From Siniperca chuatsi (Eukaryota; Chordata; Actinopteri; Centrarchiformes; Sinipercidae): a stretch of 64,000 nt of DNA. Location of the stretch: contig NC_058051.1 in the NCBI RefSeq assembly GCF_020085105.1, forward strand, positions 25,143,455-25,207,454. Direction: 5' to 3'. The position numbers were made by a program, and so were the translations under genes. How positions within the stretch are numbered: position 1 is the stretch's first letter; every line of letters begins with the position of its first letter. Positions 1 through 64,000 of the stretch are shown here, piece by piece. Below the pieces are notes generated by a model, which saw nothing but the letters and a program-made list of their open reading frames with translations, searched no databases and was not told the DNA's origin.

Positions 1-124
1 TTTTCCAGCAACACTAAGCCTTTGGTCAAAAACCTAGGTGTGTTTTATCATCTAAGCAATACTGCCAAAATCTGTTTATTTCTGAGTTTCAGAGATTTCC
101 TCACATTGATACACAGATAAATGT

Positions 125-757
125 AATGGTCTCCTAACAGGCAACACTTCACAGACTCCAAGCCGTGTACAATGCAGTAGCTAGACTACTAACAGAAACT
201 AAGAACAGAGCTCATACTCCCCCTTTAATGTCTTCACATTGGCTACCAGCTTATTACAGAATCAATTTAAAGATTTTACTCATTATCTTTAAAGCATTTC
301 ATGGCTCGGCCCCAGACTATATCTCTGAATATGTCTCTTCTCAACCTGCACACAGTCTGAGGCCGTCAGAGAGAAACCTGTTGGCTGTTACCATGTCAAG
401 AGTAAAAGGGACCCAGTTGTTGCTGTCAGTGCACCTCAACTCTGGAACAACCTGCCTGACAAACTCAGAATTGCAAAATCAGTAATTAAATAATTTCTGA
501 AAACTTATTTCTATCAAAAGACTTTTAAAAACCTATTTAATTTGGGTAATTTGTTTGTGTGTGTGTGTATTTATGTGTGTATCCAGGTTGGTATATGTAT
601 GTATGATTGTAATATTTATGGAACATAAAGATTTTTATGGTTTACTTTTCTCACATAAGCGTATATGACTTTATATGTGAATTTTTTTCTTGTAAAGCAC
701 TTTGTAATCTCTGGTTTTGATAAGTGCTATACAAATAAACATTATTTATTATTGCTC
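125..757 (+). mobile_element. 3' end of an L2-like LINE (non-LTR retrotransposon), 5'-truncated
   Basis: An open frame from about 138 to 485 reads as the C-terminal end of a LINE reverse-transcriptase protein. It has an RLQAVYNAVARLLT-type motif, then SSHWLPAYYRI, then IIFKAFHGSAPDYIS, the usual order in L2-like elements. The frame stops at 485 and is followed by a non-coding tail. The tail ends with the 'taaagcactttgtaatc ... aagtgctatacaaataaa' signature near 695-740 and a short ATT-rich run, as fish L2-like 3' ends do. The catalytic part of the protein is missing, so this is a dead 5'-truncated copy. The clade name is from memory of the family; L2 versus a close relative is not settled. 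Confidence 0.8.
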
Positions 758-765
758 AGCATTTA

Positions 766-3700
766 TAGAAATTAAACTGTTACACTTTGCTCTACTGTGA
801 GACAACATATTACAACTAAATGGTAACCATGTTACATTAACAAATCTGCTAAAAATGTTTTACTTTTATGAACATGTCATGAAATAGTTCAAAATAGGCT
901 TTTTACAAATGTGCTATTTTTGTTACAGCCTGTATTACCTGTCAGAGGAGTGTATATCCAAGTGTCACATAAAGAGAGCTACCATCAGAGGTTTATGGAT
1001 ATCTATGAAAGACAATGAAGAACACAGAACTGTAGCCTTATTTAGACAAAAAGGGCTTGCTGGGATATCAAACATCATCGCGTGACACTTTAGTCACAGA
1101 CTGAGCAGTTGTTTATACATAATTCCTTTGTAGTTTCAGGAGCTCATTCTGCGGTTGATCATATTCTCTTCTGCCTGTGTTCAGAAGCTGACCTGTTGTG
1201 CAGAGATGTGCATATTTACTCTATTCATAGGCTCCACACAGCACACATGCTACAGGCACATATTCATTACTAAGTAGCCTGTGGCGACTGTCATGTGTAG
1301 ACAATGGTGGAAGACAAAAACAGTGTATCTACCACACAGGGAATCTTCCACACTTGTAGCCACATTATGGAGATAGCACGCCCAAATGGCGTGTTTTTTT
1401 AATCATATTCACATAATCTTGTGAGAGTCGTATGTGGAATCACAGATAAGCCTCCTTATGTTGCTCAGATATTACTGCAAATGAGCATGTCTGAGAAATG
1501 TAACACCTTGCATAGACTCTTGCATTTTCATTTCTGTGGCATCTGTGACCAGTCCGTCATGTCCCTAACCCCCTCGGGGGACCCCTAACCTATCTGCTGC
1601 AGACCCCCAAAACCCAGGAGCAAGGGAGGGTGGGGGGCAGGGACACATTTGATTGATGATGGTGTGAATTAAACAGAAAGAGATGGAGAGAATCCTTTTA
1701 TCAGGCCAGAAACACGAGTGGATTAAAATGTAGTTGTACAACCCCTCTGTATAATGCAGCAGCCTGGCTGCGTATCACGAGGCACCAGAAGCCAAGATGA
1801 GAGCTGCTCGTTATTATTCCCCCCCCCCAACTCAGCCCACCAGATGAAACTTTGCTGAAGCAGGAAAACAGGAAACATGTGAAACAGGGCTGAAACATGA
1901 TGAAACTATTTTGACAATCACTGGTAATTTTTCAAGCGATTCCAGTCTTTCAAATGTGAGTATTTGCTGCTTTTCTCTTTTTTATATTTCATTAGTGAGT
2001 ATCTTCGGGTTTTGGACTGTTGATCGGACAAAACAAGACATTCGAAGACATCGCCTTGAAGTCTGAGAAATTATAATGGGCAAATTTTCTGATGAGAAAT
2101 ATTTTCCTTTCCAGTATTTGGACAACACATACACATTCTTTTAGACTCTGGAACTAAGCAAAATAAAGGTTTTGTATTTATTACAAGGGTAGATATCAAA
2201 CTATCTTATCTGACAATAGTTGTGGTTGTGTTACAATAAAAGGAAGAAAATGTTATCATGCAAAATTCTCTGGAGACTTTTTTTTCATCTGTAACTGCAT
2301 TATGAGATTCATGTCTTGTGATCATGCAGGCAGAAGCCCTTGCTTGTCCTTAAACAGCATCACTGAGTCAAGTCCTTCATGACCACGTTCAAGGCTTTAA
2401 TGGACCTGCAGCATGTCTCCGTCTGGCAGTAGCCTCTGCGCCCTGCTCCACTGCTGCTCTGCTGATGTTTTGTGCCACTGTATAATTTATTGCCCTGTTT
2501 GCAGGCCTCTTTTTGCACATCCCCTTCTCGTGGTGCAGGTGAGAGTTCAGCTGTTTGGTTTAACACATCACTGAGAAAGGCCTCAGACCTGGCTCCACAG
2601 CAGCAGACCCCACATGTGACAAATGCAATTAGAAGGAAATATGCAATTACCACAATCCCCACTCTCTCATGCGGCCAGACAAGGACAATTTGTCAATGAG
2701 GCCCCAGTAGTAGCTCCTGAGCCTGGATAGGGACCTGAAGGTACCATTGTCCCTGCCTCCTTCTCAAAAGCTGGCCTGTGGTGTTGGATGGCCTAAAGCC
2801 CCTGGGAGGCCTGGCAGAGGAAGATGTATAGCTAGAGAAAAGATACAGGGTTCAATAATCAAAAACAAACCCCTTGTCTTTGACTGTTTCTGTTACACCC
2901 CCCCCCTGCTCCTCTCTTCTCCTGTGGACCACAGAGAGGCTGCATTTAATAACTACTGGCTGCAGGAAACAGTGCAAAGAAATACTGTATCAAAGATGCA
3001 ATGGATAAAAGTTTCATTCTATTTCTATTTGTTTTTGTTTCATTGAAAATTATATTATAACCTCTTCAATTAAAAACAATGTACCATATGGCCAAGTCTA
3101 ATGAGTTTGCGATTCAGTAACAGATTTTGATAAAAAGATGGAACATTTAAGCTAGTGTTTTTTTAGATAAATGTAATTAATAAAATGAACAGATAAAAAG
3201 AAATATTGAATAAACAAAGATATTAGATCTTTTTTTATTTATTACCGTCCTTATCTAAACATGGATTCAAACACATGACATACTGGTGAGTAAGATTACG
3301 TACCAAGGCTGGATTTTTAGTTACAAATGTCATTGGGATTTTAAATCAGGTTTTCTTACTTGTGGAACAGAACCCAGAAGTTCTGGTTTCACTTTGGCTT
3401 TCTGTTAATCTAATCTGTCTTCGATGAAGACCCTGTAAAAGTGGCACAGTAAAATTCATCAGTGTGTTCACGAAATAGGCGGTGCAAGAAGCCGGTGACG
3501 TAGGGACTATTCGAAGCACTAGCGAACCTCTATGCTGGCAAGCTAACGGCTGACACGCTAGCAAGCTGGGAACAAGCTAACACTAGTCAGACACAATAGC
3601 TCTCTAGGCGTCCCTCTATTTTCTCTGTACTGTGCTGCTTACTCCCCCCTGGCATTTTGTTCAAAGGATTGTACATAATTTCATTCAATACAGAGTTATT

Positions 3701-5773
3701 AAAGAGGGGAAAAAGCTCTCTGAACCAGTTAGCTTGTTAGCAGTTAACTTTTTTCCAGTCGCTTGTTTTGATCACCAACGGGAAAATAAGTTCACACTTA
3801 TTCTTATTCAAAAGACAAATTTGGTACCACCGACTCCTCTGTCTTCAAACCATGTCTCTTTTGTGGAACAGTTTTTAACAGTTAAATAAAAGTGAATGGT
3901 GCAACTCATAGCAACTCATAGCTCATAAGCTATGATAGCTCCCTCCATTTTGTACTCTCTGGCTCTCTGTTCCCTCAAAGGTCAGCACCGTCAGGACGGC
4001 TTGCTATTGGTCAATGGAGCAACATTTAAATTTGTTTACATTTAAACAAACGCTGATTTACTTCGCCCCCTGCTAGCGAATCCACTGGTTGTGGTGATTT
4101 CATTTAAATGAATTGATTTTGCCAAAGAAATTATGACGTTTTGAATGCTGGTGTGATCGAGCCTTAAGGTCAAAACTGGTCTTTTTTTTTGACAATAGTC
4201 AGCCTGATTAATTAAACTTCTTTGCCTTTCTGTCATCAGGTTTCCCTCAAGTTCTAGAGCACCTTTGCTTCACTGCATGGCGACCTGATAAATCACTTTG
4301 CTTTTGTATCTCTTTCAAGAAATTGTTGTCACCTCAAATAATAATGAAGAGAGTAGTTTCATGTGTGTGTGACTGAGACACTTGTCTGAAGTGCTCAACA
4401 CTGGCTGACATGTGAAGTGCACGACCTGCTGCATGCCTTTGTTCCCTCTTTGAATGGACATGATAGATAGAACTGGAGCAATGGAGGCGAAGACCATGAC
4501 AATTTGAGCACTGACCTGGTTTTCACTGTAGTCATCATAAAACACAGAGCCAGCGTCCTGGGGACATGTAATAACATCAAGCCTTTGGTGTAATTCACTA
4601 TCTCAGTGTGTGGCAATATAGCAAAACCCATTACATTTGCCTTGTAATTTGCTGTTGCCAGTGAGAGATTCAGGTGACTGCGACCCCCGTTAATGGAGTT
4701 CCAGTGATAAGGACAGGTCTGTTTATTAGCCACATGCGGTCAAGCGTGGCAGGAACAGCTGAGCGCAGGCAGGTGTTGAGCCCTGCGAGGGCTCAGGCAC
4801 CGCTGGCAGGCCTCGGCGCTCATTTCACGCATGTTATCGTCACACTAGCTAGGTTGAAAAAAGGAGGTCGCTGGGTGCACAACAATATAACTGCTGAGTG
4901 ATGAGGTTTCCTCAGAGTCACACTGGAGTGTACCACTCCCGGCAATTTGGTTTGTTTGTGGAAATCAATGAGTCATCTGTGGTTTTGTTTTTAGTCAAGC
5001 TGGAGGAGGAGCTCTATGAATGAATCAGGATTTATTTTTTGTTTTTGGGAAGCCACTTAGTTTCAAAAGAGCAGCTGGAATATGCAGAATTTACACTCTC
5101 CCACAATGCCAAACTGTAGTAAATGATAAGTGAACATTTCATTAGGACACAAAAATAAAAAGATCACACGCTGCAAAGAAAGGTTATCTCTTCTAGCATG
5201 CGTGCTTGCAGACATTTACAGAGCCTTGAGGAGAAAATGAACTTCAAATTAAAATGTCCATTTGATGCATTATCCTAATAAGGACGGATGGGAAAAGAGA
5301 ACTCTATGGTGCTCTCATCCTTCAGCCTGAGGGGACAGAGTTGGGGAGTTGTCATTACCAACTTAGCCCTCCAAGATGAGCCTGTTGGGAGGTGGATTCA
5401 CAGAGATTGTCTGCTGTTTTGACAGGTGTCTGTGCTGGTTAATTTATCAGGCAATTACAGAATAAATGGTGCTATTTTTACATGGGAAACATGATTGATC
5501 CTGTTACAGTGTTACAGTATTACATGTTTAATTTTGAGTATTGGGTTGAATATTGAAGGGAAGCTCAAAATAACAAAATAAGGCAACCTAACTGAACTTT
5601 TGAAGTATGTAAATGATAAGTGCCTATGTTTTGTTAATTCCTGAGACTGCTTGGCTTATAAACTGCATCTTGTAACTTTTAGTTTAACGCTAAACAAAAA
5701 CACCTCACACAGGAGAGTAGCAGCACAAGAGAAATGATAAACCTACTACAGTATATGAGAAAGAATTTATGAT
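766..5773. other. Gene-free intergenic sequence
   Basis: I see no exon with splice sites and no recognisable protein motif here. The open frames are short and overlap on both strands. The stretch holds a hAT-type fragment (listed separately) and, at about 3460-4165, a GCTAG-rich segment that looks like a decayed interspersed element whose ends I could not define. The remainder is unassigned and may include regulatory DNA for scrt2. Confidence 0.5.
1905..2095. repeat. Fragment of a hAT-type non-autonomous repeat
   Basis: The text 'gtgagtatttgctgcttttc', 'gggttttggactgttgat', 'caagacattcgaagacatcg' and 'ataatgggca' matches the inner part of the family seen more completely at 5782-6146 (opposite orientation), 11792-12125, 13166-13428, 24935-25071 and 63202-63538. 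Both ends are degraded, and no target-site duplication is visible. Confidence 0.6.
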
Positions 5774-5781
5774 GACTTAAA

Positions 5782-6146
5782 TGGGGCTGCAAGTAACGAT
5801 TATTTTCATTATTGATTAATCTGATGAATATTTTCTCAATGAATCAACTGACTGTCAAAAAGAAAAAAAGAAAAACATAATCACAATTTACTAACACCCA
5901 AGTTGATGCCTTAGAATGTCTTAATTTTTCTGACCAAAAACTGAACTAATCTAAAGATATTCAGTTTACTATCACATAAGATAAAGAAAAGCAACAAATC
6001 CTCACAACTGAGATGCTGGAAATAGGCAATTTTATAGTATTTTTGCTTGACAAATGACTTAAACGATCAATTGATTATTAAAATAGTTGCAGATTAATTC
6101 TCTGTCGATGGACTAATCAATTAATCAACTAATCATTTCAGCTCTA
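5782..6146. mobile_element. Non-autonomous hAT-type element with 8-bp target duplication
   Basis: The element begins tggggctgcaagtaacgatt and ends aatcatttcagctcta, giving short imperfect inverted ends (consensus TAGGGCTGCAAC). It is flanked by gacttaaa (5774-5781) and gacttaag (6147-6154), an 8-bp duplication with one mismatch; 8 bp is the hAT hallmark. It has no coding capacity. The interior is AT-rich and carries the family signatures 'aaagatattcagtttactatc' and 'gatgctggaaataggcaat'. This is the best-preserved member in the window and defines the boundaries used for the other copies. Confidence 0.8.
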
Positions 6147-6154
6147 GACTTAAG

Positions 6155-8172
6155 AAAACTGACAGTCCCGCACTTTACAACCTGTGCATCACAGCCGTTA
6201 TCGATGGGCCAGACAGCAGACGGGCAGGCCGCCTTTATGTAGCCTATATAAAGTGTGACCCAGGAGCCAGGGCTTTCTGTAAGTGTGCCAACGTGGACGT
6301 GCTTCCAGCCATAGTCATGCTTCTGCCAGCTGCATCATCTGTGCCTGCACAAAAGCATGCCCTTTGAAAAGCGCTCAACACACACAAAAGCAGTGATGCG
6401 TGTTGCACATGCATCAGTGCGCAAACGTGCATGCCCACATTACTATTACTCTTCAACTTTAGATACCCAATAAAACTGATAACTGATGAATTTCACAATT
6501 GGGAAATTTAATTTGGTTTCTCTTGAGTGGGATTTACCATTCTGTGTTTCAATATTTTTCTCCTGGTAAATCTTTTCTTTATTTAGACGTAAATCTTGCA
6601 CAAATATTCAAAAAAGAAAAAGGAAATACTGAGGCTGGTTTAAAAAGATTTGAGGTGAAACCTAAATACGCGGCGGCAGATTGAAGTAGAAGCAACAGAG
6701 CTCATCCGTCCTCTGGCAAGAGACTCACTATGAGTCATACCAAGTGCACGCATCACTGTAGAGACACTCAATTATGATTCAAATCTCCATAACGGGGCAA
6801 TAAAGCCATTTGTCATGTGACCATCTGCAGTGCATCTCCTCTGATTCTGCCTGAATGTAGTTAGCCCCTGCACACTGTGAAAGTGCAAAGAGTGGAACGT
6901 GTGGATTTATTAGTGTCAGGCTCAAACTGTAATCACCACAGGATCAGCGCTGTGCAGATAGATTAATTTAATTTTCTGTGAATTTTGTAACCTCCTTAAA
7001 ATCTCTGGGAGCTTGGAAACAAAGACGTGCCCTTTGTTTTACTTTTTCTCTTCAGATTTAAAACAATGTGTGAAGGGAGAGAGCAACACCAGTTTAGTCC
7101 GAGCACCGTAATTATCGCCTGCTTTCGTCTCCCAGGGATGTTCATGGACAAGGGCCTCATAACAGGTGACAGAAAGCCTGCCAGCCGCCCCCGGTTCCCT
7201 GCCCCCACCCCAGAATGGTGACTATTATAAACCAAAAACGTATGCTCTCAATATATATGCAAATGATGCTTGGTCCCAAGGTGAAGTTCGCAGAGCAGCA
7301 ACGCCGCTTGCCTCTGTTTTGCTCATTTGCAAAAATGTTGAGAGTAACAAAGACCACAGGAAATTGAAAAATTGTTACTAAGTATTAGAAAAAGCAATCA
7401 TTTTCCCCAGTCAGACTAATCCTGTGGAAATTGATCTCACCTCTCTCCCTGACATGCACTGGTAGGAAAAACACATAAGAGGAAAATGCCTGTTTCAATG
7501 TTGCTGTTGGTGGAAAATCTGTTTGGTTGCAGATTTCTTTTATTTTTTTCCTTAAACCACACTATCCTGTGCTGTCAGGAACCGGTCTCTTTGTTTGTCC
7601 CCTTGGCTGCAAACAGGTGTGGTGAATCCTCAAAAAGAAAATTAGTAGCTGGTGTGTAATTGTTTTCCAGACTTGCTGCTGCTGCTGCACACAACAGTGA
7701 GTAATCTTTCTGCTGGGCTGCTCCATCCATGCTGCATGCATGCAAATCTGGCCATTTGTTGTCTAATTTTAAACGGGTTGATACCATCTCACTAATGCAT
7801 TTGCTCTTCCTTTGCATGGAAGTACAAATTGGAAACGACAGTCTATTACCCACTGCTCTGACCTTCGTGATGGAACATAATGTGAAAAGACCTACGATGC
7901 CTTTATTTGAGGGAGGGAGGGCGAGGACACAGTGGTGATTAATTAACCCAATTAATTTAGACTAAGATTATCTGAACAATTATTTCTTGATAAATCAGAG
8001 CAAGGTGTGATGATGACTATTATAGTTAAGGTTTAATTACAGCATTAGAAAATGAAAGTGCATTAGTAGGAACAAACTGAAACACTTATGAATGTCTTGA
8101 ATGGCTGTGAATTAAATTATTACAACAGAACCATGAAGAAGAAATCCTCTTCCACAGCAAACTTATTCTAAG
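6155..8172. other. Gene-free; contains a candidate conserved non-coding block (about 7027-7380)
   Basis: No gene is supported. The part from about 7027 to 7380 lacks repeat signatures, is less AT-biased than its surroundings, and carries an exact POU octamer ATGCAAAT (7257-7264), a second near-octamer on the other strand (about 7325-7333) and an AACAGGTG E-box (7161-7168; another at 7612-7619). Those features resemble a developmental enhancer. That is inference: conservation cannot be tested from one sequence. Confidence 0.35.
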
Positions 8173-9388
8173 GTAAAGGAAAAGTTTGGTATTTCGGGAA
8201 ATACGCCTATATGCTTTCTTGTTGAGAGTTACATGAGAAGATCAATACACTCACACATCTGTACACTAAGTATAAATCTAATGTCAGCAGCTGGCTAACT
8301 TAGCTTAGCATAAAGAATGGAAACAGGGGAAAACAGCCAGCCTGACTGTCCAAAGAAATAAAAAATCTGCCTACCAAGGGGGCTAAGGGGGATTATGTAC
8401 TGGACTATTTCTTGGTAGGCACCATTAAGTCTTTCAAATTAAACAACAAAACGCTTGTTTTCTGATCTGACACCACTACGGTTAAGGTTTGGTAGGGTTT
8501 AGGCACAAAAACAACTTGGTTAAAGGGCTATAAATGATATTTGTATAATAATGCATCAAACGATAATGTGAAAGGGGTCTCTCGTAGTGACAGAATCACC
8601 ATTTGAATCTGCAGCTCCCCTCAGCTTTACTCAGCTTCATAGTGAGTTTCAGCTCATTGTTTAACTCTCCGGCCCACAACTTTACTGTTTTGGTTCACTC
8701 TCACCGCTCTCATAGCGTCGTTTTTGGTCACAGCAGGCAGCTGTTTTTTCTAAAAACCCACTGTACACCACCCGCCCAGCTCCAAACAGCAGACAGACAC
8801 AGTTAGCTGGTGAACATAGTGGAGCATTTAACAGCTAAAGAGCCAGATATTTCTCCCTCAGGAGTTAGAGACCAAAAACTGAGCTAAAAGAGACTGAATA
8901 TTGAACCTACATTCATCAGGTGGCCAGAAACACAACTCCAAATGAATGATAATGTGGCTCTGTAAAGGTGATGATATGCCAATTGTGTGTCGTTTCTGCT
9001 GCCTGCAAGTGGCCAGTTACTGTAGCTTTAAAGTCACAGAATATATGGGCAGGGTTTAGTTACAAGAGGGATTTAAATCAAATCCTTTTGATTGCCGTAA
9101 AACAGCAAATTTTCATTTTTGCACTTCGTTTTTGTACGGATTAAACAAACAAGATATAACATCTTAATCAGTAAGCTTTTGAGGTGCTGGTAGGCAGTTG
9201 TTTCCTTTTGAAAGAGTGAGGTTAGCTGTTTCACCCTGTTTCCAGTCTTTATGCTAAGCTAAGCTAACCGGCTGCTGGTGGTAGCTTCACATTTACCATA
9301 AAGACAAGAGAGTAGCATCAATCTTCTCATAACTCTTGAAAAGAAGGCAAATAAGTGAATTTCCCAAAATGTCGATTTATTCCTTTAA
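8173..9388. mobile_element. Non-autonomous DNA element with ~200-bp terminal inverted repeats
   Basis: The left arm (about 8173-8381) and the right arm (about 9180-9388) are imperfect inverted copies. 'gtaaaggaaaagtttggtat', 'gagaagatcaata', 'ttagcttagcataaag' and 'ggaaacaggg' on the left reappear reverse-complemented as 'tattcctttaa', 'catcaatcttctcat', 'ctttatgctaagctaa' and 'ccctgtttcc' on the right. The outer bases are gtaa and ttaa, which could be a decayed TTAA target site (piggyBac/Kolobok-like); that is weak. The arms bracket an unrelated internal segment of about 800 bp. Part of it (8595-9033) is repeated alone at 28664-29150. There is no transposase. Confidence 0.65.
8595..9033. repeat. 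Internal repeat segment shared with 28664-29150
   Basis: Both places carry 'gaatctgcagctcccctc', 'gtgagtttcagctcattgtt', 'ctctcatagcg', 'gaacatagtggagcattta', 'tctccctcaggagtt', 'accaaaaactgagctaaaag' and 'acattcatcaggtgg' in the same order and orientation. Here the segment sits inside the long inverted-repeat element; at 28664-29150 it has no such arms. Confidence 0.7.
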
Positions 9389-11791
9389 GACCAAATGTTT
9401 AACCCATGTTTTGATCAGGCTTTCTTTTTGCTGGTGCACAAAAGAAAATCTCTCAGCCTTGTAAGCTGACACATTTGTTCTTAGTGGCTGACATGAGAGC
9501 TCCTTGCTGAGCATGATAGTGGGTAGCTGGTAGAGATTTCATATGGTTTATTGCTCCCACTTTCACTGAGGTTATTTATTGAACTGCCATCATGGCCCCT
9601 ACACTGCACAGCCACCCAATGCCTCTGTGGCCCTCAGTATGATAGTGGAATTTATGCCACATGAACAGCATACTGAGCTTGAGTTTAAGTGTTATTAAGA
9701 AGCATCACTCATGCATAGGATACTATTTACAGTAATACATTCACACATGCTGCGACTTCCTATGACGGCTCTTGAAGGAAAAATGATGATAGATTGTGTG
9801 CAGGCTGTGAGGCTATAAGAGAGAGCAGGGGGAGATGGAGGGGAAACTAGGTTTCAAGTATTCCACAGGCTAAATGAAGAACAAACATGCACCATACAAG
9901 ACAGTGAAGGAGAAAAGATTATCATCTGGAGATGAAAGGCAGAGAGAGAGGGAGAGAGATTCATTCACTGCCACACAGCTGTCTTATTTGCAAGGTGTTG
10001 AGAAACCACTTTTTTTTCTCCAAGAGGATGAAAAGATTCTTCTGAAGCCAAAAGGGTCTGCTATCATTTTTGGGCAGCTTGAGCGGTAGAGATGTTATTA
10101 GCATAAATTATCTCCCCCACCAAAGAGATAGGAACATGCTAGCTCCTTTCTGCTTTTCACACTTAATTGCCCTATTTACTGAACAGTTGCCCATGGACAA
10201 CAAATGCACACACGCTCCGAGATGCATACAGGACAACAGGCAGACACAAGCCAAATAGGGCATGAGTGATACACTGAACTATCTGCCAAACAGCATTAGA
10301 TACAGTAGGCCTACGGCTGGGGAGGCAGTTAAGGTCCATTTAGACTTCATGTTATGCTGGGAATCCACAGTAAAATGTTAAATATTGGTTTCATGACCTT
10401 ATTCACTGAGCCATGTCTGATCAGTGTCTGTGTAAAAATGCATGCATGATGGTTGCCACAAAATGTCTTTAATGAAACTGTAAACATGGATTTCTTTAAA
10501 AAATAAATACTTGTTGCATCTAATGTGCTCTATTCTATTTTAAACTTTTTAATCATCAGTGGCTCTTGTCTTTCTAAAGAGCACGACAGTCTCCTGCTGT
10601 AGCAGCTCAAAAAAAGCCTCATTGAAGTGACCTAGTAAGCAAGAGTGAGGTGAATTATAGATGGCTATGCTTAATGGACTCTTAGCTTCTCTTCACCTAG
10701 CCCAACAAGCTCAGAGTGACGTTATATAAGCAGTGCCAAGTATGAGACACCTAAGCTTCAGGTTTAATGCATCACAATCCGAAAAACCACAAACAGAGTG
10801 AAGGTCATATTTTCTGTTTAGTAACTCTTTTTTTATGTCAGGTGTCTGAATTAGCAGGAAGTTAAATGATTAAAGAGACTTCATGTGTCTGTAAATAGAG
10901 TTAATAAATGTTGGTGGTGTCTCTTGTGGAAGAGTGTGAAGGCACAAATCAACTAGATTGACTTCATTCATTTGGCCGGCCAGGTCATCTCCATAACCCT
11001 GGAGGGCCATACAGGATGTTAATGAGGCTGATTGTATGATTGTATTCCCCCCCACCCAATCTGACCAGAGTGGAGCCCCTGCTCCAGCACCGGCGAGTAA
11101 AAAAAAAAAAACATTCCTCCAGCCCGAGGGGGTCTGTCGCTATGGTAACGTCCTGAGGCAGTGACCACATGTCAGAGGGAGTCTGGGGGCCGTAAGTGGA
11201 CCAGAGCTCCGGCATGAGGAGGAGGAAATAATTGCCAATGAGTTGCCTGCTGCTGGATACAAGTAACCTGAGAGATGTTTCAATCAAATCACAGCTTGTT
11301 TCCTTTTGTTTGTCACAGTTCACCTCTAACCTGTAGCTAACTTGTTGCACTCATTCTTCAGTAAAAATCATATGTGATGGAACGGTGCAATAATTACTGT
11401 AATGTTGCAGATTATGTTAATGTTCAGCAGAAAACAGCCTGAACACAGAAAATGTAATCTAACACTATTGTAAACATGCTGGTTGATGTCTTTACCAGTT
11501 ACAGGTGGCCTCCTCCATTATAACCAAGGCTGGGTGATACAACTGACATCAATATAAGAGTGGTACATATTACAATATGGCACATATATATGAGAAATTA
11601 ATATGAAATCACTAACTTGATGGTCAGTACAATGAGCTGTGTTCCACTGTTGAGCTTTACATCAGAAAACAAAAACTCATAATGACTCATTTTGTTTTTA
11701 ATTATAATTTGGTTGGAATCAATAATTTGAACACCAGAGTTTTGGAAAACAATAACAAAACATGTGCACAACATGAACATGTTGTCACATT
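9389..11791. other. Gene-free intergenic sequence
   Basis: No exon, RNA gene or defined repeat could be supported. A poly-A run lies at about 11100-11112. Open frames such as those between 10870 and 11350 overlap on one strand in different frames and show no family motif. Confidence 0.5.
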
Positions 11792-12125
11792 TAGAGCTGA
11801 AACACTTCGTCAATCAATTAGTTGATCGACAGAAAAATAATCTGAAAAAAATTACTATTTTGATCCTTTTTTCAAGCAAAAATAGTGACTAAGTGCTAAA
11901 CATTTTCTGGTTCCAGCATCTCAAATGAGGGGATTTGCTGCTTTTCTTTGTCATATATCATTGTAAGCTAAATATCTTTTGGTTTTGGACTTTTGGTTGA
12001 ATAAAACAAGACATTTGAAGAAGGGCTCTGCGAAGTTGTGATGGGTACTCTTCACTATTTTTGACATTTCATAGAATAATCTATTAATTTAAAAAATAAT
12101 GAAATAACTGTTAGTTGCAGCCTGT
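11792..12125. repeat. hAT-type non-autonomous repeat copy
   Basis: It starts tagagctgaaacacttcg and ends ttagttgcagcctg, matching the ends of the element at 5782-6146 in inverted orientation. The interior shows 'gttccagcatctcaaatg', 'ttttcaagcaaaaatagtg' and 'gatgggtactcttc'. No convincing 8-bp flanking duplication remains. Confidence 0.65.
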
Positions 12126-14456
12126 AATTGAATTATTGCCCAGTCCTACTACCACCGCCGCTATATTTTCTCAAAACTCTTTAAACTTGCCAGTTCAAGT
12201 GTGCCATGTTTATACTTATAAGAAGTAAACCTGCTGCGCTCCACTGCACTGCACAAAGAGCAGAATAATGAGAGCTTCTGCCTGAGGTGAGCTGTAGTTC
12301 AGGAAGCGTCAGGTTTGAGAAGCTGCTGGAAAAACTCAATAAGAGTCAAGGAAGGTTCAAATTGTTAATTTAACCTCCCTCCTTCCTGGAATAAAGTCTG
12401 AAGAATAATTCAACACAAACAAAGTTTGTTCTCATGAACAAATCATGATCAACACAATAAGCTAATGTTGTAGGCTGGATAAGTATCCTAAAGAAAACTG
12501 GTGCAATTAGATAATTAAAGAGTTGGAATTGATTACTTTATGTAAAATATTGATTCACAAGATGACTCATACAAAAGAGTGTTTATTAAAAAAGATATTT
12601 CACCTCAAAAACAAAAATACCTCACCACAACTCATAATTTTAGACAATGATTCTTCCCCTGACCTTTCTCGTCCTTGCCTCTGCACTATAAGCTTGGCTT
12701 GGTGACAGCAGCATGAGCTTGTGCTGTAATGTAAATTCACATATGTGTGATAAATCCTAACCTCACTGATTTAACACCTTCCCCTCTTATAACCTGCCGC
12801 GTCCGAGCTGCAGGGTCACTGCTGAGGGCGTGGATGATTTAGAGCGACCCAGGCGAGGGGTTCACCCCTAATGCACCTTTATTTTAACCACTTTCAAGCA
12901 CAATTTTAGGATCAACATGGAAATGCAAAATATATAAAATCAGATATAAGATGAGCCTTTCATCTGTGGTGATGTGGGACCTTTTGAATTTTTCCAGGAG
13001 AATCTACAAGTGGTCTTAAATTTTTTTTGGAGACATTGGAAACATGTTCTTTCAATGCTGTATCCAAGATTCATAACAGCGCTACTTACTTATTGTACAG
13101 AACAGAAAGGTATTTTGACAGTTGAAATTTTAAAAAATGATGTAAAATGAATATAGCTTATAGAACTAGTGCTGAAACAATTAGTCTATTAATTGATTTG
13201 TTGATCGCCAGGAAACTAAATCGGCAATAATTTTGGATTTGCTGTTTTTGTCTGTTTTATTTGACTGTAAATTGAATATCTTTGGGTTTAGAACTGCTGT
13301 ATACACAAAATAAGCAATTTGAAGACATCACCTTGGGTTTCTGGAAAATTGTAATGGGCATTTTCGCTATTTTCTTTACATTTTATAGACAAATCAATTA
13401 ATAAATGAAATAATTGGCAAACTGTAAAAATTACCACATATTACAAAGATGATTATTTGAAAAGAATTACTAGAATAGAGAATTTCTTATCATGATGACT
13501 TTACCACCACCATTACTGCTCAAACACACAACAGCCACAGAAACAAAATAGCCACAAAATAGAAGAGAATAGAATGAACACGCAGATCTGCACTACTTCT
13601 GATTCCTGCACTTCTTCCAATGACATTATGTGTGATGTGTGAACAGAAAAAGCACTTGTTTTCCTTTAATAGTCATTTATTTTGTTGATTTAATGCCGTA
13701 AGACATTAATTAATCAAACAAGTGATGTGACACAAGTGTTTCCTGTTGATGGTGAATCAAACAGGTGCATCATTTCTATTCCACTGTTGCTTTTAGAAAC
13801 TGCCACCACATTACATTTTTCTGTATAAATATTTCCCTTTCATTTATTCGAACAAGAGAACAACAAACATTGAGCTCTATACAATGTATAATGTAGCATA
13901 AAATTCAAAGAGTGAGCTAATGAGTCCACACAAATACAAACCAACCCATAGGTATCTGGCCAATTTAGCAAGCATGGATCTAATCCTAGATTTCACCCTA
14001 ATCAGAAAAAATGTAATTAATTAATCAGATAATTCACTGCCACGCATGGCAGGACACACATCTGTGCAGCAGTAATGGAGAGGGAGAGAGACAAGCTGAG
14101 CAGTGCAGCACTAGTACTTCCCCGTAGCCCGCTTGTCAACAGTGCTGGAATCCGGTGCACCTTTAAAAAAGGGTCCAGCACTCCCAGACGCTCAGATAAC
14201 CTCTCCTGTACTGTACATGTGCTCTCAGCATGCGAGTACAGTGCAGTGTGTTGAAGGGACAGAAAGATCTGAGGCTGTTTGAGGTAACAGAGATGACATG
14301 AGGGAGTCAGCGCCTGTACAAGGCAAACATAAACTGTGCCACTTCATCTGAAAACAATGGGGGACAGGACACTGAGTGTGCTCTCATCCACATCTCCATT
14401 GTCTGCCCTCCTCTTTTACTCCTCCTCCGAGCATGGAGCATAAGCGAGGTGAAAGA
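12126..14456. other. Gene-free sequence upstream of scrt2
   Basis: Nothing coding is supported apart from the hAT-type copy listed at 13166-13428. The last 400 bases lead into the scrt2 promoter and are less AT-rich. An AACAGGTG E-box lies at 13760-13767. Regulatory content is possible but not shown by the sequence alone. Confidence 0.45.
13166..13428. repeat. Degraded hAT-type non-autonomous repeat copy
   Basis: The signatures 'gctgaaacaattagtctat', 'gaatatctttgggttt', 'gaagacatcaccttgggttt' and 'gtaatgggcattttcgctat' place it in the same family as 5782-6146. The terminal bases and target duplication are no longer clear. Confidence 0.6.
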
Positions 14457-14482
14457 GGGGAGGGGAGGGGAGGAGAAGGGGG
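14457..14482 (+). promoter_or_regulatory. Putative G-quadruplex upstream of scrt2
   Basis: Four G runs (14457-14460, 14462-14465, 14467-14470, 14478-14482) are separated by loops of 1, 1 and 7 bases, so the + strand meets the usual G3+N1-7 pattern. More G runs follow to about 14516. It lies about 170 bp upstream of the scrt2 TATA box. The fold is predicted from the pattern only. Confidence 0.5.
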
Positions 14483-14653
14483 AGCAGCAGTGGGGGCAGT
14501 GGGGGTCTGGCTGTGTTCTTTCTCCTCAGTCTGTGTGCGAATGCACAGACGGTTCAGTAGTAATTTGATGTGTGTCCCCGGGGACATTTGATGGATTAAA
14601 GCTAAGCAGCTCCATTTCGCAGCACCACCTGATCTTCCACTGCCTGTGCCCCA

Positions 14654-14660
14654 TATAAAG
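14654..14660 (+). promoter_or_regulatory. scrt2: scrt2 TATA box
   Basis: TATAAAG stands 391 bp upstream of the scrt2 start codon. A pyrimidine-rich stretch containing cagctagtctgacag lies about 30 bp downstream (about 14680-14695) and is a reasonable initiator. The transcription start is inferred; it would give a 5' UTR of about 360 nt. Confidence 0.5.
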
Positions 14661-14911
14661 GCTGGCGTGATTGCTGATCTCAGCTAGTCTGACAGTCTCT
14701 CTCTCCCTCCTCTCTCTGTCTGTCTCCATCTCTTCTCTTCCTCACTGGTCCCTTAAGCCTGCTGCATCACAGGAGCTATCCAGTGCTGAACAGGATCGCT
14801 TTTATTTTTTATTTTTTTATTTTTCTGGGGGAAGCTGGGGGAGCCAGAGAGTATCACACAGCATTGCCGTCAGCCTTGTTCTCCACTGGTTTCCATTTTC
14901 TTTCTTATCTT

Positions 14912-15082
14912 ATGTTTTTGGCCGTTGTCTTCACATTAACCGCAAGGATTACTGTCAAGCCAGCTCTGCTCGCGTGCTTCCTCAGAGGGTCTTTTATTTT
15001 CTCTCATGCGTTTTTCTCAGCTCTGTGTTTTTATCCATTGAAACATGCCCCGCTCATTTTTGGTGAAGAAGATCAAGCTTGA
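14912..15082 (+). promoter_or_regulatory. Upstream ORF overlapping the scrt2 start codon
   Basis: An ATG at 14912 opens a 56-codon frame that ends at 15082, 38 nt inside scrt2 and out of its frame. A second upstream ATG at 15004 opens an 11-codon ORF that stops just before the scrt2 ATG. Both upstream ATGs have pyrimidine-containing contexts with C at -3, weaker than the scrt2 ATG (A at -3), so leaky scanning is likely. If the inferred promoter is right, these uORFs would damp scrt2 translation. Neither peptide resembles a known family. Confidence 0.35.
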
Positions 15083-18000
15083 TGATTTCTCTTCGTCCAA
15101 TGTGGCCACCTCCAATCATCTTCACCACCTGGACGACTCGTTCACTTTTGCACGCTCCATCACAGACTCGGTGACCAGCCTTGGGGTTCGTCTCAGCGAG
15201 AATGGTGAGTTAACATGCCTCCAGTCTGCCCCGCTCCAGTTAAAGATGTGCTAGCACTCCTGCCTGTAGAAAGCTCCGGTGCTGATTTCAGCATGCCTGA
15301 CATTTTCACACTTAGCACAGATGGCATCCTCTTTTGTTTTTGTGTCGGGTGAGATTTTCTTTTGCTTCAGCCAATAACATGCTTGTAGTGTGTAAATTAG
15401 TGTGAGATGTTACATGCAACCAGCTGATTTTTGCATCAATATCCTAAATAATCCTCTTCAGAGGCACCCCACCCCCCCTGCTCCCAGACTTTTGTTTTTT
15501 GACTCCAGTGAAGGACAGACACAATTCAGGTCACAGACACGGATTAGCTTATGTAAATAGGGAACAAAACGTGTGTATAATCAGGAGAAGCTCCAGTTAC
15601 GTATTTGTATGACTATACCAAGCCTGTGTTGGCTGAACACACACAGGATGACTGTATCTGGTCATCATGTGGACTAAAAAATTCATGAATATGAGAGATG
15701 AGTATCGAATGATACATTTGTCCTTAGCTGTTATTGTCCTTGAGTTCCCATCACGGTCCGATCCTCCCTTGCCCCCCTCTTCCTATCCAAATGGAGCATG
15801 CACAGTCTCCCCACCCCCATCGCTCCACTACATCTTTCTCTTCCTTCCGGGCATTTGAAAACTAGCAGGGGTTAGAGTTTCAGCCGTGCAGGCCTATCGT
15901 CGCCACAAGAGACATCAACACACTGTACAGTACAGCCGGGAGGGAGGTGGGGAGCTGGGCTGAAGGGATAGCAAAGGGAAGGAGAAAAAGGAGACAAAAA
16001 TGCTTGGGGCAGCAATGAGGCTGATCACGTGACAGAGGTTGTACAGTAAACATGAAGAAAGGCACATAGCTGCACTGTGGTCAACACACGGGCCGGCCAC
16101 AGTAAGCTCCAGAGGCGACCTTCACTTTCACGGGCTGCTTTAAGCTCGCCGCTTCCATTTTGTGGCCACGTTTAAAGGGCCATATGTGTGTCTTTGTTAT
16201 GATTTGTTAGGATATTTACACAGTGAGAGAGGCTTCGCAGTCCACAGCTAAATGTTGTGATGATGCCCACCTGTTATTCGACCGTGTCAACAACAAGGCT
16301 CAGTGAATTTTGGATCAGGATTAGTGGAATTAACAAAAATGTCTGGATTGGTTTGCAAACTCTAATAGTTTGCTAAATTAAAAACAACTAACTGGGTAAG
16401 GACTAAAGAATTATGGCAAGGAATAAAAACAAACAATTTTTTATATATTTCCCAGGCATATTTTGTTGCTTGTAATGTTATTTTATTTTAAAATTAAAGA
16501 ATCCATTTGTAGAATTATTGTCACTCTCTATTGTTCCTGAATCTATTGTTCAACACCATGAAAAATAAGCATTATATAAAAAAGAAGAAGAAACGATGAG
16601 GCACTTTAGGCGTTTAATTTGAACAAAAGAATCGTCCTTTTCATGCTGAGTCAAAGAAAAAAGAGAAGCAAAATAAAAGAATTCTGAGCGAGGCTGAAAT
16701 ACCTAACATCAGCACTTCTGCCGCGCCAGCAGATTTTCTTTCCCCCCATTGTGGAGACATTTGACTTGAGTGTCTGTCGAACAACAAAGAGGGGTGGCTG
16801 AGAGGGTCCATTAATTACATGCTTACTTTGCATTAGAGAAATGAGTCTATGAGCTGTAAAGGCTGATACAGTGCGAGTCCTAAATGATGAGCTCCATGTC
16901 TGACCTTGGATAATTGAAACATAGTAAACAACTCTGCTTACACTGATACCGTTTGTTTTGCTGAAAAAAATCTCAGCAAAATGAAGGCCATGATGTCGCA
17001 TGTAGAGCAGAGGGCCCTTCAGCTATATTCATAACAGTCTACAGTGTGACTGTAAAACAGGTGGATATAGTTGTTGAAGCTGCAGAATTTGTAATTGTAA
17101 GAATTTTGTTTAAAAAAAGATAAATAGATAATATTTGTTCTTTTTTTAAATTTTGTTTACGTTTTTGCTCTCTCTCCCTCTCGGACAAACACCATCTGCG
17201 TAGTTTCAAACAGTGAACCCATGCAGTGCAGCATAATAATGTGTGCACAGGCCTGGTGTTTCCCTGTCCCCGGGTGTCATGGTCATGTCTTTGACAAAGT
17301 GGGTGTGTGAACAGAAACCCTTGAGAATGGAGACGCTGTAGTAAGAGAGCACTTCAACTGATTTCTTAATGGCCTGTTTCTGTTTCGTGCTGGCTGCAGG
17401 TGACCCTCTTCACAAACAATGTGTGTGATGCCATGTCTCACATTATCGGGCCTCAAGCACACTGTGTTCAATAACCTATTATTGTGTGTCGCAGATACTT
17501 GATCTGTTCCTCTCACTATTTCTGTCTTCTCCAGCACTGTTCTAACAGCTGCACTATTTTACATATGATAGCCTATTGAGCAGTTCTAAACTTTGAATTT
17601 CATTAAAAAGCAGTCAATAACTAATTTCCACCGTTTGCTGCACACAGTGTTTAGGAATGGCTTTTTTCTGCAGTTATGCACTATTTCTCTCAGGGAAGGA
17701 ATTTCCCCACATTTTATATTTGCACTCATATGTTCAACCTATAGAATATCAACCCTTGAGGTAAAATGTATTTAATATTTATTAAGCTCCTGAGATTCAC
17801 AACATAAGAATGTATTGAGTTCTGTTTGGATGCATTTAGCTGCCAGCAAGCCTTTTAGCTCCTTTGGCACTGGGCTGCTTCAGAGGGAAAGGAAAGACAT
17901 GAACGATGCCAATAAAATATATCTCCCTGAAATCATGCTCTGTACAGTTGGGGACATTTAAAACACTTGTGGTGCTTTGTGCTTTGCTGCATCATGCTTA

Positions 18001-19470
18001 AACCTGCTTGAAGAAGTCGCATGAAATCCCACAGGATGAAAGCAGCTGTGTAAGTTCATTTTGTACGAAAACCAAAAATGAATTTGTTTGCAGCAAAATT
18101 AACTGTAATTAATACAGTAGTTTTTTGTTTGTTTTTTTAAACACTTACATTAAAAAATACAAAACCCTTGCTATAATAAAAAGTCTGGAGAAATAAAAGA
18201 TATTTATTAAGGTTTAGAGTTGAAACATGTCTGTTTGATTTGTAATGCCAGCACTCACAGAGCAGAGTCATTAAGCAAACATGGAGACAGGCTGAGCCGC
18301 AGACAACTGACATACCATAAATGAAGAAAGGGAGGTTTAATCAGTGAGACTACTTTATTTAAGAGGGGCTCTAGCATGCATCTTCTTATACAGGAGACTT
18401 CTCTGATGAGCTATTATCTGACGCTCATCCTCACTGTAAAATTGCAACCTTCCTTAACGCAGCTGAGCGTGTCATGTTCCCTTGCATCACTGCACTATTG
18501 TGAGTTCTGAAAAAAAAAAAAAAATGCAATTAGCTCTGTGCTACCACTCGCTCTTTCACCATTTTAAGGGCAATCATCCAACATGATAATCATGTAATCA
18601 CCAGCATGTCACTGTGTCCTTATCCATCACAACCTCTGGCCAACTGTGTTTGCGTGTGTCTCTTACCCAGGCTACATCCAGGATTACATCACGCCATCTG
18701 TATACCAGGAGGAGAAGAAGATGGAGCACAAGCTGGCTTCGCCGGTGTCAGATCCCCTCTACACCCAGGTGAGCAGCGGAGGGGAGTACTGTGACCCCGA
18801 CCTGAAGCACCCCGACAGCCCCCAGTCTGGCATGACAGCCAGTGGCTTCTACAGTGGTGAATCGGAGGCCCTGGATGAGGGTTACACCATGGATGCCTTC
18901 TTCATCTCTGACGGGCGCTCAAGGCGGAAGGGGGACAGCGAGAGTCGTGGAGGGGGCTCAAGAAGCAGCAGTGCCAACGCTGGGGCTCAGGAGAGGGGAG
19001 CCGGCACGCCTCGCCACACCTGCAACGAGTGCGGCAAGACGTACGCCACCTCCTCCAACCTCAGCAGACACAAGCAGACGCACCGCAGCCTGGACAGCAA
19101 GATGGCCCGCAAGTGTCCCACCTGTAATAAAGTGTACGTGTCCATGCCGGCGTTGGCCATGCACATCCTCACCCACGACCTCAAGCACAAGTGCGACGTG
19201 TGCAGCAAGGCCTTCAGTCGGCCGTGGCTCCTTCAAGGTCACATGCGCTCGCACACGGGGGAGAAGCCCTTTGCCTGCGCACACTGTGGCAAAGCCTTTG
19301 CTGACCGTTCAAACCTCCGCGCCCACATGCAAACACACTCTGCCTTCAAGCACTACAGATGCAAGCGCTGCAATAAGACCTTCGCTCTCAAGTCCTACCT
19401 GAACAAGCACTATGAGTCAGCTTGCTTCAAGGGCTCTGCAGACGAAGACGACTCTGGATCAGAAAACTAA
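15045..19470 (+). CDS. scrt2: Scratch family zinc-finger transcriptional repressor 2
   Basis: Two exons are spliced: 15045-15204 (ending AATG before gtgagt) and 18671-19470 (after tcttacccag). The join is in phase 1, giving 319 aa and a stop at 19468-19470. The first nine residues, MPRSFLVKK, are the SNAG repression motif of Snail/Scratch/Gfi proteins. [14 protein letters not shown] block (about residues 126-138) is typical of Scratch. Five zinc fingers follow from Cys171: [32 protein letters not shown] and YRCKRCNK, the last ending HYESAC (a C2HC variant). Known Scratch proteins are nuclear E-box (CAGGTG) repressors in newborn neurons. The N-terminal LDDFSS resembles Scratch1, but the YCDP...DSPQS region, the IK after VKK and the linkage to srxn1-tcf15 favour scrt2. 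It is intact, with length close to the family norm. Confidence 0.95.
15205..18670 (+). other. scrt2: scrt2 intron 1
   Basis: A 3466-bp intron with a gtgagt donor and a ttacccag acceptor. No repeat family from elsewhere in the window is evident. It contains two AACAGGTG-type E-boxes (16268-16275 on the minus strand, 17056-17063 on the plus strand), the core bound by Scratch/Snail proteins. The stretch 16640-17010 is free of simple repeats and open over 116 codons on the minus strand, but shows no protein motif. It is a candidate regulatory block rather than a gene. Confidence 0.6.
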
Positions 19471-21160
19471 CCACGAGGAAGAAGCAAAATTTTGAACCCC
19501 TGTTGTAGGTTCACAACCAATAACCCTGTTCACTCTGCCCTCCATGCCTTTTTTCTTCCCTTTTTTAGAAAGCAATATTTTCACTGAGATTACGTGAAGA
19601 AACTCTAATGATTATGGCAAAGACAATTTCAAAAGATGCTGGATTTTTTTCCCTGCACAGTAGCTAATCGTCCACAGAAACATACAATCAAACAACCTTC
19701 CCCCAACTAGAGACTGTAGATGATAGTTGTACACAATTAAGCAACATGTGCTCGCACGGATGTGGGCACGTGTCAACACACATACACACACACACAACCA
19801 CACATTAATGTACGCACGTGTGCACACACACACTTACACACACTTACACACACAATTATATATGAGGCCTGGCATGTGAATTTTTATCAATGACTATAAT
19901 GATATTGATATCAATAGTAATAATATTTAGATTCCTGATATTTTATAGCAAATAGTAATGAGAAAATGAAAAAAAAACATAAAAAAGGACTAACAGTGTT
20001 CTTTTGTTTTTTAGAGACAAAATGACCTCTTGTATTTTTATGCTGCTTTTATTTGCTAAGAATTGAATTCTTTTGCAACTGCCAACATGAACTTTTTATG
20101 AAAATGTGAACTATGACAGTATTTGCAAAAAAAAGGGAGATCATTTTAAAAGGTAAAAAGACAAACCCCTTTTTCCACACCAATGTTTCAATTCAACGGA
20201 TGTTATTTTTCTATTTGATTTTTCTAAATTTATTTTTTTGTGCTTATCCCTTGTTGATCAAAAGCATCTTTGTAACTGTGGGTATTCAAAATTTAAATAA
20301 GCTATACAAGATCATAGGCCATAGGTCATTAAATTCAATTCTGCAAGAGCAGTGATTTTAAAATGTTTAACAGGCCTGTTGAACAGGTTTTCACACACTC
20401 CGTCTGATCCAATTCATAGTCTCACCCTGATGTACAGACTTGGACAAAAACACTGGGAGCCAGACCAAATGATCTATTGTTATAAGTGCCATGTGCGGTT
20501 GACTTGTCTATAGCAATGAAAACTCTCGTTGATCTTCCTCCACCATGGTGGCTTGCATAAACTCTGCTGCCTTTATGGTGCATCGTCCCGTCTTAAAGAG
20601 CAATCTTCGCCCAGTGTTTGAGGTGCTCCCCCTCCGCCAGTGTTACCTCAGAGTGAAGGTATGGACTCACACACCCTCAGTTACAAAGTGACAGTCAAAT
20701 TATTCTGTTTGTCTGTTTTATATGTCGCTCAAAGCTCCGCCCACGTTTTAGATGCATCCCATCTATTTATCATGTAAATACTTTATTTATCTACCTATTT
20801 ATCTATTTATTTATTGACCTTATTTTTGTGTATTTATTGAAGACTTGCTTATTTGTTAATTATCATGTATTTATTTATTGTTTATAATTTAAAAAAATGA
20901 ACATCCATTGACCTTGTAAGATGCTGCTGATCTTCAAAGAAAATGTTTATATGCATGAAAACTGTAGAGAGTCCACGGGACTTAGTTTTTTAAAGAGGAA
21001 CAATGTACTGTGCCAGTGCTAGGAGACGTCAAACGACGAAATGCAGAATTACTTTGTTTTTGTGGCAATAACTTTACAAAACAGCGATTGACATGTATAA
21101 CAATCACAGCTGTCCTGTTTTCAGTCGATTTAGGGCAATAAAAAGAAACAATGAAAACTA
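19471..21160 (+). other. scrt2: Probable scrt2 3' UTR with AU-rich element and poly(A) signal
   Basis: The sequence after the stop becomes AT-rich and gene-free. Eight ATTTA pentamers, several overlapping, lie in 20765-20877; such clusters are AU-rich mRNA-decay elements in vertebrate 3' UTRs. An AATAAA at 21137-21142 is the best poly(A) signal downstream. The end of the transcript is inferred, and an earlier cleavage site would exclude the AU-rich cluster. A short CA-rich stretch lies at 19776-19850. Confidence 0.45.
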
Positions 21161-21498
21161 AACACTAAAATATTCTCCATCTTGCTGTTTTCCAAAAGTC
21201 CACCGCCTCCTCATGACTGGAGATTTTTGGCCCTTTTTGTCTTTAAATCTCAGGCAATAACTTATTCCCAAAAATGGCCGACGTTGATGTGCATGTACAC
21301 ATCGCCATGAAAATGTAACACTATTTGTTAAAATCTGAGAGCCAAATAATGTAGGTGTAATCTAGCCACACCAAGGTTGCACAGGCTCAAAAGCAATAAT
21401 GATAGTTATGCAGTAACTATGAGCAACACTCAATCCTTTATACAGCGAGTCCAAAACTGCTACAAGTGTTAATTCGACTGAAAAGGCTGCTATTCTAT

Positions 21499-21516
21499 AT
21501 TATTATTATTATTATT
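21499..21516. repeat. (TTA)n microsatellite
   Basis: Six near-perfect ATT/TTA units. Confidence 0.8.
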
Positions 21517-23363
21517 TTAACTGTCTCTTTTGTTTTAAAAAGCAACCAGGTAAAATAAAATCTCTTTCGGCATCAGGTATGATGTGACTCAATTGCTAGA
21601 AGGTTACGTATTACACAACAGGATTACAATAATTCTCATTTAGGTCACTGACATAATAAAGCATTTTAATATAGTTAAATTCAAAGTCACTACTGCTCCC
21701 AAATTATTTGGCGCAGTTTAAAGCAGCTAAGCAAATCTCTGAGGTGTCAAAGGAGAGGATCCTCCTGAGACAACATAAGGATGGAGGTATATACGTCTTA
21801 CGAAGCACTAATGGAAATGATCTTGACGTGAACTTTTTCCTTCACGTTTTTTAGATGGATGTAATTAAACGACGTGCTGTAATGCACTTCCAACTCCCTC
21901 ATCATTTGTCCCTGCCTCGCGTCCCTCCCCTACCAGCCGTCCTCATCCCATCCCAACTGCCTCTAAACAGACGCACCGAGGATGAGATGTGCTGAAGTGG
22001 GATTGGCGGAGGGTGGCGGAGTGTGGGAGGATAACAGGTGTTTGCAGACAGACTGCAGATAGGGAGCGTAATTGAGTCGGTGAGCGACCTCCAAGGGGAA
22101 GGTCAAGCACCAGCAGGCAAATGCACTGTCAGCTATTTGCATATTCCAAATGGATGACACGAACGCAGTAATGCTGAGCCTGCCCTAAAAAACAACAACT
22201 AAAAAAACAAAAAGAAAAAGAGTTTCTGTTCTGTTTATCCGTCCTCTCCTCCCTGTTTCACCATCATGCTGTCAATAGTCGTCTAAGTGCTACAGCTGAA
22301 TCACTGCATGAGAGCATCCAAACCACCTGTCTCCTGATTAACTTGCAGAACACACAGTTTGGCACGTCGCTTAACGACGCTGAATTGAACTAATGCTGAC
22401 ATCGTTACTTCCTATAGATTCTTTTTTATATGTATTTTACCGTGGGACAGAGGTAATTAGATATAACGCATCTCCAAAACCTGTGTATTAATAAGGCAGA
22501 TAAAAGCAATGAGATCATTAAAAACATCAATTGGAAATGTACTGTAGGCTTGTATCTAAAACTGGCAGTATTACAGATCGTTCTCAGAGAAAATATTAAT
22601 GAAAGAAAAGGAGGCACAGTTTGATTCTAAACTTCTGCATTTGGATGTAGGGAAACATTGTTCCTCTTTGATGATTTTGTAAATATATTTGTAAATATAT
22701 CACAGCAATAATATGACAATGCATGTAGACATTTAATTGCTCTTTTTCTATTCATGTTGTCTTTTTTTTATTAAAAAAAAGAAAAGACAAATACAGGTAC
22801 CAATTGCAGTCTGGGTGGCCATGTGAATCAGGGAGTGTGTTGATTAAAAGGCTATCTGTTGTAAGTTACAAACAAAAACTTCAAACTCTGTGTATTCTCA
22901 AAGATTTGATCATGTTCTGTATGATTTTTTCTGTTCTTGTTTTCTTTTATTTATGTGCCCGGCTTGGCTGCGCAATGAAAAAGTGCCAAAAAGTATGATT
23001 TCCATGACAAAAGCCTTCAACATATGGTTGGCTGCTTGAAACCTTCCATATGGTCCTCAAAGAAAAAAAAAACTGATTAAGATTTTCCACTTTCTTTCTT
23101 CACTCTCTCTCTCTCTTTCTCTCTTTCTATCTCTCTGTTCCAGCTGAGTATGAAGAAACTTAAGCCATGATTGCAGAGGGGTGTTTTGATTTATCTTGTT
23201 CTGCTACAATTAATAATGATGACAACAATAGCAATGATAACGTTAATAAAAACAATAGCACAAGGAACCTAAAAGTCCACTCTTATTTATTTTGAAATTT
23301 GGTAAAATTTGATTCTATTAACGGAGAAAAGTGTATTTTTTTTTTTTATCACAGACGAAACAT

Positions 23364-23364
<1 letters not shown>

Positions 23365-23415
<51 letters not shown>
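23365..23415. repeat. (CA)n microsatellite
   Basis: About 25 uninterrupted CA units, likely length-polymorphic. Open frames here that read as His-Thr runs are artefacts of the repeat. Confidence 0.95.
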
Positions 23416-23418
<3 letters not shown>

Positions 23419-24934
23419 GCAGATGTTCAGTGACAGGACAACCTGTTCATTCAATTTACTGTTTACAAGTTTTTATATCTTTCTTATGCCTTTTTCTCAT
23501 AATATATGAAATAATATGAAACACACTGAGAAAAATGGTGAGTCTGGGATCTGTTTGGAATAGCCCTTAGTCAACATTAACACAGTGAGTAATTATAGTT
23601 ATGACTATAATGTGCCATCAGCTGTAGCCGCCGATGTCAGTGTTTGATGAATCTTATGAGCTTTACTGTCAATTTACTAACTTTTAATTTCACCACTACA
23701 AGGCACAGAAATGCCAATATCTTTTATTTTTCACAGCAGCGGTGAGAACAGGAATGGTCAGAACCTGACAACACCAATGTAGCTTTGAATAAGAGTTCCT
23801 GGGATGTCGGCGTTATCAAAAGCAAAGGCATCTGTTCCACCACTATTAAGCCCTTCCTGGTCATTAAATTTTAATGGAACATTGATTTTATGCTGGAACT
23901 ACTCTTTCTGAGTGACTCAAAAGCCAGAGAAAAATATGGAACAAAATAAAAATGAATCATGACAGTGGACAGGGATTATTATTCTGGTGCTTTTCTTGAT
24001 TGGTTTCCAGGGAATATACAACACTTGAATTCAATCGCTTGTGTCCTTCAGTGTCCTCCAGCAGCACAGCGGCAGTATAATGAGACAGCAGGCAGAGCAG
24101 GGGCTCAGAAACAGGACACTTTGCTGCACTCTTCAGTGTGGGAAAGCAGTGATAGCCATTGCTGTTGTTACACGCTTCTATGCTAGTTATGCCGCTGAAG
24201 GTAAACAAATAACTAAATAAATTGTCAAATGACAAGTTTACAACCAAGTGTTGATTCTTGTGCACGCAGCAACAGCTTACAGTGCTGCAGATCAGGATGT
24301 TGCAGACCGCATATCAACATTCATGTGCGATACTCACACAAACTTTACCCTGGCAGATGTTGTCCCTTATCAGATTTTATGATGAAAGTAAATAACTGAT
24401 TTCATTACATGGCAATGGACTATAAAATAGGGACCTATGCAATCCAATTACATCACCCGTGGGTGAGCTGTGTGTGTAACAACAGTAGCAATGAGTGATC
24501 AGCAAAGGGAGGCAGGTAGGAAGGATGGGGCCGTGCATAAATGTCCCTGCAACACTCTTCAGACAGCCATCGCCTCACACTGCCACACACACTCACAACA
24601 TCTCTAAATGATTGAAAACAACCTGCAAAATTGAGCGTGCTACACTCACACTTCAAAGATATTGACCTGAGAACGGCATCATCTTCTGAGTGAGTGTCGG
24701 AGAGAAAATATAACTGCCTTCTGATGGGGTGAGCGGTTACCACAAGGTTACTGCACAGATCTACATATAGCAGCAAATTCAGGGCTATTAAACACCACAC
24801 ACTGGATTATCATGCTATTTATAGGAAAACTGTACTTATTCAAATTCTGAACTGCTTCCCTGCACAGACAAATTATCTCTATTGCTAAGACGACAGGCAA
24901 AAAAGGAATATGGAGAAAAAAACTATATGAATAT

Positions 24935-25071
24935 AATTGGGGTTTTGGACTCTGATGACGTCACCTTGGGCTCTCTCAACTTGTGATGGGCATTTTTCAC
25001 GTTTTTTGACATTTCATACAATAGAAAATTAATCGATTAATTAAAAAAAGAATCATTAGTTGTGGTCCTAA
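24935..25071. repeat. Fragment of the hAT-type non-autonomous repeat
   Basis: Carries 'ggggttttggactctgatga', 'gtcaccttgggctct', 'gtgatgggcatttttcacg', 'ttgacatttcata' and 'ttagttgtggtccta', the right-hand half of the family seen at 11792-12125. The left half is missing. Confidence 0.6.
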
Positions 25072-25349
25072 AAAATTATGGAGTAAAAATATATTCTTAA
25101 TGGTTTTCACCATCCATTTAAATTTCACAATTGAAAAAAGTATTTTAGTTGCAACTGGTGACTCTCAGTTGTTCAGAGGTGACATAGCAAACAACATGTC
25201 ATCTTTGTAATTAGAAAAACTATCATTACTTAATTCAACACTCCAATTCAACTGGTGCGGCCTTCCCTCTGACCCTTCCCATACATCTGGCGCCATCTGT
25301 TGGCTGATCACGAACTGTCAGCATTAACAATTCAACAACAACAACAACA

Positions 25350-25580
25350 ATTCAATTCAATTTTATTTATATAGCGCCAATTCATAACAGAAGTTAACTC
25401 ATTGCAATTTTCCTATAGAGCAGGTCTAGACCGTACTCTTTATAATCTTATTTACAGAGACCCAACAAATCCCACCACGAGCAAGCATTTGGCGACGGTG
25501 GCAAGAAAAAACATCCTTTAAGAGGCAGAAACCTCGGACAGAACCAGACTCAATGGTGGGCGGCCATCTGCCGCTGCCGG
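25350..25580 (+). repeat. Teleost interspersed repeat (SINE/LINE-tail type)
   Basis: Begins 'ttcaattcaattttatttat' and 'atagcgccaattcat', then 'cgagcaagcatttggcgacg', 'gcagaaacctcggacagaac' and 'gggcggccatctgccgctgc'. I recognise this order of blocks from many teleost genomes as a high-copy dispersed repeat; its exact class is not certain. A short AAC run precedes it at 25331-25349. Confidence 0.6.
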
Positions 25581-28500
25581 ACAACATCAACCTGTGTTTG
25601 CTGATGATGGTGCCATCAGTTCAACTGGATAATTCAACTGTAGAAATATTCTCCTCTATTATTTTATTTTCAAAATGAAAACATGAATCTCCATTCAAAC
25701 AATCTCCATGTTATAACCAGTCTGCATGCATACTGACCAACAAGAGGTTGGTAAAACCATTCGGTTTAACCAGTCAGGGTCAACCAACTGTAACTGCCCC
25801 TTTAAGAGCTAACAGTTTGTCTTTTCACATTCTGCATCACAGGAGAGATGCTCATTAAAAGCGCCTCCATTCCTCACTGTTTCATCAAGTGAGACTGCCA
25901 AGCTCTTTAACTCAGTGTTCTTGATGTTTATGCTGTTTGTGTAAAACCCATCTGTTTCCTCGTCTCTGTTGGCAGAGGGTCCACCTCATCCGTATGCTTC
26001 TCTTTTTGAAGTCATGTCAAAATCGCATTTTTATGCATCTAAGATATCCAACTTGTCATCAGCACTCAAGCAAAAGTCAAGGAGGGCACTCCTTAAATAG
26101 CTCCTCTTTTCCCTTCATATACAATACATGCAGAAACAAGGATAGCAAAGGAATTACAGATGTGAGGATTTTATCATTTGTTTTCGAGATAAATAAGATA
26201 ATTTTAACAATTCTTTTGTGGCTTTCTATGTTGATATTTAAGCTTTAACTGTTGAAAAATGTTATTCTGCTTCTGTTTTAGAGTAAAGTTAATGAACTGA
26301 AATGTAAATGGTATGAAAGACTACAACTTAATCCACATCTAAATAATCTCACTCTAAAGCACCACTTATTTTCTCTCTCTGGATGAGGTTGGGAGAGCAA
26401 ATTTATTTCTAGGCAAGAAAGATCATTAGACAGAAATCCTGTTCTGGGCAGCTGTACTAGAAGGAGATGTGCAGAAAATAATTTCATAGGTTTAGGCAAT
26501 GAGAGCCACCAGTGAATAATCAACATCAGTGAACAAATCAGTCATACATTCAGCCACAAACACAGCAACATCCACTGTTGCTAAACCGTGTCACGATTTG
26601 AGACACATTCATCTATCACAAAGCTATAGTCTGAAGACTGAAAATTGCTGTCAGAATAATTATCACTTTAAAAGCATGTCAATGTGTAAAAAAAAAGAAA
26701 AAAAGAAAAAAAAGAAGGTATAAATAAATATAGCTCACTTCCCTGTCGGAAAGCTGGCAGGTAATTTTCTCCAGCTGCTCTAAGTGTGACAATCCCACAG
26801 GGACTGAAATCTAATATTAACAGCAAATCATTATGTGAGAACTGTTCTTCCGTGACCTGCCGCTGTACCTGTGTGACTAACTCAATCTAAGTAATTGAGA
26901 TATGTTAGCGACTAGAATACAGTCCTGCTGTGACAGCAGAGGGTCACGCAGAGTGTAGTGGGACTCCAAACACACCTCAGCACTGGAGATGATTTACATG
27001 TCTATATGCTTTGACTGACAGGGTCTTTTCTCTTCGTGTGATGCTGGGGTTTTTTGGCGCGTGATGAAGTGGCTTTTGATTGACAGCAAAGAAGCGACAT
27101 AAATCTGACACTGTATAAAGTGGTGAATGCCCAGGAGGGATATGTCACCATACATATTTACTATACTGTATTTATTCATACAGAAACACCAAGTCATGCA
27201 GCCAGATGCACGATCCATGTCAGTATATCACAGTCTAATTGGAGTTCTTCAGCTGTTTTTACAATATAATGATGTCAGCTAAATTGCTCTTAAAGAAAAA
27301 AAAATGTAAGGTGGCTTTCAAAGCTAAGTTTGGGGAAATTATAAACAGATTGTCACTGTTACTGCAAAGCTATTACTTGACAATGGGGCGAAAAAATTGA
27401 TTACATTCACTGCAGCACCTACATTACAAAGTGTATTTTGTTTTGTTTTAATCTACAAGGATATATAATGTACTGATACCACTGTTAATGATTACATACT
27501 ATATATAGACCTCCTTCATGTTGTAACTGATCCCCGTGTGACCAATTAATCAACATAAAAGGCGCTGCCATTGTAGTTCAAAGTATTTGTAATAATTCAA
27601 TATAATGGCCTGCCTCTCCTGTCCAAGAAATCATTTTTAATTGTCTCATTAGAAGATGCTGTAGCTGTGGTTTTGAGAAAACAACAATAGTTCTGTTTCC
27701 ACTCCACTGCCACAGATCTTTGAAGCTTTCCACTTACCTGTGCAATGCTGCGGGCTCAGACGTCCTTTTTTTTTGTAACCACAGCAACCTGGCTGGCTCT
27801 TTGAAATCCCTGCAAAAATAGAATATCACCAAGGAGGAAGCCTATATCATGCAACAGTCGACAATACAAAACACTGACCTCATTAAAAACTATTGTCACC
27901 AAAGGATTCTGGGCTTGTAATGGCTCTTTTCAACTGCATGACTAATTGCTGGAGTGAATTTTAATGAGAAACAGTTTTGGCCATGAAATGAATAAGTTAT
28001 CTTACAAAAGGGGTAAAGTTTATGTTTGGTATCTCATGTACATGCCATGAAATATTCAACAGCTATCTCCAATACGGGCATGTTTTCATGCTAAGAAGCA
28101 GACTTGTTAACCTTAATGTTTAATGTGTAATGAATAACATTGTTTATCAGCTTGATACTGAGTTTTTCTCATTATATAGAAAATTACTTATTAACATGAT
28201 TTTGATGACATGTTTCAGAAGTCCGCTGCAGAAAATGGCCATTACTTCTGTTGGGGTCTCAGACACTCTGAAAAGCATGGTTAAATACACTCTATATCTG
28301 TGATTGGTGTTATTTTTGCGCAGCACTATCCTTCCCAAATCCCAAATAAGTCTATTAGGATTTCTGTCATTGGAGTTTTAAAACAATTTGAGCAAGAGAT
28401 GTCAAACTTGGGTCTAACTGACCTCAAACACAGAACCATGTAAGATAACATTCTGTACGTTTCTTTTTCTGTGAATTTTTGGCAAATAAAATTAATATAT

Positions 28501-28663
28501 ATTCATTCATGCATAGCCCATATAAAATAATCACGTGAAATATTTCCTTATTTGGTGTAATAACAATGCTCTATGTCCATATTTTGTCACCTTCATCAAA
28601 TGTACAAGCCCAGTTTGTGGCAAAGGGAACTATACTACTATACTGATGAACCTACAAATCATT

Positions 28664-29150
28664 ATCACCTGAATCTGCAGCTCCCCTCTGCTTTACTTTT
28701 TTACAGTGAGTTTCAGCTCATTGTTTAGCTGTCCAGCTGCAAACTTTACTGTTTTGAATCATTTACCGCTCTCATAGCGTTGTTTTCAGACAGACACAGT
28801 TAGCAACTAGGTGAGCTGGTGAACATAGTGGAGCATTTAGCAGCTAAACAGCCAGATATATCTCCCTCAGGAGTTGGTAGAGACCAAAAACTGAGCTAAA
28901 AGAGAGTGACTATTGGACTTACATTCATCAGGTGGACCACAGACTATATATACAGTCTATGAGGTGGACACGCACGACTCCAAATTAATGATAATGTTGC
29001 TCCATAACTGCTGGATGTGCAAATAAGCAACTGTTTGCTAACAAGTTCGCCACATCAACTTAAAAGGTCATGATGTGTCAAAGTTGTGTTGTTGTTACAA
29101 CTTATTTCTGCTTCCCCAAAGCGGCCAAATCAGTTACTGCAGGTTTAAGC
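28664..29150. repeat. Second copy of the 8595-9033 repeat segment
   Basis: Same blocks in the same order as 8595-9033, with small insertions such as an 'agactatatatacagtctat' palindrome near 28941. The long inverted arms of the 8173-9388 element are absent. It ends about 300 bp before the srxn1 start. Confidence 0.7.
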
Positions 29151-29358
29151 AGCGATGTAACGCTATGCTAGTTAGCTAGTTAGCTAATTCAGGCATTATC
29201 TTTCTGTCTGGACAGCGAACGCTAGTCTAACAACATTTATGCCAAATTGTTAATGAAACAAATACAAGTTTTTACTTTAGATAAAAACAAGTAATTTGGG
29301 CTCTTTGAATGCCAAATGTAGTTCCAACGGACCAAATAGGGCGTTGGATATTTGTGAT

Positions 29359-29378
29359 TGACAGCGCGGAAGACCAAT
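29359..29378 (+). promoter_or_regulatory. srxn1: srxn1 proximal promoter: ARE-like core and CCAAT box
   Basis: TGACAGCGC at 29359-29367 fits the antioxidant-response core TGACnnnGC, except that the base before it is T instead of a purine. CCAAT follows at 29374-29378. Both lie 90-170 bp upstream of the start codons. Vertebrate SRXN1 is an Nrf2/AP-1 target, so an ARE is expected here. The assignment is by pattern and needs a functional test. Confidence 0.35.
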
Positions 29379-29530
29379 GAAAAGCTTCCGTTACAGATAC
29401 TACGTAAGCAAACCAGCAACAAGGAAGTAAAGAAACACTCGCACGGAGAACTACAGTCGGTAGTTAAATGTTTCGGTTGTGGCACGGCGCTAAAACTAGA
29501 GGGAAGCTGTTGGTTTTACCCCGTAGAAAC

Positions 29531-31323
29531 ATGTCGGTGGCGTCGTCTCAGGACGGTGCGGCGGACGGTAAAAACAGCGTCAGCAGGTCGATTCACTCGG
29601 ACACCGTCGAGGAGGTTCACAACGTCCCGATGCACGTCATCATCAGACCGATTCCTCCGGTACTGGACGAGCTGAAAGTTCAGAGTCTGATGAACTCAAT
29701 AAAGGTAACCCAGTTATTGTTTTATTTAATGTAATTTGTAAATGTATGGGTATAGGCCGTGGCATTAAGATGTAGTAAAACGCCTGGCCTACAACATTGC
29801 TGTGAATTAGAAACCTAATGTAAAATCACTTTTACATTAATTTCAGGTCCATGTGCATATTTATGCTGCTTGAATATTATCTCCTTAATTCCTCTTATAT
29901 TACAGGAAGATATACAGTGGTGTGTTTGTGGCGTATATTGAGCAAATTAGTGTTATGTCCCCTGTAAGTGATGAAAAGTAATATATTTACTCAAGTACTG
30001 TACTTAAGTACAGGTTTATAGTACTTGAGTATTTCCTTTTCATGTTACTATTGTTTACTACATTTATCTGACCGTTATACTGTAGTTAGTTACCAGAGCT
30101 GTAGACTTGAGACTTCACATACTTTAGTCTTGACCCCCTAAAAAACTTTACTGGACTTGATACTTGTAAACAAAAGCATTCAAGTCTCAGGTTTTGACCC
30201 GGTAAAATCTCAAAACAGTAAAAATAAATAGGATGCTGGGAGAGGTGGGCCTTGTATGGTGTCACACCTTGAATATTTCATTATTAGACATTATTAGACA
30301 TATGCATTGATGGGATTTAGTCTCTGCTAAAAAACAAACAAGACTATTAACACAGCTGTGAAAGTAAAATATCACAAGTGGTCAGCATTCAGAGACCTGA
30401 ATGACTTGTAGCTTGACTTGCAAGTTGCTTTTAAATACTTGAGACTTGATGGATTTGTCTCGATTGGACTTACCCTAAAAGAATGTTAAAACAGCTTTGC
30501 TAGTTATGATTAGTTTATAAAATATGATGCATTCAGGGCCGAGCTACCATTGAGGACATAAAGCTCATGTCCACTGTAATATTTATGGGAATGTAGAGGT
30601 TTTATATTGACATATAGAGGAGTTTACAGTCAATGATTTCACACATTTTACATGTGTTTTTAGTCAAAATAAATATATAAATACATTTATTTATTAAAAT
30701 GAAATGATATTTTGTATTTTCCACCAGAATTACCTACATGGCACCAGACCATAATGTGAGGAGATCAAATTTACAGAAAATATATTTTAACATTAAATTG
30801 AAAGGGACCGTTCTGCATAATGAGCACTTTTACTTTTGATACTTAAAGTACAATTTGCTGATAATAATTTTGTATTTTCCCATTGTGGTATGTCTAAGTA
30901 AAAGGTCTGAGTACTACCTCCACCACTGCCTATAATGTTCTTACAATATTCCTGCAGGAGCGTGTCTGTAGTAACATTTAGCTACTCACTCATACTATAG
31001 TTTCCCTGTAATTATTACAGCATAGTTGTTGTTTTTTTTGCAGTACTTGCATAATTTCTGCTCCACACCTGCTGTACAGTATGAATTAATTGTCAGTTTG
31101 TATTTCCTTCCAGGAGACAGCAGACATCAGTGTTGTTCCTCCCATTGATGTGCTCTGGATCAAAGGCAGAGAGGGGGGAAATTACTACTACTCTTTTGGA
31201 GGCTGTCACAGGTTTGCTGCGTATCAGAGGTTGAACATGCCGACCATCCCAGCCAAGCTCATCAGATCAAACATCTCAGACCTCAGCACTTATTTGGGGG
31301 CTTCAACGCCTGATCTGCGGTGA
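29531..31323 (+). CDS. srxn1: Sulfiredoxin 1 (cysteine sulfinic acid reductase)
   Basis: Two exons: coding from ATG 29531 to 29704 (AAG before gtaacc), and 31114-31323 (after ccttccag), phase 0, 127 aa. Sulfiredoxin uses ATP to reduce over-oxidised (Cys-SO2H) 2-Cys peroxiredoxins in the cytosol and, under stress, in mitochondria. The sequence shows [19 protein letters not shown], then [25 protein letters not shown] with the catalytic Cys (TGT 31204-31206, residue 89) in the GCHR loop, IPAKL, and the C-terminal [10 protein letters not shown], all as in vertebrate sulfiredoxins. Human is 137 aa. An in-frame ATG at 29468, directly after a TAA stop, would add 21 basic residues (148 aa). Its context is weak (T at -3), while 29531 has A at -3, so 29531 is preferred. 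The intron holds a hAT-like repeat. Confidence 0.94.
29966..30928. mobile_element. hAT-like non-autonomous element in the srxn1 intron, interrupted by another repeat
   Basis: The left end ('agtgatgaaaagtaat', 'ttactcaagtactgtactta', 'acttgagtatttcc') and the right end ('gggaccgttctgcataatga', 'gcacttttacttttgatact', 'ctacctccaccactg') match the family seen intact at 38092-38652. Between about 30090 and 30490 lies unrelated sequence rich in 'gacttgagacttc' and 'cttgacttgcaagttg' motifs. It resembles a second dispersed repeat inserted in the first. Flanking duplications are no longer clear. Confidence 0.65.
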
Positions 31324-34300
31324 CCCCTGAGCAGCTTGGCTCAGGTGACTCAAACAGAGTTTTGACTGCTGGTGACTGCAGAGCAAAGGATGTACCAGTA
31401 GGGGGAAACGTAACTCTTTAGTTAAACACATGACATTTTACATGTGAAACCACTGAAATGTAATTTAAAGGGGGTGTGTGTGTGTATGTTTGTAAATTTT
31501 GTAAGTTATATATTTTTACCAAGTGAATGTCTGTTATTTAATAGGTTTTACCTTCAAACACCAGTTGTGCTTGCACATAAAAAGTTATTTAAATGGTCGT
31601 TTTCCCGCAGTTATTTTCTTGTTCGTTTCGACTTGTTATAGTAGGAAAAGCACATGTGTCACTAATCACATTAGTATCTGTTGTTTTCAAGTGTCCCATT
31701 AAGCCATGACAGTGTGACAGTGAGCCAGCATGCACAATATGTTGTTGCATTCAGGCCATGTCGGCAGAATTGGAAGAACAGGAAAAAGTCCCATTATTCC
31801 GACTTGGGAGTGTTCACGCATTATTCCAAGATGGTAGCCTTGAAGTTGCACCATATAAACCGTCTAAACGGGTTACTTTTTCTGTATAATGGAAATATAG
31901 GCCCTTTTAAACTAGTTGAATTGACTGTCAATATTGAATGTCAGTATTAAGATGTAACTGTGGTTTTTGTAGCTTTTTGTTGAAACTTTCTGTAGCTCTT
32001 TTCACTAAGTGGGAGATATTGTTGCTGTCAGAATTTCCTGATAATTACAGCGCTGAGTCACAGACACTGTGTAGTTTTTCCAACTCAGCTCCTATTTACT
32101 ATATAATGCACTATATTTACCGTCTGCCATTTTATTTGAGTGTCCGAATTCTGCGTGTGTAAATGTATACACCGTATATTGCCCAAAAATAGTGCCCATG
32201 ACATTACCATACTTCCTGCTAACAATCGATAAAAATACAAGTTGTCTCACATTCAGGTTATTTTAATCTGATATTATCATAAGGTTTCTGTAGTCTTTTT
32301 TTTGTGGCACTAGTGTTAATTTTAGAAATCAACTGCTTTGTTTGCAGCAGCAGGATATGAGCAGGAAATGTGCGTTATTTCAATAACTAAATGAACAACA
32401 TGCCTGTAACTACTTATACTTAAGTAGGACTGTACCAAATGTTGCAACAAAGTACAGTATTTAATTTTTTATCAAAACTTTATGAAGTCCCATGCACAGG
32501 CAACTTGATCGTGATGTTTTAGACAACACAAGAAGACGAGGTAACAGAAAGGAGCCTGTAGACCAGATGGTTTGTAGAAGGAGTCAGGTGTTGATGAGAA
32601 CATCAGGCTGACAACGTCTCGTGCCAAAATGCAAAATGTTGTCGAGTCGTGCTGAGTCTGCCCCTTCTTCCCGTCATCAGTCTTTCTTACTCGTCGTCTC
32701 TGAGAAGGATCCCTCTTGTAACCTTCCAGATTGTGTTTTGCCAAAGAAAGAGGATGAATGAGAAGCACAGTCCAGGTCAGTTCGTATGAAAACCAAACCT
32801 AAACCAAAGCCTTTTCTCACTTCCTTGAAGTGCCATCAGATAAAATAATTTTACAAATTTGTGTAAAAATTAATGGCTGACTCAATGCGAGCTCCGAGCT
32901 GCTTGATGGTCTCCCTTTGTGGCTATCGAGGAAATGAAAGGAGACCTGGGGCAGCTTTTACCGACCGGCCCTAAAGGACTCTAAATTTCTCCTCTGAATC
33001 GTCGCGTGTGAGAAGACTTCCTGTGGCTCGCTCACTGTCTGGGAGTAACCATATCCTCAAAGGGTTTTTGACACGCAACACCGGTATGAAAAAAGTTTTT
33101 TGCACCTGTTGCTTCGGGGAGCGTTTTTTCCATGGGTGGTTCTGTATGCTTTATCTTTGAGGATTTAAACAGATCAAGGGGATTTAGGGGGGTAAGAAGA
33201 GGAAGTGTTTTTCACAAATGGATTGGGTCCATGTCACTTCTCATATACTTTTTTGCCGTTTGCTGTTGTATTGCTCAGTGATGACTTAACAAATTAACTT
33301 GTGTCGACTAATTTATGTTTAGTTCATGAGATTTGGTGACGCCTTTTGATGCCCTAAGCAGGGTTTGATTCTCTCTGTTCAGCATAGTTTCTCTCCTGCA
33401 ATATCACTACAAAAAAAAGATATTACCAACATAAATACAGGAAATTGAACACATGAATCTAAGGACACTATTGCTATAACCAAAAACAATATGACTAATG
33501 ATGGAAGAATACAAAACAGAGCTGAGCTGATTTTTTTTTTTATGTTCAAAAAGTTAAAATGGTTTTGACATTTTGTTTGACTTTTTTCATGTTATTTTGA
33601 GGGCCCTCTGGTTGGCTGCGAGGCTCTAAGCAGCAACTTAGTTTGTGCATGATGTGAACAAGATATTATATGTAGATTTTTTTAATCAGAAGTACTGAAG
33701 CTAAGAGACATGGCTAACCTTCAATGTAAAAGGATTGTTCAAAATAAAATGAGACTGGAACTTGGAGTTGTGTTGTATGGTCCTCATTCATCTGAGACAC
33801 AGTAATTATCTGTGTTAAGCAAGTTTTATTAGTTATGTTGACTGTTGGGGTGACGCCAAACAATGAACAATCAACACAATTTCCTTTAGTTAAACCCCTC
33901 AGAAACCTGAGATTGTAATGAATGGCCTTCAGTCTGTTTCTGATTAGAACGAGAGTGAAAATTTCTCATTTATTATCTTTTGGTGATACAGAGAGAATCA
34001 CTCATTCCTCTACAAGCACTCGCCACACCTTCTGCTGCAGTGACATTGTTTATCATAACACACACAGATTTCTCTATTTTTGGCACTTTTCCCACTAAAC
34101 TCTATTACCTGCAGAGTGGGCTTGTACACATCTGCACCATATAGTACTGTACAAACAAAAGTTGAATTGCTCTTTTAGTTTTTACTGTAACCAGGTTGAA
34201 AAAAAGGGGTTGTTTAAAATCTGTTTAAAATTTTACAAGCCTGCTTTTGCATTCTTCTATATTTATCATCGCAGATTTCTCCTGGGATGTATAATTGTTT

Positions 34301-35979
34301 TAACGGGGATAAGCATTGATAGAAAGAGCTTTTGCCTTTTCATCACTGCTGAGTCTATGAAGTGATCCAGTGGGAGAATAAAACTGCCTTACAAGACTTT
34401 AAAAATCTGATTCTGGCTCTCCTGTGGAGTCAGTCTACATTTAAAATACAGCTAAAAAAAAAAAAAAGATATCTGGTTAGCCAGCTCACCCATTTGTTCC
34501 ACTTGGGGAGGCATTACAACCAAATCCTCTTGAAAGAGTTTAGGTGTTTGAGTCGACTTCTCACAGCTTCCTATCCGGAATTCCCTCAGACTACTGCTGG
34601 CTGCAGGCGTGTAATTTGTGCCAGATTTGCAATGCCGTATCCACCCTCTGACCTCACCACTGTGTGCTCTGTGAAACATTGTACATGAACCTTCTTCTCT
34701 GTGTAGCTTTATGATATATTATGTATTTAGTATACATGTGGTATGATAGCAGATAGATTATATTTCACACAAGCTTCAAACTTGTGGCTTACTAATATGG
34801 CTCTATTTGCTTAGCCCTGCCAATCAGAGTGAACATATTATCATGTACTACACATCAGCTTTGTCCTCTACCAGCTGTTGACTTCAGCTGTAGGTGAATC
34901 TACAAACATCTGAGCCCACATGCAACAGAACCTGCTCCACAAGGGAGGTGGGTGATGCACCTACACGTTAACATGTGTACTCGCAGTGTTTGTCAATAGG
35001 GCCCCAGCACCTCAAGAAAAACAGGTACTGTATGTCCCTGGCTTCCAACACAGATGTGGAGAAAATATAGACACATTTAGCAGATAAAGCCGGGTTATCA
35101 ATCAGTGCCTAAACCATGATGCCATAGTATAGTTCCCCTCGACAAATGCTTTGCTGAACAAGGATGAGGGAAAATATGTGATATGTTGTTGTGTTTAAGC
35201 CTGTTTCCTCATCCATTTTTTTCTGCAACGCCTGACCATAACCTACCCTAAGTGCTGCCAGAAACACTGGGTGACAGAGGAAACAGACCTCCCAAATCCC
35301 ACAAAAAGACTAAAACCAACAGTGCGTTAGTCCTGACTTCCCCAGCCTGTCTTTTGCTTTCAACCCCAAGCCCATTTGTTTCTACTGAAGAAATCAATCG
35401 TCAAAACAGATCTCGATTTTATAATTTCAAATTGTAATAAAAGCCGGAACGTCCAGAAACAGCTGGGCACTGTAGTTTCTGGCAAATGTTACTCAAACAG
35501 GAGTAAATAGTGTATTTGTTGAACTATTTTCAGCCGCAGATTTCATTCTCTAGTGAGTATTTACTGCAGCAGGACTGTGTCTGTGGTATCAGCAGTGTTC
35601 CTTGTAACGAAGGAACATGTCACCCAGTGCATTGGCGGGGCTCATTGATGTGTTTTTAATCGTTTTTGGACAACAATAGAGCTCTATGGCACAGAGGAAT
35701 AAACTATATCCGGCTTTGGCTACACAAATATACTTGTTAGTGAAGAAAAGTGGATGAGGGGCAGAATGACTGCTTCCCAACAGAATTAAATAGGCCCACT
35801 CCGATTGGCTGTGCACTTAAATGCACATTTTAATGCAGTAAGTAAACTAGATGATACTGTACCTCAGCCACACCTGTGTGAAATAGAACTAATTGCTATT
35901 ATGCCATATTTATATATTTTACATGGGTTTTATTTGGTCTTTTTTTTCAATGGTGTAGTTAATGAAATGCTTACAATGT
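31324..35979. other. Gene-free interval after srxn1 (may contain its 3' UTR)
   Basis: No further exon was recognised. Some of the first kilobases may be srxn1 3' UTR; the poly(A) site could not be fixed, one candidate AATAAA being near 33744. An AACAGGTG-type E-box on the minus strand lies at 33103-33110. The rest is unassigned. Confidence 0.45.
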
Positions 35980-36665
35980 TAACTCTAATATGCTGATGTA
36001 TAGCATGTATAATGTTTACTTTGTTCACCATATAAGGTAGTGTGGTAGCATGCTAACATTTGCTAATTAGCACTCAACACAATGTACAGTTGAAGTAATG
36101 GGAATGTTGTTTGTTTTAATTAACATTTTGACCCAATAATGGTGCTAGATGAAAGGTCAGATAATCACCAATGTTATTACAATTCATCCTTAGGGGGACA
36201 TGAATGTGTGTGTGTACCACATTTCATGGCATTTCATCCAACAGTTGCCGAGACATTTCACTCAAAACTCACCCAAAAGTCAGACTATCGCCAAAGTCAT
36301 TAGGATTCATCCTCCGGGTACTACGAATGTCTACCAAATTTTGTGACAATTCATCCAGTGAATGTTGTGATATTTCACAAGATAAGTGAAAACTTTGACC
36401 TGCTGGTGGCACTAGAGAAAAAGTCAGATGATCACCAAAATTATAAGGGTTCATCCTCTGGGGACCACGAATATCTGCAGCAAATTTCATGGCAATTAAT
36501 CCAATAGTTGTTGAAACATTTGACTTAACGGCAAAAATGTCAACCTCATAGTGGCGCTAGAGGACAAGTGAGGGAATAACCATAGTCATTAGGATTCATC
36601 CTCTGGGGACCGTGAATGTCTGTACAACATTTCATGGCAATCCATCTTATATAGTGATGGACCGA
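35980..36665 (+). repeat. Teleost dispersed repeat with ~130-bp internal repeat units
   Basis: A lead segment containing 'agcatgctaacatttgctaa' is followed by four diverged units. Each has 'caaagtcattaggattcatc', 'ctctggggaccacgaat', 'atttcatggcaat' and 'atccaatagttgttgaaaca' in varying states. I recognise the unit from many teleost genomes. Spacing is irregular, units are diverged, and there is no coding content. A fragment sharing the lead segment in inverted orientation lies at 61640-61720. Confidence 0.7.
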
Positions 36666-38083
36666 CATTGCCATCCAAAACATGCAGCAGCGGAGACACA
36701 GAAAACCTCGTCTGTTCTCGGTGGCTCAGACAGAGCTGCTGTTCTCAGAGATCTCTGAAGCTCAACAACACAGGACACAGTGGGTGGCAAACTCAACATG
36801 CTGTCGCCTCATCAGTATGGATAAATGGATCTACTTCTTCCGGACGAGGAAAAGAGCGTTTCACAGTTCCATGAAACAAGAGAGTTGTTCTAAGAACGCT
36901 TCAACTTCTGTCTTTAGTCAACACACACTTGTGCTGCGTGGAGGGTATGCTGGTTCACACGCCCCACAAAGACACATAATAAATTCACAGTGAGTCTTCC
37001 TGGGTCCTAGTAAATGTAATTAACCATACAGGAGCAGCAGCAGCAGCAGCAGAGAGTCTGAGACTTGCAACATAATTTGTTGGCTGATAGTTGAGCGGAT
37101 GTGTTGACCTTTTAATATTTTTTAACTGGATCATCAGATATCACGACAAATAAAAATCAGTTTATACATCTTTTATAGCTCAATTCTTTTAATGAATGTG
37201 TATGAAGTGACATCTCTGGAGAGACTAACTTATTTTTGCTAATTGAAATATTCACACAGCAGATTCATGTGTTTGGTTCCTGTGTCCTTTGTAAGACCTC
37301 AGTGCTCCTTCAGCAGACAGTTTGGGTGTCTGACGTCTGACTGTTGATGCAGCTGAGGCACATTGAAGTGGTTGAATGGGCTGCCGGCTGGATGAGACTT
37401 GTGACTGCTGATGTGGCTTGGAGGGACTAAATCATCCATTTGCCACTGCTTTGTTTTTTTAAAACTCAGGGCAGCAAGCAAATACATCCTTGCCATTCCA
37501 GGATCATCTGCTCAGTGTTTATTTACTCACACTTAACTTTCTCCTGCTGCCTGACCTGTGCTCCTCAGTGTGTAGGCCAGTGGCAGCTTTTAATATGGTG
37601 ACATAACGGTAGGATTATTTACTCTTAACTAGTCTGAGCCTGTCTGTTGTTATGCAATAGTGATACAGGGTCGAACTTTAAATCAGGCTTCCTGAAAAAG
37701 ATATTCAAATTAAAGAACTTCTTTCATTTGACTTGACAATTTCCATTGGAAATTTGAGAATTGGAAAGGCAAACAAAAACAATTTGCATACACATCGCAT
37801 CCACTGCACAACTTCTTCAAACGTCTGCACAATTATATTTAGATGTTGAACCAGCTGAAGTTTTGTGGCAAAATGAAGTCCCTTTTGGTCTTTACTGTAT
37901 TGGTGTGGTTTACCAGCCAACAAAAACAAACCTCAGTGGGTGGCAGCACTATAAATATGTCAGACTAACACAAGATAGTAAACTAAAAGCAAACTTTAGT
38001 CCCTAAATGCCATTAAAATCCCCTTTAGTTTATACATTTGAATTTTGCAAGTTTTATAATCATGCTCCTGGGCCACAAACCTA
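36666..38083. other. Gene-free interval
   Basis: Overlapping open frames at 36668-36993 show no family motif or splice context and are probably chance. A short (GCA)n run lies at 37034-37052. Nothing else is supported. Confidence 0.5.
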
Positions 38084-38091
38084 CATACAGG

Positions 38092-38652
38092 CAGTGGTTG
38101 AAAGTAACAAAGTGCATTCACTCAAGTACTATACTTATGTACAATTTTGAGGTACATGAACTTAACTTGAGTATTTTCATTTAATGCAACTTTATACTTT
38201 TGTTACATTTCTTCAGCAGATATATCTTATTATTATATCTATAGTACTTTTTTACTTCATTACCTATATTTGACAGCTATAGTTACGTTACTTTGCTGAT
38301 TAAACTTTTACATAAAGAACATTAGTTTATTAAAAAGATGTATTTTTATAGAATAAACTAGCCGTCATTATATAAAGTAGCTAAAAATTTGCTCCACCTT
38401 GATCAGCAACAACACTAAGATTCTACTTACACATCAATGCAAAATATTATAAAATATTCAATAATACTCCACTCAACTAGGGTCTTCTGTGTGATGAGTA
38501 CTTTTACTTAATCTTACTTATATATTTTGCTGCTAAAACTTATTCTACTTAAGATTTTGAATGCAGGACTTTTACTTGTAATGGAGTATTTTTACTGTGT
38601 CGTATTGCTTCCTTTACTTAGGTAAATGATCTGAATATTTGTTCCACCACTA
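38092..38652. mobile_element. hAT-like non-autonomous element upstream of tcf15
   Basis: The ends are cagtggttgaaagtaac and tgttccaccacta, an imperfect inverted pair (consensus TAGTGGTGGAA). The flanks are catacagg (38084-38091) and aatacagg (38653-38660), an 8-bp target duplication with one mismatch, as hAT elements make. The interior is full of 'tactcaagta' and 'acttttactt' motifs and has no ORF. The right end is about 350 bp upstream of the tcf15 TATA-like box, so it lies in the gene's proximal regulatory DNA. Confidence 0.8.
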
Positions 38653-39006
38653 AATACAGGTATAACTTACTGCTATACTTTGTCATACAATACTACAGTC
38701 TGCAATAGTTACAATATTTTTCTTTTTAAAACAAATAGAATCTACAGTCACTTTAAAAATGTGGTAAATAATAACAACAGAATAGCCAAAAACACACTGC
38801 AGGTAGTCACATTGTCTCTGTGGGTTCCAGTGATAAAAGTATCACTATCACTTTATCTTTTAATGTTTCACTTTAATAATCATGTAAATTATTATGATTT
38901 ATAACAATGTGGCATATTTATGATGAGTTATTATTTGTGTACACAGAGTCTTTTCACATGAGAGGTTACTGTAACAGTGTGCTGCTGGCAGCTCCTCCCA
39001 TGCAGC

Positions 39007-39012
39007 TATAAG
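39007..39012 (+). promoter_or_regulatory. tcf15: tcf15 TATA-like box
   Basis: TATAAG in the context 'gcagctataagagcccag', 211 bp upstream of the tcf15 ATG. A start site near 39035-39040 would give a 5' UTR of about 180 nt. Position and sequence fit; there is no transcript evidence. Confidence 0.45.
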
Positions 39013-39217
39013 AGCCCAGCTGACCAGGTACTCAGGGTCCATCCTTAAACCACTGCAGACTGACTTATAAAAAGTCGGTCAGCTTTATTAAAAACTTATT
39101 TCCTTTTACATTAGTGGTTATATGCAGCTTTTGTGCCATACTGAGATGTAAGGATAGTCCCTGAGTTGGTTTTCGGTCTGATCTAACAGGATTTGGAGCC
39201 GGGACTTGTGACTTTTA

Positions 39218-40313
39218 ATGATGACTTTCGCCATGCTGCGGCCTGTGGCAACACACTTGGTCTATTCAGACTTCACTATCACGTCCGAGGACGATGAAAA
39301 CCGCAGCGAAAGCGACGGCAGCTCGGAGCAAAGTTACTGTGGCTCCAGCGAAAAACGAAGAAGGATTTCACGCAAACTGGAAGGAGACTCGGCGGTGGTC
39401 GTGAAACAGAGGAGCGCAGCTAACGCCAGGGAGAGAGGCAGGACCCAGAGTGTCAACACCGCATTCACAGCTCTTCGGACTCTCATACCCACCGAGCCGG
39501 TGGACAGAAAGCTCTCCAAAATTGAAACTCTTCGACTGGCATCCAGCTACATTTCCCATCTGGCCAACGTTCTTCTTCTCGGAGACGGCGGCGCTGATGG
39601 ACAGCCCTGCCTCGGCCCGGTTCATGCGCAAGGAGAGAGCGGGACGCAGCAGCCGCGGACCATCTGCACCTTCTGTTTGAGCAACCAGAGAAAAGGGGTA
39701 AATGCTGTTTTACTGAATATCTATAGTCAAACCTGTATAAAATCCAGTGCAGCTTTAACAACTGATGTGTTAAATGTGCTAAATATATCAAAGAGGCTGG
39801 ATAACAGGCTCATCAGCCCAGACACGTGTTTGTGTCTTGATCATACTTTTTGAAAATTAGTTGCGCCTAATGCAGCATCTGTTTATCCTTTTAATCGTGA
39901 CCACTTTAGTATAACTCCGTTAACTCCAGCGCGTAAAAAGCACTTTTACGCACTGCACATGTTTTGGCGCTCGCTGTTAATTCCTCACACAGTCAGACAC
40001 AGATGGGTTTTTTTAATTTTTAATTTTGCTTCTGTAAGAACTTAACTGTTGTGCAGAACATAATGTGGTATACAACATAATTAGTAGCTTCCTCTTGGTG
40101 GAAAGTAGTTTGACATCAAACGGTGAATCTGAAATATCGATGTTGATTTGTAGCAAATAAACATTAATTATGTCTTTATTTGACTTCTGATGCAGTTAAA
40201 TTATATATTGTTGAATGTTTATCTGACTGAGACATTCCTTTTTCTTCCAGATAAAGGATGGCAAAGACTGTTTTAAAATGCGAGGGCTGGGTCCGCTGCG
40301 AATGAGACGCTGA
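39218..40313 (+). CDS. tcf15: Transcription factor 15 (paraxis), bHLH
   Basis: Two exons: 39218-39697 (GGG before gtaaat) and 40251-40313 (after tcttccag), phase 0, giving 180 aa and a TGA at 40311. The N-terminus has [13 protein letters not shown] and [11 protein letters not shown], as in vertebrate Tcf15. A bHLH domain occupies about residues 66-122: basic region [15 protein letters not shown], helix 1 [12 protein letters not shown], loop VDRKLSK, helix 2 [19 protein letters not shown]. After it come the Tcf15-typical DGQPC and [14 protein letters not shown], and exon 2 encodes the short [14 protein letters not shown] tail. Paraxis dimerises with E proteins, binds E-boxes in the nucleus, and is needed for somite epithelialisation. 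Only the bHLH part is shared with scleraxis; the flanking blocks and the position next to srxn1 make Tcf15 clear. The reading frame continues past 39697 into intron and should not be taken as coding. Confidence 0.96.
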
Positions 40314-40390
40314 CTGAAGACCAGTAAATGATTTGCAACCTGAAAATCCTCAAAGACTTTCTCAGGGAAGAGTCAAAGCTGGTGTTAGAT

Positions 40391-40392
<2 letters not shown>

Positions 40393-40424
<32 letters not shown>
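40393..40424. repeat. (CA)n microsatellite in the tcf15 3' UTR
   Basis: Sixteen CA units, 80 bp after the tcf15 stop codon and before the candidate poly(A) signal, so probably transcribed. Confidence 0.9.
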
Positions 40425-40426
<2 letters not shown>

Positions 40427-40558
40427 CTGGATCAGATGATGGAACCAGAGAAGAGACTATTTATACTTGACTGAGAAATTAAGCATAAGCCTTTCAAAGA
40501 TGCAGTGCATTTGTTTGAAACTTATGAGTTTTTGTCCTTTTTCCCTCCAAAAGTTTTA

Positions 40559-40564
40559 AATAAA
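40559..40564 (+). terminator. tcf15: Candidate tcf15 poly(A) signal
   Basis: AATAAA about 245 nt after the stop codon, followed by AT-rich sequence. It would give a short 3' UTR. Assigned by motif and position only. Confidence 0.45.
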
Positions 40565-42769
40565 ATATATTTTATCAAAATAAAAGCAATTATTTTCCTG
40601 ATTCTCAGTTTTGATAAAAATCTGGTTTGTCCTATGACAACAAGAAACACATGAAAGCTGTCAAACAAAATTAAGTTAGTCATGTCAAAATATGCTTCAG
40701 ATTGTGGTAATGACTGGGACATTGATGTACAACTAAATACATGCAGAGTATATTGACCAAATGGACAAAATAAAAAATAGAAAATGTTTATTTCTGGGAC
40801 CAATGATCTTTTGAGACCTTCTCTGTTTCAAGCTGTGGGGGGGGGGGGCATTTTAGAAAAAGGTGTTCTTAAGGTGTCAAGAAGCTGAAGTTTGGAAATT
40901 GGTTGTTCTCAACTTAACTCCCCTCAACTTTTGACAACTTCCATTTCTAAAAAGAAACTTTTATGTTTTTGTTTGACACTTAAATGCTCAATTAACATAC
41001 TGTATTAATCTTTAACTCCATTTGCAAAAATCTATTTTCCTAATGACCAACTTAGTGGTATAAAATGCCTTTTATGTCTTTATGGCAAGATGTCTCACAC
41101 AGACACACACACACATCGTTTACAGTATTGTTCCAAAGACGTGAAAACCCGCAGAGCCACAGCAAAGGTTCAGGGTTTCTGGTGTCAATGACTGGTGTGT
41201 ATGTTTTTTCCAACTCTCACGATTGGTGTTTTTTTTAAGTCTGCTATCGATTAGTCACGGCAAATAGTAGCCCACACTCTGCTTGGAGCCCTCAACACAG
41301 CTGTTGGTATGTCAGAGGGATAAATCACTGCTGTGGGCCCAATGGACAGGGAGAGAGGGGTGAGAGGTCGGAGGTCACGGTGGAGCACAGAAGTGAAACC
41401 CCGCTGATATGCAATCATGGCAAATGATGCCAATATAATGCTTGCATTGATCCTGAAGATAACTTCTATGATTTTATTTCTTATTAGAGGATTAGTTCAC
41501 GTGTCAGCAGAGGTTGAAGATTCACTCTGATTTTGATACTCAGGCTCTTACTATCATTATGATCATGGCAGATAATTACTATTTTATTTCTTCATCTGCA
41601 ACTGCAAAAGTTCGTTAATTGTCTGCTTTTATATTCTCTTGGTCTCCATAGCACAGAGCCAATTCAGGCCACTTTCACTGGGAAACATTTCATAACTGCT
41701 GAGAAATCAGGCTGCTAAGCAAAGGCAGCCCAGTCTCTGCAGGCCTCTCTCTGTCTTCTCCAGTCTTAAAAAGACACTGCAGTGATTGGTCTAACAGGCA
41801 GATTGCAGCTCAGACACACAGACAGCTGAGCCCAAGTTCCTGTCTGGCATCGCTTTGAATCAGACTGCAAACTTTGTCCTCAAGATTACAGAGGGAGACT
41901 CCCTGGTGACACAGGGGGCTGTATGGAAAGTGAATATTGAGGCAGTTAAAGGTGTATGCTGGGGGTCCGAGCTCCCCTCAACTGCCCCCCCCCAGCCCTG
42001 TGAGGCTAATAGGAATTTGCTGTGCTAAGTCCTCCATGCTCTGGGCCCGGGCCTCCTCAAATGGCTCCCAGAGGCTCCCCCGGCAGGAAGATGTCACGGA
42101 GGCACAGGAAGGGAAAACAACGCACAGCCGACCCCCTCGAGGAACTCTCTGTGCGACGGGCTTTGGGTCAGTGCCAGTCTTGACATCATCCGGCGCTGGG
42201 ACCCAGATGTACAGCTCTCTGGTGGTACTTCTGAGCGCGAGTGAACCAACAATTTCAGATGGAGACTTTTTTTTTCAAGATGACAGGTAACAAATTGATG
42301 GCAGAGACCATCAGAAGAGATGGGGGAGAAAAGCAAAGGCAGCAACTAAGGTCAGTGTGGATCTGTTTAACAAGCTGACAGGCGAGGATCCACCTGGGGA
42401 CCACAGCAAAGGTTTATGGCTTCACTTTGGTGAGTTTTTCCTCTTCCTCGGACCCTCGCATCACTTAATCCCAAAAGAGATTTTGTGCAGGAAGCATTTC
42501 AGTAGAGATAAAGTGAAGCTAGACCACCTTCTCCTGCCAGTTTTGTGACCTCACATGGAAAATGACCTTGTGTTGTTTTGTGAAAGATAGAAAAAGAAAA
42601 CAACAACAACAAAACACTTGTTACTTCTCTTTATTTATCCTTTTCTGCTATATTATGTCACCTCTATGAAGGATGAAGCTTGAACTGGTAACCTTATATA
42701 AATAAACATAAAGCTAAGTAGCACAGAGAGATGCTTTTTGCTTCCATCCTTCCGTCTCTCCTGCACGCT

Positions 42770-43230
42770 AAAAATAAATGGGTCAATATATCACCAGGCA
42801 GTACTGGTTTAACTTTATCCAGTATCAATTGGTTGTTATGACCCAGTGTTATTGTTATTTTTAATATTACTGTTGAGTTATTTACCCAAACTAAAATATT
42901 GCTATTTTGACCCAGTGTTAAACACAACAAGCTCAAGTTTTAGCTTATAACTGTCACAAATTTACAAATTTAGTTATACAAAATGATTAGCATGTGACAT
43001 TCAAAACTGCAAAGGAAACACATATTAGTAACAATCTGTAACAAATAGTGACATGTATGTTTAAAAAGAGCTAGAGTAGATTATAACAGTTTGCAAGCAT
43101 ACCATATTTTAGTTTGGGTAAATAACCCAACAGTGATAAAAAAAATAATTACTAACACTGGGTCAAAACAACCCATTGTCTTTGGTGGTTTTCTACCCGT
43201 GGATGTTGGTGCTACATTGATGTTTAGTGT
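42770..43230. repeat. MITE-like inverted repeat pair (fish 'aacccaa' family)
   Basis: 'tgacccagtgtta' and 'gagttatttacccaaactaa' at about 42838-42920 reappear inverted as 'tttagtttgggtaaataacc' and 'aacactgggtca' at about 43110-43170, with about 200 bp between. Repeated tgggt/accca blocks in this layout are common in fish non-autonomous DNA elements. Element ends are not defined. Confidence 0.5.
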
Positions 43231-44078
43231 ATGGGATTTAACGCTGAAAATAAATCAGACAAAATGGCAGCAACAAATTTTATGACGATTTTCAGAAGAT
43301 ATGTATACAGGATTTGGATGCCAGATGGCTGCATACAGTAATGAAGTTCAATAAAGTTAAATTGTACAATAAAGTTCACTTTAGAGTAAACCTAAAACAC
43401 TATTGAGTGTGTAAAATGTGTCTTCTTTATGTTGCCCATTGAGAAGCTCAGTGCTTTATTGTTCATTACAGATTACAGTTTAGTGTTCTTGTTTCTACCT
43501 TTGGAGAGAGTTATTCATGCATAAATGTAGAAGAAACTGACATAATGTAAAACATCTCAGCCTGTTCATGTTGAACAGTTATTGATCTAAACAAACAGAA
43601 GAGGAAACAGTCACATTTAGGAAGCACTATTTAATGAATCCTACTGCGCGATGGCTCCATGAAAACATCTTTACAGATTAAACACAAATCACTGCTCTGA
43701 CTGCTCAAATGTGTTCCTGTTCTTGCCTCACAAGAAGAAAAAAAAAGCCAAAATAGATGATCCAGAAACGGGAAGGATGTGAAGTGTTTTTTCAACCTCA
43801 TCTGGGAGTGCAGTCCTGATTCCCAGATGGGTGCTTACCTTCAGCATTTTGTAGTCTTGCCAGAGAACTCTTGTTAGAAACAAACCTGCACATGGTGATA
43901 TTTTAATAGCTTTTTGCGCTCACAGTCTGTTTCAGCATGTTTCAAACGCTCACTGGCTGGGGATGTGGCCCCTCGCTCCACCTGCATGTCAAAGATATTA
44001 ATGGTTCTGAGTCACTTTGTGGCTCAGGACTCAGATACCTCGCTTCCGATTTTACTGAACATGACCACTTTTCCAAAA

Positions 44079-44102
44079 GGAGGAGGAGGAGGAGGAGGAG
44101 GA
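44079..44102. repeat. (GGA)n microsatellite
   Basis: Eight GGA units. It produces a glycine or arginine run in overlapping open frames, which are not genes. Confidence 0.85.
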
Positions 44103-44874
44103 AGTCTGTCTGCCTGGCCGTCAGCTGAGGTTCTGTGGGGGGAGAAAAGCCCGTCTGAGGAGCCGGTTGTGTCTCCTCAAACATACAAGAACAATTGTTT
44201 TCATGTGCCAGAGAGTTTGGCAAGGCCTTCAGACAGAGGGAGGATGATGGAGGGCTGTACAGTGAAGAGGATGGGTGGGTGTCGGGAGCTGGCAAGAGGA
44301 AATCCCAGAGAAGAAATCAGGGAACAATACAGATCGTCGTAACACAGCTCTGTTCTGCTGCAGGCTCGGACAATCAACCCCCAGCACTCAGCAGCCTGCC
44401 AAAGCCCAAAGGCAGAGGTGAGAATCCAGCAATACAGACTGAAAGGGGCTTAAAAAAACAATTGAACAGCCAGTGTGATGCAGCTCTGCAGCCTCAATTC
44501 CCTCACAAAGATAGGAATGATTTCAGCCACTTACAGCCATATTCAGCAGTGCAAAACAAATGTTTTATCCTGATCAAACGGCAGTAAAAATCATATATTC
44601 TTAGTGAATATAAAAGTGCTCATCCTCTCAGCCATATATACTGCATCGATTTATCATAGTGTATGTCTGAGATGTGTGTGTGTTAAATTAAATATAAAAA
44701 GGATTTTAATGTGCCAATATATTAGGCCAATATTGCCATCGGATGTCAGTCAATTAAACCTGCAATAACCGATTTCTTGGCCACCTGGGGGCAGCAAAAA
44801 AAATCTGTAGACACATCACTGACATGTTATCACCTTATAAAGTTGATATGGCGACCTTGGTAGTTGCTTATTTT

Positions 44875-45040
44875 AACTTTGTCCGTTTGTCCTTTGGTGG
44901 TGAGCAGTGTATAGTACTAGCACTTTTAATGTCATCAATTGTCTTATTGTGTTTATGTTTTATGTTTTTATGCCTCCTTGCTGCAAAAATAATTTCCTCT
45001 TGTGGGACAAGATCATATATGAACTGAACTGAACTAAGAA
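44875..45040 (+). repeat. LINE 3'-tail-like fragment
   Basis: The pattern 'gctgcaaaaataatttcctc' followed by 'ttgtgggacaagat' and 'gaactgaactgaact' resembles 3' tails of fish LINEs, where a short tandem follows a conserved 'aatttcc..tcggg' block. There is no coding part. A similar ending occurs near 47615-47655. Confidence 0.35.
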
Positions 45041-47894
45041 GGATTTGATTTATTTTGGTTTTACTGGATTTTTTAATTACCATTTTAGCAGATTTTCCTC
45101 CTGACAACAATAGAATTCTGGGCTAATTTAAAAAATAGCAGGAATTATCTTGAAATATCATCTATTAACCTCTCCAGCACCGAAACACTGGAACTTTTAT
45201 GGTCCATCAAAGAGCTATATATATGTCAAACCCCTGTAAACATGTACAATCTTCATGGGAAAGTCTCCGTGTACAGGACCTGTGGGAGAGATGGCGGAAC
45301 TGTTGGGACGTTTCATTTCAGCAAACAGAGCAAATAGTCAGAGGATTTCCTCAATCAGAGGCTAAAGAGTGTGCAGTGAACAACCTCGCTGACAGAAACA
45401 TGGAGACCTACACCAGCAGCTGGGCGTGCTAACAACCTCTGGGATTTACTGTGGTGTGCAACACCCTTTAACTATAACACGGAGAGCCAGAATCAAACAC
45501 ATACATGCACACATCACACGTGCACTCACTCACATTTACACCAACAATTTAACCTTCAGAGAATCATAACTTTGTTGAGTCTTGAAGCTTAAAGCTTCAG
45601 CAGTTTTTGTCACTGAAGTTAATAACCACACTATTTCCTTATAACACATAGTTTGTATGACTGTAAAATCCCCTTGTGCTTGATTAAGATGTTTAACAAA
45701 ATGCAGCACTGGAATATCTGAACATCTGCAGTGACCAACAAGTGAGAGGTATTTAAAAAATGTGGACTATCATGCTTTTGTGTTTGCTGTTTATTTCTCA
45801 TGCTGAGATTAACCCGCTGTCATAAATCTAAAACTGCTCACAGCTGCAGTTACCGGTGTCCAATAGGAAGTGTATAAAAAAGATCCTCATTTACACTGAT
45901 GTTCTGTGGTAACATCAGTAAATTTCTACGTCCCTGTGCTCGCTGTGCCAGCTGCTGCTGAATGAGGCATTGTTTAATGCAGATGGTGGAATCCAAAGGT
46001 CTCACTCTTCCCTTTTCCATAAAGCCAGTCTGCTATTAATAACCTTATATCGACCTCCTTTGTCAACAAGAGCGACACATACAAATAATATGCTTGAAGG
46101 CAGACAATGGGGAGTTCCCTGCGATGAAAACAACAGGATGAGCTAGCCTCATAACAGTGTGTGTTTGTGTTTGCGTGTGTGTGATTGATGTGAGCCTCCA
46201 GTATGTAAGACAGTCAGTGTCTTAGAAAAACATCTCACTGACCAGACCAACTAAGTAAAATATTTCCAAACCTGTATACACCAAAAACCCCACTAGATAC
46301 CCAAATACAGCCTAAGACTATATTATTCTATACTTTAACTTATCTTTATTCTTACTTGTTGTGCTCTTTTTAGCATATTGGGTATTACATGCATAGTATT
46401 CACACATGTCCACTGTCGTCTGTTGCCTTATTGTTTTATTGTTTATTTGTTTATGGCCTTCTCTGGTTGTAAGTGTCAGTTTCACAGTGTGCTTTGTTGC
46501 ACCTGTAGCCACGCCCAACAGTGATGTCACAATGCAATGACACACCCTGGAGTACACTTCTTCATCACTGCAGCAAGGTGAGAAGTTAAGCTGCCGTTAT
46601 GCTTCATCAGAACTACTTGTCTGATGGTCAAATAGCTTCGGAAACTGCCTCCCCCCACAGACACCTTTCCAGCGCTGGATTAGGTGGGGAGCTGTGTCCG
46701 ACCATTTCAGTAACCTATGTTTCCAAAACCAACATGAACACCCACATCACATCGTGATTGGCCAGCTGTGCGGAGGTGAGAAAGTAGCCAGGGTTTGAAC
46801 CTCTCTCTCTCAAGTTCTCTTTTTTTATTTTTGACACAACTTTTTTCTGTCACTTTTCATGTTTAAAACTGAGACAGTATGAATGTCTTCCAGCAGAGAC
46901 TGTTGGAAAAACAAGCACCTGCTGTTGGTAAACGGTATGTACCGGCGGAACACAAGCGGCATACCGCTCTAGGGACCGGCATATGCAGCTGAACCACAAG
47001 TGGCAAACCATCAGCCACCTTTCGATCTCGGCACTCGTGCACCAGAGACAGATTTTAAAAAGAACAGTGAAAATTGAAGCAGCAGTGGCCAAGGTTTCCT
47101 GACTTATAGTCTCTATTATCCTGATCCTACAATTTCATGCAACTCATCTTGATGTCTTTCATTATAACCTCTTTTAAATCCCACACTTTGTAATGCAGCC
47201 TTTCTGTTATAAGGAACTCAGCTCCCTACAGGGCCTGTGTGTTGGTGGAGTGCCCCTTTAATTGGAGCTTTCTAGCAGAGTTTCAGGAGCAGGACCACAC
47301 CTCAACCATGCCACTTCCAGCACTTCCATAAATACCTACCTACCGCTCCTCCTCTCGCATTCTGCACCCCCCCGCCCCACGCCATTTATCTCTCCATTTT
47401 CCTCCTCTCCTTCCTCCTTTCCATAGGGTCCTGTGGTAGGTCTGTCATGCCCGGGTGCTACGGCGGATTCCCCACCAAAGCTTCCCCACACATAGTAGCG
47501 AACAGCGAGTCAAGCCTCCCACACAATCTTGTTTCATCAATAAATCATTTAAACATATCCCGTTGATGGTGTGGTCCTTGCTGGTGAAGTTACTCTTTAA
47601 GTTGCCTTACAAAAAATGGCCTCCTGCGGGGCAATAAAGATCTGAACTGAACTGCTGGTGTTGAGGGAGTTACCCAAAACTCAAATGTTTTGTTGTCCTA
47701 TAAAAAACTATATGACTATAAGTTACAGTAATAACACAGTAGCGCCACATGGTGGCATATTTTCTCAGACAATGAATGCCTCAAAATGACACCTTCAGCT
47801 CATATGTGCCCCTTTAACAGGAAACTGTGGCTCCATTTCAAGTGAAGTGAAAGAATCCATTTAGTTGACTCAAGTGACAGATGAAATGTAAAAA

Positions 47895-50800
47895 ATGTTT
47901 CAGAAGGTACTGTTCATTAAGGTGAGTTAAATCTGACTTTTATATAATCGTTAGAATTCAAACATTTTATTAATATTTTTTCATCCACTAGACGAACAAA
48001 AGTAGTTCAGTGAATTGATTCTGTGTGCACTAATTTGAAATACTTGTGCTCTCTGAAAACTACGGTTCTCAGCTGCTGTTGGTGCATTACGCAACCCAGA
48101 TTCAGGCAGAAATTCAAGCAAGCTGCAATGAAGATGTCCCACTTAAGTGTCCAGTTGTTGACATTGACAGCATGGATTTTCTCTCAGTAACATGGTACAA
48201 GGTCAGACACCAACATAAATTTTGCTAAATTTAAAAAACGATAGCTTGTTTAATTTTGTATGTCACTGACTTTAATTTCATTTTAAATTAATATAGAAAA
48301 ATGACTTTTTGGTTGTTACTTTGAACAGCACAACAACCAGAAAAAACTTGGCATTATCAGGAGAGGTAAAGATGAAAATCTCACACAGCACTACAACTTC
48401 ACTCGTTCGGCCAGGTTTGGAGAGAAACACAGTCTGTTCCTCGACAGTGTGACACCTGAAGATTCGGGCACCTATGAATGTTACATCAGTGCAAATGTAG
48501 GGGGTCAAAATCAAAATCCCACAGTCGTTCTAACGGTTAATGGTAAGCTTTGAATTTAATCTTCACCTTACTTTGCAGAATATATGATGTTTTGCTGACT
48601 GACGTAGAGCATCTAAACTGAGCTACACACATATCTGGATATTATATTGACGTGTTTTTTTATGTCTCTAAATGTTGGATTTCTAATGCAGTGGCAAGAT
48701 GTTTATGGCGTGTGAAACAGGTCATTTCCTTCATTTTTGACAGTTAAAGTTGCAGGTTACAGTATGCAAGTTGCAAAAGTGTTTGATCACAGTTTCCCGG
48801 TGAGATGCTTGAGGAACTGTAAATAATCAAATGAACACAAGATTGGAAATAAATTCTGTTTAAAGTTTAAACTGTTCAACAGAATTTATTTCCATTAATT
48901 CCATAAATAATGCATGGTCAGATTTGCCAACATATTCCAATATGTTAGGAAAAGATTGTTAAATACAGGTTGAGTTTTTATGTTACAGCTTTTAAATATT
49001 CACCAAAATTGAGAACTAATAAACTGTATTTATCTAAATAGTTTGACAGACAAAGCAACATTATGTTTTAAATTCATCTGACAAAAATCAGTTCATGGCC
49101 CAAACTTGTCTACTTTAACCTCATTTCTACTCTGTAAATAGTCCTACCCACATCAAAAAGCAGGAAATTCACTTTCCATCCATCCATCACCTCAAACACA
49201 CACAATATTTTCCTTTCCACTGCATGGAAACTGACATGCATTTTCCACCCATACATATTCTACCATTCATGAAAAAAATCAAATGTCTTCAAACGGACAA
49301 ATGCTCCCCCGGCTTGAGAATTTCAGCATAGACATTTTGTGAAATTGACTTTTTGAAGAAATAATGTTTAATCATCGATGAGATTACAAGTATCAAACAA
49401 CAGTTATTGGCTGGGATAGATGTCTACCAGTCTGGACTGAAATATCTCATTCATGCACTGATTTCTTCTATTTTTGTCTTAATACAGTGTGTACGACCCA
49501 GGCTGACCTGACAACAATGACAAGTGTGTTGAACACGACTCACTCCGACCTGCTGTGCCACAACCAAGTTGAGGACCTGCCAGTCATGTGGAGCATTGTA
49601 GGCTATGTGGCACTGGGCCTCGCCAAAATCATTTTATCTCTAATCAGCATTTGGGTAAATAAACTCTATTTATTTCACCAGCACTGTATGGATCTATTAG
49701 TGGTTATAAAGCAAACATGGAGTCAGGTCAATTTATATATCGAGCACGTGACCGAAATGCTTTACAGACAGATGATTAAAATGAAAATAAATGAGAATGT
49801 TTATTGGAGATAAGGAATTGATCAAAAGATTTAAGTGGTCTGGAGGTGAAATAAAGGAGGTGCTGGTGCCAATCTGTGCAGTGCTTTACAAACTTATATA
49901 TGAATCTTAAAATCAAGTCCATATTTCACTAGTAACCTTGCAGCATTTTGATGAGCTGCAGGCAAGACAAACATGACTGACTGAGAAAATAACACACTAG
50001 TTAAGGGAGGAGGAGAAAATAGCATGTTAAATAGTCCTCCAAATGAAACAATAAAATCTGCCGTTTGTCCATGCAATCTACAACGACACATAGAAGTGTG
50101 TTTTCATCTTACGCCCCTCCAGGCAGGACGACAGTTATAAATCACTGTTGAAAAATAAATTAGTTTTATGATGTGACAACATCATGATTAAGGGTTGGTC
50201 AGATCCAGGCACAAAAACGACTTGGTTACTGTAGGGAAAGGTGGTATTTAGGGTTAAAATAAGTGGTTAGGGAAACTTCATGGCTTGGGTTAAAATGATT
50301 AATACTTTCTTAAGGTTAGGGGAGCTTCGTCATCATGGTGACAACAATAAACAGGTGGTTTAGGGAGGGAATAATCGTGGCCTTATAAAAAAACCCAACA
50401 TTGACTGTTGATTGGAAACAGGAAATAAACAGCAGTCTTTGTTGCTCTATAATAATGTGATGTCACCTTAAGTTTTCATTTGTTCCCGTCATAATTACTA
50501 CATCTGCTGGAGGGCTTTGATACTTGAACATAAACATATGTGCTTTGAGGCATTTGCTAAATCGACTGATGCTGTCGTTCGTCTTTGGAGGACAGTCTCC
50601 AAAAGAGAGAAAATATTTGATTTTCACAATAAGCCTGAAGTGAAAAAAATCTGACATCAGAGTGATGTTTGTTTGTAAAAGGCAGAATCAAAAGTGACAC
50701 AAAGATTTATTGCATGTGCATGGACATTTGCAAACCCAAAAACGGTGGTTAAACCACTGATTTGAGGAGTTAAAAAAAGGAAGAACTCTGTGTCTCACTC

Positions 50801-51703
50801 TTGTTTGGCAAGAAAAAGTTTTTGTCATCCAGGATTTGACTCTGGAAACCCCGAACAGACTTATGTGGAAATGTATATAATTAAAATTAGATAGGGTCTA
50901 ACATGGAGCCTTGAGGAACACCAGGACAGGTGCAGCAGAGCAAACAAAAAGTTCATTCCCAACCGAGACTCATCTATCTTGCCAATGAGAAGCAAATCAC
51001 TCCAAACTCGTATTGCCTTTACCAACCACAAGTTTTGAAAGTCAATAGAAAGGTCAACCAGGTCAACCAGGCAGCAGAGATATGCATGTAAATCAATGTG
51101 AAAAGAATAGAGTGAGCGCAAAACAAATTTGAGCACTGTTCAAGGCAACATTTGAGAGTGTGCAGGATTTGTAAGAGCAGAATTTGAGGCCAAGAGAAGA
51201 AAAGAATTGTGATGTAAATGTTTTGACCCTGCAAGAGGAATAGTGTACCTACATTTGAGCGATCAACAGGGTTTCTCTTACTCATATATACTCATAATTT
51301 TGAGAAACTGCTCACTTTTAGCAGTTTGAATCCCCTGAGCATTAACTCGACAACATTAATGGCACTTTTATTTTGTTTTTGTGTTTTTGTATTTAGTGTG
51401 AAAACAGCATTACTCATCCTGTAGATGTGGGATTCTGACATTGTGCATGTGATGGCTGTTATTTAGTCATGCTTGTAAAGAGACCGTAGGCGAGCTAACT
51501 CCCGCTCTGAGTTACCATTTCCTCTAACAGCAGCCCGCCTCTCTCTCTTTTTGTTATTCTTAGGTATAGTGGGTGGGCTTCTTTCCAGTTGAATAAATCA
51601 CTAAATTGATTCATTCTCTGCTGTTTTGTCTCTTTCTGTGGTCATTCAGGTTATTCAAGCTATTCGTATCAGGTCTTCAAGACGACGGCAGCATAAGTGG
51701 TGA
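47895..51703 (+). CDS. CD83-like single-Ig-domain type I membrane protein with charged membrane span
   Basis: Five exons fit in frame: 47895-47921, 48073-48201, 48329-48542, 49488-49654 and 51650-51703 (TGA 51701), all with GT-AG borders, giving 196 aa. Residues 1-21 form a signal peptide split after MFQKVLFIK. The V-type Ig domain (about 22-123) has C27 and C35 in ASCNEDVPLKC, W50 in SVTWYK, and C103 in DSVTPEDSGTYEC. The CxEDVxLxC spacing and a V domain split by an intron match CD83. N69, N75 and N139 lie in N-glycosylation sequons. C125 and C147 are in the stalk. The membrane span (about 159-184) contains Lys170, and the tail is only about 12 residues, mostly basic, with no ITAM or ITIM. 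A basic residue in the span plus a minimal tail is typical of receptors that pair with an acidic adaptor (DAP12, FcR-gamma). The family call is firm as an Ig receptor and moderate as CD83-related. Exon 1 is the least certain. Confidence 0.75.
49845..51290 (-). mobile_element. Decayed L2-like LINE, antisense within the last intron of the CD83-like gene
   Basis: Read on the minus strand, fragments appear in LINE order. Near 51075 there is a LVDLSIDF-like piece (from the LLDLSAAFD motif of the reverse transcriptase). At 50900-50922 there is GVPQGSML, the conserved reverse-transcriptase motif. Near 49950-49990 there is HQNAARLL, then LDFKI, a stop, and CKALHRLAPAP, the same C-terminal block as in the LINE at 125-757. 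Stops and frameshifts are frequent, so it is an old dead copy. Its boundaries are approximate. Confidence 0.65.
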
Positions 51704-53896
51704 AGCTGACTGTCCGACCTGCTTGGAGACTTCAGTGAGATCAGAGCATATATATAGACAGACAAATCCTCTAAATCAGCCGTTAAAAGATTTTATTTTT
51801 GCATTTCTTGTACTTTGATTGTTTTCAGAGATATTCATGCATTTTTTCCAGTGAAGTGTCCTCAATTTGTAAAAATGTGTCACTGCGCTGACCAGTAAGA
51901 GGTCAACTCAACCAGAAAGTTAGGCACAACTTAACAGGAACAGACATGAGAGGATGTAAGGCTTATTTAGAGGAACAAAAACCACCATGCACACACTGCA
52001 CACACTGCTACAGGTGTAAACAGCATCTCTTAGTATATAATAGCCAAACTGTGATAACTGATATATTGTAACATCGAATTTGTGTTGACATTGTACAGGG
52101 ATTTAAACAAACTTCTGATATGTTAACGGCATATCCCAACAGAGTTTAAATGACAAATTTCTTCAAATTATTCATGTTTTTAACTGTGCTGTAAATAATT
52201 AATTAATTTAGACTTTATATGATGAAACTCAGCAACTGAAACACTCACTGGTTTTCACCCACCACATGTTCCTGTTTAGTTCCTGTCATAAATCAAGCAC
52301 TCAAAGAAATTATACCATTCTGAAAACATTGACACCACAGACAACAATAAACATACTTTCAACAAATCTTCATCAGATTTATATTATGGTTACGTTATCA
52401 TTATAACATCTCATGACACATTCAGACTTTTTGTTTTATGGCTGAAGCCCTCTTAAGGTGAGTGTGGTTCCTGTTTAAGAAGTGAAGTGAAGTGAAAGTG
52501 CAGCCCAGCATGTCAAGATGGTGTATTTACTCTCTCCAGTCTGTATTGACTTTCCCTGTTGGGGATGTAAAGAAATCCAGCAGCTTTTATCCTGCAGACA
52601 CCTGGAGTAAAACCCACCAATCTTCACAGAGGAGTGAACATGTACCGCTGAGTTCTACTCCTGGTTTACAAAGTCAGAATAATATAGGAAATGGATCACG
52701 TGGATCACTGCCTTTTTAAAAAAAAAAATATTGATTTGAGATCATACAAGAGGCAAGGGTTCTCACTGAGAGCAGCTCAGCAGGTGCAGAGTTTGGAGAA
52801 AAATGTACACAGATAACCACCTACTGGCACATCCTCAGACAACAGCACCACAGTCAGACAAAATCAAAACTCCACTGGATCATCAAGATGTATTCTAGAG
52901 AACTGAACTGTTTTAAAACAGGGTTTGAAAAATTCAAATGTGGGATTCAGTCTTGGACATTGATGGACAATGGAGTATGCCAGTAGAATAATTAAAAGCT
53001 TTTACAGTGTTTTAATAAATTGATTAATTAAATGCAATTTTAAATTATGCATCAAGCACAATAAAATAACTGATTGTTGATTTATTCTGTCTTTATATAA
53101 TAAAGTAATCATTGATTTTTAAAATGGTAAATTAAATTTGTAAATGCTTTAAATTGCTTTTTACTTATGTGTGCCAATCATTTTCCATTTCAGCATTGTT
53201 TCCAGCTTTATTTAGAGAAACATGAAACTTTTTTTAAACATCACATATCAATTGATTTAACAGACTTCTTATTGCTTTAAAATATTTAAAGCTCGGATTG
53301 GCCTGACTCCACACATGCTGGCCAATCAGGGTGCTTGTTGCTAGTTTGTGGGTTGGACTATTTATATTAGCTTTTTAAAATATATAAATGTATTAATTGA
53401 TTATTAAAAACTGTAAAAGTCTACAATTATTCTTTTGGCACAGTCCAGGCTTCAAGGAAAATGTATTTGGGGGAAAATAGTAATGATACTGGATAAAGCA
53501 TTTCACTTCCAATTCCCCCACTGAGACTGAATAGTGACCGACAGTACAGTGTATATACAGTGTTTGCTCATTCTTGTAATTCAGAGCACCTGATGAAGAC
53601 ACTTTAGGTTCAAGGAAAGCCAAGTCAGCATAGAGGATGCAATAAGTCAGGAAGCATCTATGGATGCTCTCTGTGATTGTGTCCATGACCTGTCATGGAC
53701 CTCTTTAGGCATCTGTATACATCTGTTGAACTTTAAACACTTTTTAAACACCTTCTCACCAGAAATCATCATTTTCCTTTTGCTTTTCCTCATGAAAGTT
53801 TATGAGTTTACCAAAGAACAAAAGGTGTTAACTGACCCAAATCTTATTGTTTCCTTTAGTGCATCGTGAGGAATTAGAACCATCATGTGTGCAGCT
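51704..53896. other. Gene-free interval after the CD83-like gene
   Basis: Part of the first few hundred bases is presumably the CD83-like 3' UTR; no poly(A) signal could be fixed. An 8-bp perfect inverted pair GATTGGCC/GGCCAATC lies at 53296-53303 and 53320-53327. Nothing else could be assigned. Confidence 0.45.
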
Positions 53897-54572
53897 AAAA
53901 TATTCATTACCAGTGTCTGCAGGAATATTTAAACGATGGTGTTATGACCTCAAAGATAAGAAGGAAAGGCTGGGCAGTTAATAATTAATAATGTCTCAAT
54001 CACTTGAGAGCCTTTAAGAATCCTTTAGCTTTTACAAGCACTGCTGTTTTCAACTCGTCCTGACCGTCATTAGGGTGTTAATGTACAAAGATCGTCAAAG
54101 GCTAGATTTTTAGCTCAAACTATGTCTTTCCAGCAGTGTAAAGCATCTGTGACTTTCATGATTCCTCATTTGTATCCTGTGGTGGGATTCTTGAAAGAGA
54201 CAATACTTTTGGTTTTGGATGTTTCACACCTCACCACCACAAGACTTCTTTTTCTGAGCTTCACCTTTTAACAAACTGTAGCACAGACTACTACTACTAC
54301 AGACTCTGTACTTCAGCAGCCTCTATTGCAATAGTTTTCTGAATCAGACACTGCGTACAAAATAAGTGAATGTTGGTCTTAACACAAGAACTCCGTCTAG
54401 CCTTTCTCTGGTATCAGATCTTCCTTTATACAGCTAATATTTCCCAGGAATAATAAACTCTAAAAGTTTCCAGGATGAGCTCTCTCTCTCTCTTTCTATG
54501 GTCTCTTTTATGGAAGCTATTTACATGTGAATTAATATGCAATATTATTTACGGATGTGTTTATACCTTTAA

Positions 54573-55003
54573 TGTCATGGTTCTGGGTTTTTGTCCTGTT
54601 ATTTCCTGTTTTGTTTGAAGTGTTCTCCTCTCCTCGTGTGTCTTGTGGTTTTACTTCCAGTCTTTGTTTGCTTTTCCCTCCAGTATTGATTGTTTGCCTC
54701 GCCCTAATTAGTTGCGCCTGTCTCGTTGTCTTCCCTACCTAAGTGTATTTAGTCAAATTTGTTTTACTTTGTTCAGTGTCAGTGTGTCATTGTACTCATG
54801 TCAAGTGTCCCGGCCTTAGTTTTCTGTGTTTTGGACTATTTCCCTGCTTACCTGTTTTTTTGTGTGACTCCTGTCTGCCTGTATCAGTGTAAGCCTTTTT
54901 TTCCTTTCATTAAATTACTCATATTGTACCCACCCTGTCTGGACATCTGCGTTTGGGGCCTACTCCCGCCTGCTTGATTCTCCGGCCTGACTAGCATACA
55001 ATA
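54573..55003 (+). repeat. 5' LTR of the Ty3/gypsy-type element
   Basis: 431 bp, the same length as the 3' LTR. Shared blocks include 'ggttctgggtttttgtcctg', 'ccctaattagttgcgcctgt', 'ggactatttcc' and 'tgactagcatacaa'. The final base pattern is ata here and aca in the 3' LTR. An attaaa near 54909-54914 could be the poly(A) signal. Confidence 0.85.
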
Positions 55004-55020
55004 GAACAAACTGACCTAAC

Positions 55021-55257
55021 ATGGACCCAGCAGATGTCAAATCTCTCGTGGAAGAGTTAAAAGAGGTGTTATCATTTCTTGAGAGATTACACTTATTCAT
55101 TGAAAACTCCATAGACATTAGGCACAGACTTTTTGTATACTCCTTAATAGAGAAAACAAAGACCCAGGCTTTCCGACCTTCTGGTTATGGCAGAGAACCT
55201 AACTGTGACTGCCAACTTCAAGCAACGTTTGCAGCCCTACCTGGATTCTCTCAGTGA
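55021..55257 (+). pseudogene. Truncated gag-like fragment of the LTR element
   Basis: A 78-codon frame starts 17 bp after the 5' LTR with MDPADVKSLVEELKEVL, the kind of gag start seen in sushi-like fish Ty3/gypsy elements. A coiled, charged segment with ENSIDIRHRLF follows. The frame ends without a capsid or zinc knuckle and is cut at 55318 by the duplication junction. It is a relic with no expected product. Confidence 0.6.
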
Positions 55258-55318
55258 ATCTGATGCTGGGCGTAGCTCAGAGTTGGACAGCCACCTGCCA
55301 GTTCCGGCTTCTGAGCCT

Positions 55319-56435
55319 AAAATATTCATTACCAGTGTCTGCAGGAATATTTAAACGATGGTGTTATAACCTCAAAGATAAGAAGGAAAGGCTGGGCAGT
55401 TAATAATTAATAATGTCTCAATCACTTGAGAGCCTTTAAGAATCCTTTAGCTTTTACAAGCACTGCTGTTTTCAACTCGTCCTGACCGTCATTAGGTTGT
55501 TAATGTACAAAGATTGTCAAAGGCTAGATCTTTAGCTCAAACAATGTCCTTCCAGCAGTGTAAAGCATCTGTGACTTTCATGATTCCTCATTTGTATCCT
55601 GTGGTGGGATTCTTGAAAGAGACAATACTTTTGGTTTTGGATGTTTCACACCTCACCACCACAAGACTTCTTTTTCTGAGCTTCACCTTTTAACAAACTG
55701 TAGCAGACTACTACTACTACAGAATCTGTACTTCAGCAGCCTCTATTGCAATAGTTTTCTGAATCAGACACTGCGTACAAAAAAAGTGAATGTTGGTCTT
55801 AACACAAATGTTACACAAGAACTCCGTCTAGCCTTTCTCTGGTATCAGATCTTCCTTTATACAGCTAATATTTCCCAGGAATAATAAACTCTAAAAGTTT
55901 CCAGGATGAGCTCTCTCTCTCTCTTTCTATGGTCTCTTTTATGGAAGCTATTTACATGTGAATTAATATGCAATATTATTTACGGATGTGTTTATACCTT
56001 TAATGTCATGGTTCTGGGTTTTTGTCCTGTTATTTCCTGTTTTGTTTGAAGTGTTCTCCTCTCCTCGTGTGTCTTGTGGTTTTACTTCCAGTCTTTGTTT
56101 GCTTTTCCCTCCAGTATTGATTGTTTGCCTCGCCCTAATTAGTTGCGCCTGTCTCGTTGTCTTCCCTACCTAAGTGTATTTAGTCAAATTTGTTTTACTT
56201 TGTTCAGTGTCAGTGTGTCATTGTACTCATGTCAAGTGTCCTGGCCTTAGTTTTCTGTGTTTTGGACTATTTCCCTGCTTACCTGTTTTTTTGTGTGACT
56301 CCTGTCTGCCCTGTTCTTGAGAGATTACACTTATTCATTGAAAACTCCATAGACATTAGGCACAGACTTTTTGTATACTCCTTAATGGAGAGCTCGGGGT
56401 TGGCCAACCACCTGCCAGTTCCGGCTTCTGAGCCT
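55319..56435. repeat. Tandem segmental duplication, copy B (with internal deletions)
   Basis: Repeats copy A from aaaatattcattaccag to ccggcttctgagcct. It has an 11-bp insertion near 55807 and a 2-bp loss near 55704. About 190 bp are missing where the LTR copy (56004 to about 56310) joins straight to 'tgttcttgagagattac', and a second gap is in the gag part. LTR copy 2 is almost identical to LTR 1 (I noted one difference in about 300 bp), while LTR 1 and the 3' LTR differ at many positions. Confidence 0.8.
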
Positions 56436-56942
56436 TTGGGCCTCCAGCTTGCTGGCATCCAGTCTGCTAGCAACCAGCCTGATTCCCAGCCTGCTAGCAG
56501 CCAGCCTGCTACTTATCAGCCTGCACCTCAGCTTGCTGGTTCCCAGCTGCCTACCTCCTTCGTGCTAGCCTCCAGTCTGCGTCTCAGCCTGCTAACCAGG
56601 TTGCACCTCAGCCTGTTCCTGTCTTGGAGGCACCTTCTGGAAAACCCCAAGAAGGAAGCGTGGCTCCTGCCGACGTCGTGACACACCGCTGCCCAACTGT
56701 TCGTCTTCACCGCTGCCCAGCGCTCCAGAGCTATCATTGGTCCTGCCTGATCCCCAGTCAACAGCCTGGCCAATACCAGTTCCTGGACCGCACCTGTCCT
56801 GCCCCTAGACTGGCCACCTGAGATCTTCCACTTGGCCTTGAATCCCTCTTTCGGACCCCCTCCACCCACCCAGCTCGATTTGTACATTTATTGGACTCTT
56901 TGTTGAAGGGACGTCTGGGAACTCTTGGGGGGGGGGGGGTAC
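56436..56942 (+). other. Remaining interior of the LTR element with polypurine tract
   Basis: Reads as repeated Gln-Pro-Ala and Ser-Gln-Pro motifs (for example QPASSQPATYQPAPQ near 56490-56530) in an open frame that began in LTR sequence, so it is not a gene of its own. It ends in a run of 13-14 G at about 56926-56939 that serves as the polypurine tract before the 3' LTR. Confidence 0.6.
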
Positions 56943-57373
56943 TGTTATGGTTCTGGGTTTTTGTCCTGTTATTTCCTGTTATATTTGAAGTGTTCTCCTC
57001 TCCTCGTGTGTCTTGCGTTTTTTCTTCCAGTCTTTGTTTGCTTTTTCCTCCAGTATTTATAGTTTGCCCCGCCCTAATTAGTTGCGCCTGTCTCGTTATC
57101 TCCCCTACCTAAGTTTATTTAGTCAAATTTTTTCTTTTGTTCGGTGTCAGTTTGTCATTGTACTCACGTCGAGTGTCCAGGCCTTAATTTTCTGTGTTTT
57201 GGACTATTTCCATGCTTACCTGTTTTTTTGAGTGACTCCTGTCTGCATCAGTGTAAGCCTTTTTTTCCTTTTATTAAATTACTCATGTTGTACCCACCCT
57301 GTCTGGACGTCTGTCCAGGCGTTTGGGTCCTGCTCCCTCCTGCTTGATTCCTCGGCTTGACTAGCATACAACA
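56943..57373 (+). repeat. 3' LTR of the Ty3/gypsy-type element
   Basis: 431 bp, TGTTATGG to CATACAACA, directly after the polypurine tract and followed by the target duplication tttaa. It is clearly diverged from the 5' LTR by substitutions and small indels. Confidence 0.85.
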
Positions 57374-57587
57374 TTTAACTATTATTAAAAAATCACTGAC
57401 ATTTAAATTTCCAATTTCTTTAAACTAGTCACAAAGTATGCATGTAGGAAACTTTGTGATAAAAATGTGATAAATCTAATGTTGTTCCAATGTACATTTA
57501 TTTAACTTATATCAGTGTGATTTTGTAGATGTTTTCAATGAAAATACAGTCAGGTAAATCCAGGGTGATATGGGTAATGATGATTCA

Positions 57588-58247
57588 GTGTAACCGTCGT
57601 ACTTCTGCGTTGTGTAGATCTTGCGGTGTGGTGCACAAGGAGCACGTAACACAGTGGAACGTTCGGAGGCGCTCTCCGTTTAATCTGGTTGACAATAATA
57701 GATATGATTAACATGTGCTTAAGTGTCGATCCAGCCCAAAACTCTTCCCAACACGGGATTTACAAAAAGGGACAACATACCTGGTTGACAATAATAGATA
57801 TGATTAACATGTGCTTAAGTGTCGATCCAGCCCAAAACTACAGGAAACACAATTGACATAGTTAGCATTCCACGCATACCTTCTTCCAATCAATAAAGCA
57901 CGATGACGGAGCGACATCGGTGCTCAATATAAACTTAAATGGCAGTATAACAGTGTAGTAATGATAAATTAGGACAAAATAATAACAGAAAGACACTTAA
58001 AACAGGGGATTACACAAGATGACTTACCTCTTCCCAACACGGGATTTACAAAAAGGGAAGAGGAAGTCGCGACCCTCGTATTTATACAGGTGCAGCCGGG
58101 GGACACACGAAGAAGAAATTAAATAAAAATACAGAAGAAGGGGCTGAAGGACCAAAGCAGCACAGCAAATCAAAAGCCAGGTATGAAACAGTGACAAATA
58201 AAAGAACAATTTTGTGTAATTATATTATAAATAATGAACATGTTACA
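57588..58247 (-). repeat. 3' LTR of the minus-strand Ty3/gypsy element
   Basis: The + strand begins TGTAAC and ends GTTACA, a perfect 6-bp inverted pair, about 660 bp apart. The adjoining bases 58248-58260 (ttcacccccctag) are, on the minus strand, a polypurine tract located just upstream of the LTR. Inside the LTR is a 96-bp tandem duplication: 'ctggttgacaataatagata' occurs at 57685 and 57781. 'cttcccaacacgggatttac' occurs at 57743 and again at 58030. Confidence 0.7.
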
Positions 58248-58634
58248 TTCACCCCCCTAGAATTACACAAAATACCAGGCACAATTCTCGAGTACAGGAA
58301 ACCAATCACCACTGTTCCCAATATGCTAATGAGGAATACTTAATTACCATTACAGCTACACACCCAGTTACGAAAACCATCAAAAAGATTAGCGTGAGAA
58401 AAAGGACTGGCCAAATCCCATCTACACACATAAGGAAAAAGAATATGCCCACCTACATATTCTATACATATGTAACTGTAATACACCTCAGAATAGACTA
58501 GACCCATGTCAATTAATTTCAAATGACAACTCAAAATGACAACATTACAAAAATGTTGCAAACCTCTCATAAAATAAAAATGGAAAACAAAACTGTATTC
58601 CAACACCAAAAACTCCAAAGACCGACGCAAGTCA

Positions 58635-61600
58635 CTAGTGCATAATTTCAATAAGTCTAGACACTGGTCTCAGTAACCGTCCAGCTCGGGATCTACGGTC
58701 AGGAACAGTGTCAACTTCAGTCACCATAGGGTCAGTAGGCAGGACAGAGTCAGGGGATGTAACAGTCTCTGGGTCTGGGCAAGGGGCAGAACTGCATTGC
58801 TCAACAGCTCCAGCTTCCAGCACATTATCTGGCACAGTATCTTCCAGCGGATCACCATCTCCTGCATCCGTAACACTGCCAGATGCTGATGGTAACTCAG
58901 ACACCCATGCCCTTGTCCGAAACTCAACTGACCCGAAGCAACATCAGTGACTGCTGACCTGTCTACACTGATGTCCACTGAACTTGATGCAAGGGACACA
59001 ACATCCTGTTCCTGAGCATTAGAATCTGAATCAGACAGAGGCAGGAAGTTCACTGGCATTATCAGATTACGATGAACAACTTTTATCTGACCACTGGTGG
59101 GGTTCTGAATCTTAAAGGTGTGGCTCTCATCGTTTTTCTCGATCACGACATAGATTGTGTTTTCCCAATGATCAGCGAGCTTCCGTTTTCCACGCTCCCC
59201 CTTGTTGGCTAATAACACTCGATCATCCACATCCACCGGAGCCCCATGCACTTTCTTGTTGTACAGATCACTGTGGCGCTGAAGTTGTTTAGTTGCCATT
59301 GATTGTGCTATGGCCACTGCTTCACACAAGTTTTTTCGCAAGGACTCAACATAACGATCATAGTCCACAACTTCTGGATCATTGAGAACCGAACCAAATA
59401 TCACATCCACCGGGAGTCGCGGCACTCTACCGAACATGAGCAGGAACGGAGCATAGCCAGTTGTCTCGTGTACAGTGCAGTTATAAGCAAATGTCAATGA
59501 TTTCAGGGCATCGGGCCAACGGTGTTTTGCTCTAGGGGCAGTGCTCGAATCATGTTACCTAGCGTCACGGTTCATCCTTTCACATGAGCCATTACCCATG
59601 GGGTGATAGGGTGTAGTGTGCGATTTTTGCACCCCAGCCACGCTCAGCAACTCCGCAATTAGAGCGCTCTCAAAGTTGGCTCCCTGATCGGAATGAAGCC
59701 GCTTTGGAAATCCATAAATGCAAAAGTAGTTATTCCATAGCTGATGAGCGACTGCTTTGGCTGACTGGTTGGGACACAGGAAGGCGTGTGCCATTTTAGT
59801 GAAATGGTCCGTGGCGACAAGCACATCCAAGGACCTATTAGCGGAATCTTCAGCCGACCAAAAATCGATGCTGACCAGTTCAAGAGGCTCAGAGGCACGA
59901 ATGTTTCCTAGTGGTGCTCTAGCCTCCGGCTCAGGGGACTTCCCAACCACACACCGCCTGCAGCGCTTGACATACTCTGCCACGTCTTTAGAGAGCCCCA
60001 ACCAATGAAACCTCTGCCTCGCCAAATACAGAGTCCTTTGCTGTCCCTGATGGCCAGCCTCATCGTGAACCCCATGCAAAACTTTACGTTGCAACGAGAG
60101 AGGAACAACAAACAGGTAGGTCTTCTTTTTAGTTACTGGATTCTTTGCAACACGGTACAGAACTCCATCTTTCATAGTTAGTTTCTTCCAGTTCCTCAAC
60201 AACTTGATCACTTCAGCAGATTCCTTAGCACGCTCCCTCCTAGATGGTCTCCGTCCTCTTTCCACATACACGATCACTCTGTTCAAATCCAAATCATTCC
60301 TTTGTTTCTCTTTTAACTCATCGTGGGACAGCACGTCAGAGCCAATATTTGGGGGGTACCAGGATTGTCTGGGAGAACTGTGGCAAGAGCAATGCGTGTG
60401 CAACCAACTCAGCGTCACTATCTTTACATTGACTGAGCACAGCAGCAACTTCCTGAGATGAAACGGAGCCAGACGCAACATCTGCTGCACATTGTGTAAA
60501 GACAGGCTGGCCACACTCGGATGTCAAATCAGGTGGATTGGCAGACCACCGAAAAGCATCCTGAACACCAGTGGTGCCCACAGCCGCAGCCTCAGCAAGT
60601 AACTTGGCATACGGCACTCTGGTCAAACGATGGGACGTACTGGACTGCACAAAAGGCTCTCTGCTTAAAGCGTCAGCAACCACATTTCTGGGTCCTGGAA
60701 TGTACTTGATATCGAACTGGAAAGGTGCAAGCTTAGCAATCCACCTCTGCTCACACGCATCCAGACAAGCTTTGGACAATATATAAGTTAACGGGTTATT
60801 GTCTGTCCACACGGTGAACTGATGACCTCTCAACCAGTGGTGGAACTTATCGCACACCGCCCACTTAAGTGCGAAAAACTCTAGTCTGTGCGCAGGATAT
60901 TTTGACTGAGCATAACTGAGGGACTTACTAGCGAATGCAATTGGCCTGGCTGTTGTACCACCAGCAGGAACTTGCGACAAGACAGCGCCTAACCCGTCTG
61001 TAGAGGCGTCGACAGAAAGCAAAAACGGGTCAGTAAAGTTCGGTGCGCGAGAATGACTTGGTCTAACAGGGCTTGTTTTAATTTGTTGAACGCTGACCTA
61101 CATTCTTCAGTCCAGTCAACAGCACTAAGTTTCTTACGAACCTGACACTTTCTACGAGTTCCGCGAGGACCTTTCGACCCTGATGTGAGTCGAAACAGTG
61201 GTTTGGCTATAGTAGAACAGCCCTCAATAAACTGCTGGTAATACACCACCATACCAAGGAACGAACGAACTTTGCGCTGAGATGGGACATCAGTGCCATC
61301 CTCCATAAGGTCAGATTCTGTCAAAGAGGTTATGGCTGCAACTTTATCTGGGTCAGACTGAATACCATCAGCGCTGATGATATGACCGAGAAACTTCACT
61401 GACCGTCTTAGAAAGTTGCATTTCTTGGGCGCGAGCTTGAGGTTATGTAACTGTAGTCTCTGAAAGACCATCTGTAAACGTTCAAGAGCCATATTTTCAG
61501 TGGGCGCGAACACGAGGACATCGTCCAGATAGCACAACAAACTGAGGAAGTTTTGATCGCCAAAGATCCCTAACATCATCCTCATGAACGTCGCCGGACT

Positions 61601-61639
61601 GTTACAAAGGCCCTGAGGCATCCTATTATATTCATACAG
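58635..61639 (-). pseudogene. Ty3/gypsy pol relic: reverse transcriptase (partial), RNase H, integrase
   Basis: From high to low coordinates: MPQGLCNSPATF and the catalytic YLDDVLVF (about 61508-61531) of reverse transcriptase; RNase H with LSVDASTDG (about 61000) and TDNNPLTY (about 60800), ending in VADALSRE (about 60660). Integrase follows with an HHCC-like zinc region (HDEAGHQGQQRT ... CRRC, about 59955-60070). Its core has VSIDFW, SDQGANFES and a downstream Glu in SCERMNR (the DDE triad). Then come GYAPFLLMFGRVPR and a basic C-terminus RSRAGRLLRPVSRLIE. The frame is broken near 61040, 60345 and 58900 (frameshifts), and there is an in-frame stop near 59555. No functional enzyme is expected. 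Long open stretches suggest a moderately young relic. Confidence 0.9.
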
Positions 61640-61720
61640 AATTGTTTGCTAATTAGCAAATGTTAGCATGCTAACAAGCTGATGTGTGCATTTGGCTCAA
61701 AGCACCAGCACTGTACCTGG
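61640..61720. repeat. Dispersed-repeat fragment abutting the gypsy relic
   Basis: 'tttgctaattagcaaatgtt' and 'agcatgctaacaagctgatg' are an inverted match to the lead segment of the repeat at 35980-36665. It begins where pol homology ends, so it may mark the truncation breakpoint. Confidence 0.5.
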
Positions 61721-62820
61721 TACCTGTTCACTGTAACTGCAGATTGTTGAGAGTGCACTCAGTGGACATCTCAATCGTTTGGTTGGTCGGAAACATTAAA
61801 GCTGCAGTAGGCAACAATTGAACATACACAATGGAAAGCCTTCCGCGTCTCTCTCTGCTGCTCGTATCACTCCGCTAAGCCCCTCCCACCAAACCGACAA
61901 CTTCATATGGCAGCAGAAGGAGCCTTTTGCCCTGCGAAACCTCATCCCTCATAGGGCTCACTCTCCATGGCGAGAACCTCGCCAAGACCCCAGTCCCTCT
62001 CGCCGCTCTAAGACACTCCTCCAGCGCTTCGTGGCCTTAGGGCAGAGCACCCCAGACTTCAGAGGTAGCTCCGACGCTGTTTAACAGTGGGATGAGAGGC
62101 TAGTACACCCCACACACACCACTGTCCGCCCTCAAAAGTTATTCCTCACTATTTGTCATCATGCCTCTTTGCCACTCGTCGATATAAGCGCCATGGAATT
62201 GAACATAATGAGCTCAAAGCTCAGTGTTAGGACGTGTTCACACGCAGGGATTTGTACTAGGCTATATGCTTTTGTTGGCGAAGGAGGGATGAGCAGTTTT
62301 GCTGGTGATACTGAGATTGAATGACAAATGCCACCAGTAAGTGCGCCAGTTGAAGCCAATTTGACATGGTGGCCAAACAGGATCTGTCTGTTTTCCATAG
62401 ACTTACATTGTGAAAGAAGCAGCTCCAGTGATTGACACTGCATTAGAGACTCTTCCTGGCTCTGATTAGTTGGCACTAGGAGGAGCTAGAGGAACCTGTT
62501 TTTTGTAACAGATTATCTGTCACATGTACTAAAAAAGTTTGGAGAACTGCCAAATAACAGTGACCCAGTAAACATGAATAAAGATGTGAGCTCTGTCTGA
62601 TGCATGATTCCTCTTGCCTATGTGGGAGAGACCTACTCCTGGGAAACCTGACTATTCCTCTTAACTATATGTCAACACCCTACGAGGAGTTAAACTGTAT
62701 CTGGACCTGTAGTTAATCTTCTCTGTACTCCACCAGAGGCTTCAAAGTGCTGCCTAACTTATTCCTCTCAGCCAGTCTGGAGCTACTTTTCCCTGAACGG
62801 AGCACAACTTCACTCTGGAG
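61721..62820. other. Non-coding sequence upstream of the SLC13-type gene
   Basis: No coding exon is supported. Phrases such as 'attaaagctgcagtaggcaa' (about 61797) are typical of fish dispersed repeats. The last few hundred bases should include the promoter and 5' UTR of the gene at 62821, but no clear TATA box was found. Confidence 0.4.
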
Positions 62821-62928
62821 ATGAAAATATCTGTTGTGGCCAAAAAGCTGTGGAGCATCCACAAACAGCTGATTCTCCTGCTCACTCCACTTGTGTTTCT
62901 GCCTTTACTTTTTACTCTACCGGAAAAG
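62821..62928 (+). CDS. slc13a3: First coding exon of an SLC13-family Na+/dicarboxylate cotransporter (slc13a3-like), gene continues beyond window
   Basis: The ATG at 62821 opens 36 codons that end GAAAAG before a consensus gtgagt donor, phase 0. The peptide has AKKLWSIHKQL, then a hydrophobic first membrane helix LILLLTPLVFLPLLFTLP and a closing EK. This matches the N-terminus of SLC13 transporters in order and length, and SLC13A3 (NaDC3) best, through the AKKxWS start and the TPLxxLPxxFxLP helix. Family members co-transport sodium with succinate and other dicarboxylates across the plasma membrane. I found no second exon before 64000. The assignment rests on 36 residues: SLC13 family is likely, the paralogue is less certain. 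The frame runs on past the donor to 63015 but that part is intron. Confidence 0.7.
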
Positions 62929-63201
62929 GTGAGTGATTTTACACGTGATTTCACATGTGCGTCTTTCCAGTTTTCCAGCACAAGCAAGAGCTTTATATGT
63001 CTAAAATCAGACTAATTCACAGTTTTTTCCATCATGTCAGTATTTGTTTTCATTAATCACGAGCAATACCCACTTATAAGCATTAGTTCAAAAATTAAAG
63101 TGTCAGAGTTTTCCAAGATTGACCAAACAAATAAAATTCAAATATTCATTGTTTGATTACGTTGTACCATTATTCTAAGCAACTTTAAGATATGTGTCAA
63201 T

Positions 63202-63538
63202 TAGAGCTGAAACAATTAGTTGATTGACAGAAAAATTATAATAAAACTATTTAGATAATTGATTAATCGTTTCAGTCATTTCAGTCATCATTCAAGTACA
63301 AATAGTGAACAAAATGCCAAACATTAGATGATTTGCTGTTTTTCCCATATTGCAAGCTGAATATCTTTGAGTTTTGGACAAAGACATTTGAAAATGTCAC
63401 CTTGGGCTCTGGGAAGTTTCGATGGATAGCCTATATTCTCATAATTTTTTTGACATTTCATAGGCTAAACAACCAATTATTCAAAAATATAATTGGCAGA
63501 TTATTTGCTAATGTAAATAATCATTAGTTGCAGCCCTA
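63202..63538. mobile_element. hAT-type non-autonomous element in the SLC13-type intron
   Basis: Starts tagagctgaaacaattagtt and ends ttagttgcagcccta, a good terminal inverted pair for the family of 5782-6146. The interior shows 'gctgaatatctttgagtttt' and 'aatgtcaccttgggctctg'. The flanks gtgtcaat and gtcccagt agree at 5 of 8 positions, so the target duplication is doubtful. Confidence 0.7.
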
Positions 63539-63540
63539 GT

Positions 63541-64000
63541 CCCAGTCATTATTTATTTATTTCATTATTTATTTTATTTACCTTTATTTTACCAGGAATA
63601 TTCCCACTGAGATTCAGAATCTCTTTCACAAGGGAGTCTTGGCCAAAACAGCAGCACAAAAAGTTTCACAAAAAAGACAAACAACAGACTTAAAAAAAAA
63701 AGAGTTAAAAAAACAGCATGACAATTTTACATTAAAAAAACAAGCAACAGACTTAAAACAAACAAGAGATTATGTCAAACAATCAATAAGCAGTGTTCAG
63801 TAACAGGTCATGTTATAAGTAGTCCTTAATCTTGTTTTTATAATCTTCCATTCTAATAAAATAATTTAGTTTAATGTGTGTCTGTAGCTCACACCAAGAT
63901 GAGGGTGCAAAAACTTTAAAGGAACTTGTACCAAAGTAATAATTTATGTCACTCGTTACACTATTCCTCATGCAGTTATTTATTTTATACACAAACATGC
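63541..64000 (-). mobile_element. 3' end of a LINE on the minus strand, running off the window
   Basis: On the minus strand, a frame at 63813-63998 (YKINNCMRNS ... FAPSSWCELQ) looks like a LINE C-terminal end. A tail follows that reads 'ggccaagactcccttgtgaa', 'agagattctgaatctcagtg' and 'cctggtaaaataaaggtaaa', a 3'-end signature common in fish LINEs. The tail abuts the hAT-type element at 63538. The rest lies outside the window and the clade is not determined. Confidence 0.6.

Follow-up and report, generated by a model that had tools for sequence, protein, structure and literature searches.

What kind of gene lies beside scrt2 and tcf15 in Siniperca chuatsi: CD83 itself, a relative of CD83, or a receptor from some other branch of the immunoglobulin superfamily? 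And what does the lysine in its membrane span do? The gene occupies positions 47895-51703 of the window, the 64-kb stretch of DNA that was analyzed here as a whole (C10:25143455-25207454 in the 718.8-Mb genome that was searched). It has an intact spliced frame, a V-set domain, CD83-type introns, a lysine in the middle of its membrane span, and a lost cytoplasmic tail.

The five exons listed in the initial annotation, all on the plus strand, join in frame to give a coding sequence of 591 nt (196 aa). Each of the four introns has GT-AG borders, and the intron phases are 0, 0, 1, and 0. Exon 1 (47895..47921) encodes the N-terminal 9 residues of the signal peptide and ends in phase 0. Exon 2 (48073..48201) completes the signal peptide and opens the V domain, closing in phase 0 on the residues VTWYK, and exon 3 (48329..48542, phase 1 end) encodes the remaining V domain with the DSGTYEC motif and the sequons at N69 and N75. 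Exon 4 (49488..49654, 167 nt, phase 0 end) carries Cys125, a stalk with the N139 sequon and Cys147, and the membrane span IVGYVALGLAKIILSLISIW (49595..49654), in which the Lys170 codon is at 49625-49627. Exon 5 (51650..51703) encodes the basic, 17-residue tail VIQAIRIRSSRRRQHKW, which contains no tyrosine, and the stop codon. The first AATAAA 3' of the stop codon, at 52346..52351 on the plus strand, is a possible polyadenylation signal, and an Rfam scan of the 64-kb window gave no match at the gathering score.

In a simple splice-site matrix, the donors of introns 1 to 4 score 12.3, 6.8, 9.0, and 5.1, the exon 4 donor being the weakest, and the acceptor of exon 2 has pyrimidines at only 9 of 17 positions. 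The least certain element of the gene model is exon 1. An alternative first exon (MSTVVCCLIVLLFICLWPSLV, 46406..46468, plus strand), located ~1.4 kb upstream, would make the signal peptide more hydrophobic, but its donor is poorer (5.8), and it is a mechanical candidate only. The exon 4 frame is open beyond its own donor up to 49810, and its read-through (49655..49813, plus strand, stop included) may represent a retained-intron form. The V domain and the lysine are unaffected by the choice of the first exon or by the read-through of exon 4. These weak spots, namely exon 1, the exon 4 donor, and the existence of both alternatives, are what might suggest a nonfunctional relic or a mis-joined gene model. 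We regard this as very improbable, given that 196 codons have stayed open over five exons with canonical borders despite a long period of divergence from the cd83 gene on contig C9 described below (27% identity across 109 aa) and that the core residues of the V domain have been kept. Judging from its sequence, the gene is presumably expressed.

The translation contains every feature that had been ascribed to it: a signal peptide, an intron-split V domain, three sequons (N69, N75, and N139), a stalk, a span with Lys170, and a short basic tail. The V-set domain is recognized by Pfam at residues 21-122 with an E value of 1.1e-9, above the cut-off; cysteines are found at positions 27, 35, 103, 125, and 147; and Lys170 is residue 11 of the 19 in the best hydrophobic window, i.e., near the middle of the span. 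The initial annotation also pointed out that C27, E29-D30-V31, L33, and C35 have the same residue numbers as in human CD83. An alignment with the human sequence, which was checked against PDB, agrees. The match is real, but it is weak evidence of kinship because the C9 cd83 lacks that motif.

That cd83 gene bears directly on the first question. A fish CD83 query found four cd83 exons on C9 (E values of 3.2e-25, 1.7e-11, 2.5e-5, and 0.0016). The gene assembled from these genome matches (C9:2414507-2418288, minus strand, with a predicted exon 1) encodes a protein with 26% identity to human CD83 over 173 aa, a stretch that takes in the span and the first part of the tail (pairwise E value of 1e-13). 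Its V-set domain scores 23.8 in Pfam, below the cut-off of 26 bits, which may reflect a divergent V domain. Its last exon encodes 51 residues and starts with Val, as does exon 5 in the window. The window gene is therefore not the canonical cd83, because C9 carries a cd83 with the long tail that is missing here; the long cytoplasmic tail and the CD83 membrane span, both features of CD83 orthologues, are present in the C9 gene and absent from the window gene. The comparison supports a second gene rather than a CD83 orthologue.

Several details of the C9 gene may be recorded in their own right. Its span contains an Arg toward the inner face (FALVIFRISY), four residues before the exon 4 border, and the residue opposite Lys170, as aligned from that border, is Phe. 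There is no Cys at the place of human C27, one Cys is found four residues ahead of the B-strand Cys, and another precedes the F-strand Cys by eight residues, which places it one column away from human C100. A further cd83 candidate, at C11:9023376, was rejected, being by eye an FGFR Ig exon.

Is the window gene a relative of CD83? Three introns are common to it and to the C9 cd83: one within the V domain after W-x-K in phase 0, one after the V domain in phase 1, and one after the span in phase 0. The VTWYK border of exon 2 is matched by an LRWYK border in the C9 gene. With introns removed, the two V domains give reciprocal best scores among the 11 compared. The margin is modest, as in the same set of 11 the V domain of B7-H4 and the V exons on C22 and C12 reach near-top scores of 85, 84, and 81, respectively, against 90-100. 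These near misses could mean that the window gene encodes an immunoglobulin superfamily receptor with no special kinship to CD83 (for example, a B7-/butyrophilin-like or NITR-like one) that resembles it since V domains look alike.

The same explanation draws on the genome searches, in which unsplit V exons rank equal or higher. With the window protein as the query, the C9 cd83 is fifth of 14 other places (E value of 0.16), and with the C9 cd83 as the query, the window gene is fifth of 11 (E value of 0.22). A human CD83 query of the genome found 23 weak places that include neither gene, probably due to the V domain being split. Exon-wise searches favor one-piece V exons over a split V domain, and the score alone cannot separate this bias from non-kinship. 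One such one-piece exon, L006 (C22:23693935-23694300), recurs in the weak matches of the window gene, human CD83, and the C9 cd83. Against the human CD83 V domain, the Z scores within the set of 11 are 16.4 for the V exon L030, 14.5 for the C9 cd83, and 12.9 for the window gene. In a V-domain tree that is saturated, with 12 of its 16 inner branches left open, the window gene joined the long C12 V exon (L009) with support of 95/93 and not any CD83, while human and mouse CD83 grouped with L026 (89/89); this tree included both reading frames of L030 and was not used as support. The genome search with the window protein found no close copy of the gene elsewhere. The similarity of its V domain to those of NKp30, NKp44, and TREM2 was not clearly above that of shuffled sequence, and a search of viral contigs with exon 3 gave 16 pattern matches but no relative. 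Thus, the proposal of a CD83-related paralogue is borne out by the shared introns and phases and by the reciprocal best V scores in the set of 11, while the exon-wise genome searches and the tree bring no confirmation. On balance, the window gene is most likely a CD83 paralogue and not CD83 itself, and a receptor with no special tie to CD83 appears distinctly improbable.

The neighborhood offers a possible origin for such a paralogue. The locus had been named scrt2-srxn1-tcf15; Pfam matches to zinc fingers and to HLH uphold scrt2 and tcf15, respectively, while the srxn1 piece that was tried has no Pfam match. A slc13a-like gene (by eye) lies downstream of the window, and two more genes start at most 21 kb after it: a stamp-like gene of the DC-STAMP family (L018:4253-5584; Pfam DC_STAMP, E value of 7.3e-14) and a trhr-like receptor (L019:279-1178; Pfam 7tm_1, with the subtype assigned by eye), both with paralogues on C9. 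Genome searches found scrt copies on C9, C17, and C2, a stamp copy on C9 only, and trhr copies on C17 and C9. All three neighbor families tested (scrt, stamp, and trhr) therefore have a copy on C9, albeit at 12-22 Mb from cd83. This suits duplication sisters on sister chromosomes left by an old genome duplication, and the window gene and the C9 cd83 were probably split by such an event. In humans, SCRT2 and TCF15 are on 20p, OCSTAMP is on 20q, and DCSTAMP and TRHR are on 8q, places that agree with an origin by genome duplication.

The genes that we take to adjoin human CD83, ranbp9 and rnf182, tell a less simple story. An rnf182 query gave 14 matches, the best of them on C13, C1, and C2 and none on C9. 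The C13 region at 3.60-3.63 Mb (L038 and L044-L046) contains a strong rnf182-like gene (59% identity) and, by eye, a ranbp9-like exon ~25 kb further on. It seems that the human CD83 neighborhood is on C13, whereas cd83 is on C9. Within 30 kb beside the C13 rnf182 copy, tblastn and a motif scan for cd83 found only weak matches. Two of these, 0.9 kb apart on one strand, were considered as a split V domain, had no donor at the expected place, and were taken as chance. Human CD83 is at 6p23 (PMC7181454). With this location, and with rnf182 here on contigs other than C9, any date for the split would be tentative. CK2-alpha, tried as a synteny marker, was absent from six flanking 10-kb loci and from the window.

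Two kinds of repeated sequence are also seen downstream of the gene. Open pieces of a Ty3/gypsy-like retroelement (Pfam integrase and reverse transcriptase domains) occupy 59558-61648 on the minus strand, and a direct duplication of ~1 kb with 97.7% identity pairs 53895-54882 with 55317-56314; in addition, 56940-57371 has 89.7% identity to 54570-55001.

The second question concerns the lysine. Membrane insertion was estimated on an insertion scale, with weights of our own choosing. The window span comes out at 0.72, or -2.35 with the lysine counted as leucine, and NKp44, NKp30, human CD83, and TREM2 score 1.48, 2.43, -3.45, and -1.66, respectively. A marginal score is no sure sign of a partner, because TREM2 scores -1.66 despite its membrane lysine. 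Candidate partners are encoded in the genome: four FcR-gamma/zeta loci are above the family cut-off, with an Asp seen in each of the three that were inspected, and a DAP10/12-like membrane exon with an Asp is found at C9:16111084-16111185 (L057; Pfam DAP10, E value of 0.0016, below the cut-off). In these three FcR-gamma/zeta loci, an ITAM exon was not located, and only chance-like patterns were seen.

Work on fish receptors shows how such features may be read. Stimulatory receptors are described as typically combining a short tail with a span of positive charge (PMC4810170, PMC2442602), and fish Nitr9, whose span is charged, is a partner of Dap12 (PMC2442602). Catfish LITR 2.6b, whose span carries a Lys, associates with FcR-gamma types and a zeta-like adaptor and not with DAP12; adaptor binding survives replacement of the receptor's membrane lysine but requires the negative charge of the adaptor (PMC4810170). 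On this analogy, a membrane lysine alone is poor proof of coupling in fish. Because of the Nitr9/Dap12 and LITR 2.6b results, the product of the window gene would likely be adaptor coupled, with no one adaptor favored as the partner, and the lysine by itself does not prove coupling.

The dispensable lysine of LITR 2.6b also speaks for a CD83 paralogue without adaptor signaling, a short-tailed ligand or decoy in which the lysine sits at a place tolerated by the helix or serves ER retention or pairing with another membrane protein. A non-signaling role of the span has a parallel in the report that the CD83 span acts on the ligase MARCH8 (PMC7181454). We consider this explanation unlikely, though by no means fanciful: it runs against the stimulatory layout just mentioned, and the estimated marginal membrane insertion weakly suggests that a partner is needed. 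The window protein has that layout, a basic residue in mid-span and a short tail free of tyrosine motifs. Taken together, the loss of the tail, the mid-membrane lysine, and the Asp-bearing adaptor-type exons make an adaptor-coupled activating receptor the best reading.

We therefore lean, by a small measure, toward a CD83 paralogue, probably from an old whole-genome duplication, with a Lys170-adaptor mode of activation. Under this proposal, the window gene would have kept the CD83 plan (one V domain split after W-x-K, a membrane exon, and a tail exon), while the membrane exon would have diverged into a span with a mid-span lysine and the tail exon would have come to stop after 17 codons, with no CD83 tail and no tyrosines. 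The V domain would bind a putative cell-surface ligand, and Lys170 would form an intramembrane pair with the aspartate of a dimeric adaptor of the FcR-gamma/zeta or DAP10/12 type, which would bring the receptor to the surface and carry the activating signal. Adaptor pairing, activation, the ligand, and the duplication date are what we infer from the sequence of this one genome. The fuller scenario, an ancient CD83 sister kept in fish beside scrt2 and tcf15 and rebuilt as an activating receptor that works via Asp-bearing adaptors, is tentative, and we would put it somewhat short of an even chance. For the present, the gene would best be classified as a CD83 paralogue built like an activating receptor.

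CD83 is, as far as we know, regarded as one regulatory gene whose product is found on antigen-presenting cells. A search of open-license papers turned up no CD83 paralogue described at this locus; a CD83-like gene has reportedly been described in sea bass. If the proposed reading is true, the CD83 family at one time comprised a regulatory and an activating member, and may do so in fish to this day. A sister gene with an activating anchor would then provide another handle on CD83 ligands, and the window gene would be a clear test of the anchor features that fish receptors need for adaptor pairing.

Among known systems, CD83, both the human gene and the C9 cd83, shares with the window gene the five-exon plan, the phase 0 intron that interrupts the V-set domain after W-x-K, and the phase 1 and phase 0 borders after the V domain and the span; the V-region identity is 27-28%. 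The C27-x-E-D-V-x-L-x-C35 motif is common to the window gene and human CD83 and absent from the C9 cd83. The Cys just after the V domain (C125 here, C129 in humans) also has its counterpart, as does human C27, whereas that of C100 is missing; these three residues are reported to be moderately conserved among orthologues (PMC7181454). Compared to CD83, the stalk is longer and has the additional Cys147. Unlike the C9 cd83, the window gene is located on a separate contig (C10), has the mid-span lysine, and encodes just 17 residues in its last exon, where the long tail would be expected. Its exon 4 is 167 nt long versus 104 nt, and its intron 1 is 151 bp in phase 0 versus 154 bp in phase 1 (the latter following from a predicted exon 1). 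In anchor anatomy, the closest descriptions are those of other receptors. Mammalian NKp30, NKp44, and TREM2 likewise combine one V domain with a basic residue in the span. Catfish LITR 2.6b and zebrafish and medaka NITR9 (PMC4810170, PMC2442602) resemble the window protein in having a basic span residue and a tail that lacks the customary tyrosine motifs. However, LITR and NITR9 are members of different Ig families, which are multigene, and the basic residue of medaka NITR9 is Arg, whereas the window gene has no close copy in the genome searched; they are likened to it by description and not by sequence.
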